A DNA stretch of 64,000 nucleotides from Deltaproteobacteria bacterium (GTDB lineage Bacteria; Desulfobacterota; Syntrophia; Syntrophales; UBA2192): positions 1 to 64,000 of the forward strand of contig JAAYEC010000022.1 of assembly GCA_012728915.1 (NCBI GenBank). Reading direction: 5' to 3'. Positions 1-64,000 of the stretch are shown here, in pieces. Within the stretch, counting starts at the first letter, position 1, and every line of letters starts with the position of its first letter. Below the pieces are notes generated by a model. That model was given only the letters and a program-made list of their open reading frames with translations, was not told where the DNA came from and ran no database searches. The position numbers and the translations under genes were made by a program.

Positions 1-333
1 AATTCCGACAGCGAGGGCTATACTCCAATAGAGAGTTTCCAGGGTTCGCAGCAAATTGCGCATTTCCTGCTCTTGCCGCGGTAATGCGGAACGTCGAGCC
101 ATTTCTCGATTCAACGTATTCGCTAAGCCCGCGTCAAAGAGACCAAAGAGGACTTGGAGAGTAACCAAGACGCCGATTAGACCATATGACGCAATCCCCA
201 AAAACTTGATATACAGGGGAATAAGAATCAAGCCCAAGCCGACTTGCCAGATATTTCCGGCAAAATGAGCAGCCATGTTCTTTTTCAGGAGGCTCGGGGG
301 AAGAGACGGGGATGTCGATCGTCGATCTCTCAT
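1..333 (-). CDS. Polysaccharide flippase (Wzx/MATE-like), N-terminal part, cut by window start
   Basis: The reverse strand reads open from an ATG at 333 to base 1 (111 codons, no stop), so the gene continues outside the window. The translation begins with a short basic stretch, then SLLKKNMAAHFAGNIW and a long hydrophobic run, then LGIASYGLIGVLVTLQVLFGLFD and NTLNREMAR. This is the typical N-terminus of lipid-linked oligosaccharide flippases, which move undecaprenyl-linked repeat units across the inner membrane. A later in-frame ATG at 276 is an alternative start; neither start has a strong ribosome-binding site. It follows a WbsX-like glycosyltransferase and a GT2 on the same strand, which fits an O-antigen or exopolysaccharide cluster. 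Family assignment is by pattern, on a partial sequence. Confidence 0.75.
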   Translation of the reverse strand, partial: MRDRRSTSPSLPPSLLKKNMAAHFAGNIWQVGLGLILIPLYIKFLGIASYGLIGVLVTLQVLFGLFDAGLANTLNREMARRSALPRQEQEMRNLLRTLETLYWSIALAVGI

Positions 334-562
334 GCAGCGAAATCTTGCCTGGCTTTGACCATTTCTATAAAAAGATCATCAAACGATATAACGGGAGGCC
401 AACCACAGTGGCTCTACATTTTCGAGGGATCCCCCGCCACATGGCAACCCTTCTTTCTTTTTTGCCGCTGGCTTCTTGTAAGCACTGCGCCGCCGGCATT
501 CCTCCAACTACAACGACAAAGAAATCTGGAGTGAATCCGCCCGGTTTCGTCGGCTGGGCGAC
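334..562. other. Spacer within polysaccharide cluster, no gene seen
   Basis: This 229-bp spacer lies between the flippase start and the stop of the WbsX-like gene. It is less GC-rich than most of the window. I see no convincing gene, hairpin terminator or promoter in it. Confidence 0.5.
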
Positions 563-1717
563 TCATCTTTCATGAAAACTGGATGCGTGATGACGCGACC
601 CCTGGGATCTGAACCTGGCCAACGTATCATGCGTAATTTCCAGAAATTTCCTGCCGAACTTGACGTCGGGCTCCAGATGGCAACCTTCACCCCATTCATT
701 CCAGGCGTTTATGAAAACGATCCGTTCCCCGTGGGCATGATTTATCGCCCGGTCGCAGGCTGCTGCTAGCCATTTTTCATACCATTCAGGTCTATCGTTC
801 TGCACGATTGAACAGACTCTTCTGCGCGGACTATTGTCCCAGTTCGGCGCGACACAGGGGAACTCTTTATATCCAGCAGGGATCCTCCGGATCCAGTTCT
901 TTACAATGGTTTCGTATCGATAGGTGTTCGCCACACTGAAGATGACCTGCCCGGTAATACGGAGCTTCGATGCCATGACGTTCCATGCGTTTCGGGGGAA
1001 ATTTCTCAGAATGTTCATCCACACATCGTTCATCGCCAAGCTCATGTCCGGCTGAAAATCAACGATAGCATCAAACCCGGCCTTGATTGCCGCTTCTCCG
1101 CTCATGGAATCTTTACCCCAATTTTTCACAGAGCACAGATACAGGTCCATCCCACAGGTGCTCCTTGCTTCCTGCCGCCATCGTTGAATCACCTTCTCGA
1201 TGTGGGGGATCTGGATCGCCTTATAAACTAATAACAGGGGCTTGCTATTAATACGGATATATCGCCTATCTTGAAAGGCCGCTGACAACCATGCCATATG
1301 ACGGGAAGGATCATAATTCGCATAATCCTGTTTCATAAGGATTTCATGGTCTTTTCCATCCCATCGACGGGTCCAGTTCTCATTGGCCCAGCATAAACAA
1401 AAAGGAAAATCGGGTTTGCCGGTTAGAAGCACCTCGTTGAACGGTTTCTCCAACAACATTTTTTCGTTGAACCAGTAGTGATAGTAGCAAAAGCCGTCGA
1501 TCCCATACTTTTTTGCCATTTCGGCCTGAGCAATACGCGTTTCCTCCTGACGCAAATCATAATAGCCCAGGTCGGCCGGTATGTGCGGCTGATAGTGCCC
1601 GCGAAATCTGGGCCGAGCCGCCGCCACGTTTACCCATTCGGTAAAACCATGCCCCCACCAGAGATCGTTTTCCGGGATGGGATGGTATTGGGGAAGATAA
1701 AAGGCAATCACTTTCAT
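563..1717 (-). CDS. WbsX-like glycosyltransferase (GH99-like fold)
   Basis: The 384-residue protein starts MKVIAFYLPQYHPIPEND and has WWGHGFTEW near residues 20-28, GIDGFCYYHYWF near 72-83, CWANENWTRRWDG near 108-120 and FINAWNEWGEG near 337-347. These are hallmarks of the WbsX family, which occurs in O-antigen and capsule loci and is related to GH99 glycoside hydrolases. No signal peptide is seen, so it is probably cytosolic and works on the nascent repeat unit. It sits 35 bp downstream of the GT2 gene and upstream of the flippase, as a likely operon. Codon use is more AT-rich than in the housekeeping genes of the window, as expected for exchangeable surface-sugar genes. The exact sugar specificity cannot be read from sequence. 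Confidence 0.85.
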   Translation of the reverse strand: MKVIAFYLPQYHPIPENDLWWGHGFTEWVNVAAARPRFRGHYQPHIPADLGYYDLRQEETRIAQAEMAKKYGIDGFCYYHYWFNEKMLLEKPFNEVLLTGKPDFPFCLCWANENWTRRWDGKDHEILMKQDYANYDPSRHMAWLSAAFQDRRYIRINSKPLLLVYKAIQIPHIEKVIQRWRQEARSTCGMDLYLCSVKNWGKDSMSGEAAIKAGFDAIVDFQPDMSLAMNDVWMNILRNFPRNAWNVMASKLRITGQVIFSVANTYRYETIVKNWIRRIPAGYKEFPCVAPNWDNSPRRRVCSIVQNDRPEWYEKWLAAACDRAINHAHGERIVFINAWNEWGEGCHLEPDVKFGRKFLEITHDTLARFRSQGSRHHASSFHER

Positions 1718-1752
1718 TGGACTATGTATCTATCCGCGCTGGCGACGAAAAC

Positions 1753-2676
1753 CTATTTCTCCTTCGCCTCGAAGGATTCAGTTCGCTCAAATCTAAGTTG
1801 CGCCACCTGCTCAGAGACCAACCCGACCATGAAGACAACCACGGACATGGTGATCAACATGGCTGACGTGGGACCGTAGCGGCCGTCGAGAAGAAAGATC
1901 CTCATCAACCCGTATCCAAGGCCGGAAACGAACATCAGGGCGCTCACCGGCAGGAACACCTTCATGGGCGAAAAGAGGGTGGCGATTTTCAGGATGATCA
2001 TGAAAAACCGCACCCCGTCCCGCAGCAGCCTGATCTTGCTCCGGCCCACGCGGCGCGACGTCTTGACGGGGACGTACTTCAGGCTCCGCCCGGAGCGGAC
2101 AATGGACAGGGTCAGCGTCGTGGGGTACGAGTAGGTGTTCGGCAGCAGGTAGAGAAAGGCCCGGGCGGCCCGGGCCTTGACGGCCCGAAACCCGGAGGTC
2201 AGGTCTTCGATCCTCCGGTTGCAGACGTAGGAGGCAAACCCGTTGTACACCTTGTTGGCCAAATCCCGGTGGAGGCTGGTCTCCGATTCCTTCGTTCGGG
2301 CCCCGACGACCATGTCGTGGGTCCCCACGTGCTCGAGCAGCCGGGGGATGTCGGCCGGGTCGTGCTGTCCGTCGGCGTCCATCATCACGAACAAGCGGCC
2401 CCGGGCCTCGCGGATTCCGGTCTTGACGGCCGCGCCGTTGCCGATGTTGTAAGGGTGCGAGATGACCCGCGCCCCCTTATCCCGGGCCCGCGCGGCGGTT
2501 TCGTCGGTGGAGCCGTCGTCGACGACGAGAACCTCCCAGGGACGGCCCAGCGGTTCCATGACCGCACCGATCTGGTCGAGCAGGGGGGATATCCCCTGCT
2601 CTTCCTGGAAGGCAGGAAGGATGATGCTGATCTCGACGGGTGAGTCTGGCGCTGCGGTCAACGGCCCGGGTTCCAT
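1753..2676 (-). CDS. Family 2 glycosyltransferase with C-terminal membrane anchor (polyprenyl-phosphate sugar transferase type)
   Basis: The 307-residue protein has a GT-A domain: SIILPAFQEEQG at 17-28, the nucleotide-binding DDGSTD at 53-58 and the DADGQHD metal-binding motif near 99-105. Two hydrophobic segments follow near residues 222-262 and 268-292. This layout matches DPM1-like enzymes that load a sugar from a nucleotide donor onto polyprenyl phosphate at the inner membrane. The ATG at 2676 leaves a short proline-rich lead before the first beta-strand. It is the first gene of the minus-strand polysaccharide group. Mannosyl, glucosyl and other donors cannot be told apart here. Confidence 0.85.
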   Translation of the reverse strand: MEPGPLTAAPDSPVEISIILPAFQEEQGISPLLDQIGAVMEPLGRPWEVLVVDDGSTDETAARARDKGARVISHPYNIGNGAAVKTGIREARGRLFVMMDADGQHDPADIPRLLEHVGTHDMVVGARTKESETSLHRDLANKVYNGFASYVCNRRIEDLTSGFRAVKARAARAFLYLLPNTYSYPTTLTLSIVRSGRSLKYVPVKTSRRVGRSKIRLLRDGVRFFMIILKIATLFSPMKVFLPVSALMFVSGLGYGLMRIFLLDGRYGPTSAMLITMSVVVFMVGLVSEQVAQLRFERTESFEAKEK

Positions 2677-3075
2677 CCTTGCGGGAAGTGCCGGCGTATC
2701 GCTTGCGAGGGCTCGATTTCGGCCGGCCAGTTATGATTGATATTCAACTAACATGCCAGAAAACAAGGCAAAAGGCACCAGGCATAAGGCTGAAGGCAAT
2801 ATCGTGCAAAAAATCGGGCTATTCTCCCATGGCCCATATCGGGAGCAACCCCGGGAAGGGGAGCTTTTTGATCTTGCGCCCAGCCCCGAAAGAACGCCTG
2901 GGCAATGGGAGATCTCCCCGTTATCCCCGTCGTGTCGGCGCTCTGGATGTCCCTATAATGGGGAATGCAAAAAATCAAGGGAAAGCTTCGATATAAAAAG
3001 CTTTCTTCTCTCGCGATTATCGTCTAATAAGGACGTGGGTTGCCCGTTTTTGTCACGGAAGATGCATAAAATGAT
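2677..3075. other. Divergent intergenic region with an inverted repeat
   Basis: This 399-bp region lies between the minus-strand GT2 start and the plus-strand sigma-factor operon. It holds an inverted repeat, GAAAGCTT at 2981-2988 and AAGCTTTC at 2998-3005, separated by nine AT-rich bases. Short open frames cross it but none has convincing coding character. I could not pick a clear -35/-10 pair; promoters for both directions are expected here. Confidence 0.4.
2981..3005. promoter_or_regulatory. 8-bp inverted repeat upstream of the ECF sigma operon
   Basis: The arms GAAAGCTT and AAGCTTTC are perfect complements across a 9-base AT-rich spacer, about 71 bp before the first possible start of the sigma gene. 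It could be an operator or a weak terminator. No function is shown by sequence alone. Confidence 0.3.
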
Positions 3076-3675
3076 GTGACTTTTCCCCGGCCCGATTTGT
3101 ATATGAAGCAGATCGACGAAGGCGAGATCATCGGGCGGGTCCTGGCGGGGGACCGCGAGGCCTTTGCCCTTCTTGTCGATGCGTATAAAGGACCGGTTTT
3201 TCGCTTGGCCTTCCGGATGACGGTAAGCTCCCGGGATGCCGATGACCTGAGCCAGGAGATCTTTCTACGGGCCTTTCAGCATCTGGGACGGTTCAGGCAG
3301 GGGGAGCGGTTTTTCCCCTGGCTCTACACGGTGGCCCTCAACGTGATCCGCAACCACCTCCGGAAGGGGAAGGCCGTGCCGGAGGGCGAATCCGCGAGGG
3401 GCGTGCCGGAAGTGGAAGATCCCCGCGACGATCCGGCCGACGCGGTCGTCAGCCGGGAGCGCAGCCGCCGGATCCGGGGCTACCTGATGAGACTTCCGAC
3501 GGCGGTCCGGGAGATCTTGGTGCTGCGGTTCTACGAGGGGATGAGTTTCGAGGACGTTGCGTCGCTGACGGGCGATTCCCTGGGCAGCGTCAAGATGAAG
3601 GCCTACCGGGGCCTGGAGAAGATCCGGGGCATGATGGAGGCGGACGGTTTCGTCGATGACGAAAGGCGGAGTTGA
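3076..3675 (+). CDS. ECF-type RNA polymerase sigma factor (sigma-70 family, RpoE-like)
   Basis: The 199-residue protein has region 2 (AFALLVDAYKGPVFRLAFRM, then DADDLSQEIFLRAFQHL, with FFPWLYTVALNVIRN) and region 4 (LPTAVREILVLRFYEGMSF, then the helix-turn-helix DVASLTGDSLGSVKMKAYRG), with no region 3: the ECF layout. The coordinates use a GTG at 3076; an ATG at 3103 giving MKQIDEGE is equally possible, and neither has a strong Shine-Dalgarno. Its end overlaps the next gene, a small membrane protein probably acting as anti-sigma, and three pseudopilin-type genes follow without gaps. It therefore probably controls this surface-structure operon, perhaps including itself. Confidence 0.88.
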   Translation: MTFPRPDLYMKQIDEGEIIGRVLAGDREAFALLVDAYKGPVFRLAFRMTVSSRDADDLSQEIFLRAFQHLGRFRQGERFFPWLYTVALNVIRNHLRKGKAVPEGESARGVPEVEDPRDDPADAVVSRERSRRIRGYLMRLPTAVREILVLRFYEGMSFEDVASLTGDSLGSVKMKAYRGLEKIRGMMEADGFVDDERRS

Positions 3676-4357
3676 GAGGGTAAGAAACTTGGACCCTGAT
3701 CGAAGTATAGAAAAAATAATCCGGGAGATTGACGGGCAGAGACCTTTTCCGGAGGCCGGCGAGCCGGACTCCCGCTGGAAGGAACTCGACGGGATCGCCC
3801 GGATGATGCGCGAGGAGGCCACCCCCGAGCCGCCGGCCGACCTGGGGGTGCGCGTCATGGCGCGCATCCGGTCCTTCCGGCCTTCACCGTGGCGCGTGCT
3901 GGGCGAGGCCCTCGTGAGGCCCCGCGCGGTCAGCTTCGATCCGATCCGGGCACTGCGCGCCCCCGTGTCCGGGCAGGAGTGCTCTTTTTATTTCTTCATG
4001 GTCGGCATCTTTTATGCCGTCCTGGGCGTGATCCTGCTGGCCGGGCTGCACGGGTTGGGATCGTTTCCCGCTGCGCCGGGCTGGGTCCGCTGGCAGCCGC
4101 CGATCGCGCTTGCCACGGCCGGGTGCATGGCGGCCATCGGGCTTTACCTGCTGAAGGACGGAAAGATGGCCCTTCGCGCAGCGCGGGTCGGGGCTGTGGT
4201 CTATCTCGGGTTCGCCCTGCTCAACGGGGTCTTCGTGCCCCTGGAGTGGAGCGTCCCCCTCTCGGCTTACGTGTCGCTGGTCTCGGCTCTCGTCGGGCTG
4301 CCGACGGGCTTTTTCCTGGTTCGCACCTTGCAAAACTGCGGGAAGCGGTATGCGTAG
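3656..4357 (+). CDS. Four-helix membrane protein, putative anti-sigma factor
   Basis: The 233-residue protein overlaps the ECF sigma gene by 20 bp, the usual arrangement for anti-sigma factors. A soluble N-terminal part of about 105 residues contains PEPPADLGVRVMARIRSF, a segment resembling the region of many anti-sigmas just before the membrane part. Four hydrophobic segments follow (near 115-137, 149-167, 178-198 and 203-225). No HxxxCxxC zinc motif is visible, so it is not a classic ZAS-domain anti-sigma. A TTG 11 codons in, preceded by AGAGGG, is an alternative start. The function is inferred from position and layout. Confidence 0.6.
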   Translation: MTKGGVERVRNLDPDRSIEKIIREIDGQRPFPEAGEPDSRWKELDGIARMMREEATPEPPADLGVRVMARIRSFRPSPWRVLGEALVRPRAVSFDPIRALRAPVSGQECSFYFFMVGIFYAVLGVILLAGLHGLGSFPAAPGWVRWQPPIALATAGCMAAIGLYLLKDGKMALRAARVGAVVYLGFALLNGVFVPLEWSVPLSAYVSLVSALVGLPTGFFLVRTLQNCGKRYA

Positions 4358-4883
4358 AACGGCTCGGAAAGGACAGCTCGGCAGGCAGGGCGGGTTCACC
4401 CTGTTCGAGATCATCATGGTGCTCCTGATCCTGGGGGTCATTTTTTATGTTGCCACCAGCCGTATCTTCACGCAGGACTCGGTAACCTCGGCCTCCGAGA
4501 TGGATCAGGTCAAGAACCATCTCCGGTATGCACAGGCTCGTGCCATGAACACAGATAGAAACTGGGGGATCGTTTTTGAACTTCCTTCAAAGTACTGGCT
4601 TTACTATGAGGAGAGTGAAGGAGGGAATAAGGTTTCAGTTCGGCTTCCGGGGGATGATACCTCGACAGACAACAGGATGACACTGAAATCGCTTACTATG
4701 ACTTCGATCACCAATTCGCTTTATTCAAATGAGGTAAGATTCTTCTGCGGCTCATCTAAATCTACTTGGACTTGGTCTGGCAAGTTTGGTAGTCCAAGCT
4801 CTTCTAATGATACGATCGATATAAATATAAATACGTCAGCTGGCACGATAATAATTAAGCCAAACACAGGATTTATTCCCTGA
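4350..4883 (+). CDS. Pseudopilin / GspH-like prepilin with N-terminal methylation motif
   Basis: The 177-residue protein overlaps the preceding gene by 8 bp. The leader ends in GG and is followed by FTLFE, the prepilin peptidase site with Glu at +5 (E20), then a hydrophobic helix IIMVLLILGVIFYVA. After PilD-type cleavage it would sit in the inner membrane as a minor pilin of a type IV pilus or type II secretion pseudopilus. The C-terminal domain is rich in Ser, Asn and Thr, and its coding sequence (about 4540-4880) is clearly more AT-rich than the flanks, suggesting rapid evolution or transfer. The exact subclass is uncertain. Confidence 0.8.
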   Translation: MRRTARKGQLGRQGGFTLFEIIMVLLILGVIFYVATSRIFTQDSVTSASEMDQVKNHLRYAQARAMNTDRNWGIVFELPSKYWLYYEESEGGNKVSVRLPGDDTSTDNRMTLKSLTMTSITNSLYSNEVRFFCGSSKSTWTWSGKFGSPSSSNDTIDININTSAGTIIIKPNTGFIP

Positions 4884-4901
4884 TTTTCAAGGTGACCCAG
4901 C

Positions 4902-5372
4902 ATGATTAGCAAAAAAGAAAGAAGGTTTGGGCAATCTGGCTTCACCCTGCTCGAGGTGATCGTCACGATTGTGATCGCGGCCATCATGGGGGTCTTCTTC
5001 GCACAGCTCGTATACACCGGGGTGATCCACAGCGCTGACCCCGTCAGGCTGTTGCAGAATATGTATGGCGAGGATGCAAGCGCTCCCGGCGTGACGAGCA
5101 TCATGGAGAACATGACGGTCATTTACAAGAGGCTTGCCGCCACGGAGTCGAACTTTCTGGAAACCTTCAAGGGTTACGTAGATAACGGCAACAAGACGAC
5201 AGGCAGGACTGGTGACAGTCCTTACATTGGACCCTATCAGATAATTCACAACGATTACATAGTATTCGACGGATCACGCCGGGAACAGTCGGCAGGCCCG
5301 ACGGAGCGGAACATTCTCAAGGTTACCATTCGCGCAGGCGGCCAAACGGCGACAGCGCTCTTTACGCGTTAG
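4902..5372 (+). CDS. Pseudopilin (type IV pilin-like N-terminus)
   Basis: The 156-residue protein has a 13-residue basic leader ending in Gly, then FTLLE with Glu18 at +5 and a hydrophobic helix VIVTIVIAAIMGVFFAQLV. This is a prepilin peptidase substrate. The rest is a small globular domain with no cysteine pair. It begins 18 bp after the previous pseudopilin and is followed 20 bp later by the giant pilin-like fusion, so the three are probably co-transcribed minor pilins of one pseudopilus. Confidence 0.8.
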   Translation: MISKKERRFGQSGFTLLEVIVTIVIAAIMGVFFAQLVYTGVIHSADPVRLLQNMYGEDASAPGVTSIMENMTVIYKRLAATESNFLETFKGYVDNGNKTTGRTGDSPYIGPYQIIHNDYIVFDGSRREQSAGPTERNILKVTIRAGGQTATALFTR

Positions 5373-5392
5373 CGGAGAAGGGGAACAGACAA

Positions 5393-8300
5393 ATGAGAAA
5401 CAAGACGGGCTTTACCCTCATCGAGATCATGGTTTCGCTCGTCCTCGTGGGCATAATTGCATCGATTGCCGGCACCTCGGTTCTCATGGGCATGAAGGGG
5501 TATGTCACCTCGCGTGAAAACAATGTGCTCACGCAGAAAGCGCAGCTCGCCTTGAATCGGATCCATCGTGAGTTCATTGAACTGTCCGAAGTTCAAGATG
5601 GCAAAGAGAGATGCCTTATTTACCAGGGCCCCTATGGTCGGCGCGCCCTCAAGTGGTTTGAAAACGATAAAACGATACGGCTGTTTACCAACGCCGACGC
5701 CATTTCTTGCGATGCGCTGTCTTCGGGCGATACCCTGGTTGACGGGGTGCAGAGCCTGTCCATTCAATACTTCTCCAACGCGTCTGGCCCGTGGACCACG
5801 GCACAGGACATCCGGAGCCTATGCGCCTTGACTGTCCAAATACGAATGATGCGGCCTGATATGGCAGACGGAATACTTTTCTCGACGACCGTGAGCCCAC
5901 GCAATAATGGCAACGCGGGCGGGGCCGCCATACCGACACCCGACAACAAGCCGCCGGAGTACGCAAGCAAGTACTGCTTTGTCGCGACGGCAGCCTGGGG
6001 AGATGGGCATCACCCCATGGTCGAACTGCTGAGAGAGTTCAGGGACGACGTCCTCCTGAAGGCGGAACCGGGCATTAGCCTCGTTCGATTGTACTACCGG
6101 GTCGGGCCGACACTTGCCGCGGCGATCGAAAACAAGCCTTTGGCCTGCTTGGCCGTACGAGTGATGATGATCCCTCTGGCTGGTGTGGCCCTGCTTGCCC
6201 TGCATAGTCCGCTGCTTATACCGCTCGCCTTGATCCTGTCCTGGTGGATTGCCCGCTCGATTCCCGCGCAGCGAAAAGGAAGATTCCGGTCCCGGCTGTC
6301 TCGACTGACCGGAGAGCGAGGGGCGATCCTGCTGACCCTGATTGCCGTTATGGTTGTTTTTTCGGCCTTGAGCGCTGTGATGATCACCATGTTTGGTTCA
6401 ACGTCCCTTGGTCAAGCAATGGGAAGCAACGTCATGCGGGCTTATTATCTCGCTGAATCGGGGTTTCGATACGCGGCAAGCACCTATATTAATGCAGCCG
6501 ACGAGACAACCCGCGAGAATCTGATGCTGGCCATGCATAACCAGGAATATACACTGGCCGACAACGAAGGAAAGTTCCGGATTTTGGTTTACCCGTATTA
6601 TGCCAGGTTGACTGAACTATCAAATGGAGACGAACTAACAGCCAAGGTTTCCGGGGGCTTTCCTGTCCCGGAGGGCGACTTCGTCTCGGACAGTTGGGTT
6701 AAGGTCCAGAGGCCAGACGGCGTGGTCACATACAATCAAATTTCTCAAGTATCTCCCCAGGAGCCGAACACACTTCGTTTTTGTCGGAGCAACGCCGCAG
6801 GCAGCCCCCTCTGGGACACGGGCTATGAGACCGGGTCTCTCATCACACCGGTCTGTCTCCCTGATCGGAACGTTAACAACCGCAAACTTATTATAAATCA
6901 GGATGGACGCTACGATCTTGCCTATAAGGAGGGTACGGGTGCCCTGGCGTTTCCGGAACGAAACGGGGTTTTTTCGGTCAGGTTCGAGGGGGAACCTACT
7001 CCTCGAATGCTTTCGTACAGGCATAGAAATCGGGACACCCGTCGATTCGAGGGGATCAGCGACACTGGTGGGCGTTCCCTGCCGAACGGTCCGATGGTCG
7101 AACCAGGCAGCAGCGCCCCCTATAAAAATTTTATCGAGCTGGCAAAATTCGTCCGGCTGGAATCCACCGGTATCCTGGGGGCAGGCGCCGCGGAAGTCAG
7201 CCGCAAGATCACCTACGAGATTCCCCTCGGGTATATGACGGCAGCCGCTCCCAAGACGGAGATGAAAGAACAGTTTGGCTCCAGCCTGGCAAACTGGTTC
7301 ACCGGCTCCGAGATAAGTCATATCGGCACGCAAGCAATCGAAGGCGGCGCCTTGAGAGTTACGTCGCCGCAAACGACCAATGTTTCTCCGACATCGTCGT
7401 GTCTGCTATTCCGGGAGAATCAAATTGCTCTCAACTGGGAAAAGGCCTTTTCGTCATCGGGGGCCCAGGAAAACTTCGAAACGGAATGGAAAAGGGCGGG
7501 AAGATATCTAAGTTACGACGTCCAAGCAAAGCTCAAGCTGGATTCCACGAATCAGACTTATGCCGGAGGCCTTTCTTTTCGCCTTGACGAGGCGGGAAAT
7601 AGTCTCGGGCTTACGATCCTGAGCAGTGTCCCGGGCTTTTATACCACCGACGGGTGCGACAAGGACGGGATCCCCAATGGGATGACAACAGTCACTGCTA
7701 TTATCCAGTACAATCCCTATCTCGTTCTCTGGATGAAGGAGGCTGCGCGGACGGAAAAAAGTGTCGTCATTGTTCCGAGCCCACACTTGGACCCTGCATC
7801 GGCGGATCTCAACGACCCGCCCCCGACAGGAACGGGAACGAACGCCATCCTCATCGGCCCTTGCTCATTCTGGGAGACGGGGAACCGGGTTCAATTCACG
7901 AACGTGGAAGGCTCGCTTCCCCAGGGGATTTCATCAAGTGTCGATTATTTTATCCGTGTCGTCACGTACGACAATAAAAAATACCTGTATCTCTTCGATA
8001 CCTACAAACAGGCCATGGGACTGGCGGCGACACGATGGGAGGGCCTACGGGACATGAAGACCGACGGGTCCGGCACCAGCAATATGGTCGCTCAAGATCC
8101 CCTGTGGACGGAACTCCTTCGGAAGAACCTCAACGCGTCTCCCTATAGCAGCGATGTCTATCGAATCCTGAAAACCGAAGGAAACCAGTATATCCACTTC
8201 CGGGAATGGACCACTCTCATGGTACGGATCATCGAGGCGCCGTCCGTTTCCTTTATAAACGGCGGCGGCGCGGGGCTGGAGATCGTTAGCGGTAATGTCG

Positions 8301-9055
8301 TGTACCAGACGCAGGAGGACACCGCCGGCGGAACGGTGACAGCCATCGCGCTGGTGCGAAGCGATCCTGTTTACTGGAATCGCTTTGACCAGCAGCCGAC
8401 GGAGTGGAACTGGGAAGCAGGAACGGCTGCAGGGGTGTTGATGCTTGAAATTCTCAAAGACGGTGAGACCATCCGGCCCTACACGTTTGCCAGCGGGAAG
8501 AAAATCTTCGTTGGGAATCCCCCATCCGGCACTTGGGTGGCCACCGCCGGTATCCCCTCGACCGTTACCGACGAGGGCGTCACCATGCGCAACCGGGACA
8601 ACTGGATTCAGGTGTTCGTAGGCGATAAGGACGGTCCGGCCAATCCCAACGACAACCCCCTTGACATCAATAGAGGCCTCTCACCGCGAGATCAGATATT
8701 CTGGTCACCGGATCGTGTTGGCTATCCCGGGATCACGACGACAAGCAATGACCGGTTCAGTCTGGTTAAAATGGGTGATAGCAGGAATTTATGCTTCGCC
8801 AGAAGGTTTCTCTCTAGGCAGAACGCGGGAGATAGGGGCGATTTCATCCGCTTGGGGAAACCGCTATATGACGGTAGCGCTTTCTTCAGCACACCTGCCT
8901 CGGGATCGGATTTTTCTCGGAGCCGCCCCGAGGTTGGGCTCCATTCGTATGGCCCTGCGGACTCCATGACGAATTTTTACTTCGATGATTTCGCCGTCCG
9001 ATTCGGCCCGGTCAGTGGCGTGAGAGCCGGATTCCTGATGCCGGTTCAGCGTTAA
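5393..9055 (+). CDS. Giant fusion: PilW-like pseudopilin + CFI-box module + PilX-like protein with long surface domain
   Basis: One uninterrupted frame of 1220 residues joins three modules. Residues 1-190 are a prepilin (leader ends in G6, then FTLIE with Glu at +5, and a hydrophobic helix). Near 193-300 lies a CFI-box-like segment: YCFVATAAWGD, then VELLREFRDDVLL, LVRLYYRVGPTLAAAIE and a hydrophobic stretch; such boxes normally end a protein. From about 308 the sequence restarts as a PilX-like protein: ERGAILLTLIAVMVV, then MRAYYLAESGFRYAASTY. A further ~850 residues end in FYFDDFAVRFG, suggestive of beta-rich ligand-binding or adhesin folds. PilW and PilX are usually separate genes, so a lost stop between neighbours is the simplest origin. 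No start codon is visible at the PilX junction. Confidence 0.78.
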   Translation: MRNKTGFTLIEIMVSLVLVGIIASIAGTSVLMGMKGYVTSRENNVLTQKAQLALNRIHREFIELSEVQDGKERCLIYQGPYGRRALKWFENDKTIRLFTNADAISCDALSSGDTLVDGVQSLSIQYFSNASGPWTTAQDIRSLCALTVQIRMMRPDMADGILFSTTVSPRNNGNAGGAAIPTPDNKPPEYASKYCFVATAAWGDGHHPMVELLREFRDDVLLKAEPGISLVRLYYRVGPTLAAAIENKPLACLAVRVMMIPLAGVALLALHSPLLIPLALILSWWIARSIPAQRKGRFRSRLSRLTGERGAILLTLIAVMVVFSALSAVMITMFGSTSLGQAMGSNVMRAYYLAESGFRYAASTYINAADETTRENLMLAMHNQEYTLADNEGKFRILVYPYYARLTELSNGDELTAKVSGGFPVPEGDFVSDSWVKVQRPDGVVTYNQISQVSPQEPNTLRFCRSNAAGSPLWDTGYETGSLITPVCLPDRNVNNRKLIINQDGRYDLAYKEGTGALAFPERNGVFSVRFEGEPTPRMLSYRHRNRDTRRFEGISDTGGRSLPNGPMVEPGSSAPYKNFIELAKFVRLESTGILGAGAAEVSRKITYEIPLGYMTAAAPKTEMKEQFGSSLANWFTGSEISHIGTQAIEGGALRVTSPQTTNVSPTSSCLLFRENQIALNWEKAFSSSGAQENFETEWKRAGRYLSYDVQAKLKLDSTNQTYAGGLSFRLDEAGNSLGLTILSSVPGFYTTDGCDKDGIPNGMTTVTAIIQYNPYLVLWMKEAARTEKSVVIVPSPHLDPASADLNDPPPTGTGTNAILIGPCSFWETGNRVQFTNVEGSLPQGISSSVDYFIRVVTYDNKKYLYLFDTYKQAMGLAATRWEGLRDMKTDGSGTSNMVAQDPLWTELLRKNLNASPYSSDVYRILKTEGNQYIHFREWTTLMVRIIEAPSVSFINGGGAGLEIVSGNVVYQTQEDTAGGTVTAIALVRSDPVYWNRFDQQPTEWNWEAGTAAGVLMLEILKDGETIRPYTFASGKKIFVGNPPSGTWVATAGIPSTVTDEGVTMRNRDNWIQVFVGDKDGPANPNDNPLDINRGLSPRDQIFWSPDRVGYPGITTTSNDRFSLVKMGDSRNLCFARRFLSRQNAGDRGDFIRLGKPLYDGSAFFSTPASGSDFSRSRPEVGLHSYGPADSMTNFYFDDFAVRFGPVSGVRAGFLMPVQR

Positions 9056-9072
9056 CAGGTATATTGCCCCAT

Positions 9073-9110
9073 GCAACAGAAAACCCGGCCCCGGCCGGGT
9101 TTTCTGTTGC
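9073..9110. terminator. Bidirectional hairpin terminator after the pilin operon
   Basis: A perfect 18-bp inverted repeat (left arm 9073-9090, right arm 9093-9110) has a GC-rich core, GGCC either side of CC, flanked by AAAA and TTTT runs. It ends the plus-strand pilin operon at 9055 and could also stop transcription of the minus-strand ATPase gene that ends at 9237. Confidence 0.85.
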
Positions 9111-9236
9111 CGGCGCGGCCGCGGTGAAAGAAGCGAGAATAGTGGATGAGGCGGGGGAAGCGGCAGGATCGGCAGCAAGTCAAACGGGATGAACGCATAG
9201 ACCGAACAGAAGGAACAGACGGAATAGACCGGTTCT

Positions 9237-10664
9237 CTATGCCTTGGGCCGCCCGAAGTTGGATATCTGCGCAATCAGCTCGTCGATGGAGGCCGTCTCG
9301 TCGATGATCAGATGGGAGCCTCCCTTTTCCGCATCGTCGATGGACTGGCTGTAAAGATGGTCGAAAGCGCCGTCCCGCGACAGGGACGAGATGGCCCTCT
9401 CCCCGTTGCCGCCGCCCGGCGGGGTTGACTGGCCCCGCCCGCGGCTTGCCTCGGGACCGATGCCGTTGCGCAGATCCTGCCCCCCGCCGGTCATCCCCGC
9501 GCTGAAGTCCAGGTATCCCTGCGAGCCATACGCTCCGCCGCGGGCCTGTTCAGGCTTTCGGGGCGAGGCGACGGGGCGGGGCCCCGCGGGCTCCCCTTCG
9601 ACCAGCGGCGAGTGGTACACCTCTTCCTGGGAGGATTCCGCCGAGGGCTTGAAGATGTCCTGGGGGGATGCGAAGGAGCCGACCTTTGCCAGATACTCCC
9701 GGGCGTACCGCTCGGTCGTGAACATGCCGTCGTTCTTGCCCATCTGGATGGCGCTCTCGATCTGGGGGAACTTGTTTTCCCGGAGGATTCCCTTGACGGA
9801 CTGGTTTCCGCGCAGGATGGACAGCACCGGCACGCGGAACCCGACATCCTCCCTGATGACAAGATGCTGGACCACGAGCCACTGCAGCGTCGAGGCGACC
9901 TGGTGACGGATTTCCTCCTGGGCCTCCAGGGGGAAGGAGTTGCAGAGCCGGTACAGGGCGTCTTCCGCGTGGGTGGCGTGGAGCGTGGCGATGACGAGGT
10001 GTCCCGATTCGGCGGCGTTGAGGGTGAGCCGCATGACTTCCGGCTCTCTCAACTCCCCCACGACGATCACGTCGGGGTCCTCGCGCAGCACGTCGACGAG
10101 GCCCTGCTCGAAGGACGGCATGTGGGCGCCCAGCTCCCGCTGCTCGATGAAAGACTTCCTGGAGACGTAGCGGTACTCGACGGGGTCTTCCAGGGTCACG
10201 ATGTGGGCGGCCCGGGTGCGGTTGATCTCGTCGACAATTGCGGCGATCGTCGTCGACTTGCCGGAGCCGGTGGCGCCGCAGATGAGCACGAGACCGGCAC
10301 GCAGCTCCGCGATCTGTTTCAGGGAGGGGTGCAGATTGAGCTTTTCGACGGTCGGGACCGTTCCGGGGAGAAGCCGGATGGCAATGCTGAGCCCCCGTGT
10401 CGTGTTGAAGATGTTGACCCGGATCCGGATGTTGCGGATGGTCATGGCCATGTCAACGGACCATCGGCTCTTCAGCGTCTGGAGCTGCCTGACCGTGAGA
10501 ATTTTCTTTACGAGCCCGTCGATCTCTCCGTGGGTCCAGCGGCCCGAGGTGTCGAACTGAATCTGGCCGTTCCTGCGATAGACGACCGGATGCCCCCCGG
10601 TGATATGCACATCGGAACAGCCTTCCTGGACGGCCGTCACAATGACCTTGCTGAACTTCGTCAT
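9237..10664 (-). CDS. PilT/PilU-like twitching ATPase with long C-terminal extension (paralog 1)
   Basis: The 475-residue secretion-type ATPase has an N-terminal domain containing SDVHITGGHPVVYRRNGQI, Walker A GATGSGKST near 131-139, Asp box LEDPVEYRY, Walker B region DPDVIVVGELREPE and the His box GHLVIATLHAT. In the PilT family such hexamers power pilus retraction at the inner membrane. The canonical C-terminal AIRNLIRE-type motif is altered (VKGILRENKFPQIESAIQMG). A ~130-residue tail of low complexity follows, with two short motifs (VYHSPLVEG, and IDELIAQI near the end) shared with the paralog at 11934-13172. The gene lies convergent to the pseudopilin operon, beyond a terminator, and probably serves it. 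Confidence 0.88.
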   Translation of the reverse strand: MTKFSKVIVTAVQEGCSDVHITGGHPVVYRRNGQIQFDTSGRWTHGEIDGLVKKILTVRQLQTLKSRWSVDMAMTIRNIRIRVNIFNTTRGLSIAIRLLPGTVPTVEKLNLHPSLKQIAELRAGLVLICGATGSGKSTTIAAIVDEINRTRAAHIVTLEDPVEYRYVSRKSFIEQRELGAHMPSFEQGLVDVLREDPDVIVVGELREPEVMRLTLNAAESGHLVIATLHATHAEDALYRLCNSFPLEAQEEIRHQVASTLQWLVVQHLVIREDVGFRVPVLSILRGNQSVKGILRENKFPQIESAIQMGKNDGMFTTERYAREYLAKVGSFASPQDIFKPSAESSQEEVYHSPLVEGEPAGPRPVASPRKPEQARGGAYGSQGYLDFSAGMTGGGQDLRNGIGPEASRGRGQSTPPGGGNGERAISSLSRDGAFDHLYSQSIDDAEKGGSHLIIDETASIDELIAQISNFGRPKA

Positions 10665-11216
10665 CCTTTCTTGTCCCCCCCGGATCCGGCCGGAATCAGC
10701 GATTTGGAATCCGCTGGAAGGTATTCATCTTGAAAAGGATCAACAGCACATGGGCCCGGTGGAGGAATAGTTAGCACGAAGCATGCCATAAGAGCCGGGG
10801 AGCTATAATATTAAATCCATGAAAATCGGTTACTTGCGTGCTTTGTTGCGCGGAGCAATGCCGGGCAGATCGTCAAAAAATCATCACCCCACTGTACAAA
10901 CGCAACGAATGCATCAAATATTGTAGATTAATTCGTTTCGCTGTCTTTTCCCTTGACTTGTCGATTTGTTGCCGTTAATGGTCGAATTGGATCGTCCACA
11001 GGCGGTTCTCCGCTCTATCCGTTCCGGCTGCTTTCTCGTGATGTGAGCCGCCCCGCTGAATCTCGTCGGTGCGGTAAACCGTTCCTTGCGTCGTCGTCAG
11101 CCATCGGGAGCTTTGCAGCGGACTCTCCGGTAATCCGGATAGGGGCATCCGGGGTTGTTCCGCGAGTCTGCAATGAAGGAATGCGGCCGCGACCGCATTG
11201 CCGTAAGGAGGGGGAT
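10665..11216. other. Divergent intergenic region, no gene seen
   Basis: This 552-bp region separates the minus-strand ATPase from the collagen-like gene. It is AT-rich between about 10770 and 10960. A TATAAT-like hexamer is near 10802, and TTGACT at 10953-10958 is followed 17 bases later by the weak TAATGG. A frame open from 10953 into the collagen gene lacks coding character before 11217. I see no supported gene. Confidence 0.45.
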
Positions 11217-11819
11217 ATGAAAAAAATAGTCATCGCCGTGGTCGCTCTTTGCTTTCTGGCTTCCGTCGTGCCCGCCGGTGCCAGCGAAGGCAAGTTCCTG
11301 CAGTGGTTCATCGAGCAACTCAAAAAGCCCGGTCCCGCCGGCCGTCCCGGGCCTCCCGGTCCTCCGGGCCCGGCAGGCCCCCCGGGACCTCCTGGGCCGC
11401 AGGGACCCGAGGGCCCAGCGGGACCGCAAGGACCGGCAGGCCTGCAAGGACCGGCAGGTCCCCAGGGTCCGGCAGGCAGCGCCGCCGGGATCCAGAGAGT
11501 CCTGTACGGAACCGTGGATGCGGATGGGGAGATTCTGCGCGGGAGCGGATTCAGCGTCGAATCAGCGAGACCAGCAACGTGTTCCCATGGAGGAAGCACG
11601 ATTCCCTGCACGTTCTACATGATACGATTTGACCCGTCTTTTGGGGATGTCCCAGTCTGCACGGCGACGATTTACGGGCCTGAGTCGTTCGCACGACAAA
11701 CCGTAAGCATCGTGATCACAGGCACAAGTGAAAGTCTCTTGGGAGTCGAAACGGGAATCAATACTCCCGGTGCAACCTCAGGAGGATCCGTTTCCTTTTC
11801 GTTCATCTGCGTCCAGTGA
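11217..11819 (+). CDS. Secreted collagen-like protein (Gly-X-Y repeats)
   Basis: The start at 11217 is set by AAGGAGGGGG just upstream and by a clear signal peptide ([23 protein letters not shown]). Mature residues lead into [11 protein letters not shown] and then about 19 consecutive Gly-X-Y triplets rich in Gly-Pro-Ala and Gly-Pro-Pro (about residues 37-93), a collagen triple-helix module. A C-terminal domain of about 105 residues with four cysteines follows and may trimerise or bind a ligand. The product should be exported to the periplasm or cell surface. It lies between two paralogous PilT-like ATPases, so a link to a pilus-like surface structure is plausible but unproven. Bacterial collagen repeats are often length-variable. 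Confidence 0.88.
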
Positions 11820-11851
11820 AGGCCAAAGCCGAAGAAATCCCCGGATCAAGC

Positions 11852-11885
11852 AAAAGGGGCTACCCGCGACGGGTAGCCCCTTTTT
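11852..11885. terminator. Rho-independent terminator after collagen-like gene
   Basis: The arms GGGGCTACCC (11856-11865) and GGGTAGCCCC (11871-11880) enclose a 5-base loop and are followed by TTTTT, with AAAA before the left arm. It suits the plus-strand collagen-like gene and also the convergent minus-strand ATPase ending at 11934. Confidence 0.9.
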
Positions 11886-11933
11886 CACGAACGGAAGCAG
11901 CGGCCGCTTCCCGCGCCGCATTGCCGGAATCCG

Positions 11934-13172
11934 TTATTCCTTGAACTTTCCCGAGTCCCTGATCTGGGCGATCAGCTCGTCGACCGTCGCCTTCTCGTCG
12001 ATCATGAAGTGCTTTTCCGTGCCTTCGTCGGGGTGGAGGAAAATGACCGATTTGTCCTCGGCGGGCGGCCTCTTCGGTCTTGAAGCGGCCGGCTCGGGGT
12101 CGCCCTCGAGCAGGGGCGAGTGGTAGATCACCTCGCGGGACATCTCCTCGGAAGGCCTGAAGTTCTCCGCCGGGGGGTAGAAGGAGTCCTTCGTGCCGAG
12201 ATAGTCCTTGAGGTATCTGTCCATGGAGAACATGCCGTCGCTCTTGCCGATCTGGATGGCGCTCTCGATCTGGGGCAGCTTGTTTTCCCGGATCATGCCC
12301 CGGACGGAGTTGGTGCCCCGGAGGATGGAGAGCAGGGGAACCCGGAACCCGAAACGCTCGTGGAAGATGAGCTGCTGAATGACGATCCAGGCGAGCGTCG
12401 AGGCGACCTGGAACCGGATCTCCTCCTGGGACTCCAGGGGGAAAGAATTGAACAGCCGGTACAGGGCGTCCTCTGCGTTCGTGGCGTGCATCGAGGCGAT
12501 TACGAGGTGGCCGGACTCGGCGGCGTTGAGGGTGAGGCGCATGACCTCCGGCTCCCTCAGCTCCCCCACGACGATCACGTCGGGGTCTTCACGGAGGACG
12601 TCCGTGAGCCCCTTCTCGAAGGAGGGCATGTGCGTGCCGAGCTCCCGCTGCTCCACGAAGGACTGTTTGGATGTGAATCGGTACTCGATGGGGTCCTCGA
12701 GGGTGACGATATGGGCGGTGCGATTGCGGTTGATCTCGTCGATGATGGCGGCGATCGTCGTCGATTTGCCCGTGCCCGTGGCGCCGCAGATGAGCACGAG
12801 CCCGGATCGAAGCTCCGCGATCTGCTGCAGAGAGGGGTGAAGGTTCAGGCGCTGGATCGTGGGGATGACCCCCGGCAGCAGGCGAATGGCAAGGCTCAGG
12901 CCGCGCGTCGTGTTGAACACGTTGAGCCTCAGGCGCACGTGCTGGATCGTGACGGCCACATCGACGGACCACTCCCTGCGCAGGAGCTGGATCTGCCGGG
13001 GCGTGAGCAGCTTCCTCACCAGGGCGTCCACCTCGGCATGGGTCCACTTGATGGAGCGGTCCTGCTGAATCTGGCCGTTTTTGCGGTACACCACCGGGTG
13101 CGCACCGGTGATGTGGATGTCCGAGACCCCCTCGCGCACCGCCGCGGCGATGACGCCGGTGAATCTTTTCAT
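11934..13172 (-). CDS. PilT/PilU-like twitching ATPase (paralog 2)
   Basis: The 412-residue protein is a close paralog of the product of 9237-10664 across the whole ATPase core: SDIHITGAHPVVYRKNGQI, Walker A GATGTGKST, LEDPIEYRF, DPDVIVVGELREPE and GHLVIASMHAT. The C-terminal extension is about 60 residues shorter, but keeps VIYHSPLLEG and a final VDELIAQI segment, implying a conserved docking role for both short motifs. It should be a cytoplasmic hexameric motor at the base of a pilus-like machine. The two copies flank the collagen-like gene and probably arose by local duplication. A separate, canonical PilT is at 58544-59617. Confidence 0.88.
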   Translation of the reverse strand: MKRFTGVIAAAVREGVSDIHITGAHPVVYRKNGQIQQDRSIKWTHAEVDALVRKLLTPRQIQLLRREWSVDVAVTIQHVRLRLNVFNTTRGLSLAIRLLPGVIPTIQRLNLHPSLQQIAELRSGLVLICGATGTGKSTTIAAIIDEINRNRTAHIVTLEDPIEYRFTSKQSFVEQRELGTHMPSFEKGLTDVLREDPDVIVVGELREPEVMRLTLNAAESGHLVIASMHATNAEDALYRLFNSFPLESQEEIRFQVASTLAWIVIQQLIFHERFGFRVPLLSILRGTNSVRGMIRENKLPQIESAIQIGKSDGMFSMDRYLKDYLGTKDSFYPPAENFRPSEEMSREVIYHSPLLEGDPEPAASRPKRPPAEDKSVIFLHPDEGTEKHFMIDEKATVDELIAQIRDSGKFKE

Positions 13173-13346
13173 TCTTTCCCTCGCGGGCCGGGATTCTCCG
13201 GATGAACAGCCATCCCGGCGTTCATCCGGGAAACGATAGCCCCCTCATGGTATCGTCCCTCGTCCGTCGTCCCTTGAGCCCCGGTGATGACGAACCGGGA
13301 CGGCATGCCGCCGGCATGCGGCTTTACGGCACCTCTGCCGGGGCCT

Positions 13347-13814
13347 CTAGAGGCTTTTCTTGATCTCCGAGAGAACGACGACGTGCTTGCGCTCCTCCTC
13401 GATGACCTGGTCGAGCAGGCTCTGGGCGGAGTCCGTGACGTACTTCTTCATCTCCGAATAGTAGAGTATGGAATCGAGCTCGCGCCCGATCGCGAAATCC
13501 AGGGCTGCGGCCACGTCCCTGACATCGGCCAAGTCCTTGGAGGCCTCGGCCGTGAAGACTTTCCCGTCGACGCTGGCCTGCAGATAGGCCATGTACTCGC
13601 CCGGGTAGCTCTCCTTGGGCATGACCGTGTCGATCCTGGAGAACATGTCGGCGAAGAGCTTGCGGTGCTTGACCTCCTCCGCGGCAAGCTTGGTGAAGAT
13701 CCCGTAGATCTTCGGGTCCTTGGCGATAGAGGCCGCATAATTATAGAATTTTTCGCCATTCTCTTCCATGCGGATGGCGAATTGGAAGATGTCGCTTCCC
13801 TGGTAGCTGCTCAT
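13347..13814 (-). CDS. Ferritin-like / rubrerythrin-family diiron protein
   Basis: The 155-residue helical protein has the metal-ligand pattern of ferritin-like domains: EENGEKFYNYAA near residues 17-28, AAEEVKHRKLF near 45-55 and EEERKHVVVLSEI at the end. No C-terminal rubredoxin domain (CxxC pairs) is present, so it is a short rubrerythrin-like protein, probably a cytoplasmic peroxidase or iron-handling protein in an anaerobe. It is monocistronic, transcribed away from the ZraP-type operon. A second protein of the same class is at 20724-21191. Confidence 0.85.
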   Translation of the reverse strand: MSSYQGSDIFQFAIRMEENGEKFYNYAASIAKDPKIYGIFTKLAAEEVKHRKLFADMFSRIDTVMPKESYPGEYMAYLQASVDGKVFTAEASKDLADVRDVAAALDFAIGRELDSILYYSEMKKYVTDSAQSLLDQVIEEERKHVVVLSEIKKSL

Positions 13815-14532
13815 GTCACTCCCCCTTCCGAAAATATGCGGGGATTATAGACGTCTTTTCCTTTCGTGGCCATTCTTTTTTTGCAGTGATGCGTGTCCCC
13901 TTCAACCCCGCGGCGGCAGACGAATCGCCGTCTCCGATCGGGGATGACCGACCCGTACGGCAGCGGGCAGAATTCCGGCGCGTCGAGGGAGAAGGGAATC
14001 GGGAAGGGGGGGCGGGGAGGTCTTTCGACCTCCCCTCTGGAGTTTATCGCTTGTCTGAAGGAGGAGATTCTTTAAGCGACCTTGAATGTAATGACTCAGC
14101 TTTTAATCGGTTTCCTTGCTTGAATGAGGACCCTCCTCGCTGTTGTTGGGCACCTCATTTGCAGTTGACCTGTGCCCGGCTATTTTGCAGGTTGTGTGCC
14201 ACGGCGGGAGATGACGTTTAACATACTGAATTTATATCAATATTCATCCTTTCTTCGCTGCCTTCCTCCCTGCTGGGGCGGATCGCGGAGGCAAAATATG
14301 TCGGCCGGAACGAGAACCTCTGCAAATTCCCTTTTATTTACGGCACTTGCAGGTTTTGTTCCGGGCGACATCTTCGACATTAATGTCGAAAGTGACGGGG
14401 CCTGGAATCCCGGGCTAGATGCTTGACATTTCTTTCACGATGGGGTTCACTGACTTCGCTTCCGTCCGGGGGGAACCGGAGGGCGGACAGGCGGCAGCGG
14501 GCAACCTCCCGGCGTGCCAACAGGAGTGGATC
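13815..14532. other. 718-bp regulatory region upstream of the first Zra-type operon
   Basis: The region holds a sigma-54 promoter (14147-14163) and an inverted repeat TCGCTT/AAGCGA (arms near 14047 and 14073) upstream of it. About 370 bp separate the promoter from the zraP-like start, and no convincing gene fills that leader. GAATGTAATGACTC at 14084-14097 resembles the E. coli ZraR half-site arrangement, but only loosely. Confidence 0.45.
14147..14163 (+). promoter_or_regulatory. Sigma-54 promoter upstream of zraP-like operon
   Basis: The sequence TGGGCACCTCATTTGCA has GG at 14149-14150 and GC at 14161-14162, exactly 12 bases apart, with the CAC and TTGCA context of the -24/-12 consensus. 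The operon it precedes encodes a sigma-54-dependent regulator, so autoregulation is likely. The distance to the first gene (370 bp) is unusually long. Confidence 0.65.
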
Positions 14533-14946
14533 ATGAAGCTGGGTCGCCTCTTCTGCGTTCTGATCCTCGTGTTATGCGCGGCTTCCGAGGGCCGCGCCCA
14601 GAGCGCGGCGGGCCGCGAAGTCTCCCTTGTGAAGGAGCTGAAGCTGACGGAAGCGCAGGACAGGGAGACGAGAAGAATCCGAACGCTCTATTCCAACCGG
14701 ATTCTCAAGCTGCGCAGCGAAATCATCGGCAAGAGCATCCAGTACCGCGAACTCCTGAGCGACCCTGCCGCCACGGAGGAGAGTATCCGGGCCAAGGGAC
14801 GGGAGATCGAGGCCATCGACACGCAGCTCATCCGCGAGAGAATCGACTTCGAGATCGAGATGCGCAAGATCCTGACCCCCGAGCAGTTCCATCGATGGTA
14901 TTCTTCCATGGACCAACCGCCGGCAAAGAAAAAGACCGTCCGATGA
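14533..14946 (+). CDS. Periplasmic Spy/CpxP/ZraP-like heavy-metal sensor protein
   Basis: The start at 14533 is chosen because AGGAG lies six bases upstream and the product (137 residues) then opens with a signal peptide (MKLGRLFCVLILVLCAASEGRAQ). The mature part is almost wholly helical and charged, with LTEAQDRETRRIRTLY and KILTPEQFHRWYSSM, the LTxxQ pair typical of Spy/CpxP/ZraP-family periplasmic chaperone-sensors. It is followed 36 bp later by a sensor kinase and then a sigma-54 regulator, the ZraP-ZraS-ZraR set. It probably buffers the kinase against metal or envelope stress. The His/Cys-rich metal motif of true ZraP is not evident. Confidence 0.78.
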   Translation: MKLGRLFCVLILVLCAASEGRAQSAAGREVSLVKELKLTEAQDRETRRIRTLYSNRILKLRSEIIGKSIQYRELLSDPAATEESIRAKGREIEAIDTQLIRERIDFEIEMRKILTPEQFHRWYSSMDQPPAKKKTVR

Positions 14947-14982
14947 GCGGACGGGAGAACCCAGTTTTCACCGGATAGCCGG

Positions 14983-16740
14983 ATGAATCAAATCCCCTCA
15001 GCCAGCCAGATCCTTCTGCGCCCCATCACCCTGATCATTTCCTGCACGATTTTCGTGATCCTGATCCTGGTCATGGGTCTCATGGACCTGAACCGGCTCG
15101 ACCAATCCCTCGTCAACTTCATGGAAGTCAGGGGCCTCGACGTGGCGGAAAAGATCGAGCGCGAGTCCCTGGTCAGCTACACGGGCATCATGCAGATGCT
15201 CCGGGGCGAGGCGGCCGGCGAGACGCTCATCCCGCTCACGGATGAGACCTTCCTGACCCAGGAATCCCTGATCAAGGCCCTCCTCAACGTGATCCGCACC
15301 GTCGACAGCCGATGGCCTTCATCGAATATCAACCCGAAGGATGCCAAGGGGGTCGTCGAAAAAGAGGGCCTCTGGCTGCTTGCCGTCGTCGACGACGGGG
15401 GCCGCGTGCTGTATCAGAGCCGGCCCTTGCCGAGGCCGATCCTCTCCCGCGCCGAACCTGCCATCCGGAAAAAAAAGGACCTGGTGATCGACCTGTTCGG
15501 CCGGTCCGAGAGGGCGGGCCGGAGCGGCGTTGTCGCCCTGCGCCGGAGCGGCGGCAACGGGACCATCATCATTGCCCTGGACGACGATGCCCTGCAATGG
15601 TGGGGCCTGCGGATCGCAATGCAGAAGGCCGTTGACGAAGCGGCCCAGACGCCGGGTGTCGTCTTCGTCACCGTCCTTGACGGCTGGGGGGCCGTTCTCG
15701 GGGCCCGGGGCGAGCAGCCTGCATTGCAGGACTTGTCGGCCCCGGAGAAGCAGCTCCTGGCCGGGGCTGCCTCCGTTGCGGCCCGAGACGTGAGGCTGGG
15801 CGAAAAGGAGCACCTCATGGTCATGGCGCCTCTTTCCCTGGAGGGACGGCCCGCCGGCGTCGTGCGGGTGGGTTTCGAGAGAGATCGCATGGATCAGATC
15901 CTGGAGCGAAATCGCCACTTCCTCTTTCTGTCCATGGGCTTCATCGTTCTCGCGGGTCTCTTCTCCCTGTGGTTCGTCTTTCAGAATCAGAAACGTCACC
16001 TCGCTCGCATCGAGGAGATGCGCAAGCGCCTCGAGCAGTCCGAGAGGCTTTCCTCCCTCGGCCAGCTTGCCGCCGGGGTCGCCCACGAGATCCGCAATCC
16101 CCTGAATGCCATCAGCATGGCGAGCCAGCGGCTGCAGCGGGAGTACCTTCCCTGCGAGGAGGACAAGGGGCAGGAGTTCAGCCGCCTCACGGGGGTCGTT
16201 CGGGACGAGATCCGCCGCCTCAATGTCATCATCGAGGATTTTCTGACCTTTTCCCGAAGCAGGCGTCTCGAACTCAGGCAGTTTTCGCTGACGGAGGTCA
16301 TTCAGAAGCTCGCCAGGCTCATGGGTGAAGAGGCCCGGGCCCGGGGGGTCGCCCTCACCGTGAAATCGGCCCCGGACGCCCTCATGGTCCCCATGGACGT
16401 GGACAAGCTGCAGCAGGCCCTCATCAATATCGTCAAGAACTCCCTGGAGTCCATCGACGGCACGGGCTCCATCGACATCGTCCTGGAGAAGCAGCCGGGA
16501 GACCGGGCGGTCGTCCGCATCAGCGACACGGGGGCGGGCCTGGCGCCGGGGGAGATCGAGAAAATCTTCGACCCGGACTACACCACCAAGGAAAAGGGCC
16601 TGGGCCTCGGTCTCCCCATCGCCTACGAAATCATTCGCGGCCACGGCGGGACCATCGACGTGCAGAGCAGCCAGGGCCGGGGAACGACGTTCGAAATCTC
16701 GCTGCCGACTCAACCGGCGCCGGCGGCGGCTCCCCGCTGA
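14983..16740 (+). CDS. Membrane sensor histidine kinase, ZraS-like
   Basis: The 585-residue kinase has a transmembrane helix near 13-36, a periplasmic sensing domain of about 270 residues, a second helix near 308-330, then a HisKA domain with VAHEIRNPLNAI (phospho-His near 368) and a HATPase domain (NIVKNSLES, SDTGAGLAPGEIEKIFDPDY, GLGLGLPIAYEI). It should autophosphorylate in response to an envelope or metal signal and pass phosphate to the regulator encoded 99 bp downstream. No PAS or HAMP domain is clearly visible between the second helix and HisKA. The large periplasmic domain, with the upstream Spy-like gene, supports the ZraS assignment. Confidence 0.85.
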   Translation: MNQIPSASQILLRPITLIISCTIFVILILVMGLMDLNRLDQSLVNFMEVRGLDVAEKIERESLVSYTGIMQMLRGEAAGETLIPLTDETFLTQESLIKALLNVIRTVDSRWPSSNINPKDAKGVVEKEGLWLLAVVDDGGRVLYQSRPLPRPILSRAEPAIRKKKDLVIDLFGRSERAGRSGVVALRRSGGNGTIIIALDDDALQWWGLRIAMQKAVDEAAQTPGVVFVTVLDGWGAVLGARGEQPALQDLSAPEKQLLAGAASVAARDVRLGEKEHLMVMAPLSLEGRPAGVVRVGFERDRMDQILERNRHFLFLSMGFIVLAGLFSLWFVFQNQKRHLARIEEMRKRLEQSERLSSLGQLAAGVAHEIRNPLNAISMASQRLQREYLPCEEDKGQEFSRLTGVVRDEIRRLNVIIEDFLTFSRSRRLELRQFSLTEVIQKLARLMGEEARARGVALTVKSAPDALMVPMDVDKLQQALINIVKNSLESIDGTGSIDIVLEKQPGDRAVVRISDTGAGLAPGEIEKIFDPDYTTKEKGLGLGLPIAYEIIRGHGGTIDVQSSQGRGTTFEISLPTQPAPAAAPR

Positions 16741-16839
16741 AGGCGAGGCGGACGCGGTGGCAAAGTCCGCCGGGATGTGCTAATCCGACAGGGGCGGGGT
16801 CGTCCCGCCGCAACGGAAAGGGTTTACCGCGTACAGGGC

Positions 16840-18198
16840 ATGAAGAAACTCAGCATCCTCATCGTTGAAGACGGGCAGATCCAGAGGGAGATGCTCCGTG
16901 ATTTCCTTCGCAAGGAAGGCCACACCGTTGCCGAGGCCGAAGCGGGCGAGAGGGCCCTCGCCGAGGTCCGGTCGGCCTACTACGACCTTCTCCTGATGGA
17001 CTACAAGATGCCGGGCATGAACGGCCTGCAGGTCCTGCAGGAAGTGAAGAAGATCAACCCGGAGCTCGACGTCATCATGATGACGGCCTACGGCACGATC
17101 GAGACGGCGGTGGAGGCCATGAAGGCAGGCGCTGTCGACTATGTCACGAAGCCCATCGACCTCGACGAACTCCTGCTGCACATCAACCGGATCTCGGAGC
17201 GCCGCATCCTGCTGCGGGAAAACGAGATGATGCGGCGACGCCTGCAGGAAAAGGGGGTCACGGCCGATCAGATCGTGTTCCGCAGCCCCCAGATGGAAGG
17301 CCTCGTCAATCTTGCGGGGCGGATCGCCCCCAGCCGGGCGACGGTTCTCGTTCGGGGGGAGAGCGGGACGGGGAAGGAATTGTTCGCGCGCCTCATTCAC
17401 AACCTGAGCCCGCGGGCCGCCCGGCCGCTGATCGCGGTCAACTGCGGCGCCCTTCCCGAAACGCTCCTCGAAAGCGAGCTCTTCGGCCACGAGCGGGGTT
17501 CCTTCACCGGGGCGACGGCGAGGCGCATCGGCCGTTTCGAGGAGGCGGACGGGGGGACGCTCTTCCTCGACGAGATCGGCGAGCTGACCCCCGCCGTCCA
17601 GATCAAGCTGCTGAGATTCCTCCAGGAACGCGAATTCCAGCGGGTGGGCGGAAACCAGGTGCTCCACTCCGACGTCCGGATTATCACCGCCACGAACCGG
17701 GACCTCGAGGCCCGGGTCAGGGAAGGCGTCTTCCGGGAGGACCTCTTTTACCGGCTCAACGTTGTGGACATGTACATCCCGCCGCTCCGGGAGCGCAAGG
17801 AGGATGTCCCCGCCCTCATCGACCACTACCTGAAGAAATTCGCCGTCGAGAACGGCAAGGAGATCGAAGGCGTCAGCCAGGAGGCCCGCGATCAGCTGCT
17901 CAAGTACGATTACCCGGGCAACGTGCGCGAGCTCATCAACATCCTCGAGCGCGCCGTGGTGATCGCCCGCGAAACGGTCATCACTGTGGCCGACCTGCCT
18001 TTCGGGGACCGGTTCTCGGGCGCGGCCGAGACGGCCGGGGAGGGGAAGCTCAAGGAGTCCATCGAGGAGCTCGAGAAGCAGATGATCCTGAAGGCCCTGG
18101 AGGAGGCCGACAACCACCAGACGAAGGCCGCGGGCATCCTGGGGATCAGCGAGAGGATGTTGAGGTATAAAATGAAGAAGTACGGCCTGAAACACTGA
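16840..18198 (+). CDS. Sigma-54-dependent response regulator, ZraR/AtoC type
   Basis: The start is placed at ATG 16840 (MKKLSILIVEDGQ); upstream frame is open but not conserved in character. The 452-residue protein has a receiver domain (DYKMPGMNG, phospho-Asp near 52; MMTAYGTIETAVEAMKAGA; K near 106), an AAA+ domain with Walker A GESGTGKE near 170 and the sigma-54 contact loop GSFTGA, and a Fis-type helix-turn-helix at the end (QTKAAGILGISERMLRYKMKK). It activates sigma-54 promoters after phosphorylation by the adjacent kinase, most likely including that at 14147-14163. A terminator follows at 18241-18270. Confidence 0.9.
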   Translation: MKKLSILIVEDGQIQREMLRDFLRKEGHTVAEAEAGERALAEVRSAYYDLLLMDYKMPGMNGLQVLQEVKKINPELDVIMMTAYGTIETAVEAMKAGAVDYVTKPIDLDELLLHINRISERRILLRENEMMRRRLQEKGVTADQIVFRSPQMEGLVNLAGRIAPSRATVLVRGESGTGKELFARLIHNLSPRAARPLIAVNCGALPETLLESELFGHERGSFTGATARRIGRFEEADGGTLFLDEIGELTPAVQIKLLRFLQEREFQRVGGNQVLHSDVRIITATNRDLEARVREGVFREDLFYRLNVVDMYIPPLRERKEDVPALIDHYLKKFAVENGKEIEGVSQEARDQLLKYDYPGNVRELINILERAVVIARETVITVADLPFGDRFSGAAETAGEGKLKESIEELEKQMILKALEEADNHQTKAAGILGISERMLRYKMKKYGLKH

Positions 18199-18202
18199 GA
18201 AA

Positions 18203-18231
18203 CAGGGTTCAGGGGACAGGGTCCAGGGTAA
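18203..18231 (+). repeat. Short intergenic CAGGGTTCAGGG-type repeat
   Basis: Degenerate repeats of AGGGTTCAGGGGACAGGGTCCAGGGT lie between the regulator stop and its terminator. Similar stretches occur at 21192-21230 and 31067-31093, and in reverse complement at 21296-21322, always between genes. Confidence 0.5.
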
Positions 18232-18240
18232 GAAAACGAG

Positions 18241-18270
18241 AAGGCGGGAGGTGCTCCCGCCCTTTTTGTT
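18241..18270 (+). terminator. Rho-independent terminator after zraR-like gene
   Basis: The arms GGCGGGAG (18243-18250) and CTCCCGCC (18254-18261) form an 8-bp stem with a 3-base loop, followed by CTTTTTG. It ends the first Zra-type operon. Confidence 0.88.
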
Positions 18271-18298
18271 TTCTGGGTGTCTTTTTCTTCCCTGTACC

Positions 18299-19123
18299 CT
18301 ATTTTGTGAAGCCCAGGATCTTTCTCGCCTCCGCCGGGGTGGCCACGTCGCGGCCGTAGGCCCGGCAGATCCCGGTAACCCGTTCGACGAGCTCGGCATT
18401 CGTCTTCGCCAGCACGCCGGGGTTGACATAGATGTTGTCCTCCATGCCCACCCGGATGTGCCCGCCCATGACGAGTCCCATCATGGCCATGGGAAGGAAT
18501 CCCCGGCCCACGCCGAAGATGGACCAGGTGGAATGGACGGGCATGTGCTCGTAGAGGTGCAGGAACGATTTCAACGTGGCCGGCGCACCCCAGGGGGTCC
18601 CGAGACAGAACTGGAAGTGCAAGGGCTCGTCGATTTTTCCCTCGTCCCGAAGTTTCAGGGCCGTCACGAGCATGCCGAGATCGAACACCTCGATTTCGGG
18701 CTTCACGCCTGCCTCCTTCATCATCCTGGCCGCCTCGTCGAGGAAGGCCGGGTCGTTGACGAAGGCCTTGCCCCCCAGGTTGATCGAGCCGGCGTCGTAG
18801 GAGGCGAGTTCCGGCTTCAACTGCAGCGGGGAGAGCCTTTCCGCCGTCGGCAGGTTCCGTCCGGGGATGCCGCTCGTCGTGAGGCTGAGGATGAGGTCCG
18901 TCTTCTCCCGGATTTTCCCGACGACGCGCCGGAACAGGTTGATGTCCTGGCTTCCGAGTCCCGTCTCGGGGTCGCGAACGTGGATGTGGACGATCGAGGC
19001 GCCGGCCTGCCAGGCCTCGATGGCCGACCGGGCGATCTCGTCGGGCGTGATCGGGATGTAGGGGGCGATGTCCCGCATCATGCGGCTCCCCGTGATGGCT
19101 GCGGTGATGATGACTTTTTCCAT
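18299..19123 (-). CDS. BKACE family beta-keto acid cleavage enzyme (3-keto-5-aminohexanoate cleavage type)
   Basis: The 274-residue TIM-barrel protein starts MEKVIITAAITGSRM and contains the zinc-binding HIHVRD near residues 46-51, LILSLTTSG near 77-85 and a C-terminal GRDVATPAEARKILG. BKACE enzymes cleave a beta-keto acid with acetyl-CoA to give acetoacetate plus a CoA thioester; the founding member (Kce) acts in lysine fermentation. A class III aminotransferase gene ends 67 bp upstream on the same strand, and could supply the keto or semialdehyde substrate. The wider lysine-fermentation genes are not in view, so the substrate here is unknown. Confidence 0.87.
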   Translation of the reverse strand: MEKVIITAAITGSRMMRDIAPYIPITPDEIARSAIEAWQAGASIVHIHVRDPETGLGSQDINLFRRVVGKIREKTDLILSLTTSGIPGRNLPTAERLSPLQLKPELASYDAGSINLGGKAFVNDPAFLDEAARMMKEAGVKPEIEVFDLGMLVTALKLRDEGKIDEPLHFQFCLGTPWGAPATLKSFLHLYEHMPVHSTWSIFGVGRGFLPMAMMGLVMGGHIRVGMEDNIYVNPGVLAKTNAELVERVTGICRAYGRDVATPAEARKILGFTK

Positions 19124-19189
19124 GCAGGGTCCCTTCCCCGTTGCGAAACCTGAAATCCCTGTGCCGGACGATTCGTCGCCGATTGCGGT

Positions 19190-20536
19190 TTATCCCAGCA
19201 CCTTCTTCTCCGTCTCCCCGATCGCCTCGTCCAGGATCTGGACCATCCGGTCGATCTGGGCCTCCGTGATGATGTAGGGGGGTGCCAGGAGGCTGTGGTC
19301 GCCCCTGACGCCGTCGGCGCCGCCTCCTCCGGGGTACGTGATGAGACCCCGGGCAAATGCGCTGTTGCCGACGAGCACGTTGACCCGGAGTTTCGGGTCG
19401 AAGGGCTCCCTTGTCTTCTTGTCCCTGACGAATTCGATGCCTGCGAAGAGCCCCAGGCCGCGCACGTCGCCCACAATGGGATGCCCGAGGAGCCCCTTGA
19501 GCCTCTCCAGCAGGTAGAGACCCTTCTTTGCCGATGCAGCCACGAGGTCGTGCTTCTCCAGGTAATCCAGCACGGCGGATCCGATCGCGCAGGACAGCGG
19601 GTTCTGGCTGTACGTGTGGCCGTGGACGAAGGTGCCGTTCTTCTCCTTGATGACCCGGTGGATTTCCTCCCTGGCGACGACCACGTAGAGGGGGGTATAG
19701 CCGCTCGCAAGCCCCTTGGCGGCCACGATCAGGTCGGGAACGACACCCCAGTGGTCCAGGGCCCAGTTGCGGCCCGTCCGGCCCACGCCCGACATGACCT
19801 CGTCGGAGATGAGCAGCACGTCGTATTTGTCGCAGATCTCGCGGATGCGCCGGAAGTAGCCGTTTTTCGGCACGAGCGCCCCCGCCGTGGCCCCCACGAC
19901 CGGCTCGGCGATGAAGGCCGAGACGGAGTCGGGCCCTTCGTAGAGGATCGCCTTTTCGAGCTCGTCAGCGCATTCCACGCTGCACGTCTCGGGGGCGAGC
20001 CGGAAGGGGCAGCGGTAGCAGTAGCAGGGCGCGATATGGGGCGTGTGCAGCATCAGCGGCTGGTAGTAGCGCCGCCGTCCCGTGTGGCCGCTCAGCGCGA
20101 GCGCGCCGAGGGTATTGCCGTGGTAGCTCGCCCACCGGGAGATGACCTTGAACTTCAGGGGAAAGCCCCGGTCCACCTGGTACTGCCGGGCCATCTTCAT
20201 GGCCGTCTCCACGGCCTCCGATCCGCCCGACAGGAAGTAGACCCGGGAAAGCCCCGGGGGCGACATCTTGACGATCCTGCCGGCCAGTTCGACGGCTGCC
20301 TCGCTGGTAAACTGGGTCCCGTGGGTGAAGGCGATGCGTCCGGCCTGCTTGAGCATGGCCTCCTCCACCTCCCTGACGCCGTGGCCGATGTTTACCACGG
20401 CGGCCCCGCCGGAGCCGTCGATGTACTGCCTGCCTTCCCGGTCGTAGATATAGACCCCCTCGCCGCGCTCCACGGTCGGGTAGTACTTGGTCGGTGTCCT
20501 GTAGAAAACGTGATCGTCATTGATTTTTTGCGTCAT
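19190..20536 (-). CDS. Class III PLP-dependent aminotransferase
   Basis: The start at 20536 is chosen because GGAGG lies just upstream; the longer frame to 20752 lacks support. The 448-residue protein has GSGGAAVVNIGHG, FLSGGSEAVETAMKMARQY, SYHGNTLGALALSG, ISDEVMSGVGRTG and the PLP-lysine segment AAKGLASGYTPL. A Cys-rich insertion (CYCYRCPFRLAPETCSVEC) is common in one omega-aminotransferase subgroup. It transfers an amino group from an omega-amino acid or amine to an oxo-acid. Its partner gene is the BKACE enzyme, so amino-acid catabolism is likely; the exact donor is unresolved. Confidence 0.88.
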   Translation of the reverse strand: MTQKINDDHVFYRTPTKYYPTVERGEGVYIYDREGRQYIDGSGGAAVVNIGHGVREVEEAMLKQAGRIAFTHGTQFTSEAAVELAGRIVKMSPPGLSRVYFLSGGSEAVETAMKMARQYQVDRGFPLKFKVISRWASYHGNTLGALALSGHTGRRRYYQPLMLHTPHIAPCYCYRCPFRLAPETCSVECADELEKAILYEGPDSVSAFIAEPVVGATAGALVPKNGYFRRIREICDKYDVLLISDEVMSGVGRTGRNWALDHWGVVPDLIVAAKGLASGYTPLYVVVAREEIHRVIKEKNGTFVHGHTYSQNPLSCAIGSAVLDYLEKHDLVAASAKKGLYLLERLKGLLGHPIVGDVRGLGLFAGIEFVRDKKTREPFDPKLRVNVLVGNSAFARGLITYPGGGGADGVRGDHSLLAPPYIITEAQIDRMVQILDEAIGETEKKVLG

Positions 20537-20723
20537 GGCTGCCTCCGGGCGAGATCGGCGATCGGGCGCGCTGAAGCTGGGAAATTCTATCAGATGAACT
20601 GCCGGAGTCAACGGAAAAGGATTCTTGCGCGCGATTTCCGCTTGCACTTTTCGGGCGGAGAGTCTACCGTGTCCGCAAGCCAACACGGGCCCGTGCAGGG
20701 GTCTTGAGAAGGGGGCATGAGCC

Positions 20724-21191
20724 ATGGGTAGCGACACGCTGCAATCGGTCATCGATCTGGCGATTCAGAGGGAGGAAGAGGCTTACAATTTTTACATGAA
20801 TCTCAGCAACATCGTCGAGGACAAAGCCGCGAAGGAGACGCTGAAGTACCTGGCCGACGAGGAGGCGGGACACAAGGCCTTTCTGGTGAAATGCAAAGAT
20901 CAAATGTCCTGCGACATCGTCCTGCGACCGGACATGCCCGTGGACTACAGGGTGGCCGAGCACCTGAAACAGCCCGACGTCAAGAAGAACATGAATTCCG
21001 AAGAGGTGTTCCTCATCGCGGCCAACCGCGAGATCAATGCCCACAATTTCTACAAGGGCCTTGCCGATCTCTATCCCAAGGGGCCCGTGAAGGAGCTTCT
21101 CCTGAGGATGGCCAACGAAGAGATGAGGCACAAGGAGAAGATGGAATACCTTTACGCCAACACGGCCTTTCCGCAGACGGAGGGGGGCTGA
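20724..21191 (+). CDS. Ferritin-like / rubrerythrin-family protein
   Basis: The 155-residue protein carries two helical ligand pairs: QREEEAYNFYMNL near 16-28 with ADEEAGHKAFL near 45-55, and ANREINAHNFYKGL with ANEEMRHKEKMEYL near the end. These are the ExxH-type ligands of a diiron ferritin-like four-helix bundle. There is no rubredoxin domain. An ATG six bases earlier (20718) meets a stop, so 20724 is the start. It is transcribed away from the aminotransferase gene and ends before a strong terminator. It is similar in length and type to the 13347-13814 product. Confidence 0.85.
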   Translation: MGSDTLQSVIDLAIQREEEAYNFYMNLSNIVEDKAAKETLKYLADEEAGHKAFLVKCKDQMSCDIVLRPDMPVDYRVAEHLKQPDVKKNMNSEEVFLIAANREINAHNFYKGLADLYPKGPVKELLLRMANEEMRHKEKMEYLYANTAFPQTEGG

Positions 21192-21230
21192 GGCCAGGGT
21201 TCAGGAGCCAGGGGTCAGGGTACAGGGTGA
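21192..21230 (+). repeat. Short intergenic GGGTTCAGG-type repeat
   Basis: The run GGCCAGGGTTCAGGAGCCAG continues as degenerate copies of CAGGGT to 21230. It belongs to the same family as the stretches at 18203 and 31067. Confidence 0.5.
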
Positions 21231-21237
21231 ACGTGGA

Positions 21238-21269
21238 AACGGCGGGAATTGTCCCGCCGTTTTTTTTGG
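21238..21269 (+). terminator. Rho-independent terminator after ferritin-like gene
   Basis: A 10-bp stem, AACGGCGGGA with TCCCGCCGTT around ATTG, is followed by a run of T from 21260. It ends the ferritin-like gene at 21191. Confidence 0.9.
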
Positions 21270-21295
21270 TTTTTCGCTAGTTGCGGTTTCTTGCC

Positions 21296-21322
21296 CGGAC
21301 CCGGACCCTGTACCCTGACCTC
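21296..21322 (-). repeat. Intergenic repeat, reverse orientation
   Basis: CCGGACCCTGTACCCTGACC is the reverse complement of the CAGGGT-type repeat found at 21192-21230, lying just across the terminator from it. Confidence 0.45.
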
Positions 21323-21329
21323 CTGCTTC

Positions 21330-22535
21330 TCAGTCCGCAAACATCGCCGCGGCGTAGGTCACGGCGCTCGAGGTGGCCGGTTCGCGGTAGGTCTGGTAAT
21401 CGAGCAACATACCGGGTTTCCCTTTCAGGAGCTCGGCGATCACGAGAAGGGCGGGCAGGCCGCAGACCTTGTACGAATCGCCTGTCTCTGCGGCGTGGGC
21501 GTAGATCGAGGGACCGTCGCCGGCAAGCAGGCGGTCCAGGATGCGCCGGTCACTGGCATGCGCGCGGGGCAGGATCGATTCGGCCGGCGCCCCGTCCCCG
21601 AACTTGAGCCCCACGTGCGAGAGATCGACGCCCGCCACGAACAGCACCCGCCGCCGCCTCGCGGCCTCTTCCCGGACCGCCTCGACGAACCCGGAAAAGC
21701 GGCCGTCCCCGAAGGGGCTCCTTTGCGACAGGAGAAACTCGTGGATACCGCCGCAGAGGATGGGCACGATCGGCGTATCCCCGAGGTAGTGGCGGAGGAA
21801 CAGGGTCTGGAACTCGATCGAGTGTTCGATCTTGTGGCCGAAATCGCCGGCCGAAAACGTGCCCGGCCCCACCCGGTCCTGCAGGCCGCGCACGAAGTCC
21901 CGGTCCGTCCGGGTCTCGCCGAACGGGGTCAGGTAATTCTTCGAGGAGATGCAGAACAGGCCGTCCTGGGCGTGGTGGTTGATCCCCAGGACGACGGCGA
22001 GGTCATAGCGTCTCCCCCTCAGATGCCGGTAGAGGCCTGCGTACGTCCGGCGCGCCACGCGGAGGTCGATGTGCGGGGCCACCAGCGCGTGGATCTCGGA
22101 AGGCCGCGGCCCCGCACCGGGCAGAGCCGCCTCCGATTCCTCGATGAACCGCGCAAGCCTCTCCGGGTCCGAGTCGTAGGACTTCCCCGCATGGGCGCAG
22201 GGCCGCCGCTCGTCGCGGGAAAACGCGTCGCAGAGCGAGAGCATCTCCCGGCGGTACGCCTCGCTGTCCAGGAGGAACGCCTCGTCGAGACGCGCGAGGA
22301 AGGATTCGATGTCGGACAGGCAGACAAGCCGCCCGCCGCCTCGATGGATGAGTTCCCGCTGGATATCCCGGATTCCGTGCCGGCCGTCCAGCATCTGCAG
22401 AAGCGGCAGCGCGCCCGCGTCGACCGCGAGCTGCTGGCGGCTCAGTTCATAGGGGTCCTGGAAGACGACCACCCGGCGGCCCTCGACGCGGGTCATGATC
22501 ATCTGGATGTCCGTACGGAGGGCTGGGTTTTCCAT
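21330..22535 (-). CDS. MEMO family protein (AmmeMemoRadiSam system protein B)
   Basis: About 401 residues from the ATG at 22535 (a GTG at 22556 is an alternative). The MEMO domain occupies roughly residues 120-400 and shows the conserved metal-site segments APHIDLRVARRTYAGLY, LGINHHAQDGLFC, KIEHSIEFQ and FVAGVDLSHVG. MEMO proteins are dioxygenase-like iron proteins. In bacteria they are often encoded with an AMMECR1 protein and a radical-SAM enzyme, neither of which is seen here. The N-terminal ~115 residues (YELSRQQLAVDAGALPLLQMLDG region) form an added helical domain seen in some family members. The biochemical role is not settled. Confidence 0.85.
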   Translation of the reverse strand: MENPALRTDIQMIMTRVEGRRVVVFQDPYELSRQQLAVDAGALPLLQMLDGRHGIRDIQRELIHRGGGRLVCLSDIESFLARLDEAFLLDSEAYRREMLSLCDAFSRDERRPCAHAGKSYDSDPERLARFIEESEAALPGAGPRPSEIHALVAPHIDLRVARRTYAGLYRHLRGRRYDLAVVLGINHHAQDGLFCISSKNYLTPFGETRTDRDFVRGLQDRVGPGTFSAGDFGHKIEHSIEFQTLFLRHYLGDTPIVPILCGGIHEFLLSQRSPFGDGRFSGFVEAVREEAARRRRVLFVAGVDLSHVGLKFGDGAPAESILPRAHASDRRILDRLLAGDGPSIYAHAAETGDSYKVCGLPALLVIAELLKGKPGMLLDYQTYREPATSSAVTYAAAMFAD

Positions 22536-22614
22536 GGCCTGTACACCCGGAGGCACAAGGGTATCCGATCAACGGGGCGATTGCAAGCGGCGGATTCTGT
22601 GCTATAAGAAAGTC

Positions 22615-22654
22615 GAGAGGGTAAGAAGGTGAGAGGGTAAGAAGGTGAGAAAAG
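22615..22654 (+). repeat. Tandem 16-bp repeat (GAGAGGGTAAGAAGGT)
   Basis: Two exact tandem copies of GAGAGGGTAAGAAGGT (22615-22630 and 22631-22646) are followed by GAGAAAAG. Related sequences lie at 23901-23932 (reverse complement) and 39408-39435. Confidence 0.75.
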
Positions 22655-22663
22655 AAAATGCTC

Positions 22664-23086
22664 TTAAGCCCTGCCGCACGAGCCCGGCTCCGGAGGTTCA
22701 TCCAGCCTTCTCACCTTCTTCTTCCTCGGGATCGGCCGGAACCGGAAGGACAGGGCGATCAGGGCGAGGTAAGCGCCCGTGGCCCAGGTGATCTTTTCCA
22801 GGGTGATGCTGTCCACGTAGATGAGCCGTTCGAACGTCTCGATGATGAACTTGCCCGAATAGACGTCCGCCCCCTGCCCCTCCGATTTGAGCCAGGCCTC
22901 GAGATAGGTGAGGGGGCAGATGGAGCGCGTGACCTGCATCAGGGCCATCGCGATCACGGCGGCCAGGTGGATGAGGCGCCAGCGGCCGCTGTTGAGCCAG
23001 AGAAAGACGGGGAACCCCAGGATCACGAAGGCGATCCAGAGGACGTGGATCACGATCACGATGTCGGCGGCAATCGCGTAGGGCAT
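22664..23086 (-). CDS. DUF2784 family small membrane protein
   Basis: The 140-residue protein has hydrophobic helices near 3-25, 36-52 and 106-123, with the family-typical HVLWIAFVILGFP at 14-26, WRLIHLAAV, CPLTYLEAWLK and a basic C-terminal tail RPIPRKKKVRR. DUF2784 proteins are inner-membrane proteins of unknown function. It is divergent from the pcm gene with only 30 bp between the starts, so the two promoters must overlap the coding ends or be very close. Confidence 0.82.
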   Translation of the reverse strand: MPYAIAADIVIVIHVLWIAFVILGFPVFLWLNSGRWRLIHLAAVIAMALMQVTRSICPLTYLEAWLKSEGQGADVYSGKFIIETFERLIYVDSITLEKITWATGAYLALIALSFRFRPIPRKKKVRRLDEPPEPGSCGRA

Positions 23087-23116
23087 GAAGAAATAATATC
23101 ACGGAAAGGCGGCCGC

Positions 23117-23863
23117 ATGAAACCTCGCGGAACGTTTTTCGCCGCCGCGGCGGCGCTCCTCCTCGCGGCGGCAGTCCTCCTGCCGGGGGCCGTCGGCGGC
23201 TGGTTCTTCCGGCAGCCCTCCGGGAAGGATTTCGACGGGCTCCGGGAGGCCATGGTCAACGACCAGATCGCGGCCCGCGGGGTGCGGCACGAGGGAGTCC
23301 TTCAGGCCATGCGCAGCATCCCCCGCCATCTCTTCGTGCCGGGGAATCTCATGCCCTCGGCCTACGAGGACAGGCCCTTGCCGATCGGCAGGGGCCAGAC
23401 GATCTCCCAGCCCTACATCGTGGCCTACATGACCGAGATCCTGCAGCCTGACGGAGAAGGGACCGTCCTCGAGGTCGGAACCGGTTCCGGATACCAGGCG
23501 GCCGTCCTTTCGCTCCTCTACCGGAAGGTGTATACGGTGGAGATCATCCCCGAACTGGCGGAATCGGCGAAGTCCCGTCTCCGGGACCTTGGATTCGGCA
23601 ACGTGGAGGTTCGAACGGGGGACGGCTACGCCGGGTGGCCCGACAGGGCGCCTTTCGATGCCATCATGGTGACGGCGGCAGCCGGCCATATTCCGCCGCC
23701 CCTCGTCAGCCAATTGAAGGCAAAGGGGAGGATGGTGATCCCCGTCGGCAGTCCTTCCATGGTCCAGCATATCATCCTGGTCGAAAAGGATCAGCAGGGG
23801 GCCATCACGACAAAAAGCCTCTTGCCCGTCCGGTTTGTTCCCCTGACGGGTGAACGGCAGTAA
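23117..23863 (+). CDS. pcm: Protein-L-isoaspartate O-methyltransferase, predicted exported
   Basis: The 248-residue protein from ATG 23117 begins with a hydrophobic signal or anchor (FFAAAAALLLAAAVLLPG), then a full PCMT domain: MVNDQIAARGV, AMRSIPRHLFVP, GRGQTISQPYIVAYM, the SAM-binding VLEVGTGSGYQAAVLSLL and FDAIMVTAAAGHIP. PCMT methylates isoaspartyl residues so that damaged proteins can be repaired. Most are cytosolic (about 210-220 residues); here the extra N-terminal segment suggests a periplasmic or membrane-anchored form, known in some delta-proteobacteria. Earlier in-frame starts lie in sequence opposite the DUF2784 gene and lack coding support. Confidence 0.88.
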   Translation: MKPRGTFFAAAAALLLAAAVLLPGAVGGWFFRQPSGKDFDGLREAMVNDQIAARGVRHEGVLQAMRSIPRHLFVPGNLMPSAYEDRPLPIGRGQTISQPYIVAYMTEILQPDGEGTVLEVGTGSGYQAAVLSLLYRKVYTVEIIPELAESAKSRLRDLGFGNVEVRTGDGYAGWPDRAPFDAIMVTAAAGHIPPPLVSQLKAKGRMVIPVGSPSMVQHIILVEKDQQGAITTKSLLPVRFVPLTGERQ

Positions 23864-23900
23864 CGTCCGCAGGCCCGCCGCGCGCCGGCTGGCGCTCCAA

Positions 23901-23932
23901 CCTTCTTGCCCTCTCACCTTCTCGCCCTCTCC
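23901..23932 (-). repeat. GAGAGGGYRAGAAGGT repeat, reverse orientation
   Basis: On the minus strand this reads GAGAGGGCGAGAAGGT followed by GAGAGGGCAAGAAGG, nearly the tandem unit at 22615-22646. It lies between pcm and the HDOD kinase gene. Confidence 0.6.
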
Positions 23933-23990
23933 CCGGGGCATGCCACGGGATGCGGCACAAAAGTTGCTTTAATGTTAACGGGTTGTCTTT

Positions 23991-26180
23991 ATGGAGAGCA
24001 AACGACGAAATATGGATGACCGGGCGGGCCAGTTTCTGTCCCGCATCGCGGCCTCCAGGGTCCTTCCTTCGCTGCCACAGGTGCTCCTGAAGCTCCTTGA
24101 AGCCTGCCGCAACGAAGAGACGACGATCAAGGAGATCGCGCAGATCATCAACAGCGATTCCGCCCTTTGCGGCAGGATTCTGGGGATCGTCAACTCCCCG
24201 TTCTATCGCCGCGCGGAAAAGATCGTCCGCGTCGACGATGCCCTGTTCCAGCTGGGGCGGGACGCCGTGCGCAGCATCGCCGTCAGCGCCTCCATCCACC
24301 ATGTGTTCTCCCGGGTCAACGGCCAGTCCCCGTTCAACATGAAACTCTACTGGCACCATGCGCTGCTCTGCGCCGTGCTGGCCCGCCGGCTTTCCGAAAA
24401 AACAGCGTTCAAGGCCCCCGAACTTTCCTTCCTCTCCGGGATCCTCCACGACGTGGGGAGGGTCGTCCTCTGGGTCCATTTCCCGGAGGAGTACGGGAAG
24501 GTGCTTGCAGACGCGGGAAACCGCTCGGAGCTGCTGCTGGAAGGGGAGGCCAGGATGGGGATCACGCACGCCGAAGTGGGCGCCTGGCTGCTGAGCCGCT
24601 GGGGTCTCGATGCCTTCACGATCGATGCGGCACGATACCACCACGAACCACTGGAGCGCATCCATGGAGCGTTCCCCCTCATCAAGATCGTCTATGCGGC
24701 GAACCTGCTTGCCGACATGCCCGACTCCGATCTCTCCCGGTCCAAGGTGGTGCGGGAGCTCTTCGGGCTCGGCTTCACCGATATCACGGACATGCTCTCC
24801 GCCGCCCGGGAGGAAGTCCGGGAACTCGCCGAGTCGCTGGGGATCCAGGTCGCCCCCGTCGAACTGCCGCAGCAGCCCCGCGAGGGAAAGGACGGGGAGC
24901 AGGGGGACGTCCTCGCCGGGGAGGTCCGCGACGTGGCGCTGCTGCAGACTGCCCTGCAGGGGTTGATGGACGCCGTCGACCGCGATGCCATCCACAAGGC
25001 GGCCCGGGAGGGCTTCGAGATCCTCTTCGGCACCCCGGCCGTCCTTCTGTTCGTCCACGACCGTGACCGCGAACTGCTCGTCCTGCGGGACACGGGGGGC
25101 TCCAGGCTCCCCCCCGGCCAGGAATTGACCATCCCCATGGGACGGAACGAATCGCTCCCCGTGCAGGCCCTGACCCGGCGGACGGTCCTGGGGAGCCGCG
25201 ATCTCCGTGATCGGGGAGCCCTGACGATCATGGACGAAATGCTCGTCCACCTGCTCGGCGGCGAGGAGATCCTCTGTCTGCCCCTGGTGACGCAGAAGGA
25301 AACCGTGGGGGTGTTCGTCATCGGCGCGGATCGGGCAGCCGTCCAATCCCTTGCGGCCGAAACGAGGCTGCTGACCCTCTACGGCGACCAGGTGGCCGTG
25401 GCCCTGAGGCTCGACCAGATGCGGAGGGCCCAGGCGCGCCTCTACCAGGCAGGACGCCTGGCCGCCTCGTCGGCCCTGGCGCGCAAGGTCGCCCACGAGG
25501 TGAACAACCCGCTGAGCATCATCAAGAACTACCTCAAGATCCTCGGCATGAAGCTCGGTCCGGACAACGCGGCGCAGGACGAGCTGCGGATCGTCAACGA
25601 GGAGATCGACCGCGTGGCGATCATCATCCGTCAGCTTACCGATCTGACCTCCGAGAAGGAGCGCGTGCGCCAGGCGGTGGACATCAACGGGCTCATTCGG
25701 GACCTGGCCGCGATCATCGAGAAGTCCTTCTCGGCGGCCAGCCGGATCCGTTTCCATCTCGACCTCGACCCGGCCCTCCCCGGGCTCGTCACGGACCGCA
25801 ACGGCATGAAGCAGATCCTCATCAACCTGCTGAAAAATGCGATCGAGGCCATGAAGCAGGGGGGCAGCCTTTTCGTGCGGACGAAGTTCCTGGTCTCGAA
25901 GGATCTGGAAGAGATGGCCGGCAAGGCCGGCGGCAAGGCCGAACAGCACATGGAGATCACCATTCGGGATGACGGGCCCGGAATCCCCGAGGCGATCCGG
26001 CAGCGTCTCTTCGAGCCCTACGTGACAACGAAGGGAGAGGGACACTCGGGGCTCGGCCTGTCCGTCGTTCACAGTATCGTCAGGGACCTGGGCGGCACGA
26101 TCCAGTGCGAAAGCGCCGAGGGAAGGGGGACGTCCTTCGTGATGCGCTTTCCCCTCAACGGGTCCGTGAAAAAAGCATGA
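23991..26180 (+). CDS. HDOD-GAF-histidine kinase signalling protein
   Basis: The 729-residue soluble protein has an HDOD domain (about 15-215; LPSLPQVLLKLLEACRNE, FYRRAEKIVRVDDALFQLGR, GILHDVGRVVL), a GAF domain (about 320-460), HisKA (ARKVAHEVNNPLSIIKNYL, phospho-His near 504) and HATPase (NLLKNAIEAMKQGG, RDDGPGIPEAIRQRLFEPYV, GLGLSVVHSIV). HDOD domains are degenerate HD phosphohydrolases used in regulation. An alternative start is at the second Met (residue 8). The next gene, 13 bp later, is a receiver-PAS-kinase-receiver protein, so the two probably form one phosphorelay. Confidence 0.88.
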   Translation: MESKRRNMDDRAGQFLSRIAASRVLPSLPQVLLKLLEACRNEETTIKEIAQIINSDSALCGRILGIVNSPFYRRAEKIVRVDDALFQLGRDAVRSIAVSASIHHVFSRVNGQSPFNMKLYWHHALLCAVLARRLSEKTAFKAPELSFLSGILHDVGRVVLWVHFPEEYGKVLADAGNRSELLLEGEARMGITHAEVGAWLLSRWGLDAFTIDAARYHHEPLERIHGAFPLIKIVYAANLLADMPDSDLSRSKVVRELFGLGFTDITDMLSAAREEVRELAESLGIQVAPVELPQQPREGKDGEQGDVLAGEVRDVALLQTALQGLMDAVDRDAIHKAAREGFEILFGTPAVLLFVHDRDRELLVLRDTGGSRLPPGQELTIPMGRNESLPVQALTRRTVLGSRDLRDRGALTIMDEMLVHLLGGEEILCLPLVTQKETVGVFVIGADRAAVQSLAAETRLLTLYGDQVAVALRLDQMRRAQARLYQAGRLAASSALARKVAHEVNNPLSIIKNYLKILGMKLGPDNAAQDELRIVNEEIDRVAIIIRQLTDLTSEKERVRQAVDINGLIRDLAAIIEKSFSAASRIRFHLDLDPALPGLVTDRNGMKQILINLLKNAIEAMKQGGSLFVRTKFLVSKDLEEMAGKAGGKAEQHMEITIRDDGPGIPEAIRQRLFEPYVTTKGEGHSGLGLSVVHSIVRDLGGTIQCESAEGRGTSFVMRFPLNGSVKKA

Positions 26181-26193
26181 ATCGGAGCAGGCC

Positions 26194-28155
26194 ATGACGG
26201 GAACCCCAAGAATCCTGGTTGTCGACGACGAAGTCCGGATGTGCGAGAGCGTGCGGATACTTCTCGGGGAGAGGAACTACCGCATCGAGACGTGCCCCTC
26301 CGCGAGGGACGCCGTGGCGTGGCTGGAGAACAACCGGTGCGACCTGATGCTGCTCGATCTCATGATGCCGGAGATGGACGGCTTCGACCTGCTGGACTTC
26401 GTCAGGGACCGGTATCCCGACGTGACGGTCATCATGATGACGGGGCACGCCTCCATCGAGTCGGCCGTGGAGGCCCTGAAGCGCGGGGCCTACGACTATC
26501 TCGGGAAACCCTTCGAGCACGATGAGCTCGTCAGGCGCGTGGAAAACGCCCTCGACCAGATGCGGCTGAGGACCGAACGCGACACCTTCCGGAGCCGGCT
26601 TGCCGCCAGCGAGGAGCGGTACCGCCGCCTCGTCCATAACTCGCCCGACATCATCTTCACCCTCGGGGCGAAGGGGGAATTTCTGTTCGTCAACGACACC
26701 GTAGAGGGTCTCCTGGGCTACGAGAGCGCCTCGCTGCGGGGAAAGGCCTTTTCCACCGTCGTCCACGAAGAGGACGCCGACAAGGTCCGGGCCTTCTTCG
26801 AGGCCGCGGTCACGGGAAGGCCCCTGTCGGACTGCATCGAGGTGAGGCTGCGCTGCCGGCCCAGGCCGGCCGCCGGGGAGGGCCTCTGCGTTGTGGAGCT
26901 CCGGGCCGTCGCCATGGAGGAGGTCTCCGAAGAGGGAGGGGGCGAAATCCGCGGCATCTACGGGATCGCCCGGGACATCACGGAACACAAGCGCGCCGAG
27001 CAGGAGAAACGGCTCCTCGAGGCCCAGCTGCGCCAGGCCCAGAAGATGGAAGCCATCGGCACCCTGGCCGGAGGGATTGCCCACGACTTCAACAACCTTC
27101 TCATGGCCATCCAGGGAAACGCCTCACTGATGCTCTTCGATCTCAGCCCGAAGCACGAGCACTACGAACGGCTGCGGAACATCGAAAAGCTCGTGGACAG
27201 CGGATCGCGCCTGACGGCGCAGCTGCTGGGCTACGCCCGCAAGGGCCGCTACGAGGTGAGGCTCATCAATCTCAACCAGACCGTGCAGGGCGCCTGTGAG
27301 ACCTTCAGCCGGACGAGAAAGGATATCCGGATCCGGATGGATCTCGAGCAAACCCTTGCGCCCATCGAGGCCGACGCCGGCCAGGTCGAGCAGGTTCTGA
27401 TGAACCTCCTCGTGAATGCCGCTGATGCGATGCGGGCCGGCGGGACGGTCACCATCCGGACGGCAAACACGACCCACGAACAGATGAAGGGCAAGCTCTA
27501 CAACCCGAAGCCCGGGAAATACGTCCTCCTGTCGGTGAGCGACACGGGCGTCGGGATGGACGAGAAGACGAAAGACAGGATCTTCGAGCCCTTCTTCACC
27601 ACGAAGGAAATGGGCCGAGGCACGGGCCTGGGCCTCGCGTCGACCTACGGGATCATCAAGGGCCACGGCGGGTTCATCGACGTGGAATCCCAGCCCGGAC
27701 AGGGCGCAACGTTCTCCATCTGCCTGCCGGCCTCGTCCAGGAAGATCTCCAGGCCCTATTCCGGCCGCGAGGGGATCATCCGGGGGCAGGGGACGGTGCT
27801 CCTGATCGATGACGAGGACATGGTCCTTGAGGTCGGACGGGCCCTGCTCGAGACCATGGGATACCGGGTCGTGACCGCGAAAGACGGTGAAGAGGCCATC
27901 CGGCTCTACGAGAGCCAGGGCAGCGGGATCGACCTCGTCCTGCTGGACGTGGTCATGCCGGGCCTGGGCGGCGGGGAGGTCTTCGACCGCCTCAAGAGCA
28001 TGAACCCGGACATGAAGTGCCTGCTGCTCTCCGGCTACAGCATCGACGGCGAGGCCACGGAGATCATCCGGCGGGGCTGCGACGGATTCATCCAGAAGCC
28101 CTTCAAGCTGCGCGATCTCTCCAGGAGCATCCGCGAGATCCTGCACCACCCGTGA
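26194..28155 (+). CDS. Hybrid sensor kinase: receiver-PAS-HisKA-HATPase-receiver
   Basis: The 653-residue protein has an N-terminal receiver ([20 protein letters not shown] with phospho-Asp 55, [20 protein letters not shown] near 104), a PAS domain (about 130-265), a kinase core ([13 protein letters not shown], phospho-His near 292; [34 protein letters not shown]) and a second receiver (about 532-650; [17 protein letters not shown]). It is cytoplasmic. Having receivers at both ends suggests it accepts phosphate from the HDOD kinase encoded just upstream and has internal transfer. No DNA-binding output domain is present. Confidence 0.9.
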
Positions 28156-28244
28156 CACCCGGGGAACGGGGGGCTCGGAAAAAAGCATTCTCCCTCCGCC
28201 CCGGCCCTGTCTCCTTTCTTCTGCGTCTTTCTTTTTCCCCCGAA

Positions 28245-29117
28245 ATGTACTATGCATGCGAAGGCGATGCCCGGCCGTGCCGGCCGGGCGATTCCTGCGC
28301 CCGGACGTGCCCCGTGACCGACGATGGACTGAACGGGAGAATCGAAAAACTGGCCGCGCTGATTGCCGGGTCGAGCCGGATCGTGGTCTTCACCGGGGCC
28401 GGCGTGAGCACGGAGTCGGGCATCCCCGACTTCCGCAGCCCCGGGGGCATCTGGGACCGCTTCGACCCCGAGGAGTTCACCATCTTCCGCTTCCTCGAGA
28501 GCCCCGGGACGCGCCTCAAGCAGTGGAGGCTCCTCATCGAGAGCGGCCTCATCGCCAACGCGGAGCCCAACCGGGCCCATCTGGCCGTGGCCGAGCTGGA
28601 GAGGCTCGGGAAGCTCGATTGCGTCATCACGCAGAACATCGACAATCTCCACCAGAAGGCGGGCAATGCGCCCGACAGGGTTTACGAACTCCACGGGACC
28701 ATGAACCACGCCCGGTGCCTGGGCTGCCGGCAGCGGTATGCCATGGACGATCTTCTTCCCCGCCTCCGGCTCGATGAGGGGGCGCCCCTGTGCCCCGCCT
28801 GCGACGGCATCCTCAAACCCGACGTGATTTTCTTCGGGGAGCAGCTTCCCGCCGAGGCGCTGCGGCAGGCGGTCGAGCGCTCCCGCCGGTGCGACCTGCT
28901 CATCGTCGTAGGCTCTTCGCTGGTCGTCTACCCGGCTGCTTACATGCCCGTGTATGCCAGGGAGGCGGGGGCCGCCGTCGCCATCGTCAACCTCACCGCG
29001 ACGGATTTCGATCCCCAGGCCGATGTGGTCATTCACGGAAAGGCCGGGGAGATCATGCCGCTGGTCCTCGAGGCGGTGAGGCGAAACCTGGGGATGACCG
29101 GCGGGACTGCCGCCTGA
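28245..29117 (+). CDS. Sirtuin (SIR2 family NAD-dependent protein deacylase)
   Basis: The 290-residue form from ATG 28245 carries a short Cys-rich N-terminal stretch (C5, C12, C18, C22) before the sirtuin core. A GTG at 28314 gives a more usual 267 residues; neither start has a strong ribosome site. The core is complete: FTGAGVSTESGIPDFRSPGG, TQNIDNLHQKAG, the catalytic-His segment YELHGTMNHA, two zinc CxxC pairs (CLGC and CPAC), and VVGSSLVVYPAA. It removes acyl groups from lysines using NAD. NRDE, TrpF-like, Nudix and HDAC-like genes follow on the same strand. Confidence 0.88.
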   Translation: MYYACEGDARPCRPGDSCARTCPVTDDGLNGRIEKLAALIAGSSRIVVFTGAGVSTESGIPDFRSPGGIWDRFDPEEFTIFRFLESPGTRLKQWRLLIESGLIANAEPNRAHLAVAELERLGKLDCVITQNIDNLHQKAGNAPDRVYELHGTMNHARCLGCRQRYAMDDLLPRLRLDEGAPLCPACDGILKPDVIFFGEQLPAEALRQAVERSRRCDLLIVVGSSLVVYPAAYMPVYAREAGAAVAIVNLTATDFDPQADVVIHGKAGEIMPLVLEAVRRNLGMTGGTAA

Positions 29118-29130
29118 GGGAATCGGGATC

Positions 29131-29913
29131 ATGTGCCTGTTTTTCTGCGCCTTCGAGATTCACCCGACCTACCGGCTCATCATCGCGGCCAACCGGGACG
29201 AGTTCTACGAGAGGCCTTCGCAGCCCGCCGCATTCTGGTCTGAGGCCCCGGAACTGCTCGCAGGCAGGGATCTCCGCGGGGGCGGCACCTGGTTCGGCAT
29301 CACCCGTTCTGGCCGCATCGCCGCCGTGACGAATTACCGGGATCCCCGCTCTCACCGCGACGACGCCCCCTCGCGCGGGCGTCTGCTCACGGACTACCTC
29401 CTCGGCCGCGCGGAGGCGGCCCGCTACCTCGCGCAGCTCAGGTCGAAGGCGGCCGCCTACAACGGGTTCAATCTCGTCCTCGGGACGGCCCGGGAGCTCT
29501 ACTACTACTCGAACCGGAGGGGCGGCGTGATTGCGCTCACCCCGGGGCTCTACGGCCTGAGCAACCACCTTCTCGACACGCCCTGGCCGAAGGTGGCCCA
29601 TGGAAAAGAGGCCATCGGCGACCTCCTGTCCCGGGCAGGGGACCCGGACCCCGAGGCGCTCTTCGACATCCTGTCGGACCGCGCCGTCGCCGACGACCGC
29701 CTGCTGCCGGACACCGGCGTCGGTCTGGAGTGGGAGAGGCTCCTGTCGGCGCGGTTCATCGCGAGCCCCGCATACGGGACCCGCTCGTCCACCCTGCTCT
29801 TCGTGGACCGGCAGGACCGGGCGACGTTCATCGAACGCAGCTTCAATGCGAACCCGGAACCGCTCGGGACGGCTCGTTTCGAATTCGTCCTGTCCCGGGA
29901 CGACGGGGCCTGA
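29131..29913 (+). CDS. NRDE family protein (TANGO2-like)
   Basis: The 260-residue protein starts MCLFFCAFEIHPTYRLIIAA and has the defining ANRDEFYERP (NRDE at about 23-26), then GGTWFGITRSGRIAAVTNYR, FNLVLGTARELYYYSNR, LYGLSNHLLDTPWPKV and a C-terminal FIERSF. The family is widespread and linked to the eukaryotic TANGO2 protein; proposed roles include heme or lipid handling, without a settled reaction. It begins 13 bp after the sirtuin stop. The Cys2-Leu start may form an N-terminal nucleophile once Met is removed, as the family belongs to the Ntn-like group by proposal. Confidence 0.86.
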   Translation: MCLFFCAFEIHPTYRLIIAANRDEFYERPSQPAAFWSEAPELLAGRDLRGGGTWFGITRSGRIAAVTNYRDPRSHRDDAPSRGRLLTDYLLGRAEAARYLAQLRSKAAAYNGFNLVLGTARELYYYSNRRGGVIALTPGLYGLSNHLLDTPWPKVAHGKEAIGDLLSRAGDPDPEALFDILSDRAVADDRLLPDTGVGLEWERLLSARFIASPAYGTRSSTLLFVDRQDRATFIERSFNANPEPLGTARFEFVLSRDDGA

Positions 29914-29923
29914 GGGACGGGAC

Positions 29924-30616
29924 GTGGCGGGGATTATCCAGATCGCCGGCGCCCGGAGCCTTGACGAGTCGCGGATGATCCTGGAGGCAGGCGCGGACTG
30001 GCTCGGCTTTCCCCTGCGGCTCGAGCATCACGAAGAGGACCTGCCCGAGGGGGACGTCTCGGCGATCGTCTCCGCGCTCGGCCTTGCGGACCGGGCGGTC
30101 CTCATCACGTATCTGAACCGCGCGGCGGACATCGCCGCACTGGCTGTCCGGACCGGCTGCCGGCGGGTGCAGCTGCACGGCGACATCGCGGCGGGAGAGG
30201 CGCAGAGGCTCAGGGAGAGCGAGGCAGGACTCTTCCTGATCAAGGCCCTCGTCGTGCAGCCGGGCAATCTCGACGCGCTGCTGCAGGACGTGCGGGAATT
30301 CAGCCCCCTGGTGCATGCCTTCATCACGGACACCCGGGACCCGCAGACGGGGGCGCGAGGCGCCACGGGGAAGACGCACGACTGGGGCTCGAGCCGCCGG
30401 ATTGTCGACGCCTCGCCCCGGCCGGTGATCCTGGCTGGCGGCCTGACGCCGGAGAACGTGGGCCGGGCCATCGCGCAGGTCCGGCCGGCAGGCGTTGACG
30501 CCCACACGGGCGTCGAGGCCCCCGACGGGGGGAAGGACCCTGCCCGGGTCGCGGCGTTTGTCGGGGAGGCGCGCAGGGCGTTTACCCTCTTGAAAGGGGT
30601 TCGCTGCGGTCGATGA
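29924..30616 (+). CDS. TrpF-like phosphoribosylanthranilate isomerase family protein
   Basis: The start is a GTG at 29924 behind GAGGGACGGGAC, giving 230 residues. It has the TIM-barrel pattern of TrpF: IQIAGARSLDESRMILEAGADWLGFPL, CRRVQLHGD, LIKALVVQ, HAFITDTRDPQTGARGATGKTHDW, ILAGGLTPENV and GVDAHTGVE. The usual catalytic CGxT at strand 1 reads IAGA here, so the general-base Cys is absent, while the Asp segment ITDTR is kept. Other trp genes are absent nearby. It may therefore be a paralog with another substrate. It overlaps the Nudix gene by 4 bp. Confidence 0.75.
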   Translation: MAGIIQIAGARSLDESRMILEAGADWLGFPLRLEHHEEDLPEGDVSAIVSALGLADRAVLITYLNRAADIAALAVRTGCRRVQLHGDIAAGEAQRLRESEAGLFLIKALVVQPGNLDALLQDVREFSPLVHAFITDTRDPQTGARGATGKTHDWGSSRRIVDASPRPVILAGGLTPENVGRAIAQVRPAGVDAHTGVEAPDGGKDPARVAAFVGEARRAFTLLKGVRCGR

Positions 30617-31068
30617 GCGAGGGGACCGGACAATCGGGGCGCGAATACCGGGAGCTTCCCCGCGTGGGGGTGGGCGCGATCGTGATCCACGAGGGGAAAA
30701 TTCTTCTCGTGAAGCGGGCAAGCCCGCCGGGGAAGGGCTTCTGGGCCATCCCGGGCGGGCTCGTCGAGCTGGGCGAAACGGTGCGCGAGGCGGCCGAGCG
30801 GGAACTCCTGGAAGAGACGGGGGTGAAGGTGCGGGCCGGGGAGGTCTTCTGCGTCTTCGACTTCATCGACCGGGATGTCGCCGGGGGAATCAGGTACCAT
30901 TACGTCATCGTCGATTTCCTGGCCGATTACCTGGGAGGGGAGCCGCGCGCCGCAGACGACGCGAGCGAGGCGCGCTGGGTGCCGCCGGAAGAGGCTTCAG
31001 CGCTCAATCTCTCTCCCGCGACGCGCAGGCTGCTCAGGCAGATGAAATTCATAAAAGACGGGGCATAG
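30613..31068 (+). CDS. Nudix hydrolase (ADP-ribose/NADH pyrophosphatase-like)
   Basis: The 151-residue protein starts at an ATG that overlaps the TrpF-like stop (ATGA). The Nudix box is intact: GLVELGETVREAAERELLEETGV, here cited as residues about 53-75, with the REL-EETG core. The leading YRELPRVGVGAIVIHEGKILLVKRA strand pattern matches the small ADP-ribose or nucleotide-sugar pyrophosphatases. Given the sirtuin four genes upstream, hydrolysis of ADP-ribose derivatives is a reasonable guess, but the substrate is not visible in sequence. Confidence 0.85.
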   Translation: MSEGTGQSGREYRELPRVGVGAIVIHEGKILLVKRASPPGKGFWAIPGGLVELGETVREAAERELLEETGVKVRAGEVFCVFDFIDRDVAGGIRYHYVIVDFLADYLGGEPRAADDASEARWVPPEEASALNLSPATRRLLRQMKFIKDGA

Positions 31069-31093
31069 GGTCCAGGGTTCAGGGTTCAGGGCA
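31067..31093 (+). repeat. Short intergenic AGGGTTC repeat
   Basis: The run AGGGTCCAGGGTTCAGGGTT continues to 31093 with a third copy. It lies between the Nudix and HDAC-like genes and matches the family at 18203 and 21192. Confidence 0.55.
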
Positions 31094-31173
31094 AGACAAA
31101 GAAAGACATCCGATCCGTCTTTCCCGTAATCCGACACCCGATGTCCGATGCCCGTATGAAGGGAGGTACGGGG

Positions 31174-31920
31174 ATGAAAGTGGTCTGGAGCGAGAAGTTT
31201 ATCGATTCCTACACGATGGACCCGGCGGCCGCGTCGGGGCGAATGGAGGCCATTCTCGACGTCATCCGGGACAAGGTCAGCTTCGTGGAGGCGAACCCGG
31301 CAAGCGAGGGGGACATTGCCGCCTGCCACACGAGCGCGCACATCGCCTATATCCGGCAGATCGGCATCTACGAGATTGCCGCGCTGGCCGCGGGCGGCGC
31401 CATCCAGGCCGCCGAGATCGGGATGAAGGAACCCTGCTTCGGCCTGATCCGGCCCCCGGGGCACCACGCGTCCGCCAACAGCTGCTGGGGCTTCTGCTAC
31501 TTCAACAACATGGCGATCGCCCTGGAGAAGCTCAAGAAGGACGGCAAGATCAGGAAGGCCCTCGTGCTGGATATCGATCTGCACTTCGGGGATGGGACGG
31601 TGAACATCCTCGGGGGCAAGGGCTACGTCACCCTTGTCAACCCCTCGTCAAACTCCCCGGCGGACTTTCTCCGGCAGGTCGAAAAACCCCTGGCGTCGGA
31701 GACGTACGACGTGATCGGCATCTCCGCGGGGTTCGACTACGCCCGGGAGGACTGGGGCGGCGTTCTCGGCGAATCCGATTACACCGACATCGGCCGGATG
31801 GTCCGCGAGACGGCTCGCAGGACAGGCGCGGGGTTCTTCGCCATCCTCGAGGGCGGCTACAACCACCGCGTCCTCGGTCACAATTGCATGGCCCTGCTGG
31901 AGGGCATGCGGGAAGACTAA
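31174..31920 (+). CDS. Histone-deacetylase-superfamily (acetoin utilisation / acetylpolyamine amidohydrolase-like) protein
   Basis: The start at 31174 follows GGGAGG; the product has 248 residues, shorter than the usual ~310-340. Catalytic features are present: RPPGHHA (the two active-site His), the zinc ligands in DIDLHFGDG (Asp and His) and SAGFD, and the EGGYN tyrosine. The second His of the usual LHHG pair is Phe. Members remove acetyl groups from lysine or polyamines. With the sirtuin at 28245 this places two unrelated deacetylase families in one 3.7-kb stretch. Confidence 0.82.
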   Translation: MKVVWSEKFIDSYTMDPAAASGRMEAILDVIRDKVSFVEANPASEGDIAACHTSAHIAYIRQIGIYEIAALAAGGAIQAAEIGMKEPCFGLIRPPGHHASANSCWGFCYFNNMAIALEKLKKDGKIRKALVLDIDLHFGDGTVNILGGKGYVTLVNPSSNSPADFLRQVEKPLASETYDVIGISAGFDYAREDWGGVLGESDYTDIGRMVRETARRTGAGFFAILEGGYNHRVLGHNCMALLEGMRED

Positions 31921-32271
31921 AAAACAAGAAACGCACGGGAAGAGAGATCTGCCGCATTTCCGCCGCCGGTCCCCCTGCGGCGGGCGACTCTCTTCGAGTG
32001 CGTCCATGCGCCTTTCCGGAGAAAGGGTCGAACTGCGCGGAACGCGTCTCCTCATTCGCCCATGGCGGAGGATTCACGAGGTCCCGCCCCGCGACAGAAC
32101 CGGGCTATTGAGTTGTCGCTGTCAATCTCAATCCTGGAACGGTCCTCACCTCCCTGCGTGATCTCTGCTTTAATCTACCGGCGGGATCGGGACTGTCAAG
32201 GGGAGCCCGCCGACGGCGGGACCCGGCTTGCCTTCTCCGGCTTGAAGGCCGCGCTCAAGCTCGCCAGCCGT
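31921..32271. other. Convergent intergenic region, no gene seen
   Basis: This 351-bp spacer lies between the HDAC-like stop and the mnmE stop. I found no clear hairpin terminator, repeat or small gene in it. Confidence 0.45.
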
Positions 32272-33654
32272 TCACTTGCCGATACAGAAAGTGGAAAATA
32301 TCCGGTCCAGCACCTCCTCGCCGATTGTCTGCCCCGTCACCTCGCCCAGGGCACCCAGGGCCTCGCGGAGATCGAAGGCGGCAAACTCGGGGGAGAGGCC
32401 GCCGGAGAGGCCCTGTTCGGCCGCCCGTAGCGACGCGCAGGAACGCTCCAGGGCGACCTTGTGCCGAAGGTTCGTGAGAACGGCTTCGGATCGGCTTGCG
32501 CCGGCTGCGCGACCGAGAGCGGCAAACACGGCGTCCCGCAGCGCGGGGATTCCCTCTCCTGTCCTGGCCGAGACCCGGAGAATCTCCCGTCCGGTGATTT
32601 CCCCGGGGAGAGAGTCCTCCCGGAGGACCGCGGGCAGATCGGACTTGTTCATTGCCACGACGACATTGCGGTCCCGGTTCGCGGCGACGATGTCCCGGTC
32701 CTCCGTCGTGAAGGGAACGCTTCCGTCCAGCAGGATCACGACGACATCGGCCGCCGCGGCCTGCCGCCAGACGCGGTCGATGCCCTCCCGCTCGGCGGGA
32801 TCCCGCGCCGCCCGGATGCCCGCCGTGTCCACGTACCGCACCGGGACGCCCCGGATGCTGGCGCCCTCCTCGATGAAGTCGCGGGTGGTCCCGGCATGGG
32901 GTGTCACGATGGCCCGGTCCTCGCCCAACAGGCGGTTGAAGAGGCTCGACTTGCCTGCGTTGGCCTTGCCCGTGATCACGACCCGCGCCCCTTCCCTGGC
33001 CATGCGGCCTTCGCCGTAGCTTGCCGTCAGCCCCCCGATCCGCGCCGCGATGTCTCGGAGCCGATCCAGCAGCGCGTCCCTCGGGGACGCTTCGACGCCG
33101 TCTTCCTCCTGGAAGTCGATTTCGGCCTCCAGCAACGCGAGGACGTCGAGGAGGGCGGCGCGCAACTCCCCGATCGAGCGCGACAGGTCGCCCCGGAGAT
33201 GCCCGAGAGCGAGGTCGAGCCCCCGCTGTGACCGGGCCGTGATCATCTCCTGCACGGCCTCCGCCTGGGCGAGATCGAGGCGGCCGTTGAGAAATGCCCG
33301 CCGCGTGAACTCTCCCGGCTCTGCAGGCCGCGCACCGGCCCGGAGGACGGCCGTCAGGACCTCCTCGAGGATGAGGGGGCCTCCGTGGCAGTGGATTTCG
33401 AGCGTGTCTTCGCCGGTGAAGGAGCGGGGCGCCCGCATGAAAACCAGAAGGACTTCATCGAGGATCCGGCCCGTTGTGGGGCAGACGATCTTTCCGTGGG
33501 AGAGACGATGGGAGAGGAGAGGGTTCGACGTCTTCGAGGGCCTGAAAAGGGCGCGCCCGATCCGTTCGGCACCGGGTCCGCTAGCCCGCACGATGCCGAT
33601 GCCTCCCGTGCCGGGCGGTGTGGCGATCGCCGCGATGGTGTCTGCCTGGGTCAC
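32272..33654 (-). CDS. mnmE: tRNA modification GTPase MnmE (TrmE)
   Basis: The 460-residue protein starts at GTG 33654 (VTQADTIAAIATPPGTGGIGIVR), overlapping the jag stop by 4 bp. It has the N-terminal formyl-THF-binding domain (PRSFTGEDTLEIHCHGG, EPGEFTRRAFLNGRLDL), the helical domain, a G domain (GKANAGKSSLFNRLLGED, G2/G3 TTRDFIEE and VDTAGIR, G4 NKSD) and the invariant C-terminal FCIGK. With MnmG it makes 5-carboxymethylaminomethyl groups at wobble uridine. A longer upstream frame (to 34605) is a shadow of jag. Confidence 0.96.
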   Translation of the reverse strand: MTQADTIAAIATPPGTGGIGIVRASGPGAERIGRALFRPSKTSNPLLSHRLSHGKIVCPTTGRILDEVLLVFMRAPRSFTGEDTLEIHCHGGPLILEEVLTAVLRAGARPAEPGEFTRRAFLNGRLDLAQAEAVQEMITARSQRGLDLALGHLRGDLSRSIGELRAALLDVLALLEAEIDFQEEDGVEASPRDALLDRLRDIAARIGGLTASYGEGRMAREGARVVITGKANAGKSSLFNRLLGEDRAIVTPHAGTTRDFIEEGASIRGVPVRYVDTAGIRAARDPAEREGIDRVWRQAAAADVVVILLDGSVPFTTEDRDIVAANRDRNVVVAMNKSDLPAVLREDSLPGEITGREILRVSARTGEGIPALRDAVFAALGRAAGASRSEAVLTNLRHKVALERSCASLRAAEQGLSGGLSPEFAAFDLREALGALGEVTGQTIGEEVLDRIFSTFCIGK

Positions 33655-34658
33655 CGGGGTCTCGGATGATAGGGGCGGCCGCTTCTGCCGGGCCTGACGA
33701 TGATCTTGCGATTGGTGCCCTCGCCGCGGCTCTTCGTGACGACGGAGTCGTCGTTCTGCAGGGTGAGGTGGATGATCCGCCTCTCGCGGGCCGTCAGGTT
33801 GCCCAGCGTGACGGGCTTCCGGGTTTTCCGGACCTTCTGGCTGACCTTTTCCGCCAGGGCCACGAGCGCTTCCTCGCGCTTCTTGCGGTAGTCCTCCGTG
33901 TCGACGACGACCTGCTTCTTTTCGCGGCCCTGCTTGCTGAGGATCTTGTTGACCACGTACTGGAGGGCGTCGAGGGTCTGGCCCCGCTTGCCGATGAGAA
34001 GTCCCTCGTCGGCGCCTTTCAGCGTGAGGCTGATCGCGTCGGGCGTGTCCTCCACCTCCACTTCCGCCTCGATTCCCATGCGGGCCAGGATCTCCAGCAG
34101 GGTGCCCCTCGCCGCCGCCAGGGTCTCCGGCGAGGAGGGCACGGGCTCCGGCTGAGGTTCGCGGGCGGGCAGGGCCTCCCGGGGTTCGCGGGGCGGCCGG
34201 GCTTCTCTCTGCTCCCCTTGTTCCCTGTGCTCCCTCGGGGGTCTCGGTTCGCGGGGCTCCCGGTGATCCCTCTGCGGGCGGGTCTCCCGGTGTTCTTTGT
34301 GCTCTCTCGGGGGCCTCTGCTCGCGGGCTTCCCTGTGCTCTCTCGGGGGTCTCGGCTCGCGGGGTTCCCGGTGATCCCTCTGCGGGCGGGCTTCCCGGTG
34401 CCCGGGCATTTCCACAGGCCTCGCCGCCGGCATGTCGGCCGCCCTTTCCTTCTTCTCTCCGGGGATCTCGAAACTCATGTCCAGGCTCAGGAGGCCGGCC
34501 TTGATCCTGGCCTTCTTCGACCCCACAAGGCCGAGGAAGCCCGAGGAGCCCTCGGAGAGGATCTCGATGTTCAGCTTCTCCCGGGGGACGTCGAATTCCC
34601 GGCACGCCTTCTCGATCGCTTCATCGATCGTCTTTCCTTCGATTTCGAGGACCTTCAT
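33651..34658 (-). CDS. jag: Jag/KhpB RNA-binding protein with repetitive charged linker
   Basis: The 335-residue protein has the Jag_N domain (GKTIDEAIEKACREFDVPREKL to VGSKKARIKAG), a KH domain with GKRGQTLDALQYVV near 232-245 and an R3H domain (EDYRKKREEALVALAEKV, LTARERRIIHLTLQND). Residues about 70-160 are a low-complexity linker of REHREAREQRPPREH-like units rich in Arg, Glu, His and Pro, which makes the protein longer than usual (about 210). Jag/KhpB binds RNA and is tied to cell elongation in Gram-positives. It sits 11 bp after yidC, as expected. Confidence 0.94.
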   Translation of the reverse strand: MKVLEIEGKTIDEAIEKACREFDVPREKLNIEILSEGSSGFLGLVGSKKARIKAGLLSLDMSFEIPGEKKERAADMPAARPVEMPGHREARPQRDHREPREPRPPREHREAREQRPPREHKEHRETRPQRDHREPREPRPPREHREQGEQREARPPREPREALPAREPQPEPVPSSPETLAAARGTLLEILARMGIEAEVEVEDTPDAISLTLKGADEGLLIGKRGQTLDALQYVVNKILSKQGREKKQVVVDTEDYRKKREEALVALAEKVSQKVRKTRKPVTLGNLTARERRIIHLTLQNDDSVVTKSRGEGTNRKIIVRPGRSGRPYHPRPR

Positions 34659-34669
34659 GTGTCAGCACC

Positions 34670-36286
34670 TCACGCGGTGGGAGACTTGTTGATGTAGTAC
34701 TGCTGGCCGATGCTCAGGACGTTGTTGACGAGCCAGTAGATCACGAGCCCCGAGGGGAAGTTGAGAAAGAGGAACGTGAAGACCACGGGCATGAGGAGCA
34801 TCATCTTCTGCTGCATGGGGTCTCCCATGGGAGGCGACATCTTCTGCTGAATCAGCATGGTCGCCCCCATGATGATGGGCGTGATGTAGTAGGGGTCCTT
34901 CGCCGACAGGTCCTGGATCCACCAGACGAACGGCGCGTGGCGCAGCTCGATGGCGTAGGACAGCAGCTGGTAGAGGGCGATGAAGACGGGGATCTGAATG
35001 ATCATCGGCAGACACCCGCCCAACGGGTTGATCTTGTGCGTTTTGTAGAGCTCCATGACGGCCGCGTTCATCTTCTGCTTGTCGTCCTTGTAGCGCTCCT
35101 TGATCTCGTTGAGCTTGGGCTGGACCTTCTGCATCTCTTTCATCGACTTGTAGCTCTTGTTGCCAAGCGGCCAGAACAGGAGCTTCGTGAGCATCGTGAT
35201 GAGGATGATCACGAGACCGTAGTTGCCCACATACTTGTAGAGGTACTGCATGAAAAAGAGGATCGGGTAGGCGAGCCACTTCATCCAGTTGCCGACGTTG
35301 ATGGCCGCCTCGAGCCCCGCGTCCTCCGCCTTGAGGCGGTTGTATTCCTTCGGTCCCACGAAAAGGGTGTAGTTGAACACGCCCGGCTGCCCCGGGGGGA
35401 TCGTGTTCTTCGGGCCGTCGAGGGTGACGACGACCTGCCCCCTCGCGTCCCGGGCGAAGGTGGCGGTTGTGAGCGCCGGCTGCTTGGGGATCATGGCTGC
35501 GAGGAAAAACTTGTTTTCGAAGCCGCCCCACTGGATGTCGGGTCCGTAAGCCTTTTTCTCCAGCTTCGCTCCGGCCTCCCGCTCTGTCGAGTTCTTGGCC
35601 CGGGCGACGGCCCCCTCTTCCTCCAGCCCCTTCTTGTTCAGCTCCTCGAGCCACCGGATGGAGAGGCTCTGGTTCAGGGCGGCATTCGTGGCGTTGACGA
35701 ACCGCACCTCGAGGTCGAAGGAGTAGCGGTCCGGCAGGAAGGTATAGATCTTCTCCACGCGGTACTGACCGGGGACGGCGCAGGTGAAGACGAGCCTGCC
35801 GGGCCCGGCACCCCCCGTGAGGTCGAGCTCCTTCCGGTCGGCCTCGAAGGCGACATCGCCGGGCAGGTCGATCGTCGAGCCGGTGAAGGCCGTCGACAGG
35901 GGGAGCTCGGAGCCCTCCTGGACCGCGACCATTTCAATGAGGGGGCTCCCCTCGTCGAGGGTCGCCTTGTATTCCTTGAGCTTGAGAGACTTGAGGGCGC
36001 CGCCGCGGGTGCTGAAAACGGCCGTGTACAGCGGGGTCTCTACCCGGATGTCCTTTGCGGGCGCGGCGGCTCTCACCGCGGCTGCCGGTGCGGGCCGGGC
36101 GGCCGCGGGCACCGCCGGGGCGCCGACCGGCGCCGTTGCCGGGGGCTGGGCCGTCTGGGTCTGGGTTTGCGTCTGGGCCTGCTCCTGCTTCTGGGTCTCG
36201 AGATTCTTCGCGAAGAAGTACTGGTAGATGAAGACGACGATAAAGGACAGGAGAATCGCCAGAAATGTCCGTACGTTCGTGCTCAT
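34670..36286 (-). CDS. yidC: Membrane protein insertase YidC
   Basis: The 538-residue protein has an N-terminal helix (FLAILLSFIVVFIYQYFFA), a Gln/Thr/Pro/Ala-rich linker (about 35-85), a periplasmic beta-supersandwich domain and the conserved five-helix core (PILFFMQYLYKYVGNYGLVII, GCLPMIIQIPVFIALYQLL, MMLLMPVVFTFLFLNFPSGLVIYWLVNN). This is the Gram-negative type insertase that integrates inner-membrane proteins with or without SecYEG. It lies in the order rnpA-yidD-yidC-jag-mnmE. The start at 36286 gives a sensible signal-anchor. Confidence 0.97.
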   Translation of the reverse strand: MSTNVRTFLAILLSFIVVFIYQYFFAKNLETQKQEQAQTQTQTQTAQPPATAPVGAPAVPAAARPAPAAAVRAAAPAKDIRVETPLYTAVFSTRGGALKSLKLKEYKATLDEGSPLIEMVAVQEGSELPLSTAFTGSTIDLPGDVAFEADRKELDLTGGAGPGRLVFTCAVPGQYRVEKIYTFLPDRYSFDLEVRFVNATNAALNQSLSIRWLEELNKKGLEEEGAVARAKNSTEREAGAKLEKKAYGPDIQWGGFENKFFLAAMIPKQPALTTATFARDARGQVVVTLDGPKNTIPPGQPGVFNYTLFVGPKEYNRLKAEDAGLEAAINVGNWMKWLAYPILFFMQYLYKYVGNYGLVIILITMLTKLLFWPLGNKSYKSMKEMQKVQPKLNEIKERYKDDKQKMNAAVMELYKTHKINPLGGCLPMIIQIPVFIALYQLLSYAIELRHAPFVWWIQDLSAKDPYYITPIIMGATMLIQQKMSPPMGDPMQQKMMLLMPVVFTFLFLNFPSGLVIYWLVNNVLSIGQQYYINKSPTA

Positions 36287-36307
36287 GAAGTGCCTCCTGG
36301 GGCTCGC

Positions 36308-36532
36308 TTACCGGACCGGATCGTAGCCGCCGGGATGAAAGGGGTGGCAGCGCAGCAACCGCCGGATCCCGAGAAGGATGCCCCGGGCCGGTCCGTGCCG
36401 GCGGATCGCCGTCAGGGTGTACTCGGAGCAGGTCGGGGTGAAGCGGCAGCTTGGCGGCAGGATGGGGGAGACAAGGATCTGGTAGGCCCGGATGAGAGCG
36501 ATGGACAGCGTCTGGAAAAAATGCCTCATCAT
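36308..36532 (-). CDS. yidD: Membrane protein insertion efficiency factor YidD
   Basis: The product from ATG 36532 has 74 residues (an ATG at 36529 is equally possible). It contains [26 protein letters not shown], the family signature CRxxPTCSxY, and the end [11 protein letters not shown]. YidD is a small amphipathic inner-membrane-associated protein that helps YidC and Sec insertion. It begins 2 bp after the rnpA stop, and is followed by yidC 21 bp later. The longer frame to 36592 overlaps rnpA and is not needed. Confidence 0.93.
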
Positions 36533-36534
36533 GT

Positions 36535-36918
36535 TCAGGCTTTCATTCGTCCCGCGAGGGCCTTCTCCAGCTCGCCGCAGAGGTCCTGACATTTCATGGA
36601 GGAGAAGTCTTTCCGTGCGACAATCAGGATATCCTGCGAGGCCGGAAGCCTGTGTTTGTTCAAGCGGAAGAACTCTCTCAGGAGCCGCTTCATCCGGTTG
36701 CGCCTGACGGCCGTTTTTGCCACCCGCCTGCCGACGACGAGCCCGAGGCGCCGCGTGCCCGAAGGGTTCCTGCCGAGAATGACGGTCAGATTCCCCGTGT
36801 GAATCCGCCTGCCCGATTCGAAAAGGGCCGAAAACTCGCTTCGCCTGCGGATTCTCTCGCTTTTCGGCAGCGTGTGCCTGCTTCCGGGGACCGGGGGTTT
36901 TCCTGCGGCTGGGCTCAC
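36535..36918 (-). CDS. rnpA: Ribonuclease P protein component
   Basis: The 127-residue basic protein from a GTG at 36918 has [50 protein letters not shown] (the RNR signature) and ILIVARKDF. It binds the catalytic RNase P RNA and helps mature tRNA 5-prime ends. The N-terminal ~15 residues (rich in Pro, Ala and Gly) extend beyond the usual start; KSERIR is the normal beginning. It follows rpmH in the conserved order. Confidence 0.94.
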
Positions 36919-36942
36919 CCTTGCACTCTTCCCTGACCCGGA

Positions 36943-37080
36943 TCAGACGGCCAATCGTTTTCTCCCCTTGGCGCGCCTTCTGCTCAGCACCAGCCGCCCG
37001 CCCCTGGTGGCCATTCTGGCTCGAAATCCGTGGGCCCGCTTGCGCTTGAGATTCGTGATCGTCTTGAGAGTCTTTTTCAT
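36943..37080 (-). CDS. rpmH: 50S ribosomal protein L34
   Basis: A 45-residue reading frame on the minus strand translates to a protein starting [19 protein letters not shown] and ending GRKRLAV, with the L34 hallmark [20 protein letters not shown]. It is extremely basic, as expected. It is 24 bp upstream of rnpA. The N-terminus reads [14 protein letters not shown] instead of the common KRTYQPSNLKRKR, a small divergence. No dnaA is adjacent; uvrB lies divergently upstream instead. Confidence 0.95.
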
Positions 37081-37118
37081 AGCCTGATGATCCTGTGGAT
37101 TAAATGCTAAAGGCGATT

Positions 37119-37147
37119 CTTAAACCATTATTCCGAATGTTTGTCAA
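37119..37147 (-). promoter_or_regulatory. Sigma-70 promoter for rpmH operon
   Basis: On the minus strand TTGACA (37147-37142) and TTTAAG (37124-37119) are separated by 17 bases, about 40 bp before the rpmH start. The -35 is perfect and the -10 matches four of six positions. Confidence 0.6.
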
Positions 37148-37295
37148 GGGTTAATTGACCGGATGCCTCCCGTCACTTTTCCCTTGCCGCGGGCGTTTCG
37201 GGCAACGGCCGGCTTGCGTCCCCTTGCGGAGTCCACTATAGTAATCAGGCAGGCCGCCGGTGCGGCCGGCGGAAACCGTTCCGAGCGGCAGGGGA

Positions 37296-39431
37296 ATGAC
37301 GGGAAGCAGACCGGACAGGAAGCCCGCGGGCGATTACGTCGACCGCAGACCCTTCAGAATCGTATCCGACTTCGAACCCCGGGGCGACCAGCCCCAGGCC
37401 ATCGAGAGGCTCGCCCGGGGCGTCGAGAAGGGGCACCCGCACCAGGTCCTCCTCGGGATCACGGGCTCGGGCAAGACCTTCACGGTGGCCAACGTTATCC
37501 AGGCCGTGCAGCGGCCCGCGCTGGTCATCGCCCACAACAAGACCCTGGCGGCGCAGCTCTACCAGGAGTTCAGGACGCTCTTCCCGGAGAACGCCGTCGA
37601 GTACTTCGTCAGCTACTACGACTACTACCAGCCCGAGGCCTACATCCCCGCGACGGACACCTACATCGAGAAGGATTCCGCCATCAACGAGGAGATCGAC
37701 AAGATGCGCCACTCGGCGACGCGCTCGATCCTGTCGCGCAGCGACGTGATCGTCGTCGCCAGCGTCTCCTGCATCTACGGCATCGGTGCACCCGAGACCT
37801 ATCTCGGCATGGCGCTTTCCCTCGAGGAGGGCATGGAGATCCAGCGGGACACGATGCTGAGGCGCCTCGTGGACATCCAGTACGAGCGCAACGACATGGA
37901 CTTTCACCGCGGCGCCTTCCGGGTCCGCGGTGACGTGGTCGAGATTTTCCCGGCCTACGAGGAGGAACAGGCCGTCCGCGTCGAGTTCCTCGGCGACCGG
38001 ATCGAGGCGCTCTCCCTGGTGGATCCCCTCCGGGGGAAAAAGCTGGGGCGGCTGTGGCGGACGGACATCTACCCCGGGAGCCACTATGTCACGACGCGGG
38101 AGACGGTGAAGGCGGCCCTCGTCTCCATCCGGGAGGAGCTGGGCGAGCGGCTCCGCGTTCTTCAATCGCAGGGGAAGCTCCTGGAGGCCCAGCGGCTCGA
38201 GCAGCGCACCCGCTTCGACCTGGAGATGCTCGAGGAGATGGGCTACTGCCAGGGGATCGAGAACTACTCCCGGCACCTCACGGGGAGACGGCCGGGCGAG
38301 CCGCCCCCGACCCTCATGGAATACCTGCCGGCAAAGGCCCTGGTCATCCTCGACGAGAGCCACGTCACCGTGCCACAGCTCGTGGGCATGTACCGCGGCG
38401 ACCGCTCCAGGAAAGAAACCCTCGTGGAGCACGGGTTCCGGCTGCCCTCGGCGCTGGACAACCGGCCGCTCATGTTCGAGGAGTACGAACGGTTTCCCCA
38501 GCAGCGCCTCTACATCTCGGCGACCCCGGCCGAGTACGAGATCGCGAAGACCCGCGGGCGCGTGGTGGAACAGATCGTGCGGCCCACGGGGCTCATGGAC
38601 CCCGAGATCATCGTCCGCCCCGTGACTCACCAGGTGGACGACCTGCTGGGCGAGGTCCGCAAGCGCGCCGAGCGCGGCGAGCGGGTCCTCGTGACGACCC
38701 TTACGAAGCGCATGGCCGAGAATCTCACGGAGTACTACGAGAGCCTGGGGGTGCGGGTGAAGTACCTTCACTCCGATGTTCACACCCTGGAGCGGGTCGT
38801 CATCATCCGCGACCTGAGGTTGGGCAGGTTCGACGTCCTGGTCGGCGTCAACCTCCTGCGGGAAGGGCTCGACATCCCCGAGGTGTCGCTCGTGGCCATC
38901 CTGGATGCCGACAAGGAGGGGTTCCTGCGCTCGGAACGATCCCTCATCCAGACAAGCGGGCGGGCGGCGCGAAACGCGGGGGGCCAGGTCATCATGTACG
39001 CCGACCGGATCACCGATTCCATGCGGGCCTGCATCGGCGAGACGGAGCGGCGGCGGGCGATCCAGCGCCGGTTCAACGAGGAGCACGGGATCACGCCGGA
39101 GACGATCCGCAAGTCCATCGACAATGTCCTGGCCTCCGTCTATGAGGCCGACTACGTCACCGTTCCCGTTATGGAACCGAAGGTGGAATACGTCTCCATC
39201 GCCGAGATCCCGGACCTGATCGCGAAGCTTCGGGAAGAGATGAGGGCCGCCGCCCGGGACTACGAGTTCGAACGGGCGGCCGAGCTGCGGGACCGGATCC
39301 GCAGGCTCACGGAGCTGGAGATCGGCTTCGGCGGGGAGACGCCCGACGCCGAAGCCGAGGCGGGCGAAAGGCCGGTGAGAAGCGGGAAGCGCATCGTGAA
39401 GCGACGTGAGGGTAAGAAGGTAAGAAGGTAA
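37296..39431 (+). CDS. uvrB: Excinuclease ABC subunit B
   Basis: The start at 37296 is preceded by GGCAGGGGA; the product has 711 residues, within a normal range. It has helicase motif [16 protein letters not shown] near 57-71, the beta-hairpin segment [13 protein letters not shown], motif [33 protein letters not shown] and the C-terminal UVR motif ([24 protein letters not shown]). UvrB verifies DNA lesions handed over by UvrA and recruits UvrC. uvrC is 78 bp downstream. The last codons lie within a GAGGGTAAGAAGGT-type repeat that runs past the stop. Confidence 0.97.
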
Positions 39432-39435
39432 GAAG
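39408..39435 (+). repeat. GAGGGTAAGAAGGTAAGAAGG repeat across the uvrB stop
   Basis: The stretch at 39408-39435 has three copies of GGTAAGAA-type units and overlaps the uvrB stop codon (39429-39431), so it encodes the last residues GKKVRR. It matches the family at 22615-22646. Confidence 0.6.
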
Positions 39436-39509
39436 CGCGGCTTGACAGCCGCCGTCCTGTTTTTCCCGAGGCCCGGTATCCAATACCCGATACCCCGAGG
39501 ATGGGGACC

Positions 39510-41390
39510 ATGCAGAACGATCCGTCAAACAGCCGCATCAGCATACCGGAGCCGCTCGACCGGAAGATCAGGGCCATTCCCCCCAGGACGGGCGTCTACC
39601 TCATGAAGGACGCCGGGGGCAGCATCATCTACGTCGGCAAGGCGAAGAACCTCCGGAGCCGCATCCGCAATTATTTCCAGGGCGCCGACACGCGCGCCAT
39701 GGTGCCCTTCCTCGTTTCCCGCGTCCGCGACCTGGACTTCGTTGTCACCAACACGGAGAAGGAGGCCTTTCTCCTCGAGAACACCCTCATCAAGGAGCAC
39801 CGGCCCCGTTACAACGTCATCTTCCGCGACGACAAGACGTACTTCAGCCTGCGCCTCGACACGCGGCAGGACTTTCCCGCCTTCCGGCTGGTGCGGAAAA
39901 TAAGAAAGGACGGGGCCCGCTACTTCGGGCCCTACCCGTCGGGGCTTGCGGCCAGGGAGACGCTGAAATACCTCCACCGGCTCTTTCCGCTGAGGACCTG
40001 CAAGGACAGGGAGTTTGCGACGCGGCGCCGGCCCTGCATCGAGTACGGGATCCACAATTGTGTCGGACCCTGTGTGGGTCTCGTCGGCAGGGAAGAGTAC
40101 CGGAAGTACATTGACGCCGCGGTCCTCTTCCTCGAAGGGCGCGGCGCGAAGCTGCTGGACCTGCTGAAAAAGAGGATGGCCGAGGCGGCGGAGAACCTCG
40201 AGTTCGAGGAGGCCGCGAGGCTGCGCGACCGGATCGCCGCCGTGGAAACGACGGTGGAGAAACAGCGGATGGTGTCGGCCGATTTCAAGGACCAGGACGT
40301 CTTCGGCCTGCACCGGGAGGACGGCCAGGTCCAGGTCTGCATCCTTTGCATCCGCGAGGGGAAGACCCTGGGTACGAAGAAGTTCCCCCCCGTCCGCACG
40401 GCGGCCGCCGACGCCGAAGTCCTCTCGTCGCTGCTGAGGCAGTATTACGACGGGGAGCCCTTCATCCCGGCCGAGGTCGTCATCCCCGAAGCGGTCGAGG
40501 ATGGAGACGTCCTGGCCGAATGGCTTTCGGAGAAGCGGGGCAAGAGGGTCGATCTCGTCGTCCCGCACAGGGGACCGAGGAGGGACCTCGTCGGGATCGC
40601 CCGGCAGAACGCCGAGGGCCTCTTCCGGGCCGAGCGGGCCGCGCGCATGGACGAGGAGGCGGCCATGGCCCTGCTCCGGGACAAGCTTCACCTGCACAGG
40701 CTGCCCCGCCGGGTCGAGTGCGTCGACATCTCGAATATCGGCGGCGAGATGCCCGTGGGCTCGCTTGTGACGTTCTCGGACGGCAAGCCCGACAAGTCGG
40801 GCTACAGGCTGTTCCATGTCCGCGGCGTCGAGGGCCCGGATGACTACGCCGGCATGCACGAGGTCCTCAGAAGGCGCTTCGACGGCCGGGAGAACCTGCC
40901 CGATCTGCTCATGGTGGACGGCGGCCGGGGACAGGTGAGCATGGCAGTCAGGACCCTGCGCGAGCTGGGCATCGGCGACCTCGACGTAATAGGCCTGGCG
41001 AAGGGATCGGCGCCGGCCGGAAGCAGCGACGGCGCGCGCCGGCGGCCCTCGATGAAGGAGCAGGATCACGTCTACCTGGCAGGGCGAAAGGACCCTGTCT
41101 ACATCGCAAAATACCCCGCCGCCCTGTTGTTCTTGCAGCGAATCCGGGACGAGGCGCACCGCTTTGCCGTCACGCACCACCGCCGGAGGATGGAGAAGCG
41201 GGACGTGCACTCCGTTCTGGACGACGTCCCGGGCGTGGGAACGGCGAAGAAAAAGGCCCTCCTGCGCCGGTTCGGCGATATCGACACGCTGCGCCGCGCC
41301 GGCCGGGAGGACCTGGAAGCCGTCCCGGGGATCACCCCCCGGCTCGCTGAAGAGATCCTGAGATTTCTGAATCCCGCCGAACCCTCCTGA
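39510..41390 (+). CDS. uvrC: Excinuclease ABC subunit C
   Basis: From ATG 39510 (preceded by GAGGATGGGG) the product has 626 residues; an ATG at 39501 is an alternative. It has a GIY-YIG nuclease domain (PRTGVYLMKDAGGSIIYVGKAKNLRSRI in about residues 20-47), a UVR motif, an RNase H-like nuclease domain (VECVDISNIGGEMPVGSLV, LLMVDGGRGQVSMA, VIGLAKG) and C-terminal helix-hairpin-helix motifs (DDVPGVGTAKKKALLRRFGD, AVPGITPRLAEEIL). UvrC makes both incisions in nucleotide excision repair. Confidence 0.97.
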   Translation: MQNDPSNSRISIPEPLDRKIRAIPPRTGVYLMKDAGGSIIYVGKAKNLRSRIRNYFQGADTRAMVPFLVSRVRDLDFVVTNTEKEAFLLENTLIKEHRPRYNVIFRDDKTYFSLRLDTRQDFPAFRLVRKIRKDGARYFGPYPSGLAARETLKYLHRLFPLRTCKDREFATRRRPCIEYGIHNCVGPCVGLVGREEYRKYIDAAVLFLEGRGAKLLDLLKKRMAEAAENLEFEEAARLRDRIAAVETTVEKQRMVSADFKDQDVFGLHREDGQVQVCILCIREGKTLGTKKFPPVRTAAADAEVLSSLLRQYYDGEPFIPAEVVIPEAVEDGDVLAEWLSEKRGKRVDLVVPHRGPRRDLVGIARQNAEGLFRAERAARMDEEAAMALLRDKLHLHRLPRRVECVDISNIGGEMPVGSLVTFSDGKPDKSGYRLFHVRGVEGPDDYAGMHEVLRRRFDGRENLPDLLMVDGGRGQVSMAVRTLRELGIGDLDVIGLAKGSAPAGSSDGARRRPSMKEQDHVYLAGRKDPVYIAKYPAALLFLQRIRDEAHRFAVTHHRRRMEKRDVHSVLDDVPGVGTAKKKALLRRFGDIDTLRRAGREDLEAVPGITPRLAEEILRFLNPAEPS

Positions 41391-41408
41391 ACCGGGCCGG
41401 GCGCCGCC

Positions 41409-41969
41409 ATGGACTTCCTCTCCATTTTTCTGATCGCCGTCGGTCTCGGGATGGACGCCCTCAGTGTGGCGGTCGCCACGGGCGCCGTGCTCGGGAGGCC
41501 TTCCGGGGCGGCCGTTTTCCGCATGTCCTTCGCCTTCGGGTTTTTCCAGTTCGCCATGCCCCTGGCCGGCTGGTCGGCCGGCAGGACGGTCTCGAGTCTC
41601 ATAGAATCCTTCGACCACTGGGTGGCCTTCGGGCTCCTGGTCCTCATCGGTGGCAGGATGATCGTGGAGGCCCTGCGGGACGACGGGGCGGGCAGGACCA
41701 CGGCGGCCGATCCCACGCGGGGCTGGACCCTGCTGGTGCTCGCCGTCGCCACCAGCATCGATGCCCTGGCCGTGGGGTTGAGCCTGGCCCTGCTCGATGC
41801 GTCCATTCTGTATCCGAGCGTCGTGATCGGGGTCACGACCTTCGCCATGACTTGGGCGGGGATGGTGTTCGGTTCGAAGATCGGCGCTTTCCTCGGGAAG
41901 AAGGTCGAGATCGCGGGGGGATTCATCCTCATAGGGATCGGGATACGGATCCTCTGGGAGCACCTGTAA
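41409..41969 (+). CDS. mntP: Manganese efflux pump MntP
   Basis: The 186-residue membrane protein has six hydrophobic segments and two related halves: GLGMDALSVAVATGA near 13-27 and ATSIDALAVGLSLAL near 114-128, the two DA-motifs of the MntP (DUF204) family with a buried Asp in each. The pump exports Mn2+ across the inner membrane. It begins 18 bp after uvrC and may be co-transcribed with it. No yybP-ykoY riboswitch could be seen in the short gap. Confidence 0.92.
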   Translation: MDFLSIFLIAVGLGMDALSVAVATGAVLGRPSGAAVFRMSFAFGFFQFAMPLAGWSAGRTVSSLIESFDHWVAFGLLVLIGGRMIVEALRDDGAGRTTAADPTRGWTLLVLAVATSIDALAVGLSLALLDASILYPSVVIGVTTFAMTWAGMVFGSKIGAFLGKKVEIAGGFILIGIGIRILWEHL

Positions 41970-41984
41970 CCGCGCCCCGTCGTC

Positions 41985-42911
41985 CTACGGGATCTCCCCG
42001 ATCGCCCTGGCGATGTCTGCGGACCCCCTCACCACCGTTTTCCGGCCGCTGTCGAGGATCACGGCAGTCGGCGTCGAGCGGATCTTGTCCTCGGTCAGGT
42101 ATCCCGTCAGGAAATTGAACGTCGGCGCGGGGTCGTAGATCTTGTACGTGATGCCGCTCTTTTTCAGGTGCTCCTCCAGCTTTTCGCGCTCAGTGATATT
42201 CATGGCGGCGGCCAGGAAGAGGGCGTGGCGCACCTTGTTGGCGTAGTCGATGTCCTTCTTTTCGTTGAGCGCGTAGAGGAAGTAACGGACGTAAAGCGAC
42301 GTGTGCTGGTGGACCGGCGTGTCGACGAAGGTCACGCGGATCGAATTCTTCTTCACGAGGGCCGCGATCGGACCGGCGATCTCGGGGTCGAGCCTCGAGC
42401 AGGGGCCGCAGAAGTAGTCGCTGTAGAGACGCACGTGAATCCGGCCGTTTCCGAATACGGGCTTCAGGGGCTCTGCGGCAAAGGAGGGCGTCACCGACCC
42501 GTTGAAGAAGGCAACGAAGGCAAGGAGACCCAGGGCGGCGAAAATCCCGATGAGCCTGCGCCTGCCCCAGTCGAGGTTGATGGCGAAGAGAAGCAGCAGG
42601 ACGGCCCCGAAGGCAAGGCAGTAGGGACAGAAGACGTCGTGCCGCACCTGGAACCCGATGAGGAACGCCTCGGCCCCCGCGCCGGCCGACAGCAGAAAAA
42701 GCCTGTACTCCCGGAGGCCGAAGAGGCTGAATGCGACCAGCGTGCCCATGAAGAGGACCCCCAGGTATTTCAGATCGATCCCGAAGAGCGACCCCTGCAG
42801 GTAGGAGCAGGAGTCCCCGCAGTAGGCGTAGACGAACACCAGCACGATGCCGGCGAGGGCCAGCAGGATGTTGAACTTCTCTTTTCCCGAGAGGGCGCTT
42901 TTCATGACCAT
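41985..42911 (-). CDS. VKOR-like membrane domain fused to DsbA/thioredoxin-like domain
   Basis: From ATG 42911 the product has 308 residues. The first half has four or five membrane helices with VYAYCGDSCSYLQGS near the start and VFCPYCLAFG, the CxxC of vitamin-K-epoxide-reductase-like proteins. The second half is a periplasmic thioredoxin fold with YSDYFCGPCSRLDPEI (CGPC) and STPTAVILDSG (cis-Pro). Such fusions make and reoxidise disulfides in exported proteins in bacteria without DsbB. It is co-transcribed with the methyltransferase, whose stop is 26 bp upstream of the start. Confidence 0.82.
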   Translation of the reverse strand: MVMKSALSGKEKFNILLALAGIVLVFVYAYCGDSCSYLQGSLFGIDLKYLGVLFMGTLVAFSLFGLREYRLFLLSAGAGAEAFLIGFQVRHDVFCPYCLAFGAVLLLLFAINLDWGRRRLIGIFAALGLLAFVAFFNGSVTPSFAAEPLKPVFGNGRIHVRLYSDYFCGPCSRLDPEIAGPIAALVKKNSIRVTFVDTPVHQHTSLYVRYFLYALNEKKDIDYANKVRHALFLAAAMNITEREKLEEHLKKSGITYKIYDPAPTFNFLTGYLTEDKIRSTPTAVILDSGRKTVVRGSADIARAIGEIP

Positions 42912-42937
42912 GCGCTTAATCAAGATCCGTACCAACC

Positions 42938-43591
42938 TCACCTTTTCCGCAGGGTGACCTGGAGGAGTTTCCAAGGGAGCGGACCTTCCTCGAACTCCTC
43001 GATGTCGAGAATCTCGAACCCCCCGGCCAGGCTCTCCACCATGGACCGGTCGAAGTAGTGTACGACGAAACCGTTCATCTCGTAAAGATCCTCGCCGAGA
43101 AGGGTTCCCTTGCCGTAGTGGGCATCCCCCTTATGGCGGACCGTGTAGATGTTGAGCCCCCCCGGCCTGAGGACCCGGTGGATCTCCCCGTTGAGAGACT
43201 CGATCTCCGCCCGGCTGAAGGCCATGCAGTAGAGCATGTGAGAGAAGCAGCCGTCCACGGAGGCATCCGCGAAGGGAAGCGGCTTGCGCAGATCGTGGTA
43301 GACGGGCGTAATCATCTCCCCCAGGTCCGTCTTGACGCCCTTGTCGACAATCCCCCAGAGCCCGTTTTCGCTGTAATCAAGAGCATAGACCCGGAGACCC
43401 ATGCCCGCGAAGTAGATGGTGTCGCGGCCCTGCCCGGCGCCCAGCTCCAGGACGAGGCCGCCCTCTTCCCCCAGGAAGCGCGCCGCAGCCCTTTTCGCCG
43501 CGTTGCTCGGCTCAGCGCCGAAGAATTCCATCTCCGCGGCGTAAGCCCCGTCCCATTGTCCCTGCTGGCGGTCCAGTTCGTCCTGTCGCAT
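42938..43591 (-). CDS. Class I SAM-dependent methyltransferase
   Basis: The 217-residue protein has the SAM motif LVLELGAGQGRDTIYFAGMGL near residues 46-66, YALDYSENGL (motif II), HDLRKPLPFADASVD (acidic loop) and HRVLRPGGLNIYTVRH. It resembles the TehB/Methyltransf-11 group of small-molecule methyltransferases; the acceptor is not recognisable. The VKOR-like gene follows 26 bp later on the same strand. Confidence 0.85.
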   Translation of the reverse strand: MRQDELDRQQGQWDGAYAAEMEFFGAEPSNAAKRAAARFLGEEGGLVLELGAGQGRDTIYFAGMGLRVYALDYSENGLWGIVDKGVKTDLGEMITPVYHDLRKPLPFADASVDGCFSHMLYCMAFSRAEIESLNGEIHRVLRPGGLNIYTVRHKGDAHYGKGTLLGEDLYEMNGFVVHYFDRSMVESLAGGFEILDIEEFEEGPLPWKLLQVTLRKR

Positions 43592-43738
43592 GTCTCAATG
43601 CACCTATCACGCCCCGGTGCTTCCCGCAACCGGGGATGCCGCCTTTTCTGAACCGCTTGAGAAAAAAAGTCAAATGATTTCAGGAAGGGCATCGGGTCCT
43701 TTCGGGAAGAGGGTAAGGGGGATTCCCGGTCACCGTCC

Positions 43739-43782
43739 GTAAAAAAAGGGCCACCCGGTATCGGCCGGATGACCCTTGTTAA
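43739..43782 (-). terminator. Rho-independent terminator for the ZraP-like gene (minus strand)
   Basis: Read on the minus strand, AAGGGTCATCCGG pairs with CCGGGTGGCCCTT (two G-U pairs) and is followed by TTTTTTT. The plus-strand form would have two C-A mismatches, so it acts for the minus-strand gene ending at 43816. Confidence 0.8.
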
Positions 43783-43815
43783 GAGGGTGTGTCTGAAGAA
43801 GGCCTCGCGTTCCGA

Positions 43816-44349
43816 TTACCTCATTCCACCCATGCCCGGGCCCATGCCGGTGCCCAGTCTGTAACCCATGCCGGGACCTCTGCCCTGGCCCATGCCCCTG
43901 CCGGCGCCCGGCCCTTGTCCGAAGCATCGGCCCGCCGCCCGGTTCTGCTTGAGCAGTTCCTGCTGCTCCGGGGTGAGGGACTTGTATACGGCCCAGCGGT
44001 AATCGCTCTGCCTGTCATTGAGCTGGTCGCGCAGGGCCCTGACTTCCTTCTCCGCAGCCCGGATCTTTGCCTCGTCGGGGTTCCGTTCCAGCCAGAGGAG
44101 CCTCAGATCGCCCGCCCTGCTGTGATGCCGATCCTGGAGGGGCTTGATGTCCTTCAGGTATGCCGTCCGCATGTCGGCGAGTTTCGCCTGCTGCTCGGCC
44201 GTCAGGTTCAGGCCCCGAACGCTCGAAAGGTCGCACCCGTTGCAGATGCCGCCCCAGTGGCCTCTCCCGCCTCTGTGCATGGCGTCGGCCGGCACAACGA
44301 AGGCCGTAAGGAAAAGAACGGCAGTCATTACAATCATCAGTTTTTTCAT
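43816..44349 (-). CDS. zraP: Periplasmic ZraP/Spy-like metal-binding protein with Gly-Met-rich tail
   Basis: The start at 44349 follows AGGAGAGTG; the product has 177 residues and a signal peptide (MKKLMIVMTAVLFLTAFVVPADA). The mature part begins with a His/Gly/Cys-rich stretch (MHRGGRGHWGGICNGC), then helical LTAEQQAKLADMRTAYLKD and SLTPEQQELLKQNRAAG, and ends in a Gly-Met-Arg-rich tail of about 35 residues. These match ZraP: a periplasmic zinc-binding chaperone. It lies divergent from a sensor kinase and sigma-54 regulator pair, as zraP does in E. coli, with a strong sigma-54 promoter 44 bp upstream of the start. Confidence 0.85.
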   Translation of the reverse strand: MKKLMIVMTAVLFLTAFVVPADAMHRGGRGHWGGICNGCDLSSVRGLNLTAEQQAKLADMRTAYLKDIKPLQDRHHSRAGDLRLLWLERNPDEAKIRAAEKEVRALRDQLNDRQSDYRWAVYKSLTPEQQELLKQNRAAGRCFGQGPGAGRGMGQGRGPGMGYRLGTGMGPGMGGMR

Positions 44350-44392
44350 GGTGTCACTCTCCTGTGGAGTTGTTTTCTTGCATAGAGCATAA

Positions 44393-44409
44393 GGCAACGA
44401 CCGTGCCAC
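44393..44409 (-). promoter_or_regulatory. Sigma-54 promoter of the ZraP-like gene
   Basis: On the minus strand the sequence is GTGGCACGGTCGTTGCC, with GG and GC exactly 12 bases apart, a near-perfect TGGCACG-N4-TTGC -24/-12 element. The gene start is 44 bp downstream of the -12 element. Confidence 0.9.
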
Positions 44410-44511
44410 CGAGGCGGATTGATCATAAGGCATTAATAGTATTGGCTTTTATCAATATATTCTCTCGCCGGGAAAGAAAAAAGTGGCTACAATGTATCCG
44501 GTTGATGTATA

Positions 44512-44536
44512 CACATGGATACGTCGTATCCATGTG
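44512..44536. promoter_or_regulatory. 25-bp palindrome, likely ZraR-type upstream activator site
   Basis: Twelve-base arms CACATGGATACG (44512-44523) and CGTATCCATGTG (44525-44536) are perfect complements around a single T. The site lies about 105-130 bp upstream of the sigma-54 promoter for the divergent zraP-like gene, the usual place for an NtrC-family activator. A partial copy, ATGTATCC, lies near 44492. Confidence 0.75.
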
Positions 44537-44650
44537 ACGGGCTGAGGGCACGGGGGTAGGGCATATGGCAGGATAGATTGATGATTTTCAACCCCCCTTT
44601 CTTTACTGACAATAGGTGCAACCGTACCCGGTATTGCAGCGAGGTCGCCT

Positions 44651-46354
44651 GTGGGAACCGCTGACCGAAAACGAATATGGCTGCTGGTGCCGCCCTGGGT
44701 GATCCTTGGTGCCGTCGTGGTGCTGGTCCCTATTTTCATTTTCTTTACCTGGGAAAATGTCACGCGCCACAGGGACATGAGCACGAGGCTCCTCGTGGAG
44801 AAGGGGGAGGCCCTGATCCGCTCCTTCGAGGCCGGTGCCAGGGCGGGCGAGGGGATGGCCTGGGGGAGCTTCCAGCTGCAGAAGCTGCTCGTCGAGACGG
44901 CCCAGCAGCCCGGGGTGGACTACCTCGTCATCACCGACACGGAGGGGCGGATCCTTGCGGACAGCGACCCCGGGATGGTCGGGGGGTTCTACGGGACGGA
45001 GCTGGACCTCGAGGCCGTATACCGGCAGAAGAGCGTCGGCTGGAGGGTCATGAATCTCGACAGCGGGCCGGATACCTTCGAGGTCTACCGCCGGTTTGCC
45101 CCCCGGGAGGAGCCGTACGGGGGCCTTGAGGGGAAGGGCCGTGAGGGGTCCTATGTGATCTTCGTCGGCCTGGACATGGCGCCCGTTCAGGCCGCGCAGG
45201 CCCAGGATACGCGCAGCACGGTCATCACGGCCTCGGTGCTCCTGCTGCTCGGCATGGCCGGCATCGTCTCCCTGCTGATGGCCCTGGGATACCGCTCCGC
45301 CCGGGTTTCCCTGTCCAGGGTCAAGGCCCTCTCGGACAGCCTCGTCGAGCACATGCCCGTGGGACTCCTGGCCGTCGATCCGGGGGGACGCGTGATGGTT
45401 CTGAACGACTCGGCGGAAAAACTGTTCAGCTGCCGCGCGGCAGAGGCGATCGGCAAGCCGGCACAGGACATCCTTCCCCCCGAATGCCTGGAGTTGATGG
45501 GAGGGCTGACGCCGGAGCGGCCCATCGTCGAGAAAGAACTCGAATGTGCCCTCGGAAAAGGGCGGACGGTTCCCCTCGAAGCGGTCGCGGCGGTCCTGAA
45601 GGACGACGAGGGGGCGCTGATCGGCCGCATCGCCCTCTTCCGGGATCTCTCGGAACTGCAGCGCCTCCGCGGGGAGGTGGAACGCAGCCGGCGGCTCGCC
45701 GCCGTGGGGCGCCTCGCCGCCGTGGTGGCCCACGAGATCCGCAACCCGCTCAGCTCGATCAAGGGGTTTGCTACGTACTTCCGCCAGCGCTACTCGGCTG
45801 TGCCGGACGACGTCAAGGTGGCCGACATCCTGATCCAGGAGGTGGAGCGGCTCAACCGGGTCATCACGGAGCTGCTGGAATATTCCCATCCTCTTCCGCT
45901 CAGGCGGACGAAGGCGAGCCTGTCGGAGATTGTGCGGAACACCCTGGGCACGATCGAGAAGCAGGCGCAGGAGAAAGGCGTCGTTGTTCGAGCCGATCTG
46001 CCTGTCGACGTTCCCGAGGCCTTGATCGATGCCGACCGGATGACCCGGGTCTTCCTCAATCTTTTCCTCAATGCCATGGCCGCCATGGATGCGGGAGGGG
46101 TCCTTTCGGTGGCCGTGGCGAGCCTTGAGGGGCACACGATCAGGGCGACGGTATCGGACACGGGCGCGGGCATCCGCAAAGAGGACCTCGGCAGGGTCTT
46201 CGACCCCTATTTCACGACGAAGCCCTCGGGGACGGGGATTGGCCTTGCCATCGTGCAGCAGATCGTCGAGGCACACGGGGGCGAGATCGGGCTGGAGAGC
46301 GTGCCGGGGAAGGGGACGACGTTCACGATCCTTCTTCCCGCAGGCGGTGAGTAG
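44651..46354 (+). CDS. Membrane sensor histidine kinase with PAS domain, ZraS-like
   Basis: The 567-residue kinase from a GTG at 44651 has a transmembrane helix near 10-33, a periplasmic sensor domain of about 150 residues, a second helix near 194-216, a PAS domain (LVEHMPVGLLAVDPGGRVMVLND) and a kinase core: VVAHEIRNPLSSIKGFATYF (phospho-His near 362), NLFLNAMAAMDAGG and SDTGAGIRKEDLGRVFDPYF. It is 35 bp upstream of a sigma-54 response regulator and divergent from the ZraP-like gene, as in zraP/zraSR. It likely senses metal or envelope stress. Confidence 0.87.
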   Translation: MGTADRKRIWLLVPPWVILGAVVVLVPIFIFFTWENVTRHRDMSTRLLVEKGEALIRSFEAGARAGEGMAWGSFQLQKLLVETAQQPGVDYLVITDTEGRILADSDPGMVGGFYGTELDLEAVYRQKSVGWRVMNLDSGPDTFEVYRRFAPREEPYGGLEGKGREGSYVIFVGLDMAPVQAAQAQDTRSTVITASVLLLLGMAGIVSLLMALGYRSARVSLSRVKALSDSLVEHMPVGLLAVDPGGRVMVLNDSAEKLFSCRAAEAIGKPAQDILPPECLELMGGLTPERPIVEKELECALGKGRTVPLEAVAAVLKDDEGALIGRIALFRDLSELQRLRGEVERSRRLAAVGRLAAVVAHEIRNPLSSIKGFATYFRQRYSAVPDDVKVADILIQEVERLNRVITELLEYSHPLPLRRTKASLSEIVRNTLGTIEKQAQEKGVVVRADLPVDVPEALIDADRMTRVFLNLFLNAMAAMDAGGVLSVAVASLEGHTIRATVSDTGAGIRKEDLGRVFDPYFTTKPSGTGIGLAIVQQIVEAHGGEIGLESVPGKGTTFTILLPAGGE

Positions 46355-46388
46355 CGGGCTAAACGGATTCCAGGGCAGGACGGGCAGG

Positions 46389-47747
46389 ATGAACAAAAAG
46401 AACACGATTCTGGTTGTCGATGATGACTATGCCCACCGGACCATGCTGAAGACGCTGATCACCGGGTGGGGCTATGATGTCCGCGAGGCCGACGACGGGG
46501 CGGCGGCCGTCGAGGCCGTCGGGAAAGAGCCTCTCGACCTGGTGCTCATGGATATCCGGATGGCCCGCGTATCGGGCATCGAGGCCCTCGAGGGGATCCG
46601 CAAGTTCAACCCCGCCCTGCCCGTCATTCTCATGACGGCCTACGCCTCCGTGGAGACGGCCGTGGAGGCGCTCAAGAAGGGCGCCTACGACTACCTGACC
46701 AAACCCCTCGACTTCGACGAGCTGCGGCTTGCCCTGGAGCGGGCCCTCGAGCACAGGCACCTCAGGGAGGAGAACCGCATGCTCCGCGAGAGCCTGGGCG
46801 CCCGCTTCGACCGGGGCAGCCTCATCGGCCGCAGCGCGGCCATGACGAGGCTCCTGGACCTGGTGGCCCAGGTGGCCCCCTCGGAGGCGACGGTGCTCGT
46901 CACGGGCGAGTCGGGCACGGGCAAGGAGATGATCGCCGGGGCCATTCACACCAACAGCCCCCGCAAGAGCGGCCCCTTCATCCGCATCAACTGCGCCGCC
47001 ATCACGGAGACGCTGCTGGAATCGGAGCTCTTCGGCCACGAAAAGGGCTCCTTCACCGGCGCCGACCGGCGGAAGGAAGGCAAGTTCCGCCTGGCCGACC
47101 GGGGGACGATATTCCTGGACGAAGTCAGCGAGATGTCGCTGGGCATGCAGGTGAAGCTCCTGCGAGTCCTGCAGGAGCGGGAGTTCTCCCGCGTGGGCGG
47201 CGAGGAGGTGATCCGCGTCGACGTGCGCGTGATCGCCGCCACCAACCGCGATCTGCTGAGGGCCGTGGCGGAAGGCCGGTTCCGGGAGGACCTCTACTAC
47301 CGGCTCAACGTGGTGAACCTCCGCGTGCCCGCGCTCCGGGAACGCCGGGAGGACATCCCGCTGCTGGCCCAGCACTTCCTGAAGATCTTCGCGGAGCGGA
47401 ACCGAAAGGCGCTGAAGGGGTTCACGCCCCGGGCCATGGACCGCCTGCTGCGCTATTCCTGGCCGGGGAACGTCCGCGAGCTGATGAACACGGTCGAGCG
47501 GGGCGTCGTCCTTTGCCGGGGCGACGTCCTCGACGAGCAGGACGTGGCGCCCGTGCTCGAGGCCGAGGTTCCGCAGGCGGCCGCGGCTGTCCCCGCCGCC
47601 GCAGGCGCATCCCTGGAAGATGTGGAAAAGATTACGATCCTGAAAACCCTCGACGAGGCGGGCGGCAACAAGAGCGAGGCGGCCCGCCGCCTGGGCATCA
47701 CCCGCCGCACCCTGCACCTCAAGCTCAAGAAGTACGGCCTCATGTAA
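46389..47747 (+). CDS. Sigma-54-dependent response regulator, ZraR-like
   Basis: The start is ATG 46389 (MNKKNTILVVDDDYAHR), giving 452 residues; an upstream open frame overlaps the kinase gene and has no coding support. It has a receiver (LVLMDIRMARVSG, phospho-Asp near 54; LMTAYASVETAVEALKKGA), an AAA+ domain (Walker A GESGTGKE, GSFTGA loop, SWPGNVRELMN) and a Fis-type helix-turn-helix (NKSEAARRLGITRRTLHLKLKKYG). It should bind the palindrome at 44512-44536 and activate the zraP-like gene. Confidence 0.92.
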   Translation: MNKKNTILVVDDDYAHRTMLKTLITGWGYDVREADDGAAAVEAVGKEPLDLVLMDIRMARVSGIEALEGIRKFNPALPVILMTAYASVETAVEALKKGAYDYLTKPLDFDELRLALERALEHRHLREENRMLRESLGARFDRGSLIGRSAAMTRLLDLVAQVAPSEATVLVTGESGTGKEMIAGAIHTNSPRKSGPFIRINCAAITETLLESELFGHEKGSFTGADRRKEGKFRLADRGTIFLDEVSEMSLGMQVKLLRVLQEREFSRVGGEEVIRVDVRVIAATNRDLLRAVAEGRFREDLYYRLNVVNLRVPALRERREDIPLLAQHFLKIFAERNRKALKGFTPRAMDRLLRYSWPGNVRELMNTVERGVVLCRGDVLDEQDVAPVLEAEVPQAAAAVPAAAGASLEDVEKITILKTLDEAGGNKSEAARRLGITRRTLHLKLKKYGLM

Positions 47748-47768
47748 AAAATACCTTGCCGGGTAATA

Positions 47769-47798
47769 TTGACACCGCAGCTGTTTCATTGGTAATAT
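47769..47798 (+). promoter_or_regulatory. Strong sigma-70 promoter for the papain-like gene
   Basis: TTGACA (47769-47774) and TAATAT (47793-47798) are separated by 18 bases, near consensus. The transcribed gene starts at 47980, so the predicted 5-prime leader is about 175 bases long. Confidence 0.7.
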
Positions 47799-47979
47799 CA
47801 GTTGCAGTTTAGGGTCTTGTTGGAAGGGGCCAAGCCTTTCAGGCCCCATCCCCTTCCGTTCCCATTTCATATCGGTCGTCCGTCTCTCATTCCGTCACGC
47901 AGTAACCAGGCTAACCCGTCAGAGCGCGTTGCCAGTCCAACCCCCGATTCCCATTCAATGACAGCGAAAGGAGGATGCG

Positions 47980-48600
47980 ATGCAAAGGACAATGACAGCC
48001 TTATTGGTCTTGCTTGCGGGGATGCTCGTCGTCGGCTGCTGCAATCCCGGTCCTGTCACCAGCCTTCCCGTCACCCTGCACCCGCAGGAGACGGGCATGT
48101 GGTGCTGGGCCGCCAGCGGCCAGATGGTCATGCACTACCTGGGAAACGATGTTGCCCAGTGTACCCAGGCCAACAACCGGTTCGGGAGGACGGACTGCTG
48201 CACCATCGATCTCTGCCCGCCCCCCACGGAACCCGTGCCGGCGTGGCCAAACCCCTGCAAGTGCGTCTGCGGCGGCTGGCCGGAATTCGACAAATACGGG
48301 TTCACCTTCAGCCGGACCTCGAGTGCACCGCTTGGCTGGGACGATCTCAAGAAGCAGCTCTCGAACAATCCATACTGCAAGGGGAGACCCTTCGCCTTCA
48401 CCTGGAAATGGCCCGGGGGGGGCGGCCACATGATGGTCGCCAAGGGCTACATGGAGCTTGCGAGCGGACGATACGTCGTGATGCTCGATCCCTGGTCGCC
48501 CTGCGTGGGGGATGAGCGGATCATCACCTACGAATACTATGTCGATAGCCCGGGGCACCATACCCACTGGGACGACTTCTACGATGTCACAAGGAGGTAG
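47980..48600 (+). CDS. Exported papain-like cysteine protease (lipoprotein)
   Basis: The 206-residue protein starts 6 bp after AAAGGAGG and has a lipoprotein signal with cleavage at LVVGC. The mature part has the catalytic Cys in GMWCWAASGQMVMHY (near residue 42), a Cys-rich loop (TDCCTIDLCPPP, NPCKCVCGGW) and a His in GGGGHMMVAKGY, with an Asp in VVMLDPWSP: a Cys-His-Asp papain-like fold resembling the C39/C70-type (AvrRpt2-like) families. It is predicted to be membrane-tethered in the envelope and to cut peptides there. It is followed six bases later by a small secreted partner. Confidence 0.85.
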   Translation: MQRTMTALLVLLAGMLVVGCCNPGPVTSLPVTLHPQETGMWCWAASGQMVMHYLGNDVAQCTQANNRFGRTDCCTIDLCPPPTEPVPAWPNPCKCVCGGWPEFDKYGFTFSRTSSAPLGWDDLKKQLSNNPYCKGRPFAFTWKWPGGGGHMMVAKGYMELASGRYVVMLDPWSPCVGDERIITYEYYVDSPGHHTHWDDFYDVTRR

Positions 48601-48605
48601 AGATC

Positions 48606-49235
48606 ATGAGAAGCATGCTTGCGACGATAGTTGCCGTGCTGCTGCTGTCTGCGACGGCGATTGCACAGCCGGCGCCGGTGCAGCTAGAGCGAGGGGCGTC
48701 AGAGTCACTGGTTGCCTTCAAGGCCCTTGTGACGGCAAGGCAGAACTACAGGGAGATGGGGTTCGAGTCCTTGGCCGAACTGGACCGGATAGCTCCGGGG
48801 GTCCCGATGCAGGTCTTCATGGTGCCCCTCGATAAACTGCAGGGCTATCAGGCCGGGATGGCGTCCGAGCCCCTTCTCGTGGATACCCGGCATACCCTTT
48901 ATCCCGTCCTTGTCGATGCGCAGGTGCGCTCGTCCATCACGATGAGCGAGGTCGGGGGGAACTGGAAAGCGGTCGCCTTCGGGAGCCCGAAACTGATCCG
49001 TTCGCTCTCCGCGGCACGGGCCGCCGTCGCGTCCGCCGCCGGCGTTCCCGCAGCTTCCGTTTTCCTCATCGAGGTGCCCGCGCTCAATCTCCACGTGCTC
49101 GGCTGCCGGGCCGGGGGGACGACTATGGCGGCGGGGTTGAAGGATGACGGAGGCACGGCCCCCCTTCGGCCGCTGTCCGCCGTCCTTGCGGACCTCGTTC
49201 CCTATGCGAAGGCCCATGACGGCCTGCCTCGCTGA
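48606..49235 (+). CDS. Secreted protein of unknown function paired with the papain-like protease
   Basis: The 209-residue protein starts 5 bp after the protease stop and has a signal peptide (MLATIVAVLLLSATAIAQP). I do not recognise the mature domain. It contains LTARQNYREMG-like (VTARQNYREMGFESLAELDRI), VDTRHTLYPVLVDAQVRSSI and SEVGGNWKAVAFGSP, mixed alpha/beta, with one cysteine. The repeated pairing by position suggests it acts with the protease, as a propeptide-like partner, inhibitor or substrate; this is inference only. A hairpin terminator follows at 49291-49320. Confidence 0.6.
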   Translation: MRSMLATIVAVLLLSATAIAQPAPVQLERGASESLVAFKALVTARQNYREMGFESLAELDRIAPGVPMQVFMVPLDKLQGYQAGMASEPLLVDTRHTLYPVLVDAQVRSSITMSEVGGNWKAVAFGSPKLIRSLSAARAAVASAAGVPAASVFLIEVPALNLHVLGCRAGGTTMAAGLKDDGGTAPLRPLSAVLADLVPYAKAHDGLPR

Positions 49236-49290
49236 GGCGCTGGCGGATTCGGGACGGATACGCCGGGTGTAAGCAATCCATGAAACGAAA

Positions 49291-49320
49291 GGGGCCCCGT
49301 CCGCATCCGGACGGGGCCCC
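49291..49320. terminator. Strong hairpin terminator between convergent genes
   Basis: The arms GGGGCCCCGTCCG (49291-49303) and CGGACGGGGCCCC (49308-49320) enclose CATC. On the minus strand the stem is followed by TTTCGTTTC, so it is better suited to the minus-strand oxidoreductase gene ending at 49382. Confidence 0.7.
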
Positions 49321-49381
49321 CTGGTTAGGACGGATTCCGTTTCTTTCCCTGGACCCTTTCCCCGATACCCGAGCCCCTTCT

Positions 49382-51460
49382 TCAGGCCTTGGATACCTTG
49401 CAGGGCAGCCCTTTGAGGTTTGGCGTCCCGTACTCCTTCCCGAGTTTGGCCACCGAGGTGAGCATGTTGAAGTTGGCCGACTGCCAGTCGTACTGGGTCT
49501 CGGGGTCACCCTCGGGGAACCACCAGCCGTGAGCGGCGCAGAGCACGCGCGGGTCGAGGGCGTCGGAGAAATAAGCCCTCTGGGTGATCTTCCCGTAAGG
49601 GGTCTCGAGGAGGACGTTGTCGCCTTCGGCGATGCCGTACTTTCCGGCCGTTTCCGGGTGGATCTCCAGCCGCGGGTCGGGGTTGAGCTTTCTGAGCTTC
49701 TCCACCCAGCGGTACGAGGAATGGAGGTAGTATCGGCTCTTGGCGCTCGTGAGAACGAGCGGATAGGCCGGATCCTCCGCCTCGGGGAGTCCCTTGTAGA
49801 CCGGCAGCGGCGAGACCTTGAACTTCTCCGCCGTGCTGAGGCGCAGCTCCACCCGGGTCGTCGGCGTGGAGAAGCCCTTCTCCTCGTATTTTTTGAACCG
49901 CTCGGGGCCCTTCAGGTATCCCTTTTCGCAGAACTGGGCGTAGGTTAGGCCCGCGGGCCTCACCACGTCCTCGGCGAACTCGTTGAAGTCCTCCTTCCAG
50001 AGCTCCTTCGGCGTCATGAGCTTGCCCAGCTCATTCATGATCCTGATGTCGGGCCAGCACTCATCGGGCGGCTCCACCACCTTGGGCCTTGCCAGGATGT
50101 AGCCGTGGCCGATCCCGATGTGGCCGATGTCGTTGAACTCGAACTGGGTGGCCGCGGGCAGCACCACGTCGGCCATGGCCGCCGTGGGCGTCATGAAGAT
50201 CTCGGCGACGGCCAGGAAATCGAGCTTCATGAAGGCCTCGTAGGTCAGCCGGCTGTCTGCGTAGGACAGCATGGGGTTGCAGCACATCATGTAGGCGCCG
50301 CGGATGGGGTAGGGCTTGTCCTCGAGGATGGCCTTGCGGAAAAAGGCCGGCGCGTTGGTCATGAGACGGGGGATGATGCCGTGGGCGGCTCCGATCATCT
50401 CCTTGCGCTTGTCGGGGATGAGGTCGGCCCGCACCAGGGGCGCAAGCCCCAGTATCTTTGCGTCCCTGGGGTCCACGTTTCCGCCGGGGACGTCGAGGTT
50501 GCCCGTGATGGCCATGAGGCAGATGAGGGCCCGCGTCGTCTCGAAGGTCTGCGTGTAGTGTTCGATGGGGTTTCCCCACTGGATGGCCGCGGGCTTTGCG
50601 GCCGCATAGGACCGGGCCGCCTGGCGGATGAGATCGGCCGGCACCCAGGTGATCCCGGAGACCTTCTCGGGCGGGTAGTCCTTCACGTGGGCGGCAAGCT
50701 CGTCGAAGCCGTGGGTCCACTTCTCGACGAACTCCCTGTCGTAGAGGCCTTCCTCGATGATGACGTGGAGGAAGCCCAGGGCGAGGGCCGTGTCGGTGCC
50801 GGGACGCAGCTGCAGCCAGTGCTTTGCCCTCTTCGCCAGGTCTATCCGGCGCGGGTCGACGACGATGATCTCCGTGCCGTCCTTGATCTGCTTCAGGAGC
50901 ATGCTGCAGATCTCCCCCTCCTCGTTGGTGGAGGTGATGTTGCTGCCCCAGAGGACGACGAGCTTGCTCGGGTAGTGCAGGTCCGCCACGGGGTAAAACC
51001 CACAGGTGTGCACGCCGGTGATCTCGCGGGGGGCGTGGCAGACGTCCTGGGAGGCGATGACGTTGGGCGATCCGAAGAGGTTGGCGAGGCGTATCTGGAT
51101 GAAGTGGTCAAGCCCCTTGGGCATGCCCACGCCGAAGGCAACCCCCTTGGCGCCGTACTGCTCCTTGACCTTCAAAAGGCCCTCGGCGACGGTCTTCAGG
51201 GCCTCGTCCCAGGAGACCTTTACCCATTTCCCCTCTCCCCGCTTGCCCGCGCGCTTCAGGGGGTGGCGAAGCCGGTTGGGGTGGTTGAGCTTGTCCGCCG
51301 AGGAAAGCCCCTTGATGCAGGTATAGCCTTTGTTCAGGAACCCCGCCGGGTCTCCCTTGATCTTGACGATCCGGTTATCCTGAACCCCCACGAGGAGCGC
51401 GCAGCCCCCGTGATCCATGCGTGCGCAGTGTGTCCTGACCCATCGGATGTCTTCTGTCAT
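49382..51460 (-). CDS. Molybdopterin-dependent oxidoreductase (DMSO reductase family)
   Basis: The 692-residue cytoplasmic protein has an N-terminal Fe-S motif CARMDHGGC...C (C12, D16, C20, C48), so the second usual Cys is Asp. It has the molybdopterin domains: GMPKGLDHFIQIRLANLFG, the Mo-binding segment SQDVCHAPREITG (Cys near 140), VVLWGSNITSTNEEG, VVDPRRIDLA, GNPIEHYTQTF and the C-terminal VLLETPYGKITQ barrel. No twin-arginine signal is present. It has no adjacent partner subunit or electron-transfer gene. The substrate cannot be assigned; formate dehydrogenase, thiosulfate and other family branches are all possible. Confidence 0.88.
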   Translation of the reverse strand: MTEDIRWVRTHCARMDHGGCALLVGVQDNRIVKIKGDPAGFLNKGYTCIKGLSSADKLNHPNRLRHPLKRAGKRGEGKWVKVSWDEALKTVAEGLLKVKEQYGAKGVAFGVGMPKGLDHFIQIRLANLFGSPNVIASQDVCHAPREITGVHTCGFYPVADLHYPSKLVVLWGSNITSTNEEGEICSMLLKQIKDGTEIIVVDPRRIDLAKRAKHWLQLRPGTDTALALGFLHVIIEEGLYDREFVEKWTHGFDELAAHVKDYPPEKVSGITWVPADLIRQAARSYAAAKPAAIQWGNPIEHYTQTFETTRALICLMAITGNLDVPGGNVDPRDAKILGLAPLVRADLIPDKRKEMIGAAHGIIPRLMTNAPAFFRKAILEDKPYPIRGAYMMCCNPMLSYADSRLTYEAFMKLDFLAVAEIFMTPTAAMADVVLPAATQFEFNDIGHIGIGHGYILARPKVVEPPDECWPDIRIMNELGKLMTPKELWKEDFNEFAEDVVRPAGLTYAQFCEKGYLKGPERFKKYEEKGFSTPTTRVELRLSTAEKFKVSPLPVYKGLPEAEDPAYPLVLTSAKSRYYLHSSYRWVEKLRKLNPDPRLEIHPETAGKYGIAEGDNVLLETPYGKITQRAYFSDALDPRVLCAAHGWWFPEGDPETQYDWQSANFNMLTSVAKLGKEYGTPNLKGLPCKVSKA

Positions 51461-51649
51461 CGGTCTTCTCCCTGATACGGTCTTCCCGCGGGGTCATAAC
51501 CGCCCGGCCGCGGGCAATGGCACCATACACCATTTGTACGGCGGCTGCAAAACCTTATTCGGCGGAGCTTGCGGCGCGCCGACGGGATCCTGGATTGAAT
51601 TTCATGCCGGCAGACCCTATAATCCAGGTCGGTATCTGCGGAGGAGGAC

Positions 51650-52531
51650 ATGAACTCTGAAAAGCTGACGGCCGAAACCCTGGAGCGACTCCGGACCGCC
51701 CAGAGAAACGAGATCACGGAATACCACGTTTATCGACGCCTTGCGGGCCTCGCGAAGAAGAGGCACAACGCCCGTATCTTGAAAGATATCGGGGACTGCG
51801 AACTCGCCCACTACAGAATCCTGCGCGATCTGACGGGGGACGACGCTGCGCCCGATCGGCGGCGGATCTGGTTTTTCTACCTCGTCGCGCGGTTGCTGGG
51901 CCTTACCTTCGGGCTCAAGCTGATGGAGAAAGGGGAAGGCAGCGCGGCCTCGGTCTATGCCGAGCTGTCGGGCATGGTTGACGGTCTGGACCGGATCTCC
52001 CGTGAAGAGCACGAACACGAAGAGCAGCTCATCGGCATCATCGACGACGAGAAGCTCAAGTATGTCGGATCCATCGTCCTGGGGCTCAACGACGCCCTGG
52101 TGGAACTGACGGGAGCCCTGGCGGGATTTACCCTCGCGCTGGGCCAGATTCGGGTCATCGCGTTGGCGGGCCTGATCACGGGGATCGCCGGGGCATTCTC
52201 CATGGCCGCATCGGAATACCTGTCCATCAAGTCCGAGGGGGAGGTCCTGCACCCGCTGAGGGCTGCGTTTTACACGGGTGTCACCTATCTCTGCACGGTC
52301 CTCTTCCTGATCCTGCCGTATCTGGTTCTCGACAATGCGTACCTCAGCCTTGGATGCACCTTGGTGAATGCGCTGCTGGTGATCCTCCTGTTCACCTACT
52401 ACGTTTCCGTCGCCCAGGATGTTCCTTTCCGCAGACGATTTTCCGAGATGGCCGCTATCAGTCTCGGCGTCGCCGGGCTGACCTTCGGGATCAGCTACTT
52501 CGTGCGCCTGTTCTTCCATCTCGACATCTGA
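51650..52531 (+). CDS. Ferritin-like domain fused to VIT1/CCC1-type membrane iron/manganese transporter
   Basis: The 293-residue protein starts 5 bp after GGAGGAGG. The N-terminal ~145 residues form a ferritin-like bundle (RTAQRNEITEYHVYRRLA, DIGDCELAHYRILRDL, SREEHEHEEQLIGI), and the C-terminal half has about five helices of VIT1/CCC1 type (GSIVLGLNDALVELTGALAGFTLAL, AFSMAASEYLSIKSEGE). Such MbfA-like proteins oxidise or sense Fe(II) and export it across the inner membrane. The gene is divergent from the molybdopterin oxidoreductase. Confidence 0.88.
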   Translation: MNSEKLTAETLERLRTAQRNEITEYHVYRRLAGLAKKRHNARILKDIGDCELAHYRILRDLTGDDAAPDRRRIWFFYLVARLLGLTFGLKLMEKGEGSAASVYAELSGMVDGLDRISREEHEHEEQLIGIIDDEKLKYVGSIVLGLNDALVELTGALAGFTLALGQIRVIALAGLITGIAGAFSMAASEYLSIKSEGEVLHPLRAAFYTGVTYLCTVLFLILPYLVLDNAYLSLGCTLVNALLVILLFTYYVSVAQDVPFRRRFSEMAAISLGVAGLTFGISYFVRLFFHLDI

Positions 52532-52614
52532 ACTCCGCGCGACGGGGCAATCCTGTACCCTCGCCGCGCGATTTGTGTTAAAATTCAAATATCATCTGTT
52601 GCAGGAGGTCTTTT

Positions 52615-53982
52615 ATGGCCAAACAGCGACTCGTGGTCATCGGCGGGGACGCCGCGGGGATGAGCGCCGCCGCCCAGGCGAAGAGGCTCGACAGGGAACT
52701 CGACGTGGTCGCCTTCGAGAAGGGCCCCCACACGTCCTACTCGGCCTGAAGCATTCCCTACTACGTCGGCAAGGTTGTCGACGACGTCAAGGCGCTGATC
52801 GCCGTCACGCCCGGGGAATTCAAGACCGACTACGGGATCGACGCCCTCGTCCTGCACGAGGTCGAGGAGATCGACCCGAAGAACGGGCGGGTGCTGGTCA
52901 AGGACCTGCAGAGCAAGAAAGGGTGGTGGGAGCCCTTCGACCGGCTCCTCATCGCCACGGGCGCCCTTCCGTTCTGCCCGAAGGTCCCGGGCCGGGAGGC
53001 CGCGGGGATTTTCGGGCTGCACTCGCTCGAAAGCGGGATCACGGTGCGCAGGGTGATCGACGAGGAGCGGCCGGGAAAGGCCGTCATTGTCGGCGGCGGA
53101 TACATCGGGCTCGAGATGGCCGAGGCGCTCACCCTCAGGGGGCTCGACGTCTCCCTGGTCGACCGGGCGCCGCAGGTCATGAACACGCTGGACCCAGACA
53201 TGGGGGCGCTCGTCTCCGAGGCCATGATCCAGGTCGGCGTCAAGCTCTACCGCGAGGAGGCCCTGGAGGCCTTCGAGGTGGACGGCGGCCGCGTGAAGGC
53301 CGTGGTGACCGAAAAGCGGACCCTGCCGGCGGACATCGTGATCCTGGGGCTCGGCGTCATCCCCAACACGGAACTGGCCGCCCGGGCGGGGATCCCTCTC
53401 GGGGTGCGCGGGGCCCTGCGCGTCAACGAACGGATGCAGACGGAGATCCCCGGCATCTGGGCGGCGGGCGACTGCGCCGAGTCCTTTCACCTCGTGAGCC
53501 GCAGGCCCGTGCACATCGCCCTGGGCACGATCGCAAACAAGCAGGGGCGTGTCGCGGGGATCAACCTCGGGGGCGGCTACGCCACCTTTCCCGGTGTCGT
53601 GGGCACCGCCGTGAGCAAGATCTGCAAGTGGGAGGTTGCGCGGACGGGCCTGCAGGAGCACGAGATCCGGACCCTCGGCCTCGAGCACGTCTCCGCCACG
53701 ATCGAGAGCACGACCCGGGCAACCTATTACCCCGATGCCGGCCCCATCACCGTGAAAACGCTGGCCGAGAAGGGTTCCGGGCGGCTGCTGGGCGCCCAGA
53801 TCGTCGGGATCGAGCGGGCGGCCAAGCGGATCGACATCTTCGCCACGGCCCTTCACGCGGGCATGACCGTCCAGGACATGATCAACCTGGATCTGAGCTA
53901 CGCCCCGCCGTTCTCCCATGCCTGGGACCCTGTCCACATCGCGGTGCGCCAGGCCGACCGCGCCGTCCGATCGGCCTCCTGA
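52615..53982 (+). CDS. Selenocysteine-containing CoA-disulfide reductase / NADH oxidase-like flavoprotein
   Basis: Read with TGA 52747-52749 as selenocysteine, one frame of 455 residues runs from ATG 52615 (behind GCAGGAGG) to 53982. It has the FAD motif VVIGGDAAGMSAA, then TSYSA-U45-SIPYYVG, in which the UGA falls exactly on the active Cys of CoA-disulfide reductases (SxxNCxxPY), then a second NAD motif (VGGGYIGLEMAE) and the C-terminal DMINLDLSYAPPFSHAWDPVHIA. All downstream codons are in the same frame as the start. A hairpin (52763-52787) after the UGA has a GGU in its loop. Read as a stop, the protein would be a 44-residue fragment. The selenol would act in thiol-disulfide exchange with CoA or other disulfides. 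Confidence 0.85.
52763..52787 (+). promoter_or_regulatory. Candidate bacterial SECIS hairpin after the UGA
   Basis: ACGTCG (52763-52768) can pair with CGACGT (52782-52787), or CGTCG with CGACG at 52779-52783, leaving a loop with GGTT at 52773-52776. The loop is about 23 bases after the UGA, near the spacing of E. coli fdhF. It lies in coding sequence, as bacterial SECIS elements do. Confidence 0.5.
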
Positions 53983-54081
53983 CACGGGCAGACGCGTGGC
54001 GGCCCCGGGCTGTGCGGCGACGGCACCGCGCGGGCATTCCTTTCCCCGGGGGAGGTGCGAACCTCGTCGGCAGGCGGCCTC

Positions 54082-54600
54082 TCAGGCGCCCGCCTTGCAC
54101 TCCCCCGAGGCCAGCAGGTCGAGCAGCCACTGCCGGATGCGGTTGCGGTCGGGGACGGTCCCCACGCAGACGATTCGCCCGTTGATCACGAGGGCCGGGA
54201 CGCCCAGGACGCCGAACTTCGCGATCTCGGCGGCGTCCGTCACGTGGGAGAGATCGCCCGCGATGTTCATCTCGGCCAGCACCTCGCGGACATCCTTCTC
54301 CAGCCTGTCGCAGTTGGAACAGCCCGGTCCCAGGACCTGGATGCGGACGCCGCCTCGGGGCGCCTCGTCTTTGAGTTCCCCGGTAAACACCCTGAACGCC
54401 CGCAGCAGGGCGTCCTTGTACTCCTCGGCCATTTTCTGCGGGATGTAGTTGTGGGCCGCAATCTCCCGGAAAAGGATTTCCCGGCACTCTGCATCCGTTT
54501 TTCCCGATGACGATTTGGCCAGACCCTCCATTGCCTTCCCGAGTCCGACGATTCCGACGGACCTCTCGCCGATGGCTACCTGCACGATGTCTCCTGACAT
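54082..54600 (-). CDS. Thioredoxin-family protein with N-terminal helical domain
   Basis: The 172-residue protein has an N-terminal part (VGIVGLGKAMEGLAKSSSG, then EILFREIAAHNYIPQKMAEE) seen in anaerobe proteins of this type, and a C-terminal redox-active domain with QVLGPGCSNCDRLEKDV (CSNC), VTDAAEIAKFGVLGVPALVINGRIV. The fold resembles the small glutaredoxin-like thioredoxins. It is the last gene of the ArsR-led operon (57320 to 54082), 32 bp after the P5C-reductase-like gene, and convergent with the selenoprotein gene. Confidence 0.8.
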   Translation of the reverse strand: MSGDIVQVAIGERSVGIVGLGKAMEGLAKSSSGKTDAECREILFREIAAHNYIPQKMAEEYKDALLRAFRVFTGELKDEAPRGGVRIQVLGPGCSNCDRLEKDVREVLAEMNIAGDLSHVTDAAEIAKFGVLGVPALVINGRIVCVGTVPDRNRIRQWLLDLLASGECKAGA

Positions 54601-54632
54601 GATGTCCTCCTTCCTCTCCGGGGGCGGCCGTT

Positions 54633-55412
54633 TCAGCCCTTCAGCTTCCGGTAGAGCCCCGTGAGTTTTGTCCGGTACGCATTTCGGATAACCGCCTCCT
54701 CCTCGCCCAGCGGTTTCATGGGGACGAGGTCCATCACCTCTTCGGGGGACAGGCCCGCCTCGTCGACGGTCTCGACGGCGCCCTTGAGCATCTTCTTGAT
54801 CCCTTTCCAGGCCTGCTTGTCCGTCAGGCCGAAGGACTTGCCCAGCTCGAAGAGCTCGAAGAGCTGGAACCAGATGTACGTGGGGCCCGCCGCCGTGATG
54901 AGGGCATAGGCCTCGAGCTTGTCCTCGTCCACCTCGGGGCAGCCGCCCAGCTTCTTGAAGAGCTTCGAGAGGGCTGTTTTCTCCTCCCGGGAGATTCCCG
55001 GGCCGAAGGCCACGGGGTTGTAGCCCTCGCCGACGATGGACGGGGCGTTCGGGATCATCCGCACGATCCGGTCGAAGCCGCCGAGCCCCTCCGAGAGCGC
55101 CTGGATTGTAAACCGCGGGGCGAGAGAGACGAGGACCGCCCCGGGCTTGAGCGCCGCCTTGATCTCCTCAAGTCCGCCCGCGACGGCCGGGGGATGCAAC
55201 GCCAGGAAGACGATGTCCTGACCCGCCGCCCTCGCGTTGTCGCCCTGAACGGTCTGCACCTTCGGGAATCGTTCCCTGAGCCTCTGCAGCGCGTCGCCGC
55301 TCACGTCGCTGACGATGACGGTCGCGGGAAGCATGCGCTTGCGGCCCAGGGCCTCGAGGATGATCCGCGTGATCCGTCCCCCTCCGACGAACCCCATGGT
55401 TTTCTGCGGCAT
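54633..55412 (-). CDS. Pyrroline-5-carboxylate reductase-like NAD(P)-dependent protein
   Basis: The start at 55412 is set by AAAGGAGG; the product has 259 residues. It has the Rossmann motif GFVGGGRITRIILEAL, VIVSDVSGDALQRLRERFP, IVFLALHPPAV and the C-terminal dimer domain ALITAAGPTYIWFQLFELFELG. This is the ProC-like fold; the usual GSGPAY of ProC reads AAGPTY here. A role in proline synthesis is not expected inside an arsR/permease/thioredoxin operon, so the true substrate may differ. Confidence 0.78.
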   Translation of the reverse strand: MPQKTMGFVGGGRITRIILEALGRKRMLPATVIVSDVSGDALQRLRERFPKVQTVQGDNARAAGQDIVFLALHPPAVAGGLEEIKAALKPGAVLVSLAPRFTIQALSEGLGGFDRIVRMIPNAPSIVGEGYNPVAFGPGISREEKTALSKLFKKLGGCPEVDEDKLEAYALITAAGPTYIWFQLFELFELGKSFGLTDKQAWKGIKKMLKGAVETVDEAGLSPEEVMDLVPMKPLGEEEAVIRNAYRTKLTGLYRKLKG

Positions 55413-55456
55413 GGCGGAGACCTCCTTTCGGGATTTACGTCCGGCGCCGGCCGTGG

Positions 55457-55699
55457 TTACCGGTCCTGCAGGAATTCCTTGATCTTCCCGGCGTCCAGCA
55501 CCTTGCCGACGGCCTTCACCTTTCCGTCCACGGCGAGGCCCGGGGTCGTGAGAACGCCGTACTTCGTGATCTCCTTGACGTCTTTCACCTTGACGATCTC
55601 GTACTCCAGCCCGAGTTCCCTTGCCGCCTTTTCGGCCTCCTCGGAGAGCTTCCGGCACTTCGGGCATCCCGGCCCGAGGATCTGTATGGTCCTTTTCAT
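55457..55699 (-). CDS. Small thioredoxin-family protein (CPKC)
   Basis: The 80-residue protein starts MKRTIQILGPGCPKCRKLSE, with the redox motif CPKC at residues 12-15 (GCPKC), and has VKDVKEITKYGVLTTPGLAVDGKVK, in which TTPG holds the cis-proline. It is a minimal thioredoxin-like protein of the MTH895 type, common beside DUF318/ArsP-type permeases. It is 44 bp downstream of the permease gene. Confidence 0.88.
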   Translation of the reverse strand: MKRTIQILGPGCPKCRKLSEEAEKAARELGLEYEIVKVKDVKEITKYGVLTTPGLAVDGKVKAVGKVLDAGKIKEFLQDR

Positions 55700-55742
55700 C
55701 CTGTTCCCCCATCGGATGGATTGCGGTTCGGTTTTCCTCTGT

Positions 55743-56915
55743 CTATCCCGTCAGCCAGCCGTAGCCGATCCCGGTCACCGTGGACAGTACCACGACGATC
55801 GTACAGTACGTGAAGGTCTTCCTGAATCCCATGATTCCCGCCAGGGCGATCATGCTGGGCAGGGACAAGGCAGGGCCTGCAAGAAGGAGTGCCAGCGCAG
55901 GCCCCTGCCCCATGCCGGACCCGATAAGACCCTGGAGAATGGGAACCTCCGTCAGGGTCGCGAAGTACATGAAGGCCCCCGCAACGGCGGCGAAAAAGTT
56001 CGCCCGGAGGGAGTTACCGCCCACGAGGTCATGGATATAGTGCTCCGGGATCAGGGCCTCGTACCCCGGCCGTCCCAGGAGGAAGCCGGCGATCAGGACC
56101 CCGCCTGCCAGCAGGGGGACGATCTGCTTGGCAAATTGCCAGGTTGTTTCCATCCAGTATTTCAGCTCACCCGTGGTGAACCACAGCCTGAGTTCGATCC
56201 CGAGTGCAATCAGCAGTGCCGCCGTGACGTACCACTTGATGCGGAAGATGAAGAGCCATAAACCGGCTTCGCCCTGCGCCGGTTTTGCGAAGGCAGCAAA
56301 AACGAGGATCAGGACCATCGTCGCCAGATAGAACGCTTCCTGTGCCAGGGAACGCTCCTTCCTGTCCTCTTCGGGCAAAATAAAATCTCCCGCGTCGCGG
56401 GCCGCGTCTTCCCTGCGGAAGATCCAGGCCATGAGAAGGCCGGCCAAGACGGAGAATACGACGGCGCCCACCGCCCGGGCCAGACCGATCTGCCAGCCCA
56501 GGACCCTGGCCGTCAGGATGATGGCCAGCACGTTGATGGCGGGCCCCGAGTAGAGAAAGGCCGTCGCCGGGCCAATTCCCGCGCCGCGCGTGTGAATCCC
56601 CGCGAACAGGGGCAGCACCGTGCAGGAGCAGACGGCGAGAACCGTGCCGGAGACGGAGGCCACGGAATAGGACAGGGCCCGGTTGGCCTTCGCCCCGAAG
56701 TATTTCAAAACCGAGGCCTGGGAGACGAAGGAGGCGATGGCGCCTGCGATGAAAAAAGCGGGCACGAGGCAGGTCAGGACATGCTCGCGGGCGTAGTCCC
56801 GGAGCATCATGAAGGATTCCAGGCCGGACTGACGGATAACGGGACTATCCCACGGGATGCAGTATGCCGCTGAAAAACCGGCGATCATGAGCAACAGCCT
56901 GCTCCATTCGTTCAT
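55743..56915 (-). CDS. Permease of the DUF318/ArsP family
   Basis: The 390-residue protein has eight or so hydrophobic segments, the family hallmark VLAVCSCTVLPLFAGIHTRGAGIGPATAFLYSGPAINVLA (cited here as residues about 92-131; CSCT near 95-98) and a second half with FATLTEVPILQGLIG and ALLLAGPALSLPSMIALAGI. ArsP-type permeases export organoarsenicals or other soft metalloids; the pair of cysteines in CSC is a plausible metal site. It follows the arsR gene by 51 bp and precedes the small thioredoxin. Confidence 0.85.
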   Translation of the reverse strand: MNEWSRLLLMIAGFSAAYCIPWDSPVIRQSGLESFMMLRDYAREHVLTCLVPAFFIAGAIASFVSQASVLKYFGAKANRALSYSVASVSGTVLAVCSCTVLPLFAGIHTRGAGIGPATAFLYSGPAINVLAIILTARVLGWQIGLARAVGAVVFSVLAGLLMAWIFRREDAARDAGDFILPEEDRKERSLAQEAFYLATMVLILVFAAFAKPAQGEAGLWLFIFRIKWYVTAALLIALGIELRLWFTTGELKYWMETTWQFAKQIVPLLAGGVLIAGFLLGRPGYEALIPEHYIHDLVGGNSLRANFFAAVAGAFMYFATLTEVPILQGLIGSGMGQGPALALLLAGPALSLPSMIALAGIMGFRKTFTYCTIVVVLSTVTGIGYGWLTG

Positions 56916-56966
56916 GAAACGTTTCCTTCTTTTCTCCTCTGCTGTATATGCCCATCCGGCAATCCG

Positions 56967-57320
56967 CTAGACAGATCTCTTCCGGACGATGACCTCCCGC
57001 CGGATAGCTGGAAGGGCCTCCGAGAGCCTCCGGATTTCCGGGTCGTCGACGAGCCAGTGCTTGAGATTCCCCAGCAGGGTTGCCGCGTAGGGGCTGACGC
57101 CCCCGCCGCTCAGGGAGTAGTTGACCCAGAGCCCGTCCTTGCTCGATTGGACCAGGCCGGCGTCTTCGAGCACCTTCAGATGCTTCGAAATCGTCGGCTG
57201 GGCCAGGCCCAGGGCGAACTGGATCTCGCAAACGCACATCGGCTTCTGCTGGAGCATCTTGACGACCTTGACCCGGTTCGGGTCCGAGAGGGCCTTCATG
57301 ACCCGGATGAAGTCCTTCAT
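56967..57320 (-). CDS. arsR: ArsR/SmtB-family metalloregulator
   Basis: The 117-residue winged-helix protein has KALSDPNRVKVVKMLQ, then CVCEIQFALGLAQPTISKHLKVLEDAGLV, with CVC at the start of the DNA-contact helix as in As(III)-sensing ArsR (CVCDL). It represses its own promoter and is released by thiophilic metals. The operator is the palindrome at 57340-57357. It is the first gene of the operon on the minus strand that continues with the permease, thioredoxin, ProC-like and second thioredoxin genes. Confidence 0.9.
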   Translation of the reverse strand: MKDFIRVMKALSDPNRVKVVKMLQQKPMCVCEIQFALGLAQPTISKHLKVLEDAGLVQSSKDGLWVNYSLSGGGVSPYAATLLGNLKHWLVDDPEIRRLSEALPAIRREVIVRKRSV

Positions 57321-57339
57321 CCCTGCACCCCTATATATT

Positions 57340-57378
57340 ACTATATGGCCATATAGTTATTTTGACGATTCCTGTCAA
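57340..57378 (-). promoter_or_regulatory. arsR promoter with overlapping palindromic operator
   Basis: On the minus strand TTGACA (57378-57373) and TATATG (57355-57350) are 17 bases apart. The perfect 18-bp palindrome ACTATATGG/CCATATAGT (57340-57357) covers the -10 region, the usual place for an ArsR operator. Confidence 0.85.
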
Positions 57379-57609
57379 CAGAAAATTTCATCGCCGCCGC
57401 AGGGGACTTTCAGGATTGCATCGCGGCGGGATTGGGTATATAGGTTGCGCGGAAAAGCCGGAAGTCAGTCGGCGAAGAAATCCGGAGAATCGGGCATTCG
57501 CGGGTTCTCGGAAGCTCATCCGGGCTTTTCGGCTTCATTTGCGCGTCCACGGGATGTGTGCGGTGCAAGCGGCCACGACAGCATGGCATGCCTCGAGGGG
57601 AGAGAAATC

Positions 57610-58569
57610 ATGACGGGACAGACCAGCACCGAGCAATACGAGCGCATGGCACAGCTCTACATGAAGGAAAAGCGTTACCCGGAGGCCATCGCCGTTTACC
57701 GGCAACTCATCCGGATGAAGCCCGACATGGACTCCTTCGTTCTGTGCCTCGCCTGGGCCCTCAAGGATAACGGCGAGGTCGAGGAGGCGGTGGCCCAGTT
57801 CGAGAAGCTCTTTGAGAAGGAACTGGCGCGGCGGCTTTTCACCGGGTTCGCCTTCGACGAACTCGTGCGGCTCTACCGCGAAACGAAGCAGCACGACCGG
57901 CTCGTCGGGGTCTGCGAGCGGGCCGTGGCCGTCCAGACGAAGGACGTCCACCTGCGGCACACCCTCGGGGACGCCTACCTGCGCGCGGGACGGCACGGGG
58001 ACGCCCTGGCGGTCTTCGAGGCCCTGGCGGCCGAGGAGCCCGACTCGTCCGTTTTCCATGCCTCCGTGGGCGGCGCGCTGATTGCCGCCGGGCGCTACGA
58101 CGATGCCGAGGCGGCCTACCGGCGGGCCGTCGAGAACGACTTCCCGGGCAAGGAAGGGATGTTCCTCAACAGGATGGGGCAGGCCTATATGGCGGCGGGC
58201 GCCTACGAGAGGGCCGAGAGCGCCTTCCGCAGGGCCGCGGCGGCCTCTCCGGAGGAGGCCGTTTTCCGCTGCGATCTGGGCGACGCCCTCGTAATGCTCG
58301 GGCGGGTGGAGCAGGCCTTCGGGGCCTATGGCGAGGCCGTCGGCGTCAACCCCGCTTTCGAGGCGAGCTACTACAACCGGCTGGGCAATCGGCTCATAAA
58401 AGAAAACCGCGCCCCCGAGGCGGTCGAAGCCTTCCGTCGGGCGGGCGCGGCGGATCCTGCCAATGCCTTCTACAGGCTCTCGCTGGCCGAGGCCCTCACT
58501 GCGTGCGGACGCACGGGCGAGGCGAAAGCCGTCCTCGACTCCCTTAGAAGTCCGGAGGCGGAGCCTTGA
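57610..58569 (+). CDS. Tetratricopeptide repeat protein
   Basis: The start at 57610 lies 5 bases after GAGGGGAGAGAAA-like sequence; a longer upstream frame is not coding. The 319-residue protein holds about seven TPR-like units of 34 residues (for example YERMAQLYMKEKRYPEAIAVYRQL, LGDAYLRAGRHGDALAVFEAL and NRMGQAYMAAGAYERAESAF), with no signal peptide or membrane helix. It is probably a cytoplasmic scaffold. Its end overlaps the convergent pilT end by 26 bp. Confidence 0.85.
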   Translation: MTGQTSTEQYERMAQLYMKEKRYPEAIAVYRQLIRMKPDMDSFVLCLAWALKDNGEVEEAVAQFEKLFEKELARRLFTGFAFDELVRLYRETKQHDRLVGVCERAVAVQTKDVHLRHTLGDAYLRAGRHGDALAVFEALAAEEPDSSVFHASVGGALIAAGRYDDAEAAYRRAVENDFPGKEGMFLNRMGQAYMAAGAYERAESAFRRAAAASPEEAVFRCDLGDALVMLGRVEQAFGAYGEAVGVNPAFEASYYNRLGNRLIKENRAPEAVEAFRRAGAADPANAFYRLSLAEALTACGRTGEAKAVLDSLRSPEAEP

Positions 58570-59617
58570 GGAGCTTCGCGAAGCGATCCTTCTCCATGGC
58601 CTTCTCGAAGGCCTCCTCGGGGCTGATCAGGCGCCGCTGCAGCAGGTCTGCGATCGCGTCGTCGAGCGAAATCATCCCCATCCGCCTCCCCGTCTGGATG
58701 ACCGTCATCAGCTGGTAGGTCTTCTGCTCGCGGATGAGGTTCGCCGCCGCGGGCGTCACCAGGAGGATCTCCAGGGCCGCGATGCGTCCCGGCTTGTCCA
58801 TGCGCTTGAAGAGGGCCTGCGACATGACCCCCTTGAGCGATTCCGAAAGCGACGTTCGGATCTGCGACTGCTGGTCCGCGGGGAACATGTCGACGATGCG
58901 GTCGATCGTCCGCGTGGCTCCCATGGTGTGCATGGTGGACAGCACGAGGTGCCCCGTATTGGCCGCCTCGATGGCGAGCATCGTCGTCTCCAGGTCGCGC
59001 ATTTCGCCGACGAGGATGATGTCCGGGTCCTCGCGCAGGGCGGCCCGCAGCGCCTTGGCGAAGGACTGCGTGTGGGTCTCCACCTCGCGATGGTTGATGA
59101 TGCACTGCTTGGGCTGGTGCACGAATTCGATGGGGTCCTCGATCGTGACGATGTGGCACTTGCGGTTCGCGTTGGCGTGCTCGATGATGGCCGCCAGCGT
59201 CGTCGACTTGCCGCTGCCCGTGGGCCCCGTCAGGAGCACGAGGCCCCTCGGCAGCATGGCCAGCTGCTTGAGAACCTGCGGCAGCCCCAGCTGGTCGACG
59301 GTGAGAACCGTGGAGGGGATTTCGCGGAACACGGCGCCGATCCCGTTTTTCTGCTTGAAGTAGTTGCACCGGTAGCGGGCGATGCCCGCAACCTCGTAGC
59401 CGAAGTCCAGGTCGCCCGTCTCCTCGATCTCCTGCCGCTGGCCGGGGGTGAGGATCTCGAAGAGCATCTCGCGCAGCTCGTCGTCGTCGAGCGCCTCGTC
59501 GGCGATCTTTTCCATGTCGCCGCGGACGCGCAGGGCCGGGGGAGATCCGGCGAAGAGGTGGAGGTCGGAGGCGCCCCGGTCGTGCTGAAGGGCAAACAGA
59601 TCGTCGATTCTTGCCAT
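58544..59617 (-). CDS. pilT: Twitching motility ATPase PilT
   Basis: The 357-residue protein has the standard PilT layout: ASDLHLFAGSPPALRVRGDM, Walker A GPTGSGKST near 131-139, IEDPIEFVH, the DPDIILVGEMRD Walker B/Glu segment, GHLVLSTMHT and the C-terminal QTYQLMTVIQTGRRMGMISLDDAI. PilT is a hexameric motor that retracts type IV pili. It is shorter and closer to canonical PilT than the paralogs at 9237 and 11934, which carry extra tails. It is probably the true pilus-retraction motor here. Confidence 0.92.
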   Translation of the reverse strand: MARIDDLFALQHDRGASDLHLFAGSPPALRVRGDMEKIADEALDDDELREMLFEILTPGQRQEIEETGDLDFGYEVAGIARYRCNYFKQKNGIGAVFREIPSTVLTVDQLGLPQVLKQLAMLPRGLVLLTGPTGSGKSTTLAAIIEHANANRKCHIVTIEDPIEFVHQPKQCIINHREVETHTQSFAKALRAALREDPDIILVGEMRDLETTMLAIEAANTGHLVLSTMHTMGATRTIDRIVDMFPADQQSQIRTSLSESLKGVMSQALFKRMDKPGRIAALEILLVTPAAANLIREQKTYQLMTVIQTGRRMGMISLDDAIADLLQRRLISPEEAFEKAMEKDRFAKLLKAPPPDF

Positions 59618-59700
59618 AGGTCAATCCCCTTCCAGGCTGATCGTAAAGCCGAGAAGCAATTTTGCAAGTTCCATGCCCTTGAAATCGCCCGAACAAGTTC

Positions 59701-59730
59701 TTGACAGGGGATTTCCCGCTGGTGTATAAA
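59701..59730 (+). promoter_or_regulatory. Sigma-70 promoter of tRNA-Ala
   Basis: TTGACA (59701-59706) and TATAAA (59725-59730) are separated by 18 bases; the tRNA starts 33 bases after the -10. Confidence 0.8.
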
Positions 59731-59762
59731 CGGGGCTCCTTTCAAGCCGTTGTGCCGGAAGT

Positions 59763-59838
<76 letters not shown>

Positions 59839-60125
59839 TTTTCCCCCAGCCGATAACGCAATAGCCGGGGCCGAGTCCCGGCCCCTGTGTTGTGATTTCC
59901 GCCCGCCCGCCCATTCCCGGCCTTTTCCCGGAGGCATGATTTACCGAACCTCGGCGTCGCCGTGCAGCCGGCGGCCACACGGCGAGAATCCGATCCCGCC
60001 CGGCGCTCCCGGCCGGCATGCCTCCGGCGCCCCCGAAAAATCGTCCCGTTCCGCCGAATCCGGTTTGACTTTTGCATCACAACCATCGGGTTGCCGCATG
60101 TCTTCAACGGAAACGGCGGGAAGCA
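59839..60125. other. Intergenic region after tRNA-Ala
   Basis: This 287-bp stretch holds a GC-rich hairpin, GGGGCC/GGCCCC at about 59867-59885, with no T run, which may help end the tRNA transcript. No gene is seen. It probably carries the promoter of the following kinase, but no clear hexamers could be picked. Confidence 0.4.
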
Positions 60126-63100
60126 ATGAGCGCATTTCAGTATGACCGGCTGTCGAAGAAAGACCTGATCCAGCGGCTTGTCGAAGCAGAGAGGCAGCTT
60201 CGCAGGTCCGGCACGGCCGACGGGCCCGGGCACGGCCCGTCCGCGCCGCGCCGCCCGGGGAAAGGCTCCAGGCCGGCCACGAAGCGGGGAGAAAAGCAAC
60301 GCATTCCCTCGGGCGTCCCTGCCCGGGCGGACGTCAGTTCCGCGTCGGAGAGCGACTGCACGGTTCTCGACCAGGACGGGCGTATCCGCAGGCTCTACCG
60401 CGTCGTCAAGGACATCCAGGACGATGCCGGAAACCCCGTCTTCACCGAGGGGGCGCTCTACGAGATCGGCTCGGGGACGGACGGCGCCTCCGGCGACGGC
60501 CAGCCCGGCGCGCCGGGGGAGTCGGACCAGACGGAACTCATCTGCCGGTTCCGGCCCAACGGCGCCCTCACCTACGTCAACGAGGCCTACTGCCGGTATT
60601 TCGGCTGCGAGAGGGAGGACCTGCGGGGCCGAAACGTCCTGCTCTCCATCTCGGAGGCGGACCGCGAGAAGGTCTATTCCCGCCTGAAGGAACTCCGGCC
60701 GGAGCGCCCCGCCGATACGCTGGAATACCGGGTCGAGAACGTCTTCGGCGACGTCCTCTGGAACCAGTGGACCTACCGGGCCCTTTTCGACGACAGCGGC
60801 AACGTCCTGGAGTACCAGTCCGTCGGACGGGACATCACGTTCCGGAAGTACACCCAGGACGTCCTGGAAAAAAGGGCCGCCATTCTCGAGGCCCTCACCT
60901 ATGCCTCCGAGGCGTTTCTGAAGAGTTCCAGCTGGCGGGACCGGATCGAGAGGGTCCTTGAGCGCTTCGGCGCCGCCATGAACGCCTCCCACGCCTTCCT
61001 CTGCGAGAACCGGGTCGATGAGGGGGGCGGGATCACCGTGCTCCGCAGCTACGAGTGGCTCGCCCCCGAATCCGGGGGAACAGGCGCCGGGCAGGGGTTC
61101 CTGCGCAACGCGGAGATGGCCCTCCGCTTCTCGGAGTGGGTCTACGCCAGGAGCGAGGGCCGCCCCATCTACGGCGCCATCGGGAGCTTCCCGGAGCAGG
61201 CCGTGGACGAACTGAAGCTCGACAGGAAGGTCGCGATCGCCGTGGTCCCGATCCTGTCGGGAAGACGCTGGTGGGGTTTTGTCGCCTTCGCGGACTACAC
61301 GGGGGACATCCGGTGGAACGACGACGAGATCGCCCCCCTGGGCACGTTCTCGGAGATCCTCGGGACCGCCATCGAGCGGCAGGACAGGGAAAAGGCCCTC
61401 CGGGAGACGCACGCCGTCATACGCAGCCAGGAGCGTCTCCTCGCCGCGGTCGTCGATGGTATCCAGGACGGGATCATGGTGGCATCGCCCGACCTGACCA
61501 TCCTGCGCGTCAACAAGGCCGTCGAAAAGCGGTTCCCCCACATCCAGGGTCTGCCGGGCAGGAAGTGTTACGAGGCCTTTTACGGTCTGCAGAGCCCCTG
61601 CGGCAACTGTGCGTGCCGCGAGACCGTAGAGACAGGGAAGGCCTTTTCCATGACCCGGCCCATCCCGGGCTCCGGCGGTGAGTGCCGGGGATGGGTCGAG
61701 GTCTTCAGCTACCCCTGGGTCGATCACGACACGGGGAAACTGAAGGGCGTGATCGAATACTCGAGGGACATCACGGAAACGAAAAAGGCAGAGGAGGCCC
61801 TGCTGGCCAGCGAGGCTCGCTATCGCGAACTCGTCGAGTGCCTGCCCGTGGGCGTCTACGAGGCGGACATCGACGGGATGTTCACCTATTCCAACAGCAC
61901 GGCCATGAAACTGTTCGGCTACGGCGAACAGGACGTCCGGGCCGGCATCCATTTCCTCCAGGTCATCGCGCCGGAAGAGCATGAGATTGCGCGCAAGCGG
62001 GCACAGCGTGTGCGGCAGGGCGACACGGTGCACTATATCGAGTACACGTTTCTGCGTAAAGACGGGACGCGGTTTCCCGGCCTGCTCATGGCGAGGCCGC
62101 TCATCCATGCCGGACAGATCGTCGGTTCCACGGGGGTGGTCACGGACATCAGCGAGCTCAAGCTCGTCCAGGAGGCCCTGCGGAAAAACGAGGCCCAGCT
62201 GGGGGGCATCCTGCGGGCGGCCCCCGTCGGCGTGGGGATGGTTCATGACCGTGTCTTCGAATGGGTCAACGATGGCATGACCGCCCTGACGGGGTATGAC
62301 GGCCGCGAGCTCCGCGGCAAGAGCGCCCGTATCCTGTATCCCGACCAGGAGGAGTTCGAACGGGCCGGCCGGGAGAAGTATGCGGAGATCCGGGCCAGGG
62401 GAAGCGGGTCCGTCGAGACGCGCTGGAGGCGCAAAGACGGGGCCGTCATCGACGTCCATTTGAGCTCCGCGCTCATCGAGCGGGACGAACCCGATGCGGG
62501 GGTTGTTTTCACGGCCCTGGACATCACGGCCCAGAAGAAGGCCGCGCGCATCCTCCTTTCTGCCAAGCAGGATCTCGAGAGGCAGGTCGCCGAGCGGACG
62601 CGGGAACTCGACGTGGCCAACATGCTGCTGCGGATCGAGCTCGAGGAGCACCGCAAGACGGAGCAGGCCCTCGTCAAGAGCGAGGAGGTCTACCGGGCCA
62701 TCGTCGAGGACCAGACGGAGATCATCTGCCGGTTCCACCCGGACGGGACGATCTCCTTCGTCAACGGGGCCTTCTGCCGCTATTTCGACAAGGCCCGGGA
62801 AGAGGTTCTCGGGTCACGCTACCTGCCGGCGATCCCGCGCGAGGACCGGAAAAGGCTCTGGACCGCCTACGGGGAGCTGACCCCGGATCGGCCCGTGTTC
62901 AGCATCGAGTTGCGCGTCCGGATGCCCGACGGCGCGGTGCGATGGCTGAACTGGATCAACCGGGCCATCTACGACGGCTCGGGGAATATCATCGAGCACC
63001 AGGGCGTGTGCCGGGACGTCACGGAGCGCATCCGGTCGGAGCAGCAGATCCGGGAGAGCCGCAACGCGCTCCGGTCCGTCTTCGACGGCATCTCCGACCC

Positions 63101-64000
63101 GCTCGTCATGGTCCGGGAGGATCTGACCGTGATCATGCTCAACCGGGCGTCCCTGCAGTTCCTCGGTGCATCGCAGTACCGTGAGTTGATCGGGACCTCC
63201 TGCCTCGAGTCCCTCCGGGAGAGGTACGGAAGGGGGGAGGCGGACCTCGTCCGGGCGGCGGTTGCAGGGCAGGAGCCGGCCCGTTTCGAGCTGGCCACCC
63301 GGGGGGATGCCGTCCGGTACGAGGAGGTGTTCGTCTACCCTGTCGAGGCCGGGGGAGAAGGCCGGCGCACGGCCATCATCCGGGTGACCGACCGCACGAG
63401 GCAGCGGCTGATGGAAAGGGAACTCATCCAGAGCGAGAAGCTCGCCTCCCTCGGGCTTCTGATCTCCGGGATCGTCCACGAGATCAACAACCCAAACAAC
63501 TTCATCAGCTTCAACATGCCGATCCTGCGCGATTACATCCGGGACATCCTGCCCGTCCTTGACGATCACGCCGCCCGGGATCCCGGTTACGAGGTCCAGG
63601 GCATGCCCTACGCGGACTTCCGGGTCGACATTCTGAAGCTGATCGAGAACGTCGAGCACGGCTCGGCGCGGATCAACACGACCGTGGCCAAGCTCAAGGA
63701 GTTCTCGCGCAGGAAGGACGAAAGGGGGGCCCGGCCGATCCTGCCCGCGGCGGTCGTGGAGAAGGCCGTCTCCCTCTGCCACACGCAGATCCGCAAGACG
63801 GTGAAGACCTTCGAGGTGCAGGTACAGCCCGATCTGCCCGAGATGGTCACCGACCCCGACGCCGTCGAGCAGACGCTGATCAACCTGCTGATCAATGCGG
63901 CCCAGGCGGCGGACAAGCCGGACTCCCGCATCCTGCTCAGGGTGCGGCAGGGGACGTCCGGGGAGGGGCTGATCCTCGAAGTGGAAGACAACGGCTGCGG
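60126..64000 (+). CDS. Multi-PAS sensor histidine kinase, 3-prime end cut by window
   Basis: The frame opens at ATG 60126 (MSAFQYDRLSKKDLIQRLVEAE) and stays open to the window end (1291 codons). The order is: coiled-coil start, PAS (about 130-245), GAF (about 250-415), PAS with Cys-rich segment CYEAFYGLQSPCGNCAC (about 440-555), PAS (560-680), PAS (685-800), coiled coil, PAS (845-970), PAS (975-1095), then HisKA with GIVHEINNPNNFISF (phospho-His near 1119) and the start of HATPase (LLINAAQAADKPD). No transmembrane helix is seen, so it is cytoplasmic. The first and fifth PAS domains are alike (DQTELICRFRPNG and DQTEIICRFHPDG), suggesting internal duplication. The ligands are unknown. Confidence 0.88.
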   Translation, partial: MSAFQYDRLSKKDLIQRLVEAERQLRRSGTADGPGHGPSAPRRPGKGSRPATKRGEKQRIPSGVPARADVSSASESDCTVLDQDGRIRRLYRVVKDIQDDAGNPVFTEGALYEIGSGTDGASGDGQPGAPGESDQTELICRFRPNGALTYVNEAYCRYFGCEREDLRGRNVLLSISEADREKVYSRLKELRPERPADTLEYRVENVFGDVLWNQWTYRALFDDSGNVLEYQSVGRDITFRKYTQDVLEKRAAILEALTYASEAFLKSSSWRDRIERVLERFGAAMNASHAFLCENRVDEGGGITVLRSYEWLAPESGGTGAGQGFLRNAEMALRFSEWVYARSEGRPIYGAIGSFPEQAVDELKLDRKVAIAVVPILSGRRWWGFVAFADYTGDIRWNDDEIAPLGTFSEILGTAIERQDREKALRETHAVIRSQERLLAAVVDGIQDGIMVASPDLTILRVNKAVEKRFPHIQGLPGRKCYEAFYGLQSPCGNCACRETVETGKAFSMTRPIPGSGGECRGWVEVFSYPWVDHDTGKLKGVIEYSRDITETKKAEEALLASEARYRELVECLPVGVYEADIDGMFTYSNSTAMKLFGYGEQDVRAGIHFLQVIAPEEHEIARKRAQRVRQGDTVHYIEYTFLRKDGTRFPGLLMARPLIHAGQIVGSTGVVTDISELKLVQEALRKNEAQLGGILRAAPVGVGMVHDRVFEWVNDGMTALTGYDGRELRGKSARILYPDQEEFERAGREKYAEIRARGSGSVETRWRRKDGAVIDVHLSSALIERDEPDAGVVFTALDITAQKKAARILLSAKQDLERQVAERTRELDVANMLLRIELEEHRKTEQALVKSEEVYRAIVEDQTEIICRFHPDGTISFVNGAFCRYFDKAREEVLGSRYLPAIPREDRKRLWTAYGELTPDRPVFSIELRVRMPDGAVRWLNWINRAIYDGSGNIIEHQGVCRDVTERIRSEQQIRESRNALRSVFDGISDPLVMVREDLTVIMLNRASLQFLGASQYRELIGTSCLESLRERYGRGEADLVRAAVAGQEPARFELATRGDAVRYEEVFVYPVEAGGEGRRTAIIRVTDRTRQRLMERELIQSEKLASLGLLISGIVHEINNPNNFISFNMPILRDYIRDILPVLDDHAARDPGYEVQGMPYADFRVDILKLIENVEHGSARINTTVAKLKEFSRRKDERGARPILPAAVVEKAVSLCHTQIRKTVKTFEVQVQPDLPEMVTDPDAVEQTLINLLINAAQAADKPDSRILLRVRQGTSGEGLILEVEDNGC

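Follow-up and report, generated by a model that had tools for sequence, protein, structure and literature searches.

ECF sigma factors are usually tied to stress, metals, or transport. The locus studied here, positions 3076 to 9055 on the plus strand of a 64,000-nucleotide stretch of Deltaproteobacteria DNA (called the window below, at its full length), raises the question of what such a sigma factor does at the head of a row of pilin genes, and whether it controls them. All five open reading frames (ORFs) of the original prediction were present, arranged head to tail with overlaps or gaps of no more than 20 bp (Table 1), and Pfam and NCBIfam matches agreed with the sigma ORF and with the pilin ORFs, including the 1,220-residue pilin/CFI-box/PilX fusion. 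The predicted end of the operon at a terminator was likewise recovered as a G+C-rich inverted repeat with a run of T's, located between the operon and a convergent pilT-like gene. This ATPase gene is the same neighbor in the own genus and in a further relative (G007), and the second pilT-like gene is also a conserved neighbor. Between the two, at 10953-11819, the window encodes a collagen-like protein with Gly-x-Pro repeats and a signal-like segment.

Table 1. Features of the sigma/pilin locus and its neighbors (window coordinates)
Feature	Coordinates	Strand	Remarks
ECF sigma factor	ORF 3076-3675; start reassigned, 3103..3675	+	190 aa from ATG 3103
Anti-sigma-like membrane protein	3656..4357	+	233 aa; 20-bp overlap with sigma gene
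Minor prepilin 1, GspH/FimU/ComGD-like	4350..4883	+	8-bp overlap with membrane protein gene
Minor prepilin 2, GspI/PilV position	4902..5372	+	18-bp gap after prepilin 1
Fusion protein	5393..9055	+	1,220 aa; 20-bp gap after prepilin 2
Predicted ECF-type promoter	3075..3104	+	-35 TGTGACTTTT 3075-3084; -10 TTGTATAT 3097-3104
Terminator-like G+C-rich inverted repeat, then T's	~9080..9105		From sequence; scan match 9087-9101
PilT-like ATPase, convergent neighbor of operon	9237..10664	-	T2SSE 2.4e-40
Second PilT-like ATPase	11934..13172	-	T2SSE 2.4e-40

The sigma ORF matched sigma-70 region 2 (PF04542, 1.6e-17) and region 4 (PF08281, 1.4e-11) in Pfam, and TIGR02937 (sigma70-ECF) above its cut-off in NCBIfam; the protein consists of regions 2 and 4 only. 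In the family alignment, the conserved start corresponded to ATG 3103 (MKQIDEGEI..., against MDQKTEAEI... in relatives), which is probably the start codon. GTG 3076 was rejected as unlikely, because it lies within the -35 box of the promoter described below and because the corresponding frame is broken in one related locus (L092).

Uniqueness of the arrangement to one assembly was ruled out, and its conservation spans many genera. The membrane protein was found in 46 of 149 relatives (order Syntrophales), and about 40 mapped loci mostly showed the order sigma, membrane protein, pilin 1, pilin 2, pilin 3, PilX. When named genomes were scanned with the sigma alignment, the same order was seen in Syntrophaceae and Smithella bins, in a Desulfobulbaceae bin, and in a cultured isolate, Desulfatibacillum alkenivorans DSM 16219 (L121). 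Pilin genes followed directly behind the membrane protein gene on the same strand in all 50 distinct loci whose downstream sequence extended to 600 bp or more, and the sigma gene was directly upstream in 35 of the 44 distinct loci with room upstream. Where it was not adjacent, it was either inverted or downstream at the same locus (L061, L068, and L069) or unlinked, with one copy elsewhere in the genome (G085, G068, G010, G029, G032, and G026). Unlinked copies scored 231 to 270 bits, versus at most 121 bits for other ECF sigma factors. Two loci (L068, G083:C27; L069, G108:C87) carried a back-to-back pair of divergent anti-sigma/pilin modules, the sigma gene being located downstream, and just one module of each pair had the strict promoter motif.

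Of 62 distinct loci, 58 had this bipartite ECF-type motif, TGTGACTWT-N14/15-GTATA, ahead of the module, counting the variant TGTGACTATT. The four negative loci were second copies (L068 and L069) or encoded partial proteins (L081 and L186). Matches in the 1.23 Mb of loci were almost exclusively forward (95 forward versus 1 reversed). Upstream of the sigma start, the own genus, G007, a Desulfococcaceae genome, and Desulfatibacillum shared TGTGAC(T/C)TT, followed at fixed spacing by TTGTAT or GTAAAT. In the host genome (2.79 Mb), the motif occurred at a single site (3075-3103), which overlaps the sigma gene's start; searching by strict patterns, we found no second site even with one mismatch allowed. 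Across the 149 genomes, sigma and anti-sigma occurred together in 41 (sigma only in 2, anti-sigma only in 5, neither in 101), sigma and motif in 41 (2, 5, and 101, respectively), and anti-sigma and motif in 43 (3, 3, and 100); Fisher tests on these counts ignore shared ancestry, which inflates their p-values. Sigma factor, membrane protein, and promoter co-occurred almost one to one, even where the sigma gene was unlinked.

The motif might nevertheless belong to another regulator as its operator or promoter, for instance one of the CRP/FNR type, with the ECF sigma factor controlling something else: TGTGA is a known CRP/FNR half-site, and four draft genomes (G028, G073, G118, and G125) had the motif without a detected sigma gene. 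We regard this as quite improbable, as TGTGA had no palindromic partner and stood at a fixed 14/15-bp spacing from a -10-like GTATA, the presence of the motif tracked the sigma gene even when unlinked, and there was usually one site per genome, unlike what is expected of a global regulator. Two genomes had three to four motif copies upstream of the anti-sigma operon (L054 in G068:C56, and G032:C36:14277-18624), and the sigma gene was unlinked in both. In L054, toxin-antitoxin-like genes (PIN, AbrB, and the like) stood between the copies. We considered the array in G068 as a set of extra pilin targets and rejected this, since toxin-antitoxin-like genes lie between the promoter copies instead.

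How the sigma gene itself is transcribed probably differs between groups. The start codon ATG 3103 and the -10 box overlap in the own genus, and a transcript begun at this promoter would lack that codon; the sigma protein is therefore probably made from a separate promoter further upstream, and simple autoregulation does not fit, because the sigma start overlaps the promoter. A sigma70 promoter scan of the window gave no match on the plus strand and thus did not locate the basal sigma promoter of the own genus. Smithella-type loci have the motif between the sigma and membrane protein genes, and their sigma gene has a separate sigma70-like box, ACTTGATATT; in these loci, sigma is therefore probably constitutive, with regulation limited to anti-sigma and pilins. 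Because the promoter is 3' of the sigma gene in many relatives, sigma often falls outside the regulated operon. The sigma-type promoter ties the sigma/anti-sigma pair to the pilin operon.

The membrane protein has a short cytoplasmic N terminus with the segment PPADLGVRVMARI and four transmembrane (TM) helices, without a sizeable periplasmic domain. An AF2 model (pLDDT 83) placed the TM helices at residues 106-133, 142-167, 169-197, and 201-232, and N-terminal helices at 14-25, 39-53, 63-73, and 78-87; many relatives have only ~35 to 75 residues N-terminal to the first TM helix. The window protein alone matched no Pfam family above cut-off and an anti-sigma family only at an E value of 0.32, and a PDB fold search returned nothing below an E value of 0.001, only chance helix bundles. 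Given also the shortness of the N-terminal segment, the protein could be a pilus assembly or membrane factor that merely follows the sigma gene. This is improbable in view of the family as a whole: 11 of 40 members matched the NCBIfam antisigma family NF052375 and 8 of 40 matched PRK13920, with best anti-sigma family E values of 9.8e-7 and 3e-8. In addition, when 395 genomes of the phylum were searched with a family profile, its N-terminal part drew weak matches, nearly all of them in proteins encoded directly downstream of an ECF sigma gene. Many of these have an H..C..C zinc-type anti-sigma domain followed by a EPPAWLAQKVMARV-like PPxxLxxxVMARV segment, which aligns with EPPADLGVRVMARI in the window protein. 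The predicted anti-sigma-like character is thus backed by the matches in relatives and by the ECF-linked anti-sigmas that the profile finds. A coevolution study of class I anti-sigma factors assigns the binding of sigma region 2 to the fourth helix (PMC7406223), and the EPPADLGVRVMARI segment may represent this helix. The zinc motif Hx3Cx2C, optional in class I, was absent from the membrane protein alignment, and the anti-sigma segment falls short of the length of a complete class I domain; the same study set domains of <50 residues aside as possible class II (PMC7406223). No kinase family matched the protein when histidine kinase domains were sought as for a PilS-type sensor.

Gene order, co-occurrence, the promoter motif, its single site, and anti-sigma homology together make it likely that the module serves as a dedicated ECF sigma/anti-sigma switch with a single target, the operon for the minor pilins (tip complex) of a type IV pilus (T4P)- or type II secretion system (T2SS)-like filament. 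By inference, the sigma factor would read this promoter, and the four-TM protein would inhibit the sigma factor. Many ECF sigma factors respond to general envelope stress, with pilins conceivably one incidental output here; one promoter site in the genome and pilin genes at every one of the 50 loci make this very improbable. The pilin genes lie downstream of the genome's sole promoter of this type, in line with the proposal that the regulon includes pilins. A boost to general pilin output, by contrast, was not borne out: a pilA pair appears to lie on contig C16, yet no second promoter site was found genome-wide. Pilus assembly or surface contact as the signal likewise found no support. Beside pilA on that contig (G000:C16, L032:1673-3760), as in D. 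alkenivorans (L121:1779-3866), is a gene for a 696-residue multi-TM protein, possibly for pilin glycosylation.

N_methyl motifs were found on all three pilin ORFs (Pfam/NCBIfam). Prepilin 1 resembled ComGD (9.2e-11) and GspH (1.5e-6), both below curated cut-offs; prepilin 2 had an N_methyl match (2.5e-6) and a gene position conserved in relatives. The set reads GspH/FimU-, GspI/PilV-, GspJ/PilW-, and GspK/PilX-like in the conserved H-I-J-K order, where the original prediction had spoken of pseudopilins. The pilins may serve a T2SS-like pseudopilus or another filament rather than a type IV pilus, which would be compatible with the switch. Such a role is suggested by the H-I-J-K order, by the best Foldseek match of the GspJ-like part of the fusion (XcpW, 5.1e-4), and by a separate FimT/PilV/PilY1 set on contig C37 of the own genome. 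We nonetheless consider it rather unlikely. Several relatives place the module behind pilus genes (L112, L113, L114, and L117), which family scans of L117 identified as those for a pilB-type ATPase, pilC, a sigma54 activator, and a pilA-like pilin; two pilT-like genes, the only pilus motor or pilA genes in the window itself, lie beside the module in the own genus; and translated ORFs of the own genome appear to include a separate GspF-K set (C34). A type IV pilus or related filament is therefore tentatively favored over a classical T2SS.

The fusion protein comprises a GspJ/PilW-like pilin (residues 1-180), a stretch with CFI box, TM helix, and basic loop (195-308), a second prepilin-like site (G310↓A), a PilX/GspK-like part, and a long C-terminal extension. 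CFI-box-CTERM matched residues 195-262 (5.4e-20; 71 bits, cut-off 40), placing the box in the middle of the 1,220 residues rather than at the C terminus, as in the aligned fused homologues (20 aligned). Strong CFI-box matches were confined to proteins that unite pilin 3 with PilX, and the box was missing where the two are separate. Nearly all joined proteins showed a cysteine motif, then a TM helix, a basic loop, and G↓(A/S/G/N)-x-L, which is the start sequence of separate PilX proteins; L046 and L112 had degenerate linker forms. AF2 modeled long pilin-type helices at 9-62 and 309-366 with moderate confidence (pLDDT 72 for the fusion). The C-terminal half (620 residues) had no Pfam match and no PDB relative. 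Directly behind its short PilX, L114 encodes a BACON and Ig-like domain protein (L114:10713-12504), possibly a tip adhesin, where the PilX part of the window protein has its long extension. With its CFI box placed mid-protein and flanked by two pilins, the fusion suggests a prepilin polyprotein; the Cys-TM-basic layout, the PilX-like restart, and the parallel with the cleaved MYXO-CTERM make it plausible that this polyprotein would be cut twice. To our knowledge, a mid-protein CFI-box prepilin polyprotein has no earlier description.

We propose that the four-TM protein, through its short N-terminal anti-sigma segment, would tether the sigma factor to the inner membrane. Once released, the sigma factor would bind RNA polymerase and start transcription at TGTGACTTTT-N-TTGTATAT, the genome's single such site, and the mRNA would yield both the anti-sigma, giving negative feedback, and the GspH-, GspI-, GspJ-, and GspK/PilX-like pilins. 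Because the anti-sigma is almost without a periplasmic part, we tentatively guess that its sensing may be intramembrane and directed most likely at the unassembled pool of the minor pilins whose genes are under its control. Taken as a whole, the following reading is possible but doubtful: the multi-TM anti-sigma would read unassembled tip pilins in the membrane and free a one-operon sigma factor, and the GspJ/PilW-CFI box-GspK/PilX polyprotein would be cut at the CFI cysteine and at the second prepilin site, fixing a 1:1 dosage. Many uncultured relatives among sulfate reducers and syntrophs appear to keep a private sigma factor, a membrane-bound inhibitor, and one promoter for one tip-piece operon. 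If pilus tip proteins are under a one-promoter switch of this kind, ECF sigma factors would gain a new output and filament assembly a new mode of control. Its promoter motif offers a directly testable, genome-wide single target, and D. alkenivorans is a cultured carrier.

In the full-text literature, with the numbered ECF classification outside the comparison, we found no class pairing an ECF sigma/anti-sigma with minor pilins or pseudopilins, as the original prediction had supposed. The CFI-box stretch resembles MYXO-CTERM, which is cut by a protease (myxosortase), in its invariant Cys motif, TM helix, and basic cytoplasmic cluster (PMC11980579); the element here differs in lying mid-protein between two pilin modules, and no protease for it was identified. 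Closest in promoter behavior is ECF41, for which the promoter TGTCACA-n16-CGTC and single-target behavior were tested experimentally (PMC3426412). Its TGTCAC(A) -35 is close to TGTGAC here, and it likewise has a 16 ± 1 bp spacer and a single target promoter adjoining the sigma gene; ECF41 differs in carrying a regulatory domain fused to its C terminus, in having a COE enzyme rather than pilins as its target, and in its -10, which is CGTC/TGTT (PMC3426412) versus GTATAT here. With class I anti-sigmas (ASDI; RseA, RskA, ChrR, and RsiW), the membrane protein shares a cytoplasmic N terminus encoded beside an ECF sigma gene (PMC7406223), and its PPxxLxxxVMARI segment has counterparts in the ECF-linked anti-sigmas of zinc type found in the phylum. 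However, the bundle of helices 1 to 3 is apparently reduced here, Hx3Cx2C is missing, and there are four TM helices without a sizeable periplasmic domain. As in Synechocystis, where SigF controls pilA1, an alternative sigma factor would control pilin genes, but SigF belongs to group 3 rather than to the ECF sigma factors and acts on the major pilin (PMC8546353). Finally, PilSR regulates a pilin gene in Pseudomonas, thought to be in answer to the inner-membrane pilin pool (PMC6058289); that system couples a histidine kinase and a response regulator to the major pilin, whereas here a sigma/anti-sigma pair would serve minor pilins, with putative sensing.
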